From a virus: a DNA stretch of 42,261 nucleotides. Shown here piece after piece: positions 1 through 42,261 of this stretch; the stretch's first letter is position 1, and every line of letters starts with the position of its first letter. The stretch lies in IMG/VR virus record IMGVR_UViG_3300045970_000478, positions 1-42,261 of that record. The stretch is one strand, 5' to 3'. Under the pieces are notes generated by a model, which was not told the origin of the DNA, made no database searches, and was given only the letters and a program-made list of their open reading frames with translations. Position numbers and translations under genes: made by a program.

Positions 1-81
1 AGCCCTCTCCTCGAGCAGCTCCGCGCCGATCAGCGTCGGATGCAGGAGCAGCTCGACAAGCTGACCGGGAAGCGTCGGTAG
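1..81 (+). CDS. 3' end of the Mnt-like RHH gene (duplicate of the copy at the right end)
   Basis: The first 27 codons read in frame 1 as the coiled-coil C-terminus of the ribbon-helix-helix protein whose complete copy is at 41906-42208, ending at the same TAG. It is a partial copy produced by the terminal overlap and not a separate gene. Confidence 0.85.
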   Translation, partial: SPLLEQLRADQRRMQEQLDKLTGKRR

Positions 82-126
82 CCTCACGTTACGCCGCCCT
101 CCCCTGCTTGGCTGGGGCGAAGAGGT
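1..126. repeat. Terminal direct repeat, left copy (circular overlap)
   Basis: These 126 bases are identical to 42128-42253. The repeat covers the 3' end of the plus-strand RHH gene and the 3' end of the Cro-like gene, so it has no gene-level meaning of its own. An assembly overlap of a circular or terminally redundant molecule explains it best, giving a unit of 42,127 bp. Confidence 0.9.
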
Positions 127-346
127 CCTCGAAGGTGACCGGACGGCGACGACCGAGCTTTCGGAGATGCTCGGGACGGTTCAGGAAGGCGAGGATGTTG
201 CCGATGACCGTAGAGGTCGGGTCCTTCTCCCCACATTGGAGTGCGTACAGGTACTGGCGACTGATCCCGATCTGGTCCGCTGCCGCGGTCCGCGTCGAGC
301 CGATCGCGTCCAGGGCCTCTTTGAGCTTGTCACCTGCCGTTGTCAT
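89..346 (-). CDS. Cro-like HTH regulator
   Basis: An 85-residue XRE-type helix-turn-helix protein transcribed away from the CI repressor gene across a roughly 70-base control region. The HTH lies at residues about 18-45. Its recognition-helix segment ISRQYLY (residues 28-34) is identical to residues 50-56 of the CI-like repressor, so both probably read the same operators, as lambda CI and Cro do. There is no S24 peptidase domain, as expected for Cro. A TTGACA-17-CATATT promoter lies directly upstream with its -10 only 6 bases from the ATG, so the mRNA is probably leaderless. On the circle the gene converges with the plus-strand RHH gene. The Cro role is inferred from position and from the shared helix. 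Confidence 0.75.
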   Translation of the reverse strand: MTTAGDKLKEALDAIGSTRTAAADQIGISRQYLYALQCGEKDPTSTVIGNILAFLNRPEHLRKLGRRRPVTFEDLFAPAKQGRAA

Positions 347-409
347 ATCCGTAATATGGGCACGTCATCCCCAGATGTCAAGCCCCGAGTTGCCATTACA
401 GGCAGGGGC
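344..409. promoter_or_regulatory. CI/Cro intergenic operator region with two inverted repeats
   Basis: Two symmetric elements are visible. CATAT-ccgta-ATATG (344-358) covers the cro -10 and start codon. TGCC-attaca-GGCA (391-404) lies upstream of cI and is flanked by GCCCC (382-386) and GGGGC (405-409), which extend the symmetry imperfectly. These are candidate operators for the two regulators sharing a recognition helix. Plus-strand promoter candidates for cI are TTGCCA (390-395)-17-GAGAAT (413-418) and TTGTCA (327-332)-19-TAATAT (352-357); neither is strong. Confidence 0.45.
353..381 (-). promoter_or_regulatory. Promoter of the Cro-like gene
   Basis: On the minus strand a perfect -35 TTGACA (376-381) is separated by 17 bases from CATATT (353-358). 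The expected start point is at or next to the A of the ATG at 346. The 10-base block CTTGACATCT that contains the -35 recurs exactly in the promoter at 41861-41889. Confidence 0.65.
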
Positions 410-416
410 CTAGAGA

Positions 417-1154
417 ATGTCGCCTATGGAAGACAGGCCGCGGCGCCGCGAAGAGATGGAAGCGATCGTCCGAGCGGCCCGATCACCCGAGGTGGGGCGC
501 GTCATCCGCGAGCGTCGCGAACTGGAGGGGCTGTCGGTCCAGCGGCTCGCCGGCATGGCCGAGATATCTAGGCAGTACCTCTACAGCATCGAGAAAGAAG
601 AGAAGGCGCCAAGCTTCGATGTCGCCCTGCGCCTTCTGACGTGCATCGATCCGACTCGCCGATTCATGATGAACGCAGAACCAGACCCTCGGAGTCGTCC
701 TGAATACGAGCCGACCGGCCGCGGTTTCACCCTTCCCGCCGGAAAGGACCACGACGCCGGCCGCGCTGAGAGCACTCTCCCTCTGCCGCTAGTTGCGGTC
801 GCAGCGGGAGGGCCTCCGATTGCGTTCGAGGAGATCCCTGGCGAGGAATACTCGGTTCTGCGCCACCTCCACCGAAAAGACCGATACGTGATCAAGATAG
901 TCGGTGAATCAATGAAGCCGACCTTCTGGGACCAAGACCTCTTGCTGATTGAACCGACCGAGAAAGTGAAGGACGGCACGGTTGCCGTCGTGCTCGTGAA
1001 GGGCGAAAGCACGGTGAAGCGAGTCCACCGGCTGAGGCGAGGCGGGTTCCTCTTGAAGAGCGACAACCCGTACCACCCGCCGATCGAGGCCGATGCTGAA
1101 GAAGTTGAAATCAAAGGAAAAGTGCTGAGGATCGTGGACGGCGTGAGGCCGTAG
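417..1154 (+). CDS. cI: CI-like repressor (XRE HTH + S24 peptidase)
   Basis: A 245-residue LexA/CI-type repressor that would hold the phage in lysogeny and be inactivated by RecA-stimulated self-cleavage. An XRE HTH spans residues about 27-75. A linker leads to an S24 peptidase domain with the nucleophile Ser165 in VGESMKP and the general base Lys201 in TVKRV. The usual Ala-Gly cleavage site is present at residues 130-131 (VAVAAGGP). The start at 417 has AGGGG 8 bases upstream; ATG at 426 is an alternative, and would be leaderless if the promoter with -10 at 413-418 is used. Two lipoprotein genes follow, the first after 9 bases, so they probably share its transcript in the lysogen. The recognition segment ISRQYLY is identical to that of the divergent Cro-like protein. 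Confidence 0.93.
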   Translation: MSPMEDRPRRREEMEAIVRAARSPEVGRVIRERRELEGLSVQRLAGMAEISRQYLYSIEKEEKAPSFDVALRLLTCIDPTRRFMMNAEPDPRSRPEYEPTGRGFTLPAGKDHDAGRAESTLPLPLVAVAAGGPPIAFEEIPGEEYSVLRHLHRKDRYVIKIVGESMKPTFWDQDLLLIEPTEKVKDGTVAVVLVKGESTVKRVHRLRRGGFLLKSDNPYHPPIEADAEEVEIKGKVLRIVDGVRP

Positions 1155-1163
1155 GAGAGAAGA

Positions 1164-1475
1164 ATGAATAGAGTTCTCGTGTCCATAGCGTTTCTTGCCT
1201 GCGCTTCCGGTCTCGTCGGGTGCGCGACTACCCAATCTCCCGCCGCCAGCAAAGTGAAAGACGCCGACGAGTCGATGGTGGTGGGGTGTTCGTACTTAGG
1301 AGACGTTCACGGTTCCTCGGCCCTGGACGGAGATTTCTTCCAAACGGGTATGCAGAACGCCCGAACCGACGCAGTAGAGGAAGCCGCGAAGAAAGGGGCA
1401 AGTCATGTGGTCTGGAATTCGAGTGCCGGAGGGCGGCGCCCCTTCGTTGGCGGCCGGGCCTATAGATGCCCGTGA
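1164..1475 (+). CDS. Small lipoprotein, candidate lysogenic-conversion factor
   Basis: A 103-residue protein with an N-terminal signal sequence and lipobox (LVGC, Cys19), followed by a domain containing CSYLGDVHG and a GASHVVW stretch. That pattern recalls small periplasmic lipoproteins of the DUF4156 kind; the assignment is by eye. The ATG follows a GGAGAG-type ribosome site 9 bases after the cI stop, so it is probably co-expressed with the repressor in the lysogen. Such prophage lipoproteins often alter the envelope or block superinfecting phages, but nothing in the sequence fixes that function here. The next gene is a diverged relative. Confidence 0.75.
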   Translation: MNRVLVSIAFLACASGLVGCATTQSPAASKVKDADESMVVGCSYLGDVHGSSALDGDFFQTGMQNARTDAVEEAAKKGASHVVWNSSAGGRRPFVGGRAYRCP

Positions 1476-1493
1476 TTTCGTGACTGCGAACGA

Positions 1494-1790
1494 ATGAGAC
1501 GGAACGTTGCACTGGTAACGGTCATCGCCACGGGGCTCATGGCGGTGGGCTGCGAAACGCTTTCGTTGTCCGGACAAACGGTAAAGACAACCTTCCATGA
1601 ATCGGACGTGAAGGAGTGTTCTTTTCTTGGAGTCGTTACGACTCACTCCGTGATGAATTGGCCAACCATCCTTCGTAACAAGGCCGCCGGTCTTGGCGCG
1701 GATGTCCTGATCATTCCGAAGGCGGCAATCGGGAGCTATTCTGGAAAGGCCTACGACTGTGGCGGGCGGTACAAGAAAGCCGCCCCATGA
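1494..1790 (+). CDS. Second small lipoprotein, related to the preceding gene
   Basis: A 98-residue lipoprotein with signal sequence and lipobox (AVGC, Cys20). The mature part has CSFLGVVTTHSV and GLGADVLIIP, which align with CSYLGDVHGSSA and KKGASHVVW of the upstream lipoprotein. The two look like an old duplication, or two members of one family acquired together. It lies 18 bases downstream of its partner on the cI side of the genome, converging with the DUF2335 gene, and no clear terminator separates them. A role at the lysogen's cell surface is inferred from position and lipidation only. Confidence 0.7.
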   Translation: MRRNVALVTVIATGLMAVGCETLSLSGQTVKTTFHESDVKECSFLGVVTTHSVMNWPTILRNKAAGLGADVLIIPKAAIGSYSGKAYDCGGRYKKAAP

Positions 1791-1812
1791 CCCGCGCCCA
1801 GGGCGAGGCGAG

Positions 1813-2202
1813 CTAGGAAGCCGCGGCCGGTGGTGGTGTCTTCGCCTCGGCCTTCCGTCCCGTCACGAACGCAATGACGATCGAAGCGAGGGCGGCAACG
1901 ACAGCTACCGCCCCACCTATCGCTTGTCCCTGAATGATTGCGAAGATCCCTCCCCCGCAGACAATCGCCCCGAGAGATGCCGAGATCGCCTGGCCGGCGT
2001 AGGTCGTCCGAATCGCCCCGGTCACGATCCTGTCTTCCTGACGATGCCGATGCTCTTGTTCCCTCTCGGCCATTCGGAGAATCCGCTCGGCGGCTCCGGA
2101 AAGGATGGCCTCATACCCAGCGAATTGTTCGGGAGGAGGAAGCGGTCCCGAATGGTGGTCGAGTCGCGCCTGCTGGACGACGATCCGGCCCTTGTTACTC
2201 AC
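1813..2202 (-). CDS. DUF2335-type membrane protein
   Basis: A 129-residue protein with the layout of the DUF2335 family. A soluble N-terminal half contains the PPPEQFAGYEAI and GAAERILRMAEREQEHRH segments. Two adjoining hydrophobic helices follow at about residues 70-112 (roughly ISASLGAIVCGGGIFAI and AVAVVAALASIVIAF). The family is common in phages and host chromosomes and has no settled function. It is the last gene of the minus-strand late operon and overlaps the preceding gene by 4 bases (ATGA). A role in lysis or envelope interaction is possible but not shown. Confidence 0.75.
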   Translation of the reverse strand: MSNKGRIVVQQARLDHHSGPLPPPEQFAGYEAILSGAAERILRMAEREQEHRHRQEDRIVTGAIRTTYAGQAISASLGAIVCGGGIFAIIQGQAIGGAVAVVAALASIVIAFVTGRKAEAKTPPPAAAS

Positions 2203-2438
2203 CGAGCCTGAACGCCTTCAGGCAGCCGGGCGGCACCGTTCGGAAGATTCTCGGCCCGGAAGCGCTCCATCGAGGCTCGGATGTCATCCCCAACCTTCGT
2301 CCAGTCCGAGGCAATAGCCTCCCGATCAGCGGCCTGGCCGCGGAGAACCTCCATATGGGCGGGGCCGTCGACACCGAACACGTCGACTGCGCTCCCCATG
2401 CCCGAAAGAAGGGCCGCCATCTTCCCCCTGACTGTCAT
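2199..2438 (-). CDS. Small protein of unknown function
   Basis: A 79-residue protein that I do not recognise. The start is well supported by AGGAGG 5 bases before the ATG. It has no membrane segment or cysteine pair; the middle looks helical and charged (residues about 35-65). It overlaps the DUF2335 gene by 4 bases, so the two are probably translated together, and it follows the tail-tip gene by some 260 bases occupied by a plus-strand gene. Confidence 0.6.
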   Translation of the reverse strand: MTVRGKMAALLSGMGSAVDVFGVDGPAHMEVLRGQAADREAIASDWTKVGDDIRASMERFRAENLPNGAARLPEGVQAR

Positions 2439-2515
2439 CTATCCTCCTGGTCGAAAGCCACCTGGCTCTCTCCAACTTCCGAAGAGCCTACCATCCGAGT
2501 CAAGAAAGGCCACCC

Positions 2516-2698
2516 ATGCCGATCAAATACGACGACGACACTACCGCCTCGATGTCCCTGAGCTTCGGCGAGGACGAGCTCCTCACCGAAGAGGGGACCG
2601 AGCTGACCGCCAAGTTCACCGATTCGACCGGGACGAAGACCGAGACGGTCGTAGTGCCCTGGTCAGACGACGAGAAGCCGGAAGAGCGGGCGAACTAG
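2516..2698 (+). CDS. Small acidic protein on the opposite strand
   Basis: A 60-residue, strongly acidic protein rich in Asp, Glu and Thr, with alternating polar and hydrophobic residues suggesting beta strands. AAGAAAGG lies about 7 bases before the ATG, and G/C third-position preference is clear, so it looks coding. It occupies the only sizeable gap between the tail-tip gene and the last two late genes, in the opposite direction, and its stop lies 2 bases from the stop of the tail-tip gene. I do not recognise a family. It may be an independently expressed small insertion (moron), but no convincing promoter is visible. Confidence 0.55.
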   Translation: MPIKYDDDTTASMSLSFGEDELLTEEGTELTAKFTDSTGTKTETVVVPWSDDEKPEERAN

Positions 2699-2700
2699 GC

Positions 2701-5538
2701 TTACTGGATGGCGTGGTATAGCCAGACGTAGGTCGTAGCGGCTGCCAAAGCCGTCGCCCCCGCCTTCAGTACGAAGACAGTCGTCGTGGTGGACGCCGCA
2801 TCAACAAAGGGCGCCGTGGCCCCGGCAAGGGCTGCCGCAGCCGCATTGCCTGGAGTCAGAACCACGATAGGCGCCGTCGTCCAGGTCTTCGTCGCCGTGA
2901 GTGTCGAAACGATGGCGTTCGCCGCCGCCGGGGCCGTTCCGGTCAGGACCGTTATTTTCCCGGCCACGTCATTTCCCGTCACGGTGATCGTCGGCCCCGT
3001 CCCCGCTCCCGTACCAGCGGCACTCGTCGGAGCGGACCCGGAGGCGCAAAGATGCGCTAGCACCGTAACGTCTCCGTTCGCTTCTACCCCGAAAGCCTCG
3101 CGCCGCGAAACCGAACCATCGGGGGTCGTCAGAAATTGCACTCTCGTTGGGAGTGACGTGGACGAAACCGTTCCCGCCGCCGCCACCAGGCACGTGAACC
3201 CAGCCACATTTCGGAACGCGCCCCCCGCGTAACCGCCCGCGAGCATGAACCCGAGGCGGTCACTCAGAGAAACGTCCGACGGGGCAGCCTTCGACCCACG
3301 GGCGAATTGCGACAGCAGCCCACCCGCCCCAGAGGCAGACGAAAAATAGTTGACCAGGGTGAGGAGGTTCCCCGCAACTCCTTCGTTCAAAACAAAGACC
3401 GGCTGAAGGTGGCCGGTTCCCATCGAATATAGAGCGAGCTGTTTCGCTGCGGCACCCCCTCCCGTGGGCGGAGTGCCGATCGACAGGCCGAGGCTTGAGG
3501 GGTCGAGGGCAATGTTGTCCGTTGCGGTCGGTCCGATCAGCGAGAGGTCGGCGGAGTTCGCCGCGTTGCGCCCGAGGAGGAACGAGGCGTTCGGGATCTT
3601 GCCGTCCGTGGCGAGGTGGGCCGCGACGGCGGAGGAGAGCACCCCGGAATCAACGAGCGCCGAGTCGGAGGCGCGGAAGGCGGTCAAGTCACCGTCGGCG
3701 ATGGAGTTCGCCGGAGTGCTCGACGAGTAACTCATCCCAACGTTGTTCCCGTAATAGACCCCGGTCGACAACTGCCCGAAGGCATCCTCGACTTTCGCCC
3801 AGACGACGTAGACGTAGCCCGTTCCGGACGAGGCGGACGCACCGAGGATGTTCGAGGGCGTGTTCGACGAGAAGCCGCCCGGTCGCCCCGGAACGTAGAG
3901 GCGATAGGCGCGCCCGGCCTCTGCGGCCCGGTTGCCGGTGAGCGGAAGGACCACCTCGACGTTCGAGGGGTCGAGACCTGGAGCGCAGGCTGCCCAGGAC
4001 GGCGGGGTCGCGCCGGTCCACGCGAGCGTCGAATAGCGGATCCGGATCTGCCGGATGTAGAGATCGCTCGGGAGGTCGTACTTCTTCGTTGCCCAGCTGG
4101 TCGTGTTCGTGGTGTTCCCGGTTACGACAACTTCGCTGTAGGTCGTCCCGTCCACCCACCCGACGAGGTCGCCAGGAGCCGCCGGTGGAGTGATAGGCGT
4201 ATCGATCGCCATCGCATCGTCCGAGAACACGGCGGAGTCGTACTCCCACAACTCGAGACGGACCTCCCCGTTTTCCTGCCTCTCCGTCACCGCGATCCGG
4301 TAGGGGGCGTTCGAGACGCTAGCCGCCGTTACGTTCACCCTCGTCCCGACCGGGAGACGTGCGATCGAGGGGGACGCCAGCCCGACCACCCGAGAGCGCG
4401 CCCAGTTCTGCGAGCGCAGGTAGTACCGGGCCAGAGTCGTTGCCTGCACCTGGGAGGTGCATCCTTCGAGTTGCAGGACCTGTTCCCGGAGCTGGTCGGT
4501 ACCAGCCGTCAGAGCCGCCGTCTCGGCGATCGCCCGCGACATAACCCAGCTCAACACGGCGTTCGGGAATTCGATCACGACCCGGTTCGGGAGATCTTTC
4601 CGCTCGATCTCCGAGACGACCGCCTCGCGGAAGTTCGACCCGTCGAGGGTGACTGGACTCTGCGCGGTCGAGGCGTCCACCACCACCCCGAGGAGCCCGT
4701 TCGTTTGCACGACGAGCCTGGCCGCGAAATGCGCGAGGATCTTCTGGACCCAAGCGAGCGAGTCACCGTCGATCCCGAGCGCGATATTGAGTGAGTAGCG
4801 CGGAGCCGAGGATACGACCTGGTCGCAGATGTCGGCGGCGGCGTTGAAGCTCGCCGTGTCGATCAGAGAGCCGTCCATCCCGCACCCGTACTCGACGTCC
4901 TTCAGGAAATCCATGAGGCAAAGCGCCGGGTTCGCCGACCAGGCGGTGGTAGAGGTCCGCGTGTCCAGGACGAGGCGCCCTTTCACCTTGAAGTGAAACA
5001 TGGCCGGAAGCGACGCGCCGTTCGGCTGAATCAATCCGCCGACACTCCACGTCTTCGGCTGGACAAAGTCCATTCGAAGGAGACCCTTCATCGTCTGGTA
5101 GACGCCGCCCAAGTAGCCTTCCGGATAGATGCCGTACGAATCCCCAAGGCTCGTCCCGATCGTGTACCACGGGAGCCCGAGCGTGTTCTGGTACGCCCCC
5201 GAGGCCGGGAGAGCGACCAGCCTGTCCCCGTCGTTCTTGTAGGGGATGACCGAATCAACCGGACCGGCGCAGATGCCCACGACTGCCGAGCATTCGGTCG
5301 CGTAGGCGTTGTTCGTGGCGATCATCCGCCCCTGGAGCATCGTCTCGCCGTAGACGATCGGGACCGCGTCCGGGCCCGTTGCCGGGATGTTGGAGAGGTC
5401 CGGAAAGCCGCCGATGCCGTTGATTCCGCTCGGAGTCGGCCCCCCCTCTGGAAGCGGGCCGTCTCCAGGCCTCCACTTCCACCACAGTTGAGTCGGAACC
5501 CAGCCGGTATCGTCTCCTCCCGGAACGAGCTTCGGCAT
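2701..5538 (-). CDS. Tail tip / central fibre protein (J-like)
   Basis: A 945-residue protein at the end of the tail module, where phages place the host-contact protein. The N-terminal about 440 residues resemble the J-like/Phage-tail_3 group of tip proteins: an early membrane-like tract around VVGICAGPVDSVI and the segment NPALCLMDFLKDVEYGCG (residues about 203-220) are typical. Fibronectin-like beta domains follow around residues 450-620. The last 300 residues are Gly/Ala/Ser/Thr-rich and end in a compact beta domain, likely the receptor-binding part. It overlaps the upstream gene (TGATG). No tail-fibre chaperone or second fibre gene is present, so this is probably the main receptor-binding protein. 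Confidence 0.8.
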   Translation of the reverse strand: MPKLVPGGDDTGWVPTQLWWKWRPGDGPLPEGGPTPSGINGIGGFPDLSNIPATGPDAVPIVYGETMLQGRMIATNNAYATECSAVVGICAGPVDSVIPYKNDGDRLVALPASGAYQNTLGLPWYTIGTSLGDSYGIYPEGYLGGVYQTMKGLLRMDFVQPKTWSVGGLIQPNGASLPAMFHFKVKGRLVLDTRTSTTAWSANPALCLMDFLKDVEYGCGMDGSLIDTASFNAAADICDQVVSSAPRYSLNIALGIDGDSLAWVQKILAHFAARLVVQTNGLLGVVVDASTAQSPVTLDGSNFREAVVSEIERKDLPNRVVIEFPNAVLSWVMSRAIAETAALTAGTDQLREQVLQLEGCTSQVQATTLARYYLRSQNWARSRVVGLASPSIARLPVGTRVNVTAASVSNAPYRIAVTERQENGEVRLELWEYDSAVFSDDAMAIDTPITPPAAPGDLVGWVDGTTYSEVVVTGNTTNTTSWATKKYDLPSDLYIRQIRIRYSTLAWTGATPPSWAACAPGLDPSNVEVVLPLTGNRAAEAGRAYRLYVPGRPGGFSSNTPSNILGASASSGTGYVYVVWAKVEDAFGQLSTGVYYGNNVGMSYSSSTPANSIADGDLTAFRASDSALVDSGVLSSAVAAHLATDGKIPNASFLLGRNAANSADLSLIGPTATDNIALDPSSLGLSIGTPPTGGGAAAKQLALYSMGTGHLQPVFVLNEGVAGNLLTLVNYFSSASGAGGLLSQFARGSKAAPSDVSLSDRLGFMLAGGYAGGAFRNVAGFTCLVAAAGTVSSTSLPTRVQFLTTPDGSVSRREAFGVEANGDVTVLAHLCASGSAPTSAAGTGAGTGPTITVTGNDVAGKITVLTGTAPAAANAIVSTLTATKTWTTAPIVVLTPGNAAAAALAGATAPFVDAASTTTTVFVLKAGATALAAATTYVWLYHAIQ

Positions 5539-6113
5539 CAGCGCACCTCTCGGATTTCGACCGGGCCAAGCGACCAGAACCCGGCCTCTTGTTCAGTGAA
5601 CGGCATGGAATCCGAGGTGAGGCGGGCGTTCACGACCAGATTCCCCGAGGCGTCCGCTTCGATGATGTCCCCGAGGGTTGCCCCGGTCACCAGCGTGAGC
5701 TTGTCTCGGCCGGCCGTTCCGGTCCCGAGCGAGATCGTGTAGTGGGTCGTCAGGGTCAGGGTCGTCCCGTTCTTCCGGATCACGATTCCCGTCCCCGAGG
5801 AGAACGGGAGATCGAAGACGGTCTGGCTGGCCGTCGCCGTCCCTACATAGAGCCGCGTCCAGGCCGAAAGGTTCCAGTCCCGCCAGACGAACACCCCGGC
5901 CTGCCCGCGCTGGCTCTTGATGAAGTCGAGGATCGACTCCCGCTCACTCGCCGTGAGGTACTTGTAGCCCCAGGAGACCGTCAGGAGCGGATATTGCCGC
6001 ATGGCCACGGCCACCGTCTGGCCGCCCGGGTAGGGCCCGGCTATAGCCGTCTGGTACTCGGATTCGAGGGAGATCCCCTGAGAGGGGGTCGGAGTTGCCG
6101 GATAGGTCGCCAT
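5538..6113 (-). CDS. DUF2460-like tail protein
   Basis: A 191-residue protein resembling the DUF2460 tail proteins found in gene transfer agents and siphophages. The N-terminal half ends with the helix segment LTASERESILDFIKSQ and the motif GVFVWRDW (residues about 93-100), and the C-terminal half is beta-rich. It sits between a gpL-like protein and the J-like tip protein, the usual place for a protein of the tail-tip baseplate, and its stop overlaps the tip protein's start (TGATG). Confidence 0.65.
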   Translation of the reverse strand: MATYPATPTPSQGISLESEYQTAIAGPYPGGQTVAVAMRQYPLLTVSWGYKYLTASERESILDFIKSQRGQAGVFVWRDWNLSAWTRLYVGTATASQTVFDLPFSSGTGIVIRKNGTTLTLTTHYTISLGTGTAGRDKLTLVTGATLGDIIEADASGNLVVNARLTSDSMPFTEQEAGFWSLGPVEIREVR

Positions 6114-6116
6114 CGC

Positions 6117-6698
6117 TTACCCCCTCGGATCCAGGCGGGCGAACCCGCCGAAGTTGGCCCACTTGCCCAGAGCGACACAAGCCGTCCTGGTGCGATCACA
6201 GGTGGCCGTGGCGCCCGCGTAGCCGCACTGCGACCCTTTGAACACCCACGGGCACGTAAGGGCGTAGGGACGCCTTGGGAACGGAACCCCGGCGTACGGT
6301 AGAAACTGCCCGATCGAGACGTTCATCACGTCCTGGCCGGTGTTCCACGACTCGAGGCGGCCGGACGCCACGAGCGTCTCGTCCTGCGAAACGGTCGTCC
6401 CGAGAGAAGGGTCCAGCCAGGCGTCCCAGATCGTGACGCGCGAGCCAACGACAGCCGAGGCGAAAGCCGCGGTCGCCCATCCGTCCGCGTTGCCGATCTC
6501 GATCGACCCCGAGGCCCCGGGTTGCGCGGCCGAGCACGACAGGCTCGTCAACTTGAGCGGCTTCGGGATCCACTGGAAGGTCTTGGCCACGACCGGGATG
6601 TCCCAGGCCGTCCACCTGGCGACGCTCGGGAGGTTGAATTCGAAGAGCGTCGCCCGGAAGAACGTGGGATCCGCTGCGTGAGTGTCGAGCCAGGTCAT
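6117..6698 (-). CDS. gpL/DUF2163-like tail tip protein with cysteine cluster
   Basis: A 193-residue minor tail protein. The N-terminal beta-rich domain resembles DUF2163 and lambda gpL. The C-terminal 45 residues contain four cysteines spaced C-x8-C-x8-C-x6-C, in the context PWVFKGSQCGY ... WANFGGFARL. Lambda gpL binds an iron-sulfur cluster through four C-terminal cysteines with matching first and last spacings, so metal or cluster binding is likely here. The start overlaps the tape measure stop by 4 bases (ATGA). It probably helps build the tail tip around the end of the tape measure. Confidence 0.7.
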   Translation of the reverse strand: MTWLDTHAADPTFFRATLFEFNLPSVARWTAWDIPVVAKTFQWIPKPLKLTSLSCSAAQPGASGSIEIGNADGWATAAFASAVVGSRVTIWDAWLDPSLGTTVSQDETLVASGRLESWNTGQDVMNVSIGQFLPYAGVPFPRRPYALTCPWVFKGSQCGYAGATATCDRTRTACVALGKWANFGGFARLDPRG

Positions 6699-9600
6699 CG
6701 CCCGAGCCTCGACTGGAGGGACGTGGGGTTGTTTCGGAGGTACGCGGCAGCCCGGCGCCCGGCTGCCTCGGGATTGCCGCCGCCACTACCACCGCCCGCG
6801 AGGACGACGATCGGGGCCTGTCCGTTCGAACCCTTGCCGTTTGCGAGGGAGTCCAGGGCGGTCGCGAGCCTGCCGGCTGCGTCGGCGGCCAGGCCCATGT
6901 TTGCGGCCGAACGGGTGGTCTGCTCGTTCAGTCCGCCTCCACCGCCTCCGCCTCCACTCCCACCATTCCCGCCCCCCGTTCCCGGATCGGACGTCCCGCG
7001 CAATATATCCAGCATTTTCTGCAGCTCGATTGCCAGCGGCTGCGCGGCCTTGAGGAGCTCGTCGGCGAACCCGGTCATGGCCGTCTCGAAGGCGATCCGG
7101 AGGGAAATGATCCCGTTCTGGAGGAGAGTGATGTCGTTCGCGGCCGCGATGATGTTGTCGTGGATCAGCTTTCCGGCTTCCTCGAGGACGGCCCGCAGCT
7201 TGACGTTCTCGGCTTCCAGGTCAGTCGTGAACTTGGCGGCCGCGGCATCGATGGCCGTGGTCAATAGACCGAGCGACGTGATCAGGGTCCCGATCGCGTT
7301 CGCCGCGGCCGTTACGTTCCCGGCGATCAGCTTCCCGGCTTCGTCCATGATTTCCCGAAGCTTTTTGTTCGCATCTTCGAGACCTTTGGAGGCGGCCCCC
7401 AGAAGACGCTTCGCAGATTCGTCGGTATGGCTCAGGAGAGTCTTAAGCCACTCCACCGCCGCGGCCCGGTTCGGGTCGTTCTGGTCAAAGGTGCCTATGT
7501 ACTGCGATCCGAGCGACTGGATCCTCGAAGTCAACCGCTGGATTTCCGCCGGGTCCGTCGCCGCCTGAAGCTGGTCGTAAAGGGACTGAAGCTCCTTCTG
7601 GAGCACGTCGGCCTGGTCACGCTTGCTCTTGCCGGACAGATCAAGGCCGAAGATCTGGTCCTGGATTGACTCGTGAATCCCTTTCGCCATCTGGGCGATG
7701 GCTGCGATCGCCTGCTCGTTCGCGCGCCACATCGTGAGAGCGGCCCCCGAGACCCGATTGATCGCGTCCACCTGGGCCTGCCCCGAAAGATTGCTCGCCG
7801 CGGCGAGCTCCCCGGCGATACCCGTGATGCTCGAGAGGGGATTCGCAGCCCCGCTCATCTCAGCGATGGCGTCGGAGATGGTTTGCTGGGCCTGGAGGGC
7901 GGCTGCGTGCCATGCGATCGCGGCCGAGAGGAGCGACTTGTAGGCTGCGATCCCTTCCTCGGCGGCCTTCTTGGCGTCCGCCCAGGTCGTAGCCGCCGCG
8001 ACCTTGCCGTCGCTCATCCAAGCCGTGTATTCGAGGTCGGCCGTCCGCTGCCCAGGCGACTTGAGGGCGTCCCGCGACTGAGTGATCAGGTCGGTGATCG
8101 ACTGCCCAAGGGCGAGGGCTTCCGCCTTGAGAGCCGCTATCGCCGCCGAGTTGGCCTGCCACATGTCGAACGCCGCCTTCGCAACGTCGGCGATCTGGGC
8201 CATCTGGGCCTCGCCGGTCATGGTCGAGGCCTTCGCGAGTTCATTTTGGATATCGGCCACCGTCTTGAACTTGTCGGCCGTCCCGTCGATCACGGAGAGC
8301 ATCCCCTTGATGTCCGCCTCGACCTTGAGGGCGGCATCGTGCCAGGAGATCGCGGCCTGGAGGAGAGCCTGGAAGGCCGCGAGGCCCTCGTTGGCGAACT
8401 TCTGGGCGTCGGCGGGATTCGTGGCGCTCGTCACCTTGTCCCAGGCGCCCCAGGCGGTCCGGGTAACGTCGTCCTTCCGTTCCTGGGGCGCCTTCAGGGC
8501 GTCGGAACTTTGCGTAACGAGGTCGTTAGCGGCTCGCGAGAACGAATCGATCGCCTGACGGAGGGCGTCGATCGCGGTCATCATCTGCTGATAGGCCGCG
8601 TTGATGTCCGTGACGAGAGTCTCGGCGCGGTTGAGCTGCTCGTCGCCCGTATAGGTGCCGATTTCAGCGCCGCGCCCCGTGATCCCAGCCACCGTCTTCT
8701 TGAGTTTCGAGACCGCTGTTTCATTGGCCAGGTCCGCTAGTGTGGCGAACTGCTCCGCGACGCTCTTCCCAAGTTCAAGGACGAGCGTATCGGCCGTGAT
8801 GAGGACACCAACCAGCTTCTTCAGGTAGGCGATGATGGTCTCGGGGGTGTCGACATTCACCCGATCCGCGATCTCCTGAACCTTGTCCAAGGTCATGTCG
8901 AGGCCCAAGAGCATCTTCGCGATGGGGGCCTCCCTGTTGACCTCCCCGCCCCACTTCGCTGGGCCCGTGATGCCAGGGAGATCGTTCTGCCCGAGATTCT
9001 TGAGCCCCATCAGAACGGCGAGTATTTCCTTTGGGATGATCTCCGAGAAGATCTTCTTCACTCCCGCCTGCATATCCTCGTCCGAGCCAGCGTGTACCTC
9101 GAAGGCCATGGTCTTCAGGTAGTCCATGACCAGCCGGTTCATCTCGGCAACGAAGGCGGGGGCGTCTACGCCGGTCCCTTGGCGAAGAATGTCCGAGATC
9201 GTGCCGGTCATCCCGGACGTGCTGTTCGCTACGGTCTTCCACATAGGGTCGAAGCCCTGATGCGCGAACATTTCTGAACCTCTGATTGGGACACGGCCCT
9301 CGGTATTCGGTGAAGAGAGAATGCCGATGATCGCCCCGACAATGGCCCCGATGATGGTCCCGATGACGGGCCACGCGGACCCGATCGTCGCTCCTGTTGC
9401 AGCGGAGGTCAGCCCCACGGCGATCGCCGTCACTGCGGTCTGGGTCAGAAGTGCCGCGACGTACCCGAGAGCCGCCCCGATGTAGGCACCGGTCGCCCGG
9501 TATGGAACGCCACCCCCACCAGCCGCGACAGTTCCAACCCCGCCGACGATACCGAGCCCCCCAGCGATGGCTCCTAGACCAGCCCCCCCGCCAAGCCCCG

Positions 9601-12475
9601 CGTCAATCGACTCACCGCTGCCAGCGTATTCCCCAATTCCCATCCCGCCGCCGGCCCCCCCGTCTCGAGCGCCGAATAGTTTCATTTGGTACTGCCCAGT
9701 GATCCAGGACTGGACCATCTCGGTGACCATCTTCGAGAACGACCGGAGGATCGAATCCCACACGCCTTTCAGTACGTCGCCGAGAGATGAGACCTTGCCC
9801 GAGATCACGCTGTAGACGCTGTCCTCGAACCCCTTGCCGATGGCGTCCCAGACGGAGAGGAGGTAGTCGCGGGTGGATTCGGCGTTCTTGCGGACCTTTT
9901 GTAGGTACGCCTGGAATGCGGCATCCTGCCCGTCTCCACTCTCAAGCGCCGCCTTCTCGTTCACAGAGGCCATCGCGCGCGCGCGCTCCGTGACCGTGAG
10001 AACGCCCTCCTTGGCCTTCTCCTGAATGCTCGTGATCTGGGCCTTCATCTGTTCCCAGAACGACTGAGGGGCCTTGAGTGCCTTCGCGGCGCTCAGGTTG
10101 ACGAACGCCTTCTCGAGTTCGGCCTGAGTCTGGATGACGCCGGAGTTCACGTCCTGCATCAGCTTCTTGTACCCGGCCTCGAACTCGTGATCGGCGAGCA
10201 GCATGCCCGCTTCGATTTCGCGCCCCTGCTTTGCCAGGCCTTCCCGGAAGAGCGTTGCCGATTCCTCCATCGTCTGCCGGAGCCAGTCGCGGCCCATGAG
10301 AGCCTTTTCCGCCTCGGTCTTCTCTTTGAGCGCCTCCAGGTAATCATCCTGGTCGGCCTGTTTCTTGGCGAGCTCCTCCTTCGTCCACTCCCTCGATTGG
10401 GTCGCGACCCTCATCGTCTCTGTCGAGGCGCGGATCTCCGCTTCGAGCCTGGCGTCGAGCGCGGCCACTTCCTTCTCGGTGCCTTCGAGCAGGACGTTTG
10501 CCGTGTCTTCCTGGACTTTCTTGATGTCCTCGACGATCTTGCGGTGAGCCGCGGCCATCTCGACGCCGTGCGCCCGGACGAGTTCCGCCGCCTGCTTCCC
10601 GTTGTATTCCTTGGTGAGGCTGAGCTTCTCCTGCAGGAGCTTCTTCGTCTCCTCGTTCGATGTCTTCCCGATCTCGGCCGTGATCTTCGCCGCCTCTACC
10701 GCCCCCTGGGTCTGGAGGTCCAACAGCGACTTTGTGAGTTCCGCCGTCCCGATAGACCCTATTGAGCCCTTGAGCTTTGTGATCTCCTGCCCGAGTTTCT
10801 CGAGCACGGCCAAGTCGGGAGCCGCGGCGATCGCCTTGAGCTGCGCCCCGACCTTCTGAGAAGCATCGGCGTACGAAAGCGAGGCTGATGCCATGAGCTC
10901 GTACACCTGTTTCCGCTCGGAGAGCTTCAGGGTCATTGACGCCTCGGCGTCCTTCGCTGTGAGGGTCACGCCGTAGACGTTTTGAATCTGCTTGATGTAC
11001 TCCTTGGTCTGCTCGGCAGCGGTTGCCCATGCCTCGTTCCCGGCGTTCTCCTCATCCATGAGGTGGAGCTTCATCATCCACAGGCCAATCGCCGCAATGG
11101 CCGCGGGGATGGCGACGAGGGCGACCTGAAGAGCCGTGACGCCCGCCGTGAGCGCCCCGAGGACCCCGGTAGCGGTTACGGTCGCCGTGGTCGCCGTGGT
11201 CGTCGTAACCGTCATCGCTTCCATGGTGAGGGTGTGAGCGTTGACAGCAGTGGTCGCGTGGGATGCCGCGGCGGCTTCAAGTTCAAGGGCCGCGGCCGCC
11301 GCCACGGTCGCCGCAGCACTCGCTGCCGTCGCCGTCAGCGCCGCAATTTCCGCCGCCGCCCAAGTCGCGAGCTTTCCGCCGATCGCAGCGGATAGCAACC
11401 CGAATGCCCGGGCTGCTACGTACGCCTCTGCCGCCATGCCACCGAACGCTTCAACGACGGGAGTTAGGACCTTGAAAAGACCGGTAAGCACGTCAATGAA
11501 AGGGACAACGGCCCCCGCGAGATCACCGAACGCCCCCAGGCCAGCCGCCCCGAATTCAAGGAGGGCCGGGCCGAGCGTCGAAAGTTTCGCAACGAGCGCC
11601 CCGACGCCATTCAGAAAGGCGGTGATCCCCGCAATCAACTTCGGGTTGAATTCGAAGTCGCCCTTCGAGATCTTGACGATGGAGTCCGTCAGATCGAAGA
11701 CGGCCTTTTTGGCCGAAGCGAACAGCTGGCCTCCCCCTTCCCCCAGTGCCTGATTGAAGGCATCCTTCAGGTTCGACCACGCCGCCGACCAGGTCTTGTT
11801 CACGTAGGGCGCCATGTCCGCGAACCCCTGCATGATCTTGGTCATGTTCTGGAAGGTCGTCCCCTGCGCCTTCCAAAGCGCTAGGGTCACGGGGGACACT
11901 CCGGCGTTCTTGAAAAGGGATCCGACTCGTCCCTCTGCCGACACCACGCCGGCCAGCACGAGGGAAATTTGAGAAGAGACCTCCCGGAGTGGAAGCTTTG
12001 TGGAAGCGGCCAGCTGGGCGATCGTTTTCGTAAAATCGACGACTTGTCCGGTGGCAAACCCCGCTTGGACAGCCGCTGGCATCATCGTCTGGAAGGCGTC
12101 GAGGAGTTCCGTGAATTCGAAGGCGGTCTCGAGAGCCGCGATCCTGAGCCCCTGCTGCGCCTTCTTGGCGACCTCCATGGCCTGCTCGTGTCCTACTGCC
12201 GCACCGTTCACCAGCATGAACGACTTGACCATCGAGGCGATTGCAAGCTGAGAGGATTCCGTCTGGCCCTGGAATCCCATGGCCTGGCCCACCACGGCCT
12301 TCATAGCCGCCCCTACCGCCGCCAGCCCGCCTACGGCCGCAGCCATCCCCATGAACGAACCAGAGAGCCCCTGGACCTGATTGGAGAGCGTCTGCGTGTT
12401 GCTCGAGACGGCCTTCAGCACCGAAGACGCCCGGTCCTCCGCGGTCAGCGCAATAGAGGCGGTGTAATCAGCCAC
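6695..12475 (-). CDS. Tape measure protein
   Basis: A 1,926-residue tape measure protein, the longest gene here, setting tail length and forming the central core. It starts with the usual helical domain (MADYTASIALTAEDRASSVL). Long alpha-helical, Ala-rich stretches follow, with a hydrophobic region near residues 1000-1060 containing Gly-rich membrane-like helices. Two 144-residue repeats lie at 1319-1606, with shorter helical repeats after them and a Gly-rich hinge near residues 1830-1850. At about 0.15 nm per residue, the rule from other siphophages, the tail would be close to 290 nm. The gene follows the G/GT chaperones, whose stop it overlaps by 8 bases. Confidence 0.92.
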   Translation of the reverse strand: MADYTASIALTAEDRASSVLKAVSSNTQTLSNQVQGLSGSFMGMAAAVGGLAAVGAAMKAVVGQAMGFQGQTESSQLAIASMVKSFMLVNGAAVGHEQAMEVAKKAQQGLRIAALETAFEFTELLDAFQTMMPAAVQAGFATGQVVDFTKTIAQLAASTKLPLREVSSQISLVLAGVVSAEGRVGSLFKNAGVSPVTLALWKAQGTTFQNMTKIMQGFADMAPYVNKTWSAAWSNLKDAFNQALGEGGGQLFASAKKAVFDLTDSIVKISKGDFEFNPKLIAGITAFLNGVGALVAKLSTLGPALLEFGAAGLGAFGDLAGAVVPFIDVLTGLFKVLTPVVEAFGGMAAEAYVAARAFGLLSAAIGGKLATWAAAEIAALTATAASAAATVAAAAALELEAAAASHATTAVNAHTLTMEAMTVTTTTATTATVTATGVLGALTAGVTALQVALVAIPAAIAAIGLWMMKLHLMDEENAGNEAWATAAEQTKEYIKQIQNVYGVTLTAKDAEASMTLKLSERKQVYELMASASLSYADASQKVGAQLKAIAAAPDLAVLEKLGQEITKLKGSIGSIGTAELTKSLLDLQTQGAVEAAKITAEIGKTSNEETKKLLQEKLSLTKEYNGKQAAELVRAHGVEMAAAHRKIVEDIKKVQEDTANVLLEGTEKEVAALDARLEAEIRASTETMRVATQSREWTKEELAKKQADQDDYLEALKEKTEAEKALMGRDWLRQTMEESATLFREGLAKQGREIEAGMLLADHEFEAGYKKLMQDVNSGVIQTQAELEKAFVNLSAAKALKAPQSFWEQMKAQITSIQEKAKEGVLTVTERARAMASVNEKAALESGDGQDAAFQAYLQKVRKNAESTRDYLLSVWDAIGKGFEDSVYSVISGKVSSLGDVLKGVWDSILRSFSKMVTEMVQSWITGQYQMKLFGARDGGAGGGMGIGEYAGSGESIDAGLGGGAGLGAIAGGLGIVGGVGTVAAGGGGVPYRATGAYIGAALGYVAALLTQTAVTAIAVGLTSAATGATIGSAWPVIGTIIGAIVGAIIGILSSPNTEGRVPIRGSEMFAHQGFDPMWKTVANSTSGMTGTISDILRQGTGVDAPAFVAEMNRLVMDYLKTMAFEVHAGSDEDMQAGVKKIFSEIIPKEILAVLMGLKNLGQNDLPGITGPAKWGGEVNREAPIAKMLLGLDMTLDKVQEIADRVNVDTPETIIAYLKKLVGVLITADTLVLELGKSVAEQFATLADLANETAVSKLKKTVAGITGRGAEIGTYTGDEQLNRAETLVTDINAAYQQMMTAIDALRQAIDSFSRAANDLVTQSSDALKAPQERKDDVTRTAWGAWDKVTSATNPADAQKFANEGLAAFQALLQAAISWHDAALKVEADIKGMLSVIDGTADKFKTVADIQNELAKASTMTGEAQMAQIADVAKAAFDMWQANSAAIAALKAEALALGQSITDLITQSRDALKSPGQRTADLEYTAWMSDGKVAAATTWADAKKAAEEGIAAYKSLLSAAIAWHAAALQAQQTISDAIAEMSGAANPLSSITGIAGELAAASNLSGQAQVDAINRVSGAALTMWRANEQAIAAIAQMAKGIHESIQDQIFGLDLSGKSKRDQADVLQKELQSLYDQLQAATDPAEIQRLTSRIQSLGSQYIGTFDQNDPNRAAAVEWLKTLLSHTDESAKRLLGAASKGLEDANKKLREIMDEAGKLIAGNVTAAANAIGTLITSLGLLTTAIDAAAAKFTTDLEAENVKLRAVLEEAGKLIHDNIIAAANDITLLQNGIISLRIAFETAMTGFADELLKAAQPLAIELQKMLDILRGTSDPGTGGGNGGSGGGGGGGGLNEQTTRSAANMGLAADAAGRLATALDSLANGKGSNGQAPIVVLAGGGSGGGNPEAAGRRAAAYLRNNPTSLQSRLGR
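7658..8521 (-). repeat. Two tandem 432-bp units in the tape measure gene
   Basis: Unit 1 (8090-8521, residues 1319-1462) begins LVTQSSDALKAPQERK; unit 2 (7658-8089, residues 1463-1606) begins LITQSRDALKSPGQRT. Both are exactly 144 residues and share ISWHDAAL/IAWHAAAL and FDMWQAN/LTMWRAN at the same offsets. Flanking residues show weaker traces of the same pattern. They look like an internal duplication that lengthened the tail. Confidence 0.8.
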
Positions 12476-12878
12476 GCTTGTTCTCCTGTTTCTTCCGGTC
12501 GGCTTCCTGCTCTTCGTGAGTCAGCCGAAGGAATTCCGCCTCGAGCGACTGGAGGTATTCGAACCGGGCGGCGTTCATGGGGATTCCGCTCCACTTGGCC
12601 ACCCGATCGATGACGTTGTAGTCAAGGCCGACGAGTCCCCCGAAGGAGACCCGCCATTGCGTCTGAAGATGTCCGAAGAGCTCGAGTGCCGCCAAGGCAT
12701 CGTCTGACAGGGTGGCCGAGGATGCCTTCCGCTCCCATTCACACTGACCGCCTGACGGCTTGGAGTAGAAGCATCCATCGGTCCCCCTGACGCGCCGGGA
12801 GAGAGCCCGGCACTCGTTACAGTTCTTCGGTAGGTTCGGGTCCCCCTTGCGCCAGACCGCCCGGGCGACCTCTAGAAG
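12468..12878 (-). CDS. Tail chaperone GT extension (DUF1799-like), made by -1 frameshift
   Basis: This frame is open from the slippery site to the stop at 12468 and encodes 136 residues. They would be fused to the 127 residues of the upstream G-like protein, giving about 263 residues. The C-terminal 75 residues (FGGLVGLDYNVIDRVAKW) resemble DUF1799 phage proteins. The frame has no convincing independent start: the first in-frame candidate is a TTG at 12695, which would discard the linker. The linker holds cysteines spaced C-x2-C-x12-C-x9-C, a possible zinc knuckle. By analogy with lambda gpGT it would load the tape measure with tail tube subunits during assembly. Confidence 0.8.
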   Translation of the reverse strand, partial: LLEVARAVWRKGDPNLPKNCNECRALSRRVRGTDGCFYSKPSGGQCEWERKASSATLSDDALAALELFGHLQTQWRVSFGGLVGLDYNVIDRVAKWSGIPMNAARFEYLQSLEAEFLRLTHEEQEADRKKQENKRG

Positions 12879-13258
12879 TTTTTTGCGAGGTCCGCCAGCT
12901 CCTTGTCGAAGTTCTCCTGAGCCCGGGCCGTGCCTTCAGTGATCCGGGGCAGGAAGTGGTCGAAGTTCGTGAGAAGCGCCCGCTGCTCGTGCGGCGGGAT
13001 CGCCCTGGCGACGCCCCCCTCGGGAGTGACGTTCCATTCGATGATCGCCGCGAGGGAGAAGTCGACGGCAAGCGCGTCCTGTTTGTCGAGGGACATCTTC
13101 TCGACGGAGTCCTTCTCCTGGGCCTTGTGCTTGGTCAGGAGGTCGAGCCGGGTGCGACGCACGAGGCCCCGAAGGGCGACCTCGTGCTTTTCGGTGCGGA
13201 TCGTCTCGCCAGTCTTGGGGTCCTCGACGAGGTGGGGGATGTTTACGACTTCGCGCAT
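12872..13258 (-). CDS. Tail assembly chaperone (G-like)
   Basis: A 128-residue protein between the tail tube gene and the tape measure gene, the position of the G chaperone in siphophages. It is mostly alpha-helical and charged, ending KELADLAKNF. The last sense codons are GCA AAA AAC TTC before TAG, so a minority of ribosomes are expected to slip at A AAA AAC and continue into the following frame. The short form and the long GT form would coexist, as in lambda. Confidence 0.8.
   Translation of the reverse strand: MREVVNIPHLVEDPKTGETIRTEKHEVALRGLVRRTRLDLLTKHKAQEKDSVEKMSLDKQDALAVDFSLAAIIEWNVTPEGGVARAIPPHEQRALLTNFDHFLPRITEGTARAQENFDKELADLAKNF
12878..12884 (-). promoter_or_regulatory. Programmed -1 ribosomal frameshift site (A AAA AAC)
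   Basis: On the minus strand the heptamer AAAAAAC fits X XXY YYZ in the zero frame of the G-like gene (GCA AAA AAC), two codons before its stop. After a one-base backward slip, reading continues without a stop through to 12468 in the frame of the DUF1799-like protein. Any stimulatory RNA structure downstream was not worked out. Confidence 0.85.
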
Positions 13259-13270
13259 TCAGTCCTCTTC

Positions 13271-14266
13271 TTACGGCGTGGCGTAGACGGTGCCGGCGGT
13301 CGTGTTGATCGTCGTACCCGTGATGGAGGTTCCGGCCGCGGTGTTCTTGGCGGCGGCGAGCGAGAACGTAGCGGTCAGCTCTCCGTCCCCAATCTTCGGG
13401 AGACTCGGCTTGCCGTAGGTCTCGGGAAGCGAGAGAGAGAACGAGTTCGCGCCGTTCGTCCAGGTGAGCGTCACGACGACAGGAGTCGTCGGCGTGGTGA
13501 GCACCGCGAGCATCTTCGCGGCCGACCCGGTGTCCCAGACGACGTCGAACGAGGCGGAGACGCTGGCCCGCCCGCGTGCGATCCCGAACAGGACGCTCGC
13601 TCCTCCTACCCGGAAATCATCGGTCTTGAGGTTGTGGTTCACCTCAACGCTGCCGCTCCGGACGTAGGTGACGGCGGCGTCGATCGAGACCAACCCGGTC
13701 GAGAGCCACGCATTGTCGATCGACACGCTGGTCGTGAAGTCCACGGTCGTGCCCGCCGCGAGGATCGTGGTCGCGTCCTCGTAGGTCGTCGCCTTCGCGA
13801 CGAACGAGACGGTGCACTTCAGCGGGCCTTCCGATCCGACCTCCCACTTGATCGAGTTCACGACGCAGCCCCTGGAGACGATTGACTTCGTGTCGCCCGT
13901 GTCGAGGACCTCGACGATGGTGAAGCTGTAGAGCGACCCCGAGATCAGCTTGCAGGTGTGGGTGTAGGGGCCGGCGCCGGTCGTGACGATCGGGCCGATC
14001 CCGGCACCGCACAGGAGCGCCATCGTCTCGAGGTTCGGGGCGAACGTGAAGTCGCCGGCTGCCTTCCGGTTCCCGAGGATGGCGGCGCGCGGGTTCGGGT
14101 CGCCTCCGAGCAGCTCGGACTGGATCTGGTTGATCTCGGGGACGAACCCTCCTCCGGGTGTGACCGCGATGGTCATCCACTCGGGGATCGCTGGAGTCGC
14201 CCCCCACGTGAGAGTCTCCCGGCAGATCTTGATGAGGGTGTTAGGGCCTTGGGCGGGGGTAGGCAT
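13271..14266 (-). CDS. Major tail tube protein
   Basis: A 331-residue beta-rich protein located between the tail terminator-like gene and the tail chaperones, where the tail tube gene belongs. Motifs such as FTFAPNLETMALLCG near residue 75 and alternating Thr/Ser/Val strands throughout are typical of phage tail tube proteins. The C-terminal stretch (residues about 290-331) is Thr/Ala/Gly-rich and may be a surface-exposed appendage. The ATG at 14266 is preceded by AAAGGAG. It forms the stacked rings of the tail around the tape measure. Confidence 0.78.
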   Translation of the reverse strand: MPTPAQGPNTLIKICRETLTWGATPAIPEWMTIAVTPGGGFVPEINQIQSELLGGDPNPRAAILGNRKAAGDFTFAPNLETMALLCGAGIGPIVTTGAGPYTHTCKLISGSLYSFTIVEVLDTGDTKSIVSRGCVVNSIKWEVGSEGPLKCTVSFVAKATTYEDATTILAAGTTVDFTTSVSIDNAWLSTGLVSIDAAVTYVRSGSVEVNHNLKTDDFRVGGASVLFGIARGRASVSASFDVVWDTGSAAKMLAVLTTPTTPVVVTLTWTNGANSFSLSLPETYGKPSLPKIGDGELTATFSLAAAKNTAAGTSITGTTINTTAGTVYATP

Positions 14267-14279
14267 GACGAGTCTCCTT

Positions 14280-14720
14280 TCAGTTTCCGAAAGTGGTTTG
14301 AATCTTGAAGGTCGAGGCGGAAGCGACGAGGTCGGAGTCGGCGAGCTCGATCGGCTCGTCCTCCTGCCACCGGTACTTGCGTTTCATGGCGACGGTGCTG
14401 GCGAGTCCGTGGACGCGGTCGCGGATCTCCTCCTGGATTCGCCGGAGCTCCGGCCGGCCGCTCACCGCTCCGCGCTGGTTCTTCACGACGACCGAGAACG
14501 TCCACCAGGCCAGCGCCGGAACGAGCCGCTGGCCAACCATGGACTCGCCGTTCTCCTTCGCTGGCCCGTTCGTGATCCCGATGCAGGTAGGCCGGATCCC
14601 GTCTCGAGAGATCAGGTCGGCGACGTCGAGCGTCGGGTGGACGCCTACAACGCCAGTGATCCCGGTCACGGCTGCCGTCAGCTCGGCTTCCATCCCGTCG
14701 TAGAGCCCGACGTCGCTCAT
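14280..14720 (-). CDS. DUF1834-type tail terminator-like protein (Mu gp37-like)
   Basis: A 146-residue protein starting MSDVGLYDGMEAELTAAV, in the position and with the look of the DUF1834/gp37 group encoded by Mu-like phages, probably acting at the head-tail junction. Longer readings with an in-frame upstream ATG exist, but the ATG at 14720 overlaps the upstream stop by 4 bases (ATGA), matching the pattern throughout this genome. Residues about 65-95 include the AWWTFSVVVKNQRG strand typical of the family. Confidence 0.65.
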   Translation of the reverse strand: MSDVGLYDGMEAELTAAVTGITGVVGVHPTLDVADLISRDGIRPTCIGITNGPAKENGESMVGQRLVPALAWWTFSVVVKNQRGAVSGRPELRRIQEEIRDRVHGLASTVAMKRKYRWQEDEPIELADSDLVASASTFKIQTTFGN

Positions 14721-15355
14721 GGCTTCACCATCTGGATCCAGAGAGCGGAGATCTTGGCGACCGCTCGAGGAGTCCACTTCAGGTAGGGGCGGGCGGGAAT
14801 CTTCACGGAGCGGACGAGCGCAAAGATGCGCTCGATGGTGTGAGTGCCAGCGCTGTAGGACGTCCGCCGGGTCTTGAGATTCGTGCTCCTGGCCGCGAGC
14901 GACCGGCGATAGATCCCGGGGCCATCTGGGCCCTTCATCAGGACGAACGCCGTCTTGAAGCTGCGGGGGTTCCCAGCCCGGGCCTCCCCCTTGCTAAGCG
15001 GCGGGCTCAAGGGGATCGCCAGGAACTTCTTTCCAGGGCCAGGCTTGACGACTCCGCCCCGCTGCTGGATGCCGCCGTAGACGGTCCTGGTGCCAACCAC
15101 GAGGTTGTTCGGCTCGACGCGGAACGAGATCGAATCCCTGAGCCTCCCGGTGTCCTGGAGCGGCTGCCCGCCGCGGTACTTCGGCCGCGGCCAGCCGGGA
15201 CCCTGCTGGGCGAAGATCGTCGGGATCTCCTGGCTGACCATGTGGCGGCCGGCGGCCTGAAGCATCCGCTGCCGACCCCCAGGCCCGGCCGCGTCGCCCA
15301 TCTTCTTGAGCGCGCCCAGGAGCTGCTCCCCGCCCCTCAGTTCGGCGCGGATCAC
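14717..15355 (-). CDS. Phage virion morphogenesis protein (Mu gpG-like)
   Basis: A 212-residue protein of the phage virion morphogenesis group. MGDAAGPGGRQRMLQAAGRH is near the start, PLQDTGRLRDSISFRV sits at about residues 68-83, and TRTVYGGIQQRGG follows. These proteins act late in head completion or tail joining. The start is GTG at 15355: it overlaps the upstream stop (GTGA) and has GGAGGG 8 bases before it, whereas the longer reading to 15484 lies inside the neighbouring gene. Confidence 0.75.
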   Translation of the reverse strand: MIRAELRGGEQLLGALKKMGDAAGPGGRQRMLQAAGRHMVSQEIPTIFAQQGPGWPRPKYRGGQPLQDTGRLRDSISFRVEPNNLVVGTRTVYGGIQQRGGVVKPGPGKKFLAIPLSPPLSKGEARAGNPRSFKTAFVLMKGPDGPGIYRRSLAARSTNLKTRRTSYSAGTHTIERIFALVRSVKIPARPYLKWTPRAVAKISALWIQMVKP

Positions 15356-16104
15356 AGCGGCGACCCTCCAAAGACCGGATCGTCTGAGACCCACACGACG
15401 CTTCCCACCGCGGCATCCGGGACGGACGCCGGGGTCGCGCTGCCGGGAAGGTTCGCGTCGCCCTTCTGGACGTCCCGGAGCCAACGCATGGCGTTGTCGT
15501 ACTGGACGCGGGTTGGGTCGTCCTTCGAGTCGAGGTCGCGGCGGCCGAAGAGCATGAATTTCAAGATCGGGATGGCGATAGGCCGGAGGAGGGCGAGCGT
15601 CACGGCGTCCGTGACCGGAATGGCGTACCGGCCGCCGAGGGATCCATCGATCAGGTCAGCCACGTCGGCGATGGCCTTCGTGAGGACGGTCGAATCGGCC
15701 AGCGATCCCGTTTCGGCAGTCAGCTCGGCGAGCCGCTGGTCAGGGATCGACGAGGCCAGGTCGTCCGGAGCGCAGTAGCCGAGGCGCCTGGGGGTGAGCG
15801 CCGCGACCAGGAGCCAGCCGGCGTCGACGTCGAACGGGCCTCCTGTGAGCGGGGCCACCCGGAGCGTCCAGGAGAGCGGGAGGATCGGGGCGGTCCAGGA
15901 GGAGGTGTCGGCAGCGGCCAGGACTACCAGGGCGGCTCCCGTTGTGGGGGCCGTGACGGTTGCGGTTTTGGAGAGGGTCTGGGTTTCGTTGGTCGCGGAG
16001 AACGTCACCGTGGCGCCCGTCAGGTCAAACGCTGCTCCCACGGCATCGCGGACCATGAACGAGAAGCGGGCTTCGGTCCCCTTCGTGGCCTTCAGCTCAG
16101 ACAT
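15352..16104 (-). CDS. Head-tail connector DUF1320 (Mu gp36-like) fused to an N-terminal beta domain
   Basis: A 250-residue protein with two parts. Residues about 1-105 form a beta-sandwich-like domain (KATKGTEARFSFMVRD, DLTGATVTFSA, LPLSWTLRVAPLTGG) similar to the N-terminal domains of BppU-type baseplate proteins. From YCAPDDLASSIPDQRLAEL onward it is a DUF1320/gp36 connector, including ADLIDGSLGGRYAIP and FMLFGRRDL. Mu gp36 has only the second part and is about 140 residues. ATG 16104 overlaps the upstream stop by 8 bases and has GGAGA upstream. The beta domain may decorate the neck or bind the repeat protein encoded next door; that is inference. Confidence 0.72.
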   Translation of the reverse strand: MSELKATKGTEARFSFMVRDAVGAAFDLTGATVTFSATNETQTLSKTATVTAPTTGAALVVLAAADTSSWTAPILPLSWTLRVAPLTGGPFDVDAGWLLVAALTPRRLGYCAPDDLASSIPDQRLAELTAETGSLADSTVLTKAIADVADLIDGSLGGRYAIPVTDAVTLALLRPIAIPILKFMLFGRRDLDSKDDPTRVQYDNAMRWLRDVQKGDANLPGSATPASVPDAAVGSVVWVSDDPVFGGSPL

Positions 16105-17413
16105 GGGGGGTCTCCGTTCTGGCCGTTGCCGATGGACCGATACCTCGAGATAGGCCAACGGGTCCGGAAGCGATCGAGAGCGCGACCGGCGTCGCCTTCA
16201 GTGCCGAAGCTCCTGGGATCGAGGAGGAGATGTTCGCGCTGGCCGGGAACGTCGGCCCGAAGGACGGAGGAGTCACGGTTACCGGACCGAGCGTTAGGGT
16301 GCCCGCGCCAGAAACGACGACCCGTCCGAGACCAGACGCTCCGAGTTCGCCCAGGACGACGGACAGGGCCCCGGTGTAGCCCGACTGGACGTGTCCCGTG
16401 GCCGAGATCGACACGGCTCCGAGCGCCTGCGTGGACGTGCCTGTCGCAAGCGCCTTACCGGCCCCAGAGACCGCCAACGCTGCCAAGGAGGCCGAGGCAC
16501 TCCCGACGACAGAGACGGCCCCTGTGGCCGTCGAGGACGCCGCGCCAAGGGTCGAGGATTCGCTTCCGGACACCCGGACCGTTCCCGCTCCAGACCCGGT
16601 GAGGGCCGAAAGGGCCTGGTCGAGCGTCCCGGTGATCGTCGCGCCCCAGGAGACCGTACCTGTCGCCGTGCCGGTCAGAGCTCCAAGGGTCTGAGAGGCC
16701 GAGCCCGAGGCCAGGACGCCTCCCGTGGCAGAGCTCGTCAGGGCCGCGAGCGCCTGACTCTCCGTCCCCGTGACGACCGCAACGCCGGCTCCCGAGTCGG
16801 TCAGAGCGCCAAGCGTCGGCGTTGCCGTTCCGGTAGCGAGAGCCTTGCCCGTGCTGGTGCCCGTGAGCGCGCCGAGCGCCTGAGAGGCCGTCCCCGCGAC
16901 CGGAACGGCACCTGAGCCAGTGTCTGTCAAGGCGCCAAGCGCCTGAGATCCGCTTCCGGTGACGATGGCCGAACCGACTCCGGTGTCCGTCAACGCTCCG
17001 AGCGTCTGGTTGAGCGTGCCCGTCGCGGTGGCATTCCCCACCGTCCCGGTAGCCGAGATCGAAACAGCCCCGAGCGTCGAGGAGGTGGCTCCCGTCGCCA
17101 GGGCCGAACCGGTCGCGGACGACATGACCGCCCCGAGCGTCTGACTTTCGGTTCCGACGATCGAGACGTTGCCGGATGCCGAGGAGGTGAGCGCCCCGAG
17201 GGTCGGGGTTGCCGACCCGGCGATGATCGCGACCGCGACCGCCGCCATCCCGACCGCTTCGAGGGTCGAGTCGAGGAGGCCCGTCAGTCCGTTAAAGGGT
17301 TCGTCAAACGACCACGCTAGCCTCGTCCCACGAGCATTCGCAGTCTGATCGACGATACCGCCGGTCGTTGACTGAGGGTGACGCGGGGCGGCGCCTGGGC
17401 GGAAATAGGCCAT
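16097..17413 (-). CDS. Virion protein with about fifteen 21-residue repeats
   Basis: A 438-residue protein whose residues 66-385 are a tandem array of 21-residue units with the pattern G(S/T)xSQxLGALTxSxxG followed by about five hydrophobic residues. Units start at residues 66, 87, 108, 132, 153, 174, 195, 216, 237, 262, 283, 304 and 325, and degenerate near 348 and 369. Only three spacings depart from 21. The N-terminus (about 65 residues) is non-repetitive, and the C-terminus is Ser/Pro-rich. The array is Gly/Ala/Thr/Ser-rich without cysteines, suggesting a beta-solenoid or fibrous stack. Position among connector and lysis genes suggests a virion component such as a head or neck fibre; no homologue is recognised. 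Confidence 0.7.
   Translation of the reverse strand: MAYFRPGAAPRHPQSTTGGIVDQTANARGTRLAWSFDEPFNGLTGLLDSTLEAVGMAAVAVAIIAGSATPTLGALTSSASGNVSIVGTESQTLGAVMSSATGSALATGATSSTLGAVSISATGTVGNATATGTLNQTLGALTDTGVGSAIVTGSGSQALGALTDTGSGAVPVAGTASQALGALTGTSTGKALATGTATPTLGALTDSGAGVAVVTGTESQALAALTSSATGGVLASGSASQTLGALTGTATGTVSWGATITGTLDQALSALTGSGAGTVRVSGSESSTLGAASSTATGAVSVVGSASASLAALAVSGAGKALATGTSTQALGAVSISATGHVQSGYTGALSVVLGELGASGLGRVVVSGAGTLTLGPVTVTPPSFGPTFPASANISSSIPGASALKATPVALSIASGPVGLSRGIGPSATARTETPHV
16259..17218 (-). repeat. 63-bp (21-residue) coding repeat array
   Basis: About 15 diverged copies of a 63-base unit inside the repeat protein gene. The unit is conserved mainly at protein level (LGALT core and flanking glycines); bases differ between copies, so it is an old array under selection and not a recent slippage product. 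Two units carry 3- or 4-residue insertions. Confidence 0.8.
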
Positions 17414-17416
17414 TCT

Positions 17417-17878
17417 TTACTCTTCCCAGACGACGTAAAAGGAATTCGAACCGACGGTCGCTCCAGAGGCGGAGGCGGCCAGGACGACTCCCGCGGAAGG
17501 GGAAACGATGATCCGGCTCCGGTCGTTCGGGGCGACCCACACGTATCCGCTCCCGGCGGTGACAGGGAGGGTTGCGGTCCATAGGAACGGGCCTCCCGTG
17601 GCGAACGTGGGGGCGACGGACCACGCGGAATCTACCGACCCGGAGGCGGTAACCTCGTTCGGGTCGATTGGAGTCCCGACGACGTTCGTCGTCACCGTCC
17701 CGAGGGCGGTCGAGCGGGCGAGCATCCATTGCAGGGCCGTCGTCGAAGCGACCGAAACGAATACCCCGAATTCCACGATCGCGATGCGGTTCGCGGCCGA
17801 AACCTTGAGTTGCCAGTGGACGGTGTTCGCGGTGTTCACGCCCGCCTTCGCGGCCTGGGCGAAGCGGTAGCAGCCCAT
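17417..17878 (-). CDS. Small virion-type protein of unknown function
   Basis: A 153-residue protein, beta-rich, with VHWQLKVSAANRIAIVEF near the start and an AWSVAPTFATGGPFLW segment at about residues 85-100. Similar small beta proteins occur beside structural genes in many siphophages and may be decoration or neck proteins. It lies 3 bases upstream of the repeat protein gene. No specific function can be assigned. Confidence 0.6.
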   Translation of the reverse strand: MGCYRFAQAAKAGVNTANTVHWQLKVSAANRIAIVEFGVFVSVASTTALQWMLARSTALGTVTTNVVGTPIDPNEVTASGSVDSAWSVAPTFATGGPFLWTATLPVTAGSGYVWVAPNDRSRIIVSPSAGVVLAASASGATVGSNSFYVVWEE

Positions 17879-17881
17879 GGC

Positions 17882-18280
17882 TCAGGCGTTCCCGTCAGTC
17901 AGGGTTAACGTGGTCACCTGGACCGTCTGCCCGCTCGCGATCGCCGTGTTGTCGAGGGAGAGATCGCCCGATCCCAGCCCCACCGTTCCCTGGATATGGC
18001 AAGTCGTGTTGGCGGTGTCCTTGATCCGGAACGAGAGCGCGGTTCCGGCCCCAGAAGCCGCTACGGACCATGATCCGAGCAAGGCCTTTGATCCTGCGGA
18101 AGCTGCCGACATCCAATCGGACGGAAGGATGATCGTCGCAAGCAACCCAGCCGGGTCGGCGGCGGCGCAGTTCGCCGGAACGGCACCCGAGAAGATCAGG
18201 AGTTTCGGGGCGGTCGAGATCGTGGTCTCGATCGCTTCGAGGCGAGCGGTACGGACCGCCACCGAAAGCTGTAGAGCCAT
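17882..18280 (-). CDS. Conserved phage virion-associated protein
   Basis: A 132-residue protein beginning MALQLSVAVRTARLEAIET and continuing with LLIFSGAVPANCAAADP. This pattern recurs in many phages of Gram-negative bacteria, next to structural genes, usually annotated as hypothetical. The rest is beta-rich (SWSVAASGAGTALSFRIKD). Its ATG overlaps the last base of the peptidase gene stop. It is probably a minor virion protein of the head or neck region. Confidence 0.65.
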   Translation of the reverse strand: MALQLSVAVRTARLEAIETTISTAPKLLIFSGAVPANCAAADPAGLLATIILPSDWMSAASAGSKALLGSWSVAASGAGTALSFRIKDTANTTCHIQGTVGLGSGDLSLDNTAIASGQTVQVTTLTLTDGNA

Positions 18281-18675
18281 TAGGTTCTCCTCGTGGTTCC
18301 CGGGTGAACTTGAATGTGAAGGTGGGGGGCGTCGCCGTGGGGCTTCGAATAGGCGACGGGAAGGTCAGGCCTGTCCAGGTCGTAGATCCACCGGGCGTTG
18401 ATCCAGTTCGTGACGTCCTCGACCCACGAAGCCCGAACACCTATGGTCCGAATGTCAGCCGCGCGCCCTACGCAGTGAACGCCCGTTCCGCCAAGAGCGC
18501 GGTCTTCCTCGGGCGTCCGGAACAGACAGGTCAGGCGAAACATCCATCCGTAGGTGGAGAAGGCATAGACCGCAGCGGCCAAGACGATCGCAACCAGACG
18601 CGGATGAAGACGACACGGCTTCGCGTCCCATTCCTGCTCCTGGCGCAGCGTCTTGAACGTCAGCGGAGCGCTCAT
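18280..18675 (-). CDS. M15-type peptidase, candidate endolysin
   Basis: A 131-residue protein with a likely zinc peptidase fold of the M15/VanY type. His67 and Asp74 lie in GVHCVGRAADIR, and PHLHIQVH supplies His118 and His120. Such enzymes cut peptide cross-links of peptidoglycan. A hydrophobic helix at residues 27-42 (LVAIVLAAAVYAF) precedes the catalytic part and may be a signal-anchor, as in secreted endolysins. It directly follows three membrane-protein genes (18675-19398 and beyond), supporting a lysis role. The catalytic glutamate or aspartate normally between these motifs was not located with confidence. Confidence 0.65.
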   Translation of the reverse strand: MSAPLTFKTLRQEQEWDAKPCRLHPRLVAIVLAAAVYAFSTYGWMFRLTCLFRTPEEDRALGGTGVHCVGRAADIRTIGVRASWVEDVTNWINARWIYDLDRPDLPVAYSKPHGDAPHLHIQVHPGTTRRT

Positions 18676-19112
18676 CAGCCGCGCCCCACCTTGTGCTGAA
18701 AGACGTGCTCGCTCTGGAGCGATGCGAAGTCCGTCTCGAGCTCCCGGAGCCTTCCGTCATGGTTCTCGAGGAGGTGCTCCATCTTCTTGGTCATGTTTTC
18801 GAGGGCGGCCGCCACCTTCTCGTGCTCCTTGTCGTGTAGAAGGAACCGCTCTTCCACGACCTCTTTCGCCGCAGGTCTTGCGACGTGGAACCGGAGCGCT
18901 ACGAGGAGCCCAAACGACACTGACAGGAGAGCCAGGCCCCAGCCTACGAACTGGGCGTGCTCTCCGAAGTCTTTCGGAGGGCCCCCGTAGGTAGCCGTCT
19001 GGGCAGCAATCGCCGAGGCGAAGCTGAGCAAGAGGGCCGCAAGCAAGGTGTGAGGTTTGCGCCCGATCATTCGGCACATCCGCCCCAGGTACGATCGGCG
19101 CTCATGGAACAT
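18675..19112 (-). CDS. Membrane protein with coiled coil, lysis-cluster member
   Basis: A 145-residue protein with a hydrophobic signal-like segment (LLAALLLSFASAIAAQ, residues about 23-38), a second membrane helix (VGWGLALLSVSFGLLVAL, about 56-73) and a charged C-terminal coiled coil (about 84-140). Possible starts are ATG 19112, 19079 or 19070; the signal-like segment begins soon after the last of these. The topology suits a holin or an inner-membrane spanin-like protein beside the peptidase, but the assignment is not secure. Confidence 0.55.
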   Translation of the reverse strand: MFHERRSYLGRMCRMIGRKPHTLLAALLLSFASAIAAQTATYGGPPKDFGEHAQFVGWGLALLSVSFGLLVALRFHVARPAAKEVVEERFLLHDKEHEKVAAALENMTKKMEHLLENHDGRLRELETDFASLQSEHVFQHKVGRG

Positions 19113-19398
19113 TCGGCCTCGTGGAAAGCGGCGGATTGGGGTCGCTCTTGAAGTACTTGAAAAGCGTTGAAGGCGAGAGCGTGAGGATGTCCGAGACGAT
19201 GACCAGCCATTTCCAGAATTCCGGGCGGTCCTGGTACTCCGGGTAGCGTTTGCGCCCGGCGGCGGCCATCAGCTGCCCCAGTAGGTAGAGCACCCCGAAG
19301 AGAGCCGCATATCCCGGGTAGCTCGCCACGACGTTGACGCACCAGGGGAGCGCCGTCTTGACGATCCAGGGGAACAGGGCCGCCAGGAGGTCATCCAT
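19102..19398 (-). CDS. Small membrane protein, candidate holin
   Basis: A 98-residue protein with two hydrophobic segments, FPWIVKTALPWCVNVVASY and YAALFGVLYLLGQLMAA, and a charged C-terminal tail. Size and layout suit a class II-like holin, and it lies next to the peptidase and other membrane proteins. The stop overlaps the next gene by 11 bases if that gene starts at 19112. The holin assignment is inferred from context. Confidence 0.5.
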   Translation of the reverse strand: MDDLLAALFPWIVKTALPWCVNVVASYPGYAALFGVLYLLGQLMAAAGRKRYPEYQDRPEFWKWLVIVSDILTLSPSTLFKYFKSDPNPPLSTRPNVP

Positions 19399-19401
19399 GA
19401 C

Positions 19402-19623
19402 TTAGACCGCCACGACCGCCACGGACTTGATGTGCTCGTCGATCGAGTCGGCGACCGGCCCAGCGATCATGAGGATCTTCGCCGCGTGGTTCAGGTAGTC
19501 GCTCGGCTTGCGGTCAGCTACCGGGATCGCCGACACCGCGTCGATCTCGGCCTTGAACAGCGGGATCGCCGCTCCGACTTTGACGGCGTCCTCGAACCCT
19601 TCAGCAAGCGTGTATTCGCCCAT
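19402..19623 (-). CDS. Small protein of unknown function in the lysis cluster
   Basis: A 73-residue protein, mainly helical, with a run of hydrophobic residues near the end (AAKILMIAGPVADS) that is too short for a sure membrane helix. It lies 3 bases upstream of the candidate holin gene and downstream of a 51-residue gene. I do not recognise a family. Confidence 0.55.
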   Translation of the reverse strand: MGEYTLAEGFEDAVKVGAAIPLFKAEIDAVSAIPVADRKPSDYLNHAAKILMIAGPVADSIDEHIKSVAVVAV

Positions 19624-19625
19624 CG

Positions 19626-19781
19626 TCAGTTCCCTTTCGGCGGAGGCGGAAGGGTTACGCCCTTCACGGCATCCGCGAGCTGCTGTTTCTCTTTTTCCTT
19701 GTCGAGATCGGCCTTCGTCTTCATGCCGATCAGGCCTTTCGCGACTTCCAGCGCCGCACCGAGGATCTCCATGGCGGTCAT
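19626..19781 (-). CDS. 51-residue charged small protein
   Basis: A short gene encoding 51 residues, starting MTAMEILGAALEVAKGLIG and followed by a Lys/Asp/Glu-rich segment and a proline tail (LPPPPKGN). Its ATG overlaps the lipoprotein stop by 4 bases (ATGA), and the next gene starts 3 bases further on, so it fits exactly between its neighbours. The N-terminal helix is amphipathic. Function unknown. Confidence 0.6.
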   Translation of the reverse strand: MTAMEILGAALEVAKGLIGMKTKADLDKEKEKQQLADAVKGVTLPPPPKGN

Positions 19782-20140
19782 GGCTTGATTCCCTCGAGCG
19801 CCTGGAGAGCGTTCTTCTCAGCGATGTCCAGCGCCTTCAGCTGAAGCGGGAGCCTCCCGCCTCGCTTGACCGCGTCGTTCGATTCGAAGATCCACTGCTG
19901 CTGAGCTGCCATCGCCGCGTAGGCTTCTTTGCAGCCAGGCGGAGCGACGGCGTTGGGGACCGTGACGCACTTCCCGCCGTAGACGGTACGTACGTAGTGG
20001 AAGGTGTTGACCGAGGTGAGCACCTTGCCAGGCGTCGACTGGCAGCCAGCAAGGGAAAAGAGGAGGGCGAAGAGGACCGAAACCCCGCCGGCGGTGGCTA
20101 CCGCCCGCATGACTCCGGCCCTCTCGGCGCTCAGGTTCAT
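19778..20140 (-). CDS. Lipoprotein, candidate outer-membrane spanin
   Basis: A 120-residue lipoprotein with a signal sequence and lipobox (LAGC, Cys33; a shorter start at Met11 would give the more usual signal length). The mature part has two further cysteines (GKCVTVP and PPGCKEAY) and a helical C-terminus. Small lipoproteins within phage lysis clusters are often o-spanins that help disrupt the outer membrane. The start overlaps the upstream gene by 4 bases. The spanin role is inferred from type and location. Confidence 0.6.
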   Translation of the reverse strand: MNLSAERAGVMRAVATAGGVSVLFALLFSLAGCQSTPGKVLTSVNTFHYVRTVYGGKCVTVPNAVAPPGCKEAYAAMAAQQQWIFESNDAVKRGGRLPLQLKALDIAEKNALQALEGIKP

Positions 20141-20580
20141 TTCGGGCCACCCGACGGGCCGCCGGACTTCGTCCGTTCGGTCGCGAGGAACGAGTCAACG
20201 GTCGTTCCCCTCCGCTCGATCATCCCGAGCATCCCGGCCCCGGACTGCCCGAACGTGAGTCCGAGGCACCCCTTTTCCGGGGCGCACCAATCGTATTGCG
20301 GGAAAAAGTTACCGAACTCGACTAGGCCCACGAGAACGGCATATCCGGCGAACTCCTGATCCACCCCCCACCCGCCGAGGCCGGCCTTCCACGCGGCCGA
20401 ATCCTGTCCGGTCGTCCAAACCCAGTAAGCCCTAGCCTTAGCGAGGCCATCGCCAGAGCGAGCCACGGTCCCCTGATGGGTGATGCCGGCGAGGGCGCGT
20501 TCCCATGCAATAGCCTTATTGAACGTGACGCCCGAAAAATGGGGCGGAAGATCCTGGGGAGTGGGGGTCGGTTCGGTCAT
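20137..20580 (-). CDS. Protein of unknown function between capsid and lysis genes
   Basis: A 147-residue protein starting MTEPTPTPQDLPPHFSG, with AAGGGA-type spacing (AAGGGAATCAG) before the ATG at 20580. It contains a Trp/Gly-rich central region (WVWTTGQDSAAWKAGLGG) and two cysteines in DWCAPEKGC. No family is recognised. It is the first gene after the capsid gene terminator candidate and overlaps the lipoprotein gene by 4 bases. Confidence 0.55.
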   Translation of the reverse strand: MTEPTPTPQDLPPHFSGVTFNKAIAWERALAGITHQGTVARSGDGLAKARAYWVWTTGQDSAAWKAGLGGWGVDQEFAGYAVLVGLVEFGNFFPQYDWCAPEKGCLGLTFGQSGAGMLGMIERRGTTVDSFLATERTKSGGPSGGPK

Positions 20581-20598
20581 CTGATTCCCTTCTGATAG

Positions 20599-20639
20599 AA
20601 AAACCCGGGGGCGCCGTGGGTGGGTAGCGGTCACCCCCG
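20599..20639 (-). terminator. Candidate intrinsic terminator after the major capsid gene
   Basis: On the minus strand CGGGGG (20634-20639) can pair with CCCCCG (20606-20611), followed by GG and five T (20599-20603). The 22-base loop is long, so read-through is likely. A second, perfect hairpin GGGTGA-ccggc-TCACCC lies closer to the capsid stop. Such partial termination after the capsid gene would raise capsid over downstream proteins. Confidence 0.4.
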
Positions 20640-20723
20640 AAATCGGCCATTTGGGTTTCTTTCAAAAGATGCCGGGGGGGGCCGCATGTGGGTGAGCCGG
20701 TCACCCCCCGGGGAGGGTTGTGG

Positions 20724-21776
20724 TTACGCGATCGCAGCGGCCCAGAGGTAGCCAGCGGTGTTCTTGCATACCTTGCCCTTGTAGGCGTCTGCGTACTTCA
20801 CGACATTCGAGCCCTCGGCGCCGGCCGACGGGTCGAACCACTGCGTGACCTTGGGGTAGCTCGTGCTCTTGGCGTTGATCCCGAACCGGGGCTGAACCTG
20901 GTTCGAGGTGTCGCCAACGATCGCGAGGCCGGCCTTCTTGCCGTACATGTCACCGGGGTCGGCGCCGTTGGTGGCCGAGACGCCCGCGTCAGCGATCAGG
21001 ATGTTCATGCCGAGAATCGCGGCCAGGACGTCGGAAGAGATCGGCGCTGCCGGGTTGCTCTTCCCCGCCCCGTACTGGACGAGGGCCGTGATCTTCGGGT
21101 GGAACATCAGCTTGACCCACACCGGGCGCGATGCCCAGAAAGTGTCAGCGGCTTTGCGGGTCTTGGTCCGCACGAGCTCCCGCTCGAGGATGATCTCGGT
21201 GATCGGATCGCTGGCCGTGTAGTCGGACCAGAGGGCGGTCGACGTGAGGGTCTGGTAGTGACCAGAAGCGTAGCTCCCGGTCGCCGTGAGGATGCCGTTC
21301 AGGTGGCTTTCCTCGCCCAGGGCGACTCGCGCCTTGATCAGGTCGGCCTGCTGAAGCCCGAGGTTGATGCCCTGCGAAGCGGCCGCGCGGTCGACCCGGG
21401 GGTCGAGAGCGGTCTCCCAGCCGTGCACGTCTACAGTGACCGTGTCCCAGTCGACGCCCATGTCGGTCCGCTTGGCGGATGCGCCGATCGCGATCTTGTC
21501 GTCATCGACGAAGAACGCTTCGTTCCGGAACTTCGGGTAGTACCCGGTCTCCAGGGCGCCGATGTTGAAATTCGGCAGGACCTTCGTCCCGATGAACTCG
21601 CCCTGGTACGTACCGAGCGAAATTGGGACGACGCTTCCTGGAGTCGTCGGGATGTACCCGGCGATCGTGGCGAAGGTCTCAGCTCCGATGATCCGCTCGA
21701 CGTCGGCCTGGTTGGCCTTCAGCTTCTCGCGAACGAATCGGACCTTGTCGGGGTCAACGAGTGTGAGGTTGTTCAT
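20724..21776 (-). CDS. Major capsid protein
   Basis: A 350-residue protein in the major capsid position, after protease/scaffold and decoration genes. It looks like an HK97-fold coat protein: a helical N-terminus (residues about 10-40), NFNIGALETGYYPKFRNEAFFVDDDKIA at residues about 69-96, which suits an E-loop/P-domain region, and a C-terminal beta and helix region. No N-terminal propeptide is obvious, consistent with a separate scaffold. The putative terminator after the gene and the gap before the next gene suit high expression. Confidence 0.8.
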   Translation of the reverse strand: MNNLTLVDPDKVRFVREKLKANQADVERIIGAETFATIAGYIPTTPGSVVPISLGTYQGEFIGTKVLPNFNIGALETGYYPKFRNEAFFVDDDKIAIGASAKRTDMGVDWDTVTVDVHGWETALDPRVDRAAASQGINLGLQQADLIKARVALGEESHLNGILTATGSYASGHYQTLTSTALWSDYTASDPITEIILERELVRTKTRKAADTFWASRPVWVKLMFHPKITALVQYGAGKSNPAAPISSDVLAAILGMNILIADAGVSATNGADPGDMYGKKAGLAIVGDTSNQVQPRFGINAKSTSYPKVTQWFDPSAGAEGSNVVKYADAYKGKVCKNTAGYLWAAAIA

Positions 21777-21799
21777 GTTCGGTTCCTCGTTCAGCGCGT

Positions 21800-22171
21800 T
21801 CAGCAGTAGCGGAAGTAGACGTAGACCGCGTCACCGTCTGCGGAAGCGGCGGAATCGGCCTGGCCGATGGTGAAGGCGGTGGCGGTCGTGACGATCGCCT
21901 CGGGGGCGACCTTTCCGCTCGCTGCGGCCTTGACGAAGTCGCCGATGGCGATCGCCGCGGAGGCGGTCAGCTTGTGACGACCGCAAGTCGGCCAGATGGT
22001 CGCGAGTGCTCCAGACGCCCAGGCGTCCTGGACGGAGCCGAGCGGGATGCCGGAGGCGCCACAGAGGGCGGCCTTACCGGCGGTGTCGATCGTGACGAGG
22101 AGGTTAGCGCCAAGGGACGCGGCGGCCTCTTTCGTGAAAGGACCTTCGAGAATCATTCCATCGAGTGCCAT
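21800..22171 (-). CDS. Head decoration protein (DUF2190-like)
   Basis: A 123-residue, Ala/Gly/Thr-rich beta protein lying between protease/scaffold and capsid genes, where DUF2190-type capsid cement proteins occur. The segments GDFVKAAASGKVAPEA and AASADGDAVYVYF match that group's usual pattern. It likely binds the outside of the capsid shell. The ATG at 22171 is preceded by AGGAGCACG on the minus strand. Confidence 0.7.
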   Translation of the reverse strand: MALDGMILEGPFTKEAAASLGANLLVTIDTAGKAALCGASGIPLGSVQDAWASGALATIWPTCGRHKLTASAAIAIGDFVKAAASGKVAPEAIVTTATAFTIGQADSAASADGDAVYVYFRYC

Positions 22172-22181
22172 GTCGTGCTCC

Positions 22182-22700
22182 TCAGCCGATGACGCCGACG
22201 GCCTTCAGGTGGGCCTCGGCCTGCGTCATCGAAATGCCGCGCTGGGTGGCGAACTGGGCCACCTTCGTCAGCTTGTCGTTCTGGTCGGTGTTGATCGGGA
22301 TGTCACGGCTCGGGGTGACGACCTGGACGGTCGGAGCGACCCTGGGCGCGTTGGCGATGAGCGACTTGAACGCCTCGGGGCTGGCCTTGGCGAGGGTGAG
22401 AGCGTGCTCGCGCTGGGCCGGGACGACCTTGCCGTCCTTGGCGGCCTGCTCGACCAGCTCGAGGGCCTTGGCCTCGACGTCCTTGGCGGCCAGGGTGTTC
22501 TCGACGATGGTCTTCGTGGCAGCCATCGCCTCGGCCCGGATCGTTTCGACGGCCTTGGCCACTTCGGCCTTGAAGTCGAGGATTGGCGTTTCCGGGGGGG
22601 CCTTCGCGGCCATCTTCTCGCCTAGGGTCTTGTTGAAGTCCTCGTCACTCGCGTTCTCAGCGAGACCGAGGAGCTTCGCGTTTTCCGCGGACAGTTTCAT
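22182..22700 (-). CDS. Nested scaffold protein (internal start, Mu Z-like)
   Basis: An internal ATG at 22700 is preceded by AAGGAG (22707-22712) with 6 bases spacing, in frame with the protease. It would yield a separate 172-residue protein starting MKLSAENAKLLGLAENASDE, which is helical and charged like phage scaffolds. The junction between protease and scaffold domains falls just upstream, so the internal start would give the scaffold alone. Confidence 0.65.
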   Translation of the reverse strand: MKLSAENAKLLGLAENASDEDFNKTLGEKMAAKAPPETPILDFKAEVAKAVETIRAEAMAATKTIVENTLAAKDVEAKALELVEQAAKDGKVVPAQREHALTLAKASPEAFKSLIANAPRVAPTVQVVTPSRDIPINTDQNDKLTKVAQFATQRGISMTQAEAHLKAVGVIG

Positions 22701-23270
22701 GTCCTGCTCCTTTCGTTCGCTCGCCTTGGCGGGCGAGTGGGTTGCTTGATTCAGTGCCGACAACGCAATCCGCCCGACGTTGCCGTCGTTCGGAACGCTG
22801 ACCAGCGCGATGTCACGGATTCCGATTGGGTGTTTCCACCCTTCGGCGTCGGTCTTCACGAAGAACGTGGCGCTCGGGAAGGTTCGCTTCCCGGTCTTGA
22901 TCTGATCGACCGCTTCCTGTGTCCAGAGAGGTGACATGCACCACAGGCCGTCGTTCCCGTGCGCGATGCTTGGCGCTGGCGCCTCACCCATCCGCCCGAG
23001 CGCGTCGTCGTGCTCGAGCGTGAGGGGAACGGGCACCGTCTGCTTCGCGAGCTTCTTGAGGACAGCCGCGAAGTCCTCGGGCGTGCATTTCACACGGCGC
23101 CCGTCCAGGGCGTTCACTTCGCCAGACGAGAGGAAGCGGAACGGCCGGCCACGAACGAGCCCATCTGGTCCCGGAGCGTCGACCATGGCCTCGAGAGGGA
23201 CGTCAGAACCGAACTGGACGAACTCTTCCGCATCTCCGTCCTGGAACAGCGGAAGCGTGGCGACCTTCAC
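22182..23270 (-). CDS. Head maturation protease with C-terminal scaffold (Mu I-like)
   Basis: A 362-residue protein combining a protease of the Mu gpI type (residues about 1-170) with a helical, charged scaffold domain (about 190-362). The likely catalytic residues are the His in LTLEHDDALG and the Ser in FPSATFF. The start is GTG at 23270. In Mu, gpI includes gpZ, an internally started scaffold; the same arrangement is seen here. It shapes and then cleaves the procapsid interior. Confidence 0.8.
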   Translation of the reverse strand: MKVATLPLFQDGDAEEFVQFGSDVPLEAMVDAPGPDGLVRGRPFRFLSSGEVNALDGRRVKCTPEDFAAVLKKLAKQTVPVPLTLEHDDALGRMGEAPAPSIAHGNDGLWCMSPLWTQEAVDQIKTGKRTFPSATFFVKTDAEGWKHPIGIRDIALVSVPNDGNVGRIALSALNQATHSPAKASERKEQDMKLSAENAKLLGLAENASDEDFNKTLGEKMAAKAPPETPILDFKAEVAKAVETIRAEAMAATKTIVENTLAAKDVEAKALELVEQAAKDGKVVPAQREHALTLAKASPEAFKSLIANAPRVAPTVQVVTPSRDIPINTDQNDKLTKVAQFATQRGISMTQAEAHLKAVGVIG

Positions 23271-23340
23271 GTCGCCAGAATCGGGGGGTTAGGGTGGGGT
23301 TTCTAGGGGGTCTGCTGCGTGGGCGCAGCCAAGGGGGGGG
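23271..23340. other. G-rich intergenic segment with quadruplex motif and hairpin
   Basis: The plus strand has four G-runs of 3-6 with loops of 1-6 (23284-23310), a G-quadruplex-type pattern, then a perfect hairpin GCTGCG-tggg-CGCAGC (23314-23329) and a final run of eight G. The mRNA strand is accordingly C-rich. No gene is visible. The hairpin lacks a T-run, so it is not a classic terminator. Confidence 0.6.
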
Positions 23341-23559
23341 CTAGGGGATGGATGCCGCCCTGGGCGCGTGAAGTATTGCGAGCCGCGCCGTGATCGGCGT
23401 GGCCTCGGCAACCAGGTCCGCCGGCGGATCCTCGTGAAGAAGCTCTCTGTACGCCTCCACCCCGCCGCGCACCAACACATCGAGACGCGCAAACCTGTTG
23501 AATTCAGGGCTGCCAGGAGACGGTCCCTCGTCCGGGTCGAGAATGAAGGTGTCTTTCAT
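23341..23559 (-). CDS. Small acidic protein, candidate immunity partner of the MuF protein
   Basis: A 72-residue, acidic protein starting MKDTFILDPDEGPSPGSPEF, overlapping the MuF gene by 4 bases (ATGA). No family is recognised. Its position directly after a gene with a toxin-like C-terminal domain is that of an immunity gene, and many such proteins are small and acidic, but that role is inferred. A longer reading starting at 23622 lies in the MuF gene and is not favoured. Confidence 0.55.
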   Translation of the reverse strand: MKDTFILDPDEGPSPGSPEFNRFARLDVLVRGGVEAYRELLHEDPPADLVAEATPITARLAILHAPRAASIP

Positions 23560-24905
23560 GGCGTGATGATTATCCCATAGGGGATCCCCAGCCGTATACA
23601 AACCTGTCGAACAAGTTCCCACCTGAATTCGATGTCGTATCGGGCCCGCGCCTGCCTCCTCATAGCGAGGTCGTCAAGGCTCGCTATCCACGCACGCCGT
23701 GATGTAGCCCAGGCAGAATCGTCGAGGCTCAGCCGGACCGCAGCGACCGCAAGGGAAGCCCTGGTTTCCTCGGGCCACCCGAGAGCCGGGCGCGCCATCC
23801 TGGATACAACATCGTTCCCCTCAAATCTTCCGGTGGCCAAGATGTTTCTCATGTCTAGCGCGATGGCGGTCGAGAGATCACCGTCGTTCTGATGAGAAAA
23901 CAGCGATAAGGGCCCCCCGGGTGGGTGTCCGTGTAGAAACGATTTCCCTTTGATGATCGGCTCCGCTGATACAGGGATCGGGATTCGAAACGGGGGCCCC
24001 TTAGGCCCTACTATCTTCCACACCTCTGGGCCAGCGTCGCCGAACACTCTTGCTTCTTCTGCGTCCACGCGCCGCCGAATCTCCTTCGCTGCCCTGAAGA
24101 TCTCGTCAGAGTTTGAAAGTGGCGGAAGGAGGGGAGGTGCGCCGGGTGGTCTCAACGGCTGTTCAGAAGGCGCTGGCCCATCCCATTCGCTTGACTCCCA
24201 CGGCCCGCCCCTAACCATCGCCAGCGCCCGCGACCGCGTCGCCTCGACCCGATCGACATCCCAGCCAGCAGCCGGCCAACCGACCGTTCCGGAACCGCCA
24301 GGGATCGGGATTCCAGCAGCGTCCACCCCGCGCGTGAGCTGGTGCCCGCCGTCCTCGAAGTCCGTCTCGTCCATGTCGATCAGGTAACACCGGCAGTTAT
24401 GCGCGGAGGGGGGAAAGAACCTTCGCGCTGTCGGGTCGTCCTTCCGGAAGACTCTTCCGTTCAGGGCGCGATGCTCCGGGCGTGTCCGTGCGTCCAGGAT
24501 GGCTCGGTACTGGACGTAAGGGGCGAAGTGCACGCGCTCGCTCGAGAACATTGCCGTGTAGCGCCCCCCGGCAAATGCTCCCTGTGTGGCGTTCCGGAAG
24601 ACGAGATCGGCGTACCAGGGAGCGACCTTCCCGTCAGGACCCGTCCCGTGAAGGCGGATCCCCCCGCCGTAGCCGTTGATGATCCCCTGCGCTTGCTTCG
24701 CCCAGTCGGCGAAGGACGTTCCCTCTGCCATGGCCTTCTCGAGGGAGCCCTTCATCGCACCAACGAACTGCGTGTCCCACTGGTTGGCGAGCCAGAACGA
24801 CCGGGCCTTCTGCTCATCGGCCATCCCGGCGAGGGCCCGGGCATCGATCGTGCCCTTGGCGGCCCACGCCGAGACGATCGCGTCGAGCTCGGGCCAGTCG
24901 CTCAT
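23556..24905 (-). CDS. MuF head morphogenesis protein with C-terminal toxin-like domain
   Basis: A 449-residue protein. Residues about 1-190 are the Mu gpF/SPP1 gp7 minor head domain, with the signature LDARTRPEHRALNG (residues about 138-150) and PPSAHNCRCYL (165-175). A Pro/Ser-rich linker (about 244-263) leads to an extra domain of some 185 residues with EEARVFG, then HGHPPGGPLS (325-334) and Asp341. The H-x-H-P-x5-S pattern resembles domains found at the C-terminus of other phage MuF proteins, including JAB-like and polymorphic-toxin families. The gene overlaps the portal gene (24902-24905) and the small gene downstream by 4 bases each. Confidence 0.82.
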   Translation of the reverse strand: MSDWPELDAIVSAWAAKGTIDARALAGMADEQKARSFWLANQWDTQFVGAMKGSLEKAMAEGTSFADWAKQAQGIINGYGGGIRLHGTGPDGKVAPWYADLVFRNATQGAFAGGRYTAMFSSERVHFAPYVQYRAILDARTRPEHRALNGRVFRKDDPTARRFFPPSAHNCRCYLIDMDETDFEDGGHQLTRGVDAAGIPIPGGSGTVGWPAAGWDVDRVEATRSRALAMVRGGPWESSEWDGPAPSEQPLRPPGAPPLLPPLSNSDEIFRAAKEIRRRVDAEEARVFGDAGPEVWKIVGPKGPPFRIPIPVSAEPIIKGKSFLHGHPPGGPLSLFSHQNDGDLSTAIALDMRNILATGRFEGNDVVSRMARPALGWPEETRASLAVAAVRLSLDDSAWATSRRAWIASLDDLAMRRQARARYDIEFRWELVRQVCIRLGIPYGIIITP

Positions 24906-26623
24906 CTCTCCGACGCGTAGCCAGTCAGGAGCGCTCGAGCGGAGATCGCCGCCAGGATGTCGCGAGTTGCTTGGGCGTCCCGACCACCCATCTGGGCCTG
25001 GAGGCGAACACGCGCCATGAGATGTCCGAGGTCCCCGCCGTCCCGCCGCGTTTCCTCGATCAGGTGAGCGTAGGGCTCTATGACCGAGTCACCCGAGCCG
25101 TCGATGCGGGCGACAGCCTCCGCCTCGAGGGTCGTAAGGATCGATCCAGGGTTCCTCGAGGCCGCCGTGTGCGTGCCCTTCCCCGCTGCCTGCTTGATCG
25201 GATCCGACGGAGGAGTGTCCGGCTGCGCCTTCTCGGGAGGAGCCGTATCTGGTGGCGTGGGCGGTACGGGTGGAGCAACCGGCGCAAAGATGGGCGCCGG
25301 CGGGGGCGCCTTCTCGAGCGTTGCCTCACCCTCTTCCGGTTCGGGCGCGAAGCCAGCCTCGTTGACGATCGAGAGAGGAATGGCGGCTCCAAACCCGGCG
25401 TTCACCAGCTTCTCCATCGCCGTCGACCACGAAAGCATGTCCGGTTTCTGCTCGACCCGAATTGCGACCTCGGGTGTGTGCCTCTTTGCGATCTCGGGCC
25501 CGAAACGGCGCTCGACCATCGGTCCGACGAGCTGCTCTCGTAGACACGCCGCGATCGGCCGAGCGTTCCTCGCCCATTTCTCGACGATGACCTCGCGATG
25601 CGAGCCGGTCGACGCCTGCGACCCTGCGCCGCGCTGAATGTCGGTTGTCTGCGTCGCTCCAAGGATCTCGATCGAGATCTGCCGGGCCGTCCAGTCGAGG
25701 ATCGCCTCGTGCTGCGATGTCCCTGTCCCGCGGAGCTGGCTCTCGATCAGCTGGACGTCCGCGCCGGCCGGGATGAGCGTGATGCCACTCGATGCCATGC
25801 TCCGGAGAGCGGTCAGGAGCGTGTTTCGGGTCGTCTCGTCGCCCTTCGGGAACTTCCCTACCCTCCAGGGGATCCCGAACAGCTCCGTGCTCTTGCTCCA
25901 CCAGTCGACCCCGTACGCCCGCACCAGGAAGAACGGGAGGAGCCGGCGAAGAGCTCCGCGCCTGGCAGGACTAGGCACGTGCGATTCCGGAGTGAAAACG
26001 ACGACCGACGCGCCCAGGTCGCCGACCTTCACGAACCGATTGAAGTCGGCGCCCGGCTGCATCTCGAGCTCAGTCGACATAGAGGGATACCGGAAGCGCT
26101 GCGAGGGAATGGGCGTCAGGGCAAGAATCCGCTCTCCCTTGCCGTCCGGCTCGACCACGACCTGGAGAGCGCCCAGGCCCTTCCAGAACCCTGCCATCAG
26201 GCCAATCACGGCACGGTCGAACTGAACGGCCGGTGCCAGGAGGACATCCTGGACGTAACTCGCGACCTCGGCAGCCGTTGCGGCTTCCCCTGCGACCTGT
26301 TTCGCGCGAGACCTCAGCGATGCCGGCGTGACTAGGAGATCGACCCGGGCTCCCGCGACCATCGCCTCGGCCTTGCTCATTTCGGCGTCCAGGTGCGAGT
26401 CCCGGGCGCGCATCTCGTCGCAGAAGGCGTACCAGTAGCGCGTCTCGCCGTTCTCGGCCTGGTTCAGGAAGCCGATGAGGTGTTCTTTCTTGAACGCCGT
26501 ACCTGAAACGATCAGGTGTCGGTCTCGCTGGTCCTCGTCGTACGGGGGCGCCATCGGTGCGGCCTTCTTGGCTGCGAGGCCCATCCATTCGGTCAATCTG
26601 CTCACAGTGCCCCCATCGCCCAC
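24902..26623 (-). CDS. Portal protein (DUF935, Mu gp29-like)
   Basis: A 573-residue protein of the DUF935 type: WYAFCDEMRARDSHLDAEMSK, WKGLGALQVVVEPDG, FGIPWRVGKFPKG and ISIEILGATQTTD match portals of Mu-like phages. It forms the ring through which DNA enters and leaves the head. Residues about 430-480 are a Pro/Ala linker, after which a helical C-terminal domain continues. Start: GTG 26623 has GAGGAG 5 bases upstream; GTG 26605 would overlap the terminase stop as GTGA and is the alternative. It follows terminase and precedes the MuF gene. Confidence 0.85.
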   Translation of the reverse strand: MGDGGTVSRLTEWMGLAAKKAAPMAPPYDEDQRDRHLIVSGTAFKKEHLIGFLNQAENGETRYWYAFCDEMRARDSHLDAEMSKAEAMVAGARVDLLVTPASLRSRAKQVAGEAATAAEVASYVQDVLLAPAVQFDRAVIGLMAGFWKGLGALQVVVEPDGKGERILALTPIPSQRFRYPSMSTELEMQPGADFNRFVKVGDLGASVVVFTPESHVPSPARRGALRRLLPFFLVRAYGVDWWSKSTELFGIPWRVGKFPKGDETTRNTLLTALRSMASSGITLIPAGADVQLIESQLRGTGTSQHEAILDWTARQISIEILGATQTTDIQRGAGSQASTGSHREVIVEKWARNARPIAACLREQLVGPMVERRFGPEIAKRHTPEVAIRVEQKPDMLSWSTAMEKLVNAGFGAAIPLSIVNEAGFAPEPEEGEATLEKAPPPAPIFAPVAPPVPPTPPDTAPPEKAQPDTPPSDPIKQAAGKGTHTAASRNPGSILTTLEAEAVARIDGSGDSVIEPYAHLIEETRRDGGDLGHLMARVRLQAQMGGRDAQATRDILAAISARALLTGYASER

Positions 26624-28020
26624 TCGGGCTCCTCGGAGATTCCTTCGACCATCAGTCGAGCGTCCTTCTCGGAGATGGCGAACGTGGACGGCGCGAACGC
26701 CACGGCCGCCAGGGCGAGCGCATCGCCGTGGTCAGGCGAGCGCCCGAGCCGTTTCTTGATCTGGTCCTTCGGCTCGAGCTTGATCCTGCCGGCCGAGTCC
26801 ATCGAGTAACACACGTTCGTCAGGTCGGCGTGCAACCGAGGCGCCTGCTGGAGGGGAGGCAGGACCAGGCGCCTCGAGCGAATCGCCTCACGCAGGTTCC
26901 ACCAGATCTCCGTTCGCCGGTTGACGAAGCGCTCCTCGTCCTCAGCCTTCTCGCCGAAGTTGACGGGCGTCACCGGATGGCTCTGCTCGTTCAGGCGATC
27001 GGTCACGCCTCCGCCCATGCCCGTGTCGTCAACTGCGTTGGCCTTTGCGAGGCAGCCCTTGATCATCCCGACCGTCGCCATGAGGTCCTGCCCTTGCCGC
27101 ACTCGAGGAAGCGCTACTACGCCGGCATCGTGAATCGCCACGAGGACGGTCTCGTCCGATCCGAAGCGCGCCACGTCCGTTCCGGTAGAGCGAATCGGCG
27201 AGGTGGGAACGACCCATCCCTCCGAGGCGGCCTCGACGTCGAGGCGCGAGATCAGCGCGTCATCGCCCTGTTCTGGCCACTTCCCGAGCACGCGGGCGCG
27301 GTAGAGGTTCGAGTCACGCCCGCCGTATTCCTCGCAGCGTTCGGCGATCCACTCGCGCGTCGGTCCGCCTGGCACGACGACGCGCCCCTCGAGCACGTTC
27401 GGGTGCTTCTCGGCGTTGATCTCGACGACGTTCCACTTCCCGGAATCGCAGACCGCCTTGAACCTCGACGAGGGGTCGGTCGGGTTGCCGATCGCGACGA
27501 AGCGGTCGTTCGGGCCGACCGCAAGCGCTTCGGCAGCGTCCCAGATCTCCGCGGCGATACCGGTCGCCTCGTCGAGAACGACCATGACGTGCGGGGCGTG
27601 GATGCCCTGGAATCGCGTCGGATCGTCGGTCGACAGCCCCATCGCGAACCAGTTCGGCCCGAGCTCGAGGTGCGTATCCGTGAGCTTCCCTCCGATCGGC
27701 ACGAGCGCCGAGCCGTACGACCTGGCAATCTCGCGCCAAAGGACCTCGACCACCTGCCGCCAGGTCGGAGCGGTGGTCACGACCTTCGCGTCTTGGCGTG
27801 TCGAAAGGAACCATAGGGCCAGCCCGGCAGCGACAAACGACTTCCCGACCGAGTGCCCGGCCGGCGAGGCGGTCCGGCGGTTGTCGCGGACGGACTCGAC
27901 GACGCGGATCTGGTCGGGAGTCAGGGTCGCGCCCAGGACGTCGCGGAAGAAGATCAACGGGTCCTTCCGGAGCGCCGCGACCGTTGCCGCCTCGAGGGCC
28001 GCGGTGTCAGGAGCCGCCAT
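26602..28020 (-). CDS. terL: Terminase large subunit
   Basis: A 472-residue DNA-packaging motor protein. The ATPase has Walker A SPAGHSVGKS (residues about 52-61) and Walker B VMVVLDEATG (about 145-154). The nuclease domain has an RNase-H-like core with GTDVARFGSDET (about 285-296) and SPDHGDALALA near residue 435. Length is normal for the family. It overlaps the small subunit gene by 14 bases and the portal gene by about 20. It would translocate DNA into the prohead and cut it. Confidence 0.92.
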   Translation of the reverse strand: MAAPDTAALEAATVAALRKDPLIFFRDVLGATLTPDQIRVVESVRDNRRTASPAGHSVGKSFVAAGLALWFLSTRQDAKVVTTAPTWRQVVEVLWREIARSYGSALVPIGGKLTDTHLELGPNWFAMGLSTDDPTRFQGIHAPHVMVVLDEATGIAAEIWDAAEALAVGPNDRFVAIGNPTDPSSRFKAVCDSGKWNVVEINAEKHPNVLEGRVVVPGGPTREWIAERCEEYGGRDSNLYRARVLGKWPEQGDDALISRLDVEAASEGWVVPTSPIRSTGTDVARFGSDETVLVAIHDAGVVALPRVRQGQDLMATVGMIKGCLAKANAVDDTGMGGGVTDRLNEQSHPVTPVNFGEKAEDEERFVNRRTEIWWNLREAIRSRRLVLPPLQQAPRLHADLTNVCYSMDSAGRIKLEPKDQIKKRLGRSPDHGDALALAAVAFAPSTFAISEKDARLMVEGISEEPEWAMGAL

Positions 28021-28483
28021 TGCCCACCTTGGCGACCAGGTCGGCGAGACTTCGGACCTCGACCGATCCGGAGAGCTTGTTCTCGAAGCGCTCCCGGTAC
28101 TTCTCGGGACGCTCGCCCTTGAGTTTGAAAATCAGGAGGGTGTCGGAGAACTTCCGCACCGTTCCGACTCGAATCGTGCCCTTTCCGGGCCCTCCGGAGC
28201 CGAACACGGGCTCAAGCCATCCCTCGAGGCCACGACGAGTGACCTCTCGCTCGAGGCGGTCACAGGCGGCCTCTAGCGCCACTTCCCACGCAGCATCGAA
28301 AGCCGGGTCTACGTTGCGAAGGGCAGCCGGAACGGTGCGGTGGACCTTGGCGACCTTCGCGGCTTCGCCCACTACGCCGTGCTTCGACAGTTCGGCCAGG
28401 AACGCCTTGGCCCAGACCGGCCATCTTTTTGGAGCTGCTTTGCGTTGTCCCATGGCCGCCAGTCTCCGTGCCATCTCAGTCAT
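28007..28483 (-). CDS. terS: Terminase small subunit
   Basis: A protein of about 158 residues with the usual layout of Mu- and siphophage-type small terminases: an N-terminal HTH-like part (FLAELSKHGVVGEAAKVAKV), then FDAAWEVALEAACDRLE, and a C-terminal KFSDTLLIFKLKGERPEKYRER. It binds DNA at the packaging site and assists the large subunit. Starts at 28516, 28483, 28474 or 28453 are possible; 28483 is taken because it lies across the upstream stop. Confidence 0.8.
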   Translation of the reverse strand: MTEMARRLAAMGQRKAAPKRWPVWAKAFLAELSKHGVVGEAAKVAKVHRTVPAALRNVDPAFDAAWEVALEAACDRLEREVTRRGLEGWLEPVFGSGGPGKGTIRVGTVRKFSDTLLIFKLKGERPEKYRERFENKLSGSVEVRSLADLVAKVGNGGS

Positions 28484-28712
28484 CCGTCGATAGGGTTGGC
28501 TGCGTCGGCGCAGCATCGAGGTCGCCGAACCTCCGCTCGAGGAAGTCCGTTGGGGTATCTACGGCGAACACCGTTTCAACCGTCCAGGCAGACCACCCAC
28601 ACGGGCAGCGGTACGACCGGAACACGAACGACTCAGCGGGGGTGCTCTCGTTCGCCCGTCGCCTCCACTTCACGTCAGGCACCTGGCATCTCGGGCAGCG
28701 TGGCCAAGCCAT
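28476..28712 (-). CDS. Zinc-ribbon protein upstream of the terminase genes
   Basis: A 78-residue protein with CPRC near the start and RCPCGW after about 25 residues, a four-cysteine zinc ribbon. The pattern recalls NrdR/Ogr-type ribbons: CxxC, charged linker, CxCG, then an aromatic/Thr stretch WTVETVF. Ogr-like proteins switch on late genes in P2, and this gene sits between replication genes and late genes, but its role here is inferred. The ATG at 28712 is placed by GGAGG 7 bases upstream and overlaps the previous stop (TGATG). Confidence 0.6.
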   Translation of the reverse strand: MAWPRCPRCQVPDVKWRRRANESTPAESFVFRSYRCPCGWSAWTVETVFAVDTPTDFLERRFGDLDAAPTQPTLSTDD

Positions 28713-29560
28713 CACGGCGCCTCCTTCGGCGCGAACTGGGCGCGAATCGCGGCCTTGACCTCGCGGCTGTGTTCATCCCACTCCTTGCGCTTCCGCTCGG
28801 CCTTCTCGGGATCGACAGCCTTGCCGTTCCTTTTGGCGGCCTTGGCATAGGCCCCGAAGGTTGCCCTCCAGCCCCGAATCGGCATCCCGGTTTGGTCTAT
28901 CCAGCCCCGCCCGCTGTTCTGGGCAAACCACCGCCTCGATGTGGCTGCATCGGCCCCAAGGAGCTCCCCTTCGGCGACGACCTCCTCGACGTCGCCTGGT
29001 CGGTCCCCGCTCCCGGTCGATCGAAGATCGTAAAGGGCAGGGCCAGGCCCCAGGGACGCCCCTAATACACGCGCGCGACCTGCCTTGCCTTGTATTGAAC
29101 TGATCTGCCCTGCCCTGCCCTGGGATTCCGCCAGGGATTCCGCTTTGGACTCCGTTACGGAATCCTTAGGGGAGTCCTTGTTTTGGGGCGTCGAGCCGCC
29201 GTCGTCCGGATCGTCGTCCCACCGCGCCTTATTCATCCTGATCGCCCGCTGGTGGTATTTCACGATGTGTCCGGAGTGAATCAGCCAATCGTGAATCGAC
29301 AGTGAGCCGTCCGCTCCCTTGTCCAGGAATCCGATCTTCACCATCACCTCGACGGCCTTCCCGGCCGGGCCCCACCACCCTGCGAGCGCCTCAATCTCCT
29401 GGGGCGAGTAGTCGGTCAGCGAGCCGTCTGCGCTGTGGTACTTACCGCAGTAAGCCCACAAGCGCATAGGCAGTACCTCCGCTCCCCTTCCCAACAGGCC
29501 AACCAGGCGTTTCGTCTTTGGGTGGTCAAAGAAGTTCAGGTCCAGGTTCAGTGATGGCAT
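28712..29560 (-). CDS. Replication initiator-like protein (O-like)
   Basis: A 282-residue protein starting MPSLNLDLNFFDHPKTKRL, with GGTGAT before the ATG at 29560. The N-terminal domain (residues about 1-125) is a winged-helix DNA-binding domain of the phage replisome-organiser kind (RLVGLLGRGAEVLPMRLWAY). The middle is a run of SxxE tetrapeptides coded by iteron-like DNA. The C-terminal region (WFAQNSGRGWIDQTG, WRATFGAYAKAAKRNG) resembles the helicase-loading end of O/DnaD-type proteins. It follows the DnaB-like helicase and RHH genes. It would bind the origin and load the helicase. Confidence 0.7.
   Translation of the reverse strand: MPSLNLDLNFFDHPKTKRLVGLLGRGAEVLPMRLWAYCGKYHSADGSLTDYSPQEIEALAGWWGPAGKAVEVMVKIGFLDKGADGSLSIHDWLIHSGHIVKYHQRAIRMNKARWDDDPDDGGSTPQNKDSPKDSVTESKAESLAESQGRAGQISSIQGKAGRARVLGASLGPGPALYDLRSTGSGDRPGDVEEVVAEGELLGADAATSRRWFAQNSGRGWIDQTGMPIRGWRATFGAYAKAAKRNGKAVDPEKAERKRKEWDEHSREVKAAIRAQFAPKEAP
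29081..29180. other. Candidate replication origin: iteron-like repeats inside the initiator gene
   Basis: Plus-strand 29121-29180 holds five consecutive 12-base units with a GG(A/G)(A/T)TCC core (for example tgggattccgcc, agggattccgct, ttggactccgtt). Directly upstream are repeated TGCC(C/T) pentamers and the A/T-richer segment TTGTATTGAACTGAT (29090-29104). In lambda the origin iterons lie in the middle of the O gene; the same placement is found here. The protein reads this as SPKD-SVTE-SKAE-SLAE. Confidence 0.45.
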
Positions 29561-29564
29561 CGGA

Positions 29565-29849
29565 TCACCTAAGCCCGAAGAAATCGAGCATGTCGTTGGT
29601 TCTCGGCGTGCGGGACAGCGGACGCGTGCTGTTAGCCGCAATCGTTTCGTAGGCGTGAGAGATCAGCTCCCGGATGACCCAAGACCGGTCTCTGTCCACG
29701 AGTTCGCCCAGCTCCCTGGCGCGTTCCCACGCCTCGTCGGACAGTCGAACGGTTCGAATTCGGGAGGTTGTCTTGCTCGGCGCGCTCTTCTTCATAGTTT
29801 GTAATGCTATCGGCTCTCTCTTGTCTATACAAACGAAATCGCCGAGCAT
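29565..29849 (-). CDS. Ribbon-helix-helix regulator in the replication region
   Basis: A 94-residue protein (or 76 from ATG 29795) with an Arc/CopG-like motif: RIRTVRLSDEAWERARELGE then RDRSWVIRELISHAYE. ATG 29849 overlaps the helicase stop (TAATG) and has GAGGAG 5 bases upstream, so it is preferred. The first 18 codons are markedly A/T-richer than their surroundings and contain an inverted repeat TTTGTA/TACAAA (29797-29834) that could be its own operator. It probably controls replication genes. Confidence 0.65.
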   Translation of the reverse strand: MLGDFVCIDKREPIALQTMKKSAPSKTTSRIRTVRLSDEAWERARELGELVDRDRSWVIRELISHAYETIAANSTRPLSRTPRTNDMLDFFGLR

Positions 29850-30742
29850 TAGTTCTCCTCCATCCGAAAAATCCCCTGGTCCTTCAGGAACACCAGCCGT
29901 TCGGAGTACCCCTCGCGGCCGTACTTGTTCGCCTCGACGAAGAGCTCCCGGCGGAGGTCCAGGACGGCCTTCTCGGCGTCGGTCCGCTCCTTCTCCTCGT
30001 CCGAAAGAGGCACCTTCTCGAGGCAAAGCCAGTGGTCGACGTCCCCCAACATTGCCGACGAACCGCGGGCCCGGTCGGTCCGTTTGTGGTCCATCTGAGA
30101 GGCCTTCCGGTTGTGGTGAACGAGGATGAACGAGCAGCCGAGTTCGGTGACGTACTTCCGGAGCGGGGCCATCACCCGGTCCTTCCATTCGCGTGAATCG
30201 TTCTCGTCGCCACCGTGGAAATAGCCGAGCGTATCGAGCACGATTACCTTCGCGTGGGATGCCCGGAAGAGCTGATCGACGGCCCTCGAACGCAGGTTGA
30301 ATTCGGTCTGCGCGGCCGGCTGGATGAACCAATCCTCTTCGTTGGGGTTGATCCCCATCGACGCGCAGGTCGTCCGGAAGCGACTCCTGAACGCGTGCCG
30401 GCTCCCTTCCGCCAGGACGTAGAGGACCCGCACGGGGCGGGGGATGTGGTAGCCGAGCCACTCGCGACCAACGCCCAGCGAAAGAGCGAGCTGGACGAGC
30501 AACGTAGTCTTCCCGACCTTTGGGTCCGCGACCATCATCGCCACGGATCCCTCGGCCAGGAGGCCCCCGACCGTCCAGTCGAAGTCTCCCGGCTCGGCCA
30601 GGAATTCAGCGGCCGAGACGGGTTGAACGTCGGATTCGGTCAACGCGCCGATCGACGCGAGGCCGTCCTCGAGCTCTTCCTTTTCAGCTTTCAGCTCCTC
30701 GAGGCGCCGGAGGAGAATCTCTTCGGCAGATAGGCGGCTCAC
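29849..30742 (-). CDS. DnaB/RepA-type helicase ATPase subunit
   Basis: A 297-residue RecA-fold ATPase of the hexameric helicase type, with Walker A ADPKVGKTTL (residues about 72-81), Walker B VIVLDTLGYF (about 165-174), LVHHNRK (about 206-212) and ARGSSAMLGDVDHWL. It lacks the DnaB N-terminal domain, which is encoded by the preceding gene with a GTGA overlap. The two may form the replicative helicase together; the protein also resembles RepA-type helicases that stand alone. It is followed by RHH and initiator genes. Confidence 0.78.
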   Translation of the reverse strand: MSRLSAEEILLRRLEELKAEKEELEDGLASIGALTESDVQPVSAAEFLAEPGDFDWTVGGLLAEGSVAMMVADPKVGKTTLLVQLALSLGVGREWLGYHIPRPVRVLYVLAEGSRHAFRSRFRTTCASMGINPNEEDWFIQPAAQTEFNLRSRAVDQLFRASHAKVIVLDTLGYFHGGDENDSREWKDRVMAPLRKYVTELGCSFILVHHNRKASQMDHKRTDRARGSSAMLGDVDHWLCLEKVPLSDEEKERTDAEKAVLDLRRELFVEANKYGREGYSERLVFLKDQGIFRMEEN

Positions 30743-31161
30743 GAGGCCCTCCGCTGTAGTGGCCGTGCGGCCTGTCTGGCGTTGTGTTTCCGGACGACCG
30801 ACGCTTCTTTGATCGCCTTGACGTAGGCCGGCATGAGTTCGGGCCAGCCGGACGACACATCGACCAGCTGCGCGAGGGCATGAATCCAGCTGGAGGAGCC
30901 GGAAGGGTGCTGGACGCCGCGTCGCTCGAGTTCATAGGCAACCAGACGGGAGTCGTATAGGCGTTTCGGAAAGGAGCGCATCGCGTCGAACACATGCCCC
31001 CTCACCTCGGCCCGGAAGTCCTCTGTGCTGAGGAGGGCGGCCTGGTCGAGGAGGTTCGTCTCGATCAGACAAGTTCCCAGGAGTGACCGCTCGATTTCGT
31101 CGATTGCGGAATCCGTTTCACTCTCGTTCCAGTCGAATAGGGCCTGGCTGATCTGACTCAC
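30739..31161 (-). CDS. DnaB N-terminal domain protein (split helicase)
   Basis: A 140-residue protein matching the N-terminal domain of replicative DnaB helicases: AIDEIERSLLGTCLIETNLL, AALLSTEDFRAEVRGHVFDAM, SRLVAYELERRGV and MPAYVKAIKEASVVRKHN. DnaB uses this domain for hexamer stability and primase contact. GTG 31161 overlaps the helicase stop by 4 bases (GTGA); longer readings run back into the SF2 helicase gene. It overlaps the ATPase gene by another GTGA, so both halves are probably made in equal amounts. Confidence 0.75.
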   Translation of the reverse strand: MSQISQALFDWNESETDSAIDEIERSLLGTCLIETNLLDQAALLSTEDFRAEVRGHVFDAMRSFPKRLYDSRLVAYELERRGVQHPSGSSSWIHALAQLVDVSSGWPELMPAYVKAIKEASVVRKHNARQAARPLQRRAS

Positions 31162-32876
31162 CTGGCACCCCCCGCCATCTGCTGACGTTTCGCGAATAAC
31201 TTGTCGAGCAAGATTCCAGCCTCCCCTTTCGTGATCGGTTCCCGGAACGGAACCTTCTTCTTCCTCAGAATGGCGAGCTGTTTTTCGCTCGCTGGGTCGC
31301 GTCTCCACTTGGCCGTTGGATCGAGAAACACGCGAGGCGAACGCTTCGCCATCTCGGCATCGGCGTACTGGATTGCATCGGCAAGCGAGGCGTGCTCGTC
31401 TGTGATGTCCGAAAGCAGCACGTCCGGCATCCGGAACCCCAGATCGACCTTCGGCGCGCGCTGCGTGATGGTGACGCGGGCCTTCCCGAGAAGGTCGATC
31501 CGCACGACCGCCAGGAGCTCCCCGGCGCGGAGCGAATAGGCGTCCTGTCCGCAAGGGATCCAGACGTTCCGGGACACGCCAGTGAGGGCCTCGGCCGGCT
31601 TGGGCTTCCAGAACAGGGTGATCGAGCGGTATTGGTTCGCGATCAGGTCGAGGTCGAGGAGGCTCTTCGCCTTCTGTAGTTCTTCGAACGGGAGGCCCTC
31701 CTGGACGAGCTCCTTGACCTTCTTCCGAGCGGCCGACGCGCTCTTCCCCTGGAGGTCGAGTCCGGTTGGTAGGCCGAAGAGAGCCGCGGCGCTGACCAGC
31801 GAATGTCTCGAAGAGACGTCCGCGACGTCGATCACCAGGGCGTCCGTCTTGCCCGGGAAGAGGCGCGTGATGCGCCCGACCATCTGCTGGTACAGGACGC
31901 CGCTCTTCGTGGGCCGCGCCAGGATCACGGCGGAAAGGGATGGCTCATCGAACCCCTCGGTCAACACCGCACAGTTCGAAACGACGTTCGTTTCGCCCGT
32001 CCGTAGCCGCCGAAGGATCGCAGCGCGCTCGTCACCCGGGGTCGTTCCGTCAACGTGCTCGGCAGCTATGCCGACTTCCTGGAAGCCAGCGGTAAGGGCC
32101 TTCGAATGCTCGACTCCGGCAGCAAAGACGACGGCCTTCCGATCTGCTGCCCGCTCGAGGTAGGCCTTCACGATCCGGGTGTTTCGTCCGGGCGTGTTCA
32201 CGGCATCCTCGAGCTGGCCGGCCTTGAAGTCCTCCCGGGTCGCCTGGACCTCATCGAGGCTCGTGTTCGTGGCGACCGAGAAGGCCTTCAGATCGACCAG
32301 GTGCCCCCTGTCGATCGCGGTCGGTAGGTCATACGAGAAGACGATCTTGTCGAAGACCTTCGAGAGGTCCTGGCCATCGGCCCGGAACGGGGTAGCTGTG
32401 ACGCCCAGGAGGAGCGGCCCGCATAGCTCGCCCGCCCGGAACCATTCGATCAGCGTCTGGTAGCTCTGGGCGGAGGCGTGGTGAGCCTCGTCGATCACGA
32501 CCGCATCGAAGTAGTCGCGCGGGTAGCGCTCTAGGCGAGGAGAACCCTTCCGCCCGATCGTCGCGACCGAGGCACACACGGCGTAGGCCTCGTCCTGGAA
32601 TAGCCCGCCGATCTCGGCCCTGCGCTCGGCCTGGTCGACGTCGACACGGAGACCTGGATTCCAGTGGCGCAGCTTTTCGGCCGCCTGGTCGAGGAGCTCC
32701 TCGCGATGCGCAACGATGAGGATGCGGCGGAAGCCGACGAGGGGTAGGTTCGCGAATGTGACGGTCTTGCCGAGCCCGGTTGCCATCGCGATCAGCTGGC
32801 GCCCGCAGCCTCCAGCCCACGCGTCCCGCACGGCCCCGAGCGCCCCCGATAGGCCTTGGTAGTCGCGGATGCTCAT
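31158..32876 (-). CDS. SF2 DNA helicase (DEAH type)
   Basis: A 572-residue superfamily 2 helicase. Motif I is ATGLGKT (residues 32-38), motif II VIDEAHH, motif III TATPFRADG and motif VI QMVGRITR, with both RecA-like domains present. The C-terminus has a small added domain with ASEKQLAILRKKKVPF and TKGEAGILLDKL, often seen in phage helicases of this kind. It may serve replication or recombination as UvsW-like proteins do. ATG 32876 overlaps the preceding stop (ATGA). Confidence 0.85.
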   Translation of the reverse strand: MSIRDYQGLSGALGAVRDAWAGGCGRQLIAMATGLGKTVTFANLPLVGFRRILIVAHREELLDQAAEKLRHWNPGLRVDVDQAERRAEIGGLFQDEAYAVCASVATIGRKGSPRLERYPRDYFDAVVIDEAHHASAQSYQTLIEWFRAGELCGPLLLGVTATPFRADGQDLSKVFDKIVFSYDLPTAIDRGHLVDLKAFSVATNTSLDEVQATREDFKAGQLEDAVNTPGRNTRIVKAYLERAADRKAVVFAAGVEHSKALTAGFQEVGIAAEHVDGTTPGDERAAILRRLRTGETNVVSNCAVLTEGFDEPSLSAVILARPTKSGVLYQQMVGRITRLFPGKTDALVIDVADVSSRHSLVSAAALFGLPTGLDLQGKSASAARKKVKELVQEGLPFEELQKAKSLLDLDLIANQYRSITLFWKPKPAEALTGVSRNVWIPCGQDAYSLRAGELLAVVRIDLLGKARVTITQRAPKVDLGFRMPDVLLSDITDEHASLADAIQYADAEMAKRSPRVFLDPTAKWRRDPASEKQLAILRKKKVPFREPITKGEAGILLDKLFAKRQQMAGGAR

Positions 32877-33058
32877 TGCGCCGCCCGCTTCCTGTGTCCC
32901 GGCTTCGCATTCGGTCCGGCCTTGCGCCTGGTCGCATCGCCCGCCCGTTGTCCGGCGCAGTGCTGACAGAGGCTCCAGAGCGTTCCGTCCGGCCCGCGGG
33001 TAGTCATGCGGAAGAAGGCGCGGGGCTGATCGTCGCGCTTGCAGTCGGTGCACCTCAT
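32873..33058 (-). CDS. Zinc-binding mini-protein
   Basis: A 61-residue basic protein with CTDC near the start and CQHC about 28 residues later, a four-cysteine zinc site, followed by a Lys/Arg-rich tail. It overlaps neighbours on both sides by 4 bases. It may bind nucleic acid or assist the adjacent helicase; no family assignment is possible. Confidence 0.6.
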   Translation of the reverse strand: MRCTDCKRDDQPRAFFRMTTRGPDGTLWSLCQHCAGQRAGDATRRKAGPNAKPGHRKRAAQ

Positions 33059-33333
33059 ACCGCACCCCGCTTTCGCAGCTCGGCCGCTACGTTCATTCGG
33101 GCGAGCCGAAGGAGGGTCCCGAACGTAGGAGGTGGATCCCACGGATTGACGCCGTTCGCACGGACCCGAGCGGCCAGGAGCGTTTCTTCGTGGACCAGTC
33201 GAGAGAGGCCACCAAGGAGGTCTTCTAGATGGCCAGCACCCTTGATCGTCAAGCCGACCAACGGTCCCGCGAGGAGTCCATCGATCTCGCCGAGGGCCGT
33301 CGCCAGAGCGGCACCCTGCCAGCGCACTTTCAT
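33055..33333 (-). CDS. Small protein of unknown function
   Basis: A 92-residue protein, starting MKVRWQGAALATALGEIDGL, mostly helical. ATG 33333 is taken as the start because upstream in-frame sequence is Arg/Pro/Gly-rich and non-protein-like. It is the first gene after the integrase and its gap, and it overlaps the zinc mini-protein gene by 4 bases. Not recognised. Confidence 0.5.
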   Translation of the reverse strand: MKVRWQGAALATALGEIDGLLAGPLVGLTIKGAGHLEDLLGGLSRLVHEETLLAARVRANGVNPWDPPPTFGTLLRLARMNVAAELRKRGAV

Positions 33334-33505
33334 GGGCGCGCCTCTGGAGTTCGCGGGGAGTTCGCGCCGCCGTCTGCGGCGGGTAGCGGACGGGTCGAGA
33401 AGACCTGTCGCGGACCCTCGCCCCGCGTCAGTACGCACTCCGCGGACTCGCCGGGGGCTTCTATTCCCCTGATCCTGAAGAGCCGGGGGGAACGGTAACT
33501 CTCTA
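33334..33505. other. Non-coding gap next to the integrase gene, possible attP location
   Basis: No gene is supported in these 172 bases. They lie directly downstream of the integrase gene, where attP sites are often found, but no core, arm-type sites or tRNA 3' end could be recognised. A short stem GGGGG/TCCCC around 33453-33469 is present. Confidence 0.35.
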
Positions 33506-34699
33506 TCATCGCTTACTTTCGCCTCTAGTTTCCGGGGCGGGGTGTTCGTGTTGGAGTTCGTTCAGGGCCGTAGAGATTGCGCGAAGCGAATCGTCCGAGA
33601 CCCGGGCGTACCGCTCCGTCATCCGGATCGACTTGTGGCCCATCGCCTTGGCCACCATCGCCAGCGGCACGCCGGCCGATACCAGTCGCGACCCGAAGGT
33701 ATGGCGAAGGTCGTGAAAGCGAAGACGCCGATCGATCCCGGCCAGCTTCTTCGCAATCTGGAAGTAGCGCCAGAGTGTGTCAATGCAAAGCGGACGTCCC
33801 GAAGGCCCTACGAAGACGCGATCCTTCCCGGTGTGCGCCTGGCTCTTGGCCTCGTCGAGCGCAGCCTGGTAGGCGTTGGAAATCGGGATGACCGCCTCCA
33901 CGCCCGTCTTGTGGCGCTTGACCCGGATCGGGCTCGTCGCCACGTCCTGCCAGCGCAGGGCCAGAAGATCGCCGCGGCTCAGACCCGTCTCGAGAGCGAC
34001 AACGAACAGCGGCCTGGTCGCACGGAAGAAGTCGAAATAGACGAGGGCGGCTTCTCCCGCCGGGATCGGCCGGCCGCGGTTGTCTTCCTTCCCGTCCCTC
34101 AGTTCCGAGTAAAGCTTCCGGAACCCATCCTCGTCATCGAACGCCGCAACGAACCTGAGCCTCTCCTCGTCCGACATCTCGAGGCGCAGGCTCTCCTCCC
34201 GCACCTTCGGCATTCGTCCACGGACCGGGTAGAACGCCAGCTCCTGGCGCTCTACGGCGTCCCGCAGCACCTGGCCGAGCATGGAGAGCAGTCCGTTCAG
34301 GGTGGGGGGCTGGTAGCCCTGGGCAGCAGCAGCGGACGCGAAGTCTCGGACGATCGCACTGTTGATCCGGTCGAGCCGGGTCGACCCCAAGAGCTGCGTG
34401 AGGATCTTGAATTGGTGAAGCCGGTTCTTCGCGGTCTTCGGTGTTACACGCGCCGTCAGGGCCGTCTCGTACTCCGCCAGGTACGCTCCGAGCGTCCAGT
34501 GCCGAGCCTTCCCACCGCGGAGCCCGACCTCTTCTCGGAACTTCCGCCAGGCCTCGACGGCGCCGTCACGGTCCTTCACCTGGACGGTGCGGCGACGACG
34601 CTCCTTTCCACGCGTCCCGGGCAGGCAAACCTCGAGATGGACCACGCCACGAGCGGAGTCGTACTCGAAGCCCGCCAGCCGGAACTTGGGCTTCTTCAC
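33506..34699 (-). CDS. int: Tyrosine integrase
   Basis: A 397-residue tyrosine recombinase for site-specific integration. The N-terminal arm/core-binding region (about residues 1-180) includes LTPKTAKNRLHQFKIL-type SAM-like helices. The catalytic domain has Arg in ETGLSRGDLLALRW, Lys in KRHKTG, HDLRHTFGSRL (His-x-x-Arg), GHKS and the nucleophile Tyr in TERYARV. All catalytic residues are present. It overlaps the excisionase gene by 4 bases and is followed by a 172-base gap. Confidence 0.93.
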   Translation of the reverse strand: MKKPKFRLAGFEYDSARGVVHLEVCLPGTRGKERRRRTVQVKDRDGAVEAWRKFREEVGLRGGKARHWTLGAYLAEYETALTARVTPKTAKNRLHQFKILTQLLGSTRLDRINSAIVRDFASAAAAQGYQPPTLNGLLSMLGQVLRDAVERQELAFYPVRGRMPKVREESLRLEMSDEERLRFVAAFDDEDGFRKLYSELRDGKEDNRGRPIPAGEAALVYFDFFRATRPLFVVALETGLSRGDLLALRWQDVATSPIRVKRHKTGVEAVIPISNAYQAALDEAKSQAHTGKDRVFVGPSGRPLCIDTLWRYFQIAKKLAGIDRRLRFHDLRHTFGSRLVSAGVPLAMVAKAMGHKSIRMTERYARVSDDSLRAISTALNELQHEHPAPETRGESKR

Positions 34700-34911
34700 G
34701 CGGCGTTCCTAACGAAAGGCTGCTTGGTGACCTGCGCTCGCGTGCTAATCCACTCCTCGACCGAGGTGAGCGGATAGGCGACCTGTGACGCCGAGAAACG
34801 AATCCACCCTTGCGGACCGACTGGCGCTTTCGATCGGCGCCAGCGCGCGAGTGTGGCAGTTTTGAGGCCCAGCCGCTTGGCCAATACTGGAGCAATGATG
34901 TAGTCATTCAC
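34696..34911 (-). CDS. xis: Excisionase-like HTH protein
   Basis: A 71-residue protein with a MerR/Xis-type winged HTH: IIAPVLAKRLGLKTATLARW followed by the wing GPQGWIRF and a C-terminal LTSVEEWI helix. It directly precedes the integrase gene with an ATGA overlap, the usual place of an excisionase or of a directionality factor. It probably bends DNA at attP and directs excision. Confidence 0.7.
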   Translation of the reverse strand: MNDYIIAPVLAKRLGLKTATLARWRRSKAPVGPQGWIRFSASQVAYPLTSVEEWISTRAQVTKQPFVRNAA

Positions 34912-35096
34912 TGCTTCACCCCCCGCTTCCGCTTATTCCACTCTTCGATCGCCTTGGCCCGCCTCTCTCCGATGGCAGCACAGTCGTGGTTATCCACGCT
35001 CGGGCACCGGACGCACCAGAGCGCAGAGCATCTGACGTAGCTGATCAGCGGCCGGAGTCCGCAAAATGGGCATCCCTTGGGCGGGGTGCCGCTCAT
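34908..35096 (-). CDS. Lar-like restriction alleviation protein
   Basis: A 62-residue protein with the Lar pattern: CPFCG near the start, a middle CxxC (WCVRCPS), then an ending AKAIEEWNKRKR, matching the family's 'A..eWN.R' signature. Lar of the Rac prophage weakens type I restriction, so this may protect the phage DNA on entry. It overlaps both neighbours by 4 bases. Confidence 0.7.
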   Translation of the reverse strand: MSGTPPKGCPFCGLRPLISYVRCSALWCVRCPSVDNHDCAAIGERRAKAIEEWNKRKRGVKQ

Positions 35097-35236
35097 CGCG
35101 TCACCCTCCTGACTCTCGGCGCCACGATCCACCGGACGAGGCAGACGAGGCCCCAAATTCCCCATGCTGTCACTACGACAACGGATGCTCCGCCCAGGGT
35201 GAGCGCGAGTAAGCCGAATTCCGTCAGGTTGCTCAT
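35093..35236 (-). CDS. 47-residue membrane protein
   Basis: A tiny single-span membrane protein starting MSNLTEFGLLALTLGG; a hydrophobic helix (about residues 16-38) is followed by a basic tail (APRVRRVTR), so the C-terminus would be cytoplasmic. It overlaps the Lar-like gene and the nuclease gene by 4 bases each. Role unknown. Confidence 0.6.
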   Translation of the reverse strand: MSNLTEFGLLALTLGGASVVVVTAWGIWGLVCLVRWIVAPRVRRVTR

Positions 35237-35682
35237 GCGGACCTCTGCGAATGGCTCCAGATCTGGCCCGTCGGGATTCGCAGCATCGCCTTGACCCACG
35301 TCAGCGCTTCGCCCGTACGCACCTGCTCGGGCGTGACGCGGAGGACGCGCCAGCCAAGGAGGGCCGCCTCGTTCAGCTTGCAGCAGTCCTCGGTGAAACC
35401 CTTGCCGGTCGTGTGGCGGCTCTTGCTGAACACGCCGCCATCTACCTCGCAGGCGACCATCACGGCCGGCCAGGCCAGATCGAACCGCCACATGCGGCGC
35501 GGGTGGAAGCGGTGCTCTTCGACCGGTTCGGGCAGCCCGAGCGCCTTGAGGTGAAGAAGGAGCCTCGCGACCTTCTCAGACTTCTTCTTAGGAGCGCCCC
35601 GCTTGCGGGCAGCCTTCGGCTTCGGACCAGTGCCGAGCTTCAGCCTTTCGAATTCGGCGTAGGACAGGGCGCCGCGGGTCAC
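35233..35682 (-). CDS. PD-(D/E)XK-type endonuclease
   Basis: A 149-residue protein resembling phage nucleases with a restriction-endonuclease-like fold, near DUF559/Vsr. The segments MWRFDLAWP, VACEVDGGVF and FTEDCCKLNEAALLGWRVLRV supply the likely Asp/Glu-x-Asp/Lys site. It may be a junction-resolving or repair nuclease acting with the nearby exonuclease and ATPase. The start is GTG 35682, overlapping the previous stop (GTGA). Confidence 0.65.
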   Translation of the reverse strand: MTRGALSYAEFERLKLGTGPKPKAARKRGAPKKKSEKVARLLLHLKALGLPEPVEEHRFHPRRMWRFDLAWPAVMVACEVDGGVFSKSRHTTGKGFTEDCCKLNEAALLGWRVLRVTPEQVRTGEALTWVKAMLRIPTGQIWSHSQRSA

Positions 35683-35798
35683 CTCGGCGCCTCCATCCAA
35701 ATCGCCCAACCCGACCGGTCTTCCGCGATCCACTTCCAGCCGAGCGCCAGGTGGACGAGCACGCGGTCAAGCGGGATCCGCTGCATGACGATCGGCAC
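35679..35798 (-). CDS. 39-residue protein
   Basis: A very small protein starting at GTG 35798 with GGGGAG 5 bases upstream; it reads MPIVMQRIPLDRVLVHLAL and ends in a Trp-rich stretch (GWKWIAEDRSGWAIW). It overlaps the nuclease gene by 4 bases (GTGA), which supports translation. Function unknown. Confidence 0.5.
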   Translation of the reverse strand: MPIVMQRIPLDRVLVHLALGWKWIAEDRSGWAIWMEAPR

Positions 35799-35800
35799 GG

Positions 35801-36178
35801 CTACTCCCCTGCTGCTGCCGACCGATCGTCCGCGCCAAGCTCCTCGACCGGGAAGAGCGGCCGAACGAGCTCGCGCTCCGTCATCGAACGGAACCGGATG
35901 ATTTCGCCGGTGTCGATGCGGACCATGTCGACCGTCCGGCGGCTGTGGTTCATCACCTCGCGGGTCTCGACGGGCCGGGCCTCTTCCTTCTCCCGGCAGA
36001 CTCGCGCGAGCCGGGTCACCTCGCCGTCGATCTTGTCGATCTTGGTCTTCCACTCCCCCGCCACGGACTTGGCGGCGGCCTGGGCGTCCTTCGTCTCCTT
36101 GACCTTCTGCCCGAGCTCTTCAGCTCTGGTCAGGAGTTCTGCTTCGTTCAGCTTCACGGGGAGAAATTCGATAGGCAT
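35801..36178 (-). CDS. Phage protein with N-terminal coiled coil, unknown function
   Basis: A 125-residue protein starting MPIEFLPVKLNEAELLTRAEE. Residues about 10-65 form a charged coiled coil; the C-terminal half (VDMVRIDTGEIIRFRSMTE) is beta-rich. Similar proteins sit beside recombination genes in phages, without known function. It follows the SMC-like ATPase by 11 bases. Confidence 0.55.
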   Translation of the reverse strand: MPIEFLPVKLNEAELLTRAEELGQKVKETKDAQAAAKSVAGEWKTKIDKIDGEVTRLARVCREKEEARPVETREVMNHSRRTVDMVRIDTGEIIRFRSMTERELVRPLFPVEELGADDRSAAAGE

Positions 36179-36189
36179 TTCGTACTCCT

Positions 36190-37641
36190 TCAGGCAGCCG
36201 ACCGTTCGGCCGGCAGCGTTTCGACATTCAGGGGCCCGTCAGTACGGCGGGCCAGAATCACGTTCATACCCAGTTCAGCGGCCTTGGCGGTCAGGGCGAC
36301 CCAGTTCGCGTCGTCAAGCGCCTCGCCGTGGTCCGAGACCAGGAGCGGGACGTCTTTGACGCGGAGGGTTGCGACCTGGAGGGCGATACCGACCTGGCGG
36401 GCCGTGTTGATCCGGTCGAACGGCAGCCCGTCGACAAAGACGTCCCCGTCCCTCAGCTCGAGGCCGGGTATCGGCAGTGTCGCCAATTTCGAAGCCCGGA
36501 GCTCGTCGAGGCGGCCGATCGCCTCGGAGATGGACTTCGCCTCGACCTCCGCCTTCTCGGCGTCCTGCTCGGCCCCGGCGAGGATTTCCCGGGTCTTCTC
36601 GGCGCGGGCGTTCTCCCGCTCGCGCTCGTCGGCCACGGCGACCTGGGCGGTGAGTTCGACGATGCGGGGGTCCAGGTTGGCGCGGAGCTCGGCCGCCTGC
36701 TTGGCGGCGCTCTCCTCCGTGACGCGGAGGGCGGTGGTCAGGACGTCCCGTTTGTAGGCGTCGAATTCGTCGAAGGCAGTCCGCGCAGTCTGTTCCGCAG
36801 CGCCCCGTTCGGCGTTGACCTTCTCGGTGAAGAGCCGGATCTTCTCGGCCGCATCCTCGGCGATCCGGATGAGACGTGCGCCCAGGCGTTCCTTCTCGGC
36901 CCCGACTGCCTCTCGGTACGTGTCATGCGCCAGCGTGTCGAACCGCACGGCCTCCGCGGAGATGGCGGCCAGCTTCTCGTCCCGGGCCTTGGTGACCCGG
37001 TCGGCATCCCAGCGAAGTGACTTGGCGTCCTCGGGGGCCTCCGTCGGGGTCGGAAGGGTCGCCCGGAGCTGGGAGGCCGTAGCCCGCTTGTCCTTGGCGA
37101 CTCGGTTGAGCCCCGTCCTCTCGTCGTAGAGGGCCTTCCGGGCGAAGTCGATCCGGTCGAGTCCAGTGATCGCGGAGGCCAGCCGGAACGACGCCACGGA
37201 CCGCCCGGCGGCCGCGGCGAGCTCCTTGTCGCCGACCTCCACCGCGAGCGTTTCGGCCAGGAGCTCGGCCCGCTTCTTGGCCGGGCAGTAGATCAGGGCG
37301 AGCGGGTCGGTCCCGAGCTGGTCAATCAGGGAATCTACCCAGGCCCTTGCTCGAGATACCTTCCCGAGCTTTGGGTGGCGCCCCTCGAAGGAGGAACCCT
37401 TCGGCGTGACCGTCTTCTGCATCACGGAGCCGTCGTCGAGAGTCAGACGAACGAAACCGGACTGAGCGCCGGTCCGGAGGAGCGAGGCGTCATGCCCCTC
37501 GGCAGCGACCGCTCGGATCGCCTCGAGGAAGGAGGTCTTCCCGACTCCGTTCGATCCGGTGACGATGGTGAGGGCCCCTGGCTTTACGGTCAGCTTTTCG
37601 AGGCCCAGGATGTTCTCGATGTCGATCTGGACTACTTTCAT
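36190..37641 (-). CDS. SMC/RecN-like ATPase
   Basis: A 483-residue ABC-type ATPase with Walker A GSNGVGKTSF (residues about 30-39), a long helical coiled-coil middle (about 190-400) and a C-terminal half with LLVSDHGEALDDANW, in which the D and E fit a Walker B. It resembles SbcC/RecF-type ATPases in short phage form, but no SbcD/Mre11-type nuclease partner is next to it. ATG 37641 overlaps the stop of the exonuclease (TAATG), so the two are coupled, and the exonuclease may be the functional partner. Confidence 0.75.
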   Translation of the reverse strand: MKVVQIDIENILGLEKLTVKPGALTIVTGSNGVGKTSFLEAIRAVAAEGHDASLLRTGAQSGFVRLTLDDGSVMQKTVTPKGSSFEGRHPKLGKVSRARAWVDSLIDQLGTDPLALIYCPAKKRAELLAETLAVEVGDKELAAAAGRSVASFRLASAITGLDRIDFARKALYDERTGLNRVAKDKRATASQLRATLPTPTEAPEDAKSLRWDADRVTKARDEKLAAISAEAVRFDTLAHDTYREAVGAEKERLGARLIRIAEDAAEKIRLFTEKVNAERGAAEQTARTAFDEFDAYKRDVLTTALRVTEESAAKQAAELRANLDPRIVELTAQVAVADERERENARAEKTREILAGAEQDAEKAEVEAKSISEAIGRLDELRASKLATLPIPGLELRDGDVFVDGLPFDRINTARQVGIALQVATLRVKDVPLLVSDHGEALDDANWVALTAKAAELGMNVILARRTDGPLNVETLPAERSAA

Positions 37642-38396
37642 TACGCGGCCACCTCTTCCCCGTCGATCAAAAGCTCGACGTCTTCCGGGATATCGAGCGG
37701 AATCACGCTCATCGCGTAAGCCGGCCAGCTGCCGGTCTTCTCGCAGATCAAGAGCCTTTCGAGCCAGAGCCGGTACGTCCGGCGTCCGATGTCGAGGGCT
37801 CGGGGCGTCAGTTCGAACACCGTGACGGCGAATGGCGCCTTGTTCTCGACCGCCACGACGAAGGCCGACTGAGGAGCAGCGAGCCCCGCGGCGGTCAGCC
37901 CGTCGGCGTACCAGGCAAGCTGTGCCAGGTAGCCCATTCCGCTTGCGTGGCGGCTGAACCAGCCGGGCTCCGCGTTCACGGTGGTCTTCAGGTCGGTCAG
38001 CCAGGATCCGTCCGCTGCGACCACATCGGGCGTTCCGGCGCAGGCGCGACCGGCGACCGTCCACTCGATCCGGCGCTCTCGGATGCCCTGGAGGAGCGGC
38101 TGAGCGATCTCGGAAGCGGCCACCGCCCACGAGACCTCCTCGGCTGTCGCGAATTCATCGGCCGAGACGACCCGCTCCTGTTCGTCGAACGGGACGCCGG
38201 CCAGGAACGATTCCCAGGCCTTCCCGCGCCGGATGCCGCCGTCCCAGATGATCGGGGCGGGGCCGCCCAGGACGATCGAGTGAATGAGGCGACCCATCCT
38301 CATGGCGGCCGAGTCTTTGACGACGTCCGCGTAGTTCGCGTAGTGGAGGGGCGAGCGCCCCATGAGCTTCAGGCGGGAGAAGCGGAGCCGTTCCAT
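37641..38396 (-). CDS. RecE/RecB-type exonuclease (PD-(D/E)XK)
   Basis: A 251-residue exonuclease of the RecE/DUF3799-like phage group. Conserved elements: MRMGRLIHSIVLG near the N-terminus, the catalytic AGTPDVVAADGSWLTDLKTT (D and D-x-K), and YLAQLAWYADGL. Such enzymes digest one strand of double-stranded DNA for recombination, usually with an annealing protein. No Bet/RecT gene is recognised here; the adjacent OB-like protein may fill that place. ATG 38396 (a longer start at 38420 exists) lies 1 base after the upstream stop. Confidence 0.8.
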   Translation of the reverse strand: MERLRFSRLKLMGRSPLHYANYADVVKDSAAMRMGRLIHSIVLGGPAPIIWDGGIRRGKAWESFLAGVPFDEQERVVSADEFATAEEVSWAVAASEIAQPLLQGIRERRIEWTVAGRACAGTPDVVAADGSWLTDLKTTVNAEPGWFSRHASGMGYLAQLAWYADGLTAAGLAAPQSAFVVAVENKAPFAVTVFELTPRALDIGRRTYRLWLERLLICEKTGSWPAYAMSVIPLDIPEDVELLIDGEEVAA

Positions 38397-38397
38397 C

Positions 38398-38787
38398 TCA
38401 GCCGTCCTCGCCTGGTTCACGCTCGGCCGTTGCGTTGGCTACGGCGGCCGGGCGGCTGGCCTTATGCGGGATGGCGCTCCGGACGCGGATGCAGTCCATC
38501 GTTTCGCTGCCAAACTGCGTCTGGGTCGGGAAGAGCGTGATGAGCTTTCCCGCCCAGGCCGCGGTGTCGTTCCCGTAGAGGGTCGAGATCGTCTTCGCGT
38601 TCGTCTTGTTGATCAGAAGGCCTTTCTCCTTGCCCTCGAAATAGACGATCGGCTTCTTGGCCTTGCGACCCGACGAGCCGATCACGGTGCCCGCGACGAC
38701 GCGGTTGATGGCGACGGTGACGTCTTTCCCCACGAGGTCCCAGGCCCCGAGGTACTCGCTGTCGAACATGCTTCGAACGTCAGGCAT
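38398..38787 (-). CDS. OB-like protein next to the exonuclease, possible DNA-binding partner
   Basis: A 129-residue protein with GGAGG 5 bases before ATG 38787. SMFDSEYLGAWDLVGKDVTV, GRKAKKPIVYFEG, INKTNAKTISTLYG and AWAGKLITLFPT form a beta-rich pattern common beside phage exonucleases. An OB-fold and a single-strand-binding role seem likely but are inference. It overlaps the small membrane protein gene upstream by 8 bases and is separated from the exonuclease by 1 base. Confidence 0.6.
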   Translation of the reverse strand: MPDVRSMFDSEYLGAWDLVGKDVTVAINRVVAGTVIGSSGRKAKKPIVYFEGKEKGLLINKTNAKTISTLYGNDTAAWAGKLITLFPTQTQFGSETMDCIRVRSAIPHKASRPAAVANATAEREPGEDG

Positions 38788-38959
38788 TGGTTCCTCCGTT
38801 GTTGTTGTTCCGCGCCCGGCGCACGAGCTCGTCCACTTCCTCGAGGTCGTGAAACACCGCACGGGAGCCGCAGAGATGACCGCCTATGAACGCCATGCCC
38901 ATCAGGCAGGCGACGATCCCGGCGATTGAGAGAGCCGTGGTGAGATCGAAATGAATCAC
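38780..38959 (-). CDS. 59-residue membrane protein
   Basis: A short gene starting at GTG 38959 (overlapping the previous stop as GTGA) and ending inside the next gene's start. It encodes MIHFDLTTALSIAGIVACLM, then a membrane helix to about residue 32, a charged helix HDLEEVDELVRRAR and an Asn/Gly tail. The GGAGG ahead of the next gene lies within its last codons. Function unknown. Confidence 0.6.
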   Translation of the reverse strand: MIHFDLTTALSIAGIVACLMGMAFIGGHLCGSRAVFHDLEEVDELVRRARNNNNGGTNA

Positions 38960-39174
38960 TGAGCACCGCCGATCGGCTCGTCATCGTCGAAAGCGCAGGT
39001 GGGGATCGTGAGACGCTCGTTCTGGACCGGAAACGCCTTCGAGACCGGTACCGCTTCAGGCCCCACGAAGATCGACGCTTCGTTCTTCCTGGTCAGGTAC
39101 GGGATCAGCGCAACCGCTGCCTCGAGCGAGAAGCAATGGATCGAGATCGACCGGTACTGGATTTCGAATTCCAT
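38956..39174 (-). CDS. Small protein of unknown function
   Basis: A 72-residue protein starting MEFEIQYRSISIHCFSLEAA, beta-helix-beta in appearance and ending acidic (FDDDEPIGGAQ). ATG 39174 overlaps the previous stop (TGATG). Not recognised. Confidence 0.5.
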   Translation of the reverse strand: MEFEIQYRSISIHCFSLEAAVALIPYLTRKNEASIFVGPEAVPVSKAFPVQNERLTIPTCAFDDDEPIGGAQ

Positions 39175-39371
39175 CACGCTGCCACCTCGCTCGGCCGGAT
39201 GAGGCCGGCTTCGATTCCGGTTCGCCAGGCGATCTCGTTCGCTTGCTGGCCCTCGAGGAACGCCGCCTCCTCCAGGTCGTTCACGAGTTGAGATGCGTCG
39301 ACCAGCTCCGGTCCCGGCACGAACTTCGCGACGAGAACGAAGAGCCTCTTTCGCGCTTCGAGAGTGGTCAT
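39174..39371 (-). CDS. Small helical protein of unknown function
   Basis: A 65-residue, helical, acidic protein starting MTTLEARKRLFVLVAKFVPG. ATG 39371 overlaps the previous stop by 4 bases (ATGA). No family is recognised. Confidence 0.5.
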   Translation of the reverse strand: MTTLEARKRLFVLVAKFVPGPELVDASQLVNDLEEAAFLEGQQANEIAWRTGIEAGLIRPSEVAA

Positions 39372-39604
39372 GCCACCTCCGTGGCCCGGTTGTCGGAGAT
39401 CCGGACAAACCGGGCGATCTTCAGAAAGCGGCCCGAGGCGTTGTCCATGATCCCGGCCGTGCATTCGACGTAGGCGGCGAGGAGAGACGTCTTGTGGGCC
39501 TCCTTCCGCGCGCCGGCGTCATTCTTGACGGACGGGAGGAGCGCCTCGATCACGGTTCCGTCGGAACGCTTCGAACGGATCGCGTAGCAGCGGAGCGGGC
39601 TCAC
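39368..39604 (-). CDS. Small protein of unknown function
   Basis: A 78-residue basic protein starting at GTG 39604 (VSPLRCYAIRSKRSDG), overlapping the previous stop as GTGA. It contains TVIEALLPSVKNDAG and FLKIARFVRISDN, suggesting a small alpha/beta fold. Not recognised. Confidence 0.5.
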   Translation of the reverse strand: MSPLRCYAIRSKRSDGTVIEALLPSVKNDAGARKEAHKTSLLAAYVECTAGIMDNASGRFLKIARFVRISDNRATEVA

Positions 39605-39807
39605 CGAAGCCTCCAGACCGCCGCGACAACGAGGGCAAAGCTGAGCGCCACGATTCCCCAGGTGTCGAGGGTCGGGACGTTCGCCGGAGGCTCTTCTGCA
39701 GGCTTGGGATCGATGCAGATACCGACGCCGATCGGCGTCATGCAGCACCCCGCGTAATCGGCCGGGAGCGGGACCGGGCAAGGCTGGAGCTCGTTCGGGA
39801 CGCTCAT
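39601..39807 (-). CDS. Small protein with IPTL-CTERM-like C-terminus
   Basis: A 68-residue protein with a short Cys/Pro-rich N-terminus (CPVPLPADYAGCC, GVGIC) and a C-terminal segment VPTLDTWGIVALSFALVVAAVWRLR that matches the IPTL-CTERM pattern: [IV]PTL-x-x-W-G, a membrane helix and basic end. In bacteria such tails are sorting signals on exported proteins. Here no clear signal peptide precedes it. ATG 39807 overlaps the previous stop by 4 bases. Confidence 0.6.
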   Translation of the reverse strand: MSVPNELQPCPVPLPADYAGCCMTPIGVGICIDPKPAEEPPANVPTLDTWGIVALSFALVVAAVWRLR

Positions 39808-39998
39808 CGGTCGCCCCCTGCCAGCGCCCGGACCGCCCAGAAGGCGGCCGCTCCGGCGCATACCAGCCCGGCCATCTGGGTTCCGATGCGGTAGCCCTGT
39901 TTCGCCGTGTACGGATCCACCAGGACCCCCACGACGACGCCGAGCGCGACGGCCAGGACGACGACGCGGGCGACCGGAGAGGTCGAAATGTCGGGCAT
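39804..39998 (-). CDS. Two-span membrane protein
   Basis: A 64-residue protein with two membrane helices (residues about 9-27 and 43-59). ATG 39998 has AGGAGG 8 bases upstream and is preferred over a GTG at 40055. It overlaps the following gene by 4 bases. Possibly a holin-like or exclusion protein, but nothing decides this. Confidence 0.6.
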   Translation of the reverse strand: MPDISTSPVARVVVLAVALGVVVGVLVDPYTAKQGYRIGTQMAGLVCAGAAAFWAVRALAGGDR

Positions 39999-40075
39999 CG
40001 CCTCGACCTCCTGTTTGTCTGTTGGCCGGATTTGGGTTATGTTCGGCACGTTCACTGGTTGACTCCTCCACTTCT

Positions 40076-40096
40076 GGCCCCGTTCACAGCGGGGCC
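40076..40096. other. Perfect hairpin in the early operon gap
   Basis: GGCCCCG (40076-40082) pairs with CGGGGCC (40090-40096) around a 7-base loop in the 105-base gap between two early genes. On the minus-strand mRNA no T-run follows; on the plus strand GGTTTGTTT follows. It may be an attenuator or an antitermination-related structure, or a terminator for plus-strand transcripts. Confidence 0.45.
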
Positions 40097-40103
40097 GGTT
40101 TGT

Positions 40104-40424
40104 TTAGAGCGGTTCAGCAGGGTTCGGTTCGGCTTTGAGCCCGATCGGCTCGAGAACATGAGCGATCACCCGGAGACGGTCTTCGAGAGGGAGCGCTCCG
40201 GCCGCTAGCAGGAAGACGTCGAGGCTCATCGCGATATGACCTTCGACCTCGTCTGCTACACGTCGACGGGATCGGCCGCACTCTAGAGCGATCGATCCTT
40301 GGGTGCCGTGCGGTAGGCGGGTCTGGACGAAGCGGCGGGCGGCTTCGATGTCTGAGGAATTCGCGGCTGACATTCCGATGGCATTCACGGGACGAGGGCC
40401 GCATCTTTCGTTCGTGCCGTTCAT
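40104..40424 (-). CDS. Putative early regulator of unknown family
   Basis: A 106-residue protein with a helical core: SDIEAARRFVQTRLP, SIALECGRSRRRVADEVEGHIAMSL, then LEDRLRVIAHVLEPIG. The arrangement vaguely recalls CII/CP76-type phage regulators, but the resemblance is weak. It lies downstream of a Cys-rich gene it overlaps by 4 bases, and is followed by a gap with a hairpin. Confidence 0.5.
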   Translation of the reverse strand: MNGTNERCGPRPVNAIGMSAANSSDIEAARRFVQTRLPHGTQGSIALECGRSRRRVADEVEGHIAMSLDVFLLAAGALPLEDRLRVIAHVLEPIGLKAEPNPAEPL

Positions 40425-40633
40425 GCAGCCACCCGCTCGCTCTCCACCATGGCCGCCCGGTCACAGACCGGGCAGATCACCTCTTCCGGCGTAGAGATCA
40501 GCTCGGCCCCGCAGATGCAGCGGCCGATGTGGATCTCGCAGACGTGGACGCCCTCGTCTTCCTGGACCGAGTCGTTCCCGCAGTTGCCGACTTCGCAGAT
40601 TTCGGGGAGGCGGTCGGGGGCGCAGCGGGTCAT
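40421..40633 (-). CDS. Cysteine-rich, zinc-binding mini-protein
   Basis: A 70-residue protein with cysteine groups ICEVGNC, HVCEIH, GRCICGAE and VICPVCD, probably binding one or two zinc ions. It overlaps its neighbours on both sides by 4 bases. It could be a small nucleic-acid- or protein-binding factor of the early phase; no family is recognised. Confidence 0.55.
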   Translation of the reverse strand: MTRCAPDRLPEICEVGNCGNDSVQEDEGVHVCEIHIGRCICGAELISTPEEVICPVCDRAAMVESERVAA

Positions 40634-40968
40634 GGCTTGTCCTGCTGTTCGAACGGCTCGATTTCGACCTGGCAGCAGCAGTTCTCTCGAAGGAACTCGA
40701 TGACCTTCGAGACGAATTCGTATTGCAGCTGCCAGCCGGTCGTATCGAACAAGGTGATCGACACGCGCGCTCGTCTCCTGCCGTGCAGCTCCTCGTCTAG
40801 AACAACCGACATCGGGACCATCCCGACCTTCAGGTTGGCTTCAGTCCCGCACCCGGCATTGGTGTTGACCGAAAGGCCGCGGACGCTGTTCGAGATGTCC
40901 TTGCCGTCGAGAATGACTTTCCCGTATCCCGCGCCGTCGAGGCGTATCTCGAGCTTGGGGTTTGGCAC
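40630..40968 (-). CDS. Protein of unknown function following the antirepressor
   Basis: A 112-residue protein starting at GTG 40968, one base after the antirepressor stop. It begins VPNPKLEIRLDGAGYGKVIL, is beta-rich, and ends with a CCCQVEIEP segment and Gln/Asp residues. Upstream reading in the same frame is not protein-like. Not recognised. Confidence 0.5.
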   Translation of the reverse strand: MPNPKLEIRLDGAGYGKVILDGKDISNSVRGLSVNTNAGCGTEANLKVGMVPMSVVLDEELHGRRRARVSITLFDTTGWQLQYEFVSKVIEFLRENCCCQVEIEPFEQQDKP

Positions 40969-40969
40969 G

Positions 40970-41659
40970 TCAGCTCGCCTGTCCAGCCGCGACCAGAGAC
41001 AGCTGCCTGGTCGGTACGTGTCGCATGACCAGCTCCCCGAAGTAGCGATCGAGGAGGCTCTTCGGGAATGTCCGGTTCGGGCGCCCGTGCATGTGGTGAC
41101 TCGGAGACCAGCCCATCCGGAGCTGGTGCATCCGGCATTTCGCCGCCAGAGCCCCACCGATCGCCCGGGACTGCTTCGGGATGAGACGGACGGCCTTCTG
41201 CTTGGACCAATCGGCCAGGGTCCAGAGGTCGAGGCTCGACACTTCGCCCCGGATCAGCTTGTACTCGGCCGAGGACATCTCGGAGAAGACCTGCCGGGCG
41301 ATCTCGCGCATCGCGTCTGGAGAACCGTAGAAGCCGTGTTTCCGAATCGACGGGAGGATCTCGGTATAAGTGAAGTCCTGGAGTTGCTCCGCGGCCGGGA
41401 GATCGCTGCGAAAGATGAGGCGCCAGTAACCGGGTTCCGTAACGAGGTTCACGTTCTGCGTGTGCCCGGGCCGAGATGGATCAAAGCCGTGCAGCGGATG
41501 CACGGCTTTCTCGACGGGGCGAAGCTTTCGCAGCGAGGACGCTACGTGCTTGAGCCCCAGGACCCTGCAAACGTCGGCGGCAACGAACCATGGGGTCTCG
41601 TCCAGCATCACGACACGGACCGGAGTCCCCTTGAAATCGAAAGGAATGATTTCGTTCAT
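40970..41659 (-). CDS. ant: Bro-N antirepressor
   Basis: A 229-residue protein with a BRO N-terminal domain in residues about 1-115: FVAADVCRVLGLKHVASSLRKL, then VNLVTEPGYWRLIFRSDLPAAE and FTYTEILPSIRKHGFY. Phage antirepressors of this kind inactivate repressors and push toward lytic growth. It follows an Arc-like RHH gene with a 4-base overlap, matching the P22 arc-ant operon. The C-terminal half is charged and may be the part that contacts the repressor. Confidence 0.8.
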   Translation of the reverse strand: MNEIIPFDFKGTPVRVVMLDETPWFVAADVCRVLGLKHVASSLRKLRPVEKAVHPLHGFDPSRPGHTQNVNLVTEPGYWRLIFRSDLPAAEQLQDFTYTEILPSIRKHGFYGSPDAMREIARQVFSEMSSAEYKLIRGEVSSLDLWTLADWSKQKAVRLIPKQSRAIGGALAAKCRMHQLRMGWSPSHHMHGRPNRTFPKSLLDRYFGELVMRHVPTRQLSLVAAGQAS

Positions 41660-41844
41660 GCCGCCTTCTCCTTCTTCTGCCGCTTGAGCCCGACCTCGAC
41701 CAGCTCCCGCGCCACGAACGACAAGGAGCGCTGCGTCCGCTGCGCTTCGGCGACGAGGGCCTCGAAAGCCTTCTCGTCGAAGCGGACCATCACTTGCCGG
41801 GTAAGGCGGGAGGAGGGGTCGGGATGAGTGAAGTTACGATCCAT
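41656..41844 (-). CDS. Arc-like ribbon-helix-helix repressor
   Basis: A 62-residue RHH protein starting MDRNFTHPDPSSRLTRQVMV; QVMVRFD is the beta strand, followed by two helices (KAFEALVAEAQRTQRS and SFVARELVEVGLKRQ). The reading starting further up at 41925 would lie in the promoter. Directly upstream is a TTGACA-17-TAGATT promoter and a plus-strand RHH gene. It overlaps the antirepressor gene by 4 bases. By analogy with Arc it would repress its own operon and the ant gene. Confidence 0.75.
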   Translation of the reverse strand: MDRNFTHPDPSSRLTRQVMVRFDEKAFEALVAEAQRTQRSLSFVARELVEVGLKRQKKEKAA

Positions 41845-41860
41845 AACGTTTCGATACTCC

Positions 41861-41889
41861 AATCTAGGCCCCGAAGGGGGAGATGTCAA
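41861..41889 (-). promoter_or_regulatory. Early promoter for the Arc-like/antirepressor operon with operator-like hairpin
   Basis: On the minus strand TTGACA (41884-41889) and TAGATT (41861-41866) are 17 bases apart. The spacer contains CCCC-gaa-GGGG (41869-41879), a symmetric element between -35 and -10, where the Arc operator lies in P22 Pant. The start codon at 41844 is about 10 bases after the expected start point, giving a very short leader. Confidence 0.65.
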
Positions 41890-41905
41890 GAGAGACTTCG
41901 TTGCG

Positions 41906-42208
41906 ATGCGAGACGACACTGCCAAGCGGCCCTATCAGGTGATGGTTCGAATGGATCGGGAGACTCGGGACCGGCTGGAGGCGGAGGCCAAGGAGAGGGG
42001 CCGGAGCCTTTCGGAAACCGGCTTTCTGGTGATCCGCGAGCACCTCGGCCTGGACGTTCCGGAAGCTACGGCTGGCCCGGCTGTCGAACAGCTCGCCATC
42101 CTCGAGAAGCAGATGCAGACCGTCGTCAGCCCTCTCCTCGAGCAGCTCCGCGCCGATCAGCGTCGGATGCAGGAGCAGCTCGACAAGCTGACCGGGAAGC
42201 GTCGGTAG
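41906..42208 (+). CDS. Mnt-like ribbon-helix-helix regulator with coiled coil
   Basis: A 100-residue protein from ATG 41906, with RHH core KRPYQVMVRMDRETRDRLEA and RGRSLSETGFLVIREHLGL, then a coiled-coil C-terminus (LEQLRADQRRMQEQLDKL) that may make it tetrameric, as in Mnt. It shares QVMVR-D with the divergent Arc-like protein, so the two probably read related operators in the 61-base gap between them. A longer GTG start at 41828 would overlap the Arc-like gene and is not favoured. It converges with the Cro-like gene on the circle. Confidence 0.75.
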   Translation: MRDDTAKRPYQVMVRMDRETRDRLEAEAKERGRSLSETGFLVIREHLGLDVPEATAGPAVEQLAILEKQMQTVVSPLLEQLRADQRRMQEQLDKLTGKRR

Positions 42209-42253
42209 CCTCACGTTACGCCGCCCTCCCCTGCTTGGCTGGGGCGAAGAGGT
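42128..42253. repeat. Terminal direct repeat, right copy
   Basis: Exact copy of bases 1-126, see the left copy. After it the contig continues for 8 bases (42254-42261) that differ from 127-134 of the left end. Confidence 0.9.
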
Positions 42254-42261
42254 TGAGCATG
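42216..42261 (-). CDS. 3' end of the Cro-like gene, cut by the contig end
   Basis: These bases encode the C-terminus LFAPAKQGRAA of the Cro-like protein up to its stop, matching the full copy at 89-346. The last 8 bases differ from that copy, giving Met-Leu-Asn in place of Thr-Phe-Glu-Asp; probably a variant read or an assembly end artefact. Confidence 0.7.
   Translation of the reverse strand, partial: MLNLFAPAKQGRAA

Follow-up and report, generated by a model that had tools for sequence, protein, structure and literature searches.

How an antirepressor module with two repressors of the same fold would work directly beside a CI/Cro region is the question raised by the joined ends of the IMG/VR virus record IMGVR_UViG_3300045970_000478, whose whole stretch of 42,261 bases was analysed here and is referred to as the window. 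A preliminary description of this DNA had recognised a switch like immI of phage P22, with two divergent RHH genes and an antirepressor gene, and had assigned to it Arc-like and Mnt-like parts. As a second immunity region, P22 immI is the textbook case. It is located among the late genes of that phage (PMC8022706). The features needed to follow the argument are given below, where L004 is a related phage.

89-346, minus strand: Cro-like HTH gene (Cro/CI-type HTH; HTH_3 23.2 bits, cut-off 23)
353-381, minus strand: early promoter upstream of cro, TTGACA-17-CATATT (10/12 matches; TTGACA-17-TATCTT at the same place in L004)
417-1154, plus strand: CI-type repressor with HTH and S24 peptidase domains (HTH_3 34.8 bits, Peptidase_S24 86.3 bits)
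40970-41659, minus strand: Bro-N antirepressor gene, 229 aa
41656-41844, minus strand: RHH repressor gene in the Arc position (minus RHH), 62 aa, heading the antirepressor operon
41845-41860, no strand assigned: conserved sequence ahead of the minus RHH start codon, a candidate for an operator, a ribosome-binding region or both (AACGnTTCGnTACTCC common to the window and L004)
41861-41889, minus strand: antirepressor promoter, TTGACA-17-TAGATT
41869-41879, no strand assigned: CCCC-gaa-GGGG palindrome in the spacer of this promoter, candidate operator
41885-41905, no strand assigned: conserved sequence ahead of the plus RHH start codon, a candidate for an operator, a ribosome-binding region or both, nearly identical in L004
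41906-42208, plus strand: RHH repressor gene in the Mnt position (plus RHH), 100 aa, with an RHH domain and a long C-terminal helix
42128-42253, no strand assigned: end repeat, 100% identical over 126 bases to bases 1-126, joining plus RHH to cro

The three genes of the module are as initially described. The best start of plus RHH is the ATG at 41906, and the AlphaFold model of its product comprises an RHH domain followed by a 42-residue C-terminal helix (residues 58-99), which fits the coiled coil that had been proposed. The divergent minus RHH gene runs from an ATG at 41844 to a stop at 41656, and its product is likewise modelled as an RHH domain. When compared with Arc (1baz) by Foldseek, both models match at an rmsd of 1.1 A, with probabilities of 0.99 for plus RHH and 0.96 for minus RHH and with E-values that are weak owing to the small size of the proteins. 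The QVMVR motif reported as common to both RHH cores is real. At the level of sequence families, plus RHH reaches 15.5 bits with the Pfam Arc family (PF03869), below its cut-off of 20.4, which minus RHH does not reach either; the L004 homologue of minus RHH passes Pfam RHH_5. Plus RHH gave no match to the Mnt C-terminal family PF11423, and its best PHROG, phrog_795 (E 0.0019), is the family that P22 Mnt and Arc match best as well. The Bro-N gene starts with an ATG at 41659 and overlaps minus RHH by 4 bases (ATGA), its product matching PF02498 with 55.8 bits (cut-off 25.6), several antirepressor PHROGs (best E 4.9e-35) and, at 1.5e-17, phrog_245, the PHROG of P22 Ant. Neither P22_AR_N nor P22_AR_C was matched by this antirepressor, which carries Bro-N only. 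A reading of the module as a toxin-antitoxin pair matched no toxin family, and was kept only within one of the alternatives weighed below.

The immI-like interpretation depended on translation of the plus-strand frame, and it is the comparison with L004 (IMGVR_UViG_3300013232_000070), the sole relative found in a search with plus RHH, that bears on this point. L004 also has the five genes cI-cro-RHH-RHH-BroN, arranged as in the window, on one contig, and the RHH domain of its plus RHH is about 80% identical to that of the window. Between the two genes, dN is 0.10 and dS 1.03, the differences fall mostly at third codon positions (5, 4 and 24 at the first, second and third), and stops occur in one or both sequences in two of the three antisense frames and in plus frame 2. 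These data indicate purifying selection on plus RHH, whose frame is therefore very likely translated. An upstream GTG was also considered as its start and is disfavoured, because the ATG at 41906 and the 20 bases 5′ of it are kept in L004. Minus RHH is much less conserved between the two phages than plus RHH, with 39% identity, a dN of 0.65 and a dS of 0.90. L004 differs from the window in an extra 55-residue open reading frame between cro and plus RHH, in the C-terminus of its Bro-N protein and in the lack of the spacer palindrome. The terminase of the window phage had no match in the L004 record, which may be incomplete. Further searches for relatives gave little: viral and genome scans with single window proteins returned only L004 or nothing, no RHH pair was found in the Bro-N relatives L005-L013 except for L009, which is the contig of L004, and the module was absent from the records of terminase relatives.

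In this regard, the adjacency of the module to cI and cro after circularisation, which had been claimed from the window, stands, as bases 1-126 repeat 42128-42253 and L004 keeps the same order on a single contig. The last 8 bases of the window differ, so that no exact end overlap is seen, yet circularity or terminal redundancy of the genome is probable. With the ends joined, the gene order is cI (417-1154, plus), cro (89-346, minus), plus RHH (41906-42208, plus), minus RHH (41656-41844, minus) and Bro-N (40970-41659, minus). The first two have what is expected of a CI/Cro immunity region, namely divergent HTH genes and an S24 domain in CI. Once the 126-base repeat is joined, cro and plus RHH are convergent and their stop codons lie 7 bases apart; a sequence scan revealed no evident terminator between them, and so their transcripts should overlap and interfere. 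The phage also encodes an integrase, an excisionase-like protein and replication, head and tail proteins, nearly all on the minus strand, which makes minus RHH and Bro-N the first minus-strand genes past cro, probably within the early operon. What supports the idea of a double immunity region is purely anatomical, the module lying beside cro and cI.

Other genes of this phage deserve mention on their own account. Directly 3′ of cI, two small plus-strand genes (1164-1475 and 1494-1790) encode lipoprotein-like products with a weak, below cut-off resemblance to DUF4156, possibly lysogenic conversion genes, and a lipoprotein-like gene likewise follows cI in L004. On the minus strand, 36190-38130 encodes a 646-residue AAA/SMC-type ATPase (phrog_1499), whose nucleotide-binding site weakly resembles those of the ATPases of several defence systems.

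The 61 bases between the two RHH genes contain the TTGACA-17-TAGATT promoter of the preliminary description, which agrees with the consensus at 10 of 12 positions, with 0.1 such sites expected in shuffles. L004 has TTGACT-17-CAGAAT (9/12) at the same place, and 10 of 14 related gaps score at least 9/12. The CCCC-gaa-GGGG sequence is also present within the spacer as described, and is not a convincing operator, being close to what chance gives and missing from L004: palindromes with 4-base arms occur in 52% of shuffled gaps, and in 3% when only the 17-base spacer is shuffled. Its proposed operator role was accordingly left unproven. Between the window and L004, the spacer of the promoter is not conserved and the blocks flanking both start codons are; the pattern of the 41885-41905 block had no match elsewhere in viral contigs. 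A repeat search of the gap found no operator copies at 9/10 matches. Three TTCG/CGAA words, spaced 25 and 22 bases, are only a hint of operator copies, three being reached in 1.5% of shuffles, and no operator could be defined in the window gap. A promoter scan found no promoter of the common type for plus RHH. On the other strand (41844-41866), no more than 16 bases separate the -10 element of the antirepressor promoter from the minus RHH start downstream of it, for which reason its transcript would be nearly leaderless. The conserved GGAG would be present in transcripts coming from the cro promoter, and the two sources of message may be translated differently.

The search for the same combination elsewhere, which the initial reading had called for, yielded a divergent RHH pair with Bro-N in 11 proteobacterial loci. 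Three came from 80 Bro-N loci of GTDB genomes (L051, a Comamonas MAG, and L077 and L105, both Pseudomonas), three more (L124, L133 and L129) from 30 Bro-N loci of the genus of L077, and five more (L207, L208, L209, L211 and L213), with L051 again, from 30 Bro-N loci of the family of L051. In these loci the longer RHH gene is the divergent one and the shorter precedes Bro-N, usually overlapping it, and the promoter is similar to that of the window. The gaps of L077 and L105 have three copies of one palindrome with a spacing of 25-26 bases, one copy in L105 being clearly inside the promoter spacer. The combination itself is thus not unique, and of the novelty originally attributed to the exact arrangement what stands is its place beside cro and cI, so far special to the window and L004, since no CI/Cro gene was found within flanks of about 6-10 kb near nine of these loci (with profiles built on two or three divergent sequences, by which genes may be missed) and two adjoin NlpC/JAB tail-type genes, a setting that recalls the late-gene location of P22 immI.

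Variants of the plan were also seen in these collections. In L213 (892-1340) the RHH genes number three, of which one is divergent and the others stand in tandem before Bro-N, and in two Pseudomonas loci (L131, 2149-2805; L123, 588-1076) the gene divergent to an RHH and Bro-N operon is HTH repressor-like and not RHH. A search of Pseudomonas with the Pfam Arc family gave no new pairs, and most of what it recovered belonged to a single widespread family, presumably the chromosomal AmrZ, whose open frames have about 110-150 aa.

Which sites the two repressors would read can be approached through their DNA-contacting residues. RHH repressors read DNA with the residues of their strand at Arc positions 9, 11 and 13. 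This strand inserts into the major groove (PMC3325190, which refers to the structure of Arc on its operator and to the specificity study by Knight and Sauer). The two proteins of each of 14 pairs, that of P22 included, were aligned and the partners shuffled between loci 20,000 times. The residue at Arc position 11 is identical within 12 of the 14 pairs, where 2.2 were expected and none of the shuffles reached 12, and no other column of the alignment gives so strong a signal (z 7.2); elsewhere the RHH domain has diverged and is only slightly above expectation (150, with 130 expected). When one locus per cluster was kept, the sole correction of the shuffle test for phylogeny, the identity held in 9 of 10 pairs (1.5 expected). 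Both RHH proteins of the window carry Q-M-R and both of L077 and of L105 carry Q-K-R, and within most of the proteobacterial pairs the reading residues are likewise the same; the exceptions to strand sharing are L051 and L208. The shared strand residues use the same codon in only 17 of 46 cases, which argues for selection at the protein level, rather than recent copying of DNA, as what keeps the strands alike; gene conversion, with different codons at the other 29, is not favoured. Since the DNA-reading residues are shared, most pairs, the one in the window included, probably recognise one common set of operators, like CI and Cro and unlike P22 Arc and Mnt, which share the residue at position 11 and differ at position 9.

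Altogether, we regard it as reasonably probable that the module is an immI-like antirepressor switch, with cro on one side and the remainder of the early operon on the other, in which the RHH pair competes at shared sites. In a lysogen, plus RHH in the role of Mnt would shut the promoter at 41861-41889, so that no Bro-N is made and CI stays active. Upon infection or induction, with plus RHH absent or low, this promoter and read-through from the cro promoter would produce minus RHH and, coupled to it, Bro-N, which would inactivate a CI-type repressor, the likely target being the CI encoded at 417-1154. Minus RHH, in the role of Arc, would limit its own operon. Having Q-M-R in common, the two proteins would most likely compete for identical sites within the 61-base gap in the manner of CI and Cro, the longer plus protein perhaps binding more cooperatively.

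The classical P22 logic would instead give the two proteins different operators, an Arc-like one in the spacer and a Mnt-like one adjoining it, with plus RHH as Mnt and minus RHH as Arc. The gene plan is the same as in P22, there is a palindrome in the spacer, where P22 has O-arc, and the P22 proteins, whose operators are distinct, differ in the first contact residue. Separate operators are nevertheless unlikely here, because the reading residues of the two window proteins are identical, which also applies to most other pairs; the palindrome, at its near-chance level and without a counterpart in L004, also speaks against them. RHH dimers are held together by an antiparallel pair of strands. 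A shared strand could then reflect pairing of the two subunits in a mixed dimer instead of competition, and neighbouring strand positions that do not contact DNA do covary as well, more weakly. It is the contact position that covaries most, however, and the helices of the dimer core have diverged, so that heterodimers appear quite improbable.

Two further explanations concern the purpose and the origin of the module. Minus RHH and Bro-N could be a controlled antirepressor directed against the repressors of other phages or against host functions, rather than the phage's own CI. A likeness of repressor-antirepressor pairs to toxin-antitoxin modules, and toxicity of some proteins of this kind, have been noted (Makarova et al. 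2009, PMC2701414), and the lack of detected CI-like genes near the proteobacterial loci examined would agree with a foreign target, but the module of the window and L004 lies directly beside cro and cI, and we judge this alternative fairly improbable. A mere local duplication of an RHH gene, with a likeness due to common descent and no role in switching, would account for the homology of the two genes, a profile of plus RHH also detecting minus RHH of L004. It fits poorly with a likeness concentrated in the reading strand and mostly encoded by different codons, and with the conservation of gene order and promoter, and is very improbable.

Returning to competition at shared sites, a broader version is advanced tentatively: that divergent RHH pairs over Bro-N are a widespread CI/Cro-like switch with both repressors competing for the same operators, which in the window and L004 is nested beside the CI/Cro switch and convergent with it, wiring both lysogeny decisions together. 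The loci collected here suggest that prophages from two or more orders of bacteria share the immI plan with another antirepressor family. If the shared sites are real, the two-operator scheme would give way to competition for shared operators, Arc and Mnt being a branch with split specificities, and this phage would combine two nested lysis-lysogeny switches in one compact natural circuit.

Compared with known systems, the module resembles P22 immI in having a single antirepressor promoter flanked by divergent genes for two RHH repressors, the shorter heading the operon and the longer bearing a C-terminal extension, and in the TTGACA-17-TA..T form of that promoter. The immI-like reading holds in its conserved order, in the selection on plus RHH, in the promoter and in the 11 further loci, and fails in the antirepressor family, the Mnt C-terminus, the room for sar and the location. 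The antirepressor is here of the Bro-N type, whereas P22 Ant has P22_AR_N/C; P22 Mnt and Arc pass the Pfam thresholds that the window proteins miss, PF11423 included; the 4-base overlap leaves no room for sar, the antisense RNA that in P22 lies in a gap of some 68 bases between arc and ant; both window proteins share all reading residues; and the module adjoins cro/cI, whereas P22 immI is near 14.5-16 kb and c2 near 31 kb. Known, then, is the immI plan, and new are the Bro-N antirepressor, the missing room for sar and the place in the early region; the open-access literature offered P22-type descriptions only, which is weak evidence for novelty. The lambdoid CI/Cro switch (immC) would be matched in another respect, two repressors competing for the same sites between divergent genes, with the difference that the proteins are RHH and not HTH and that the controlled output is an antirepressor.
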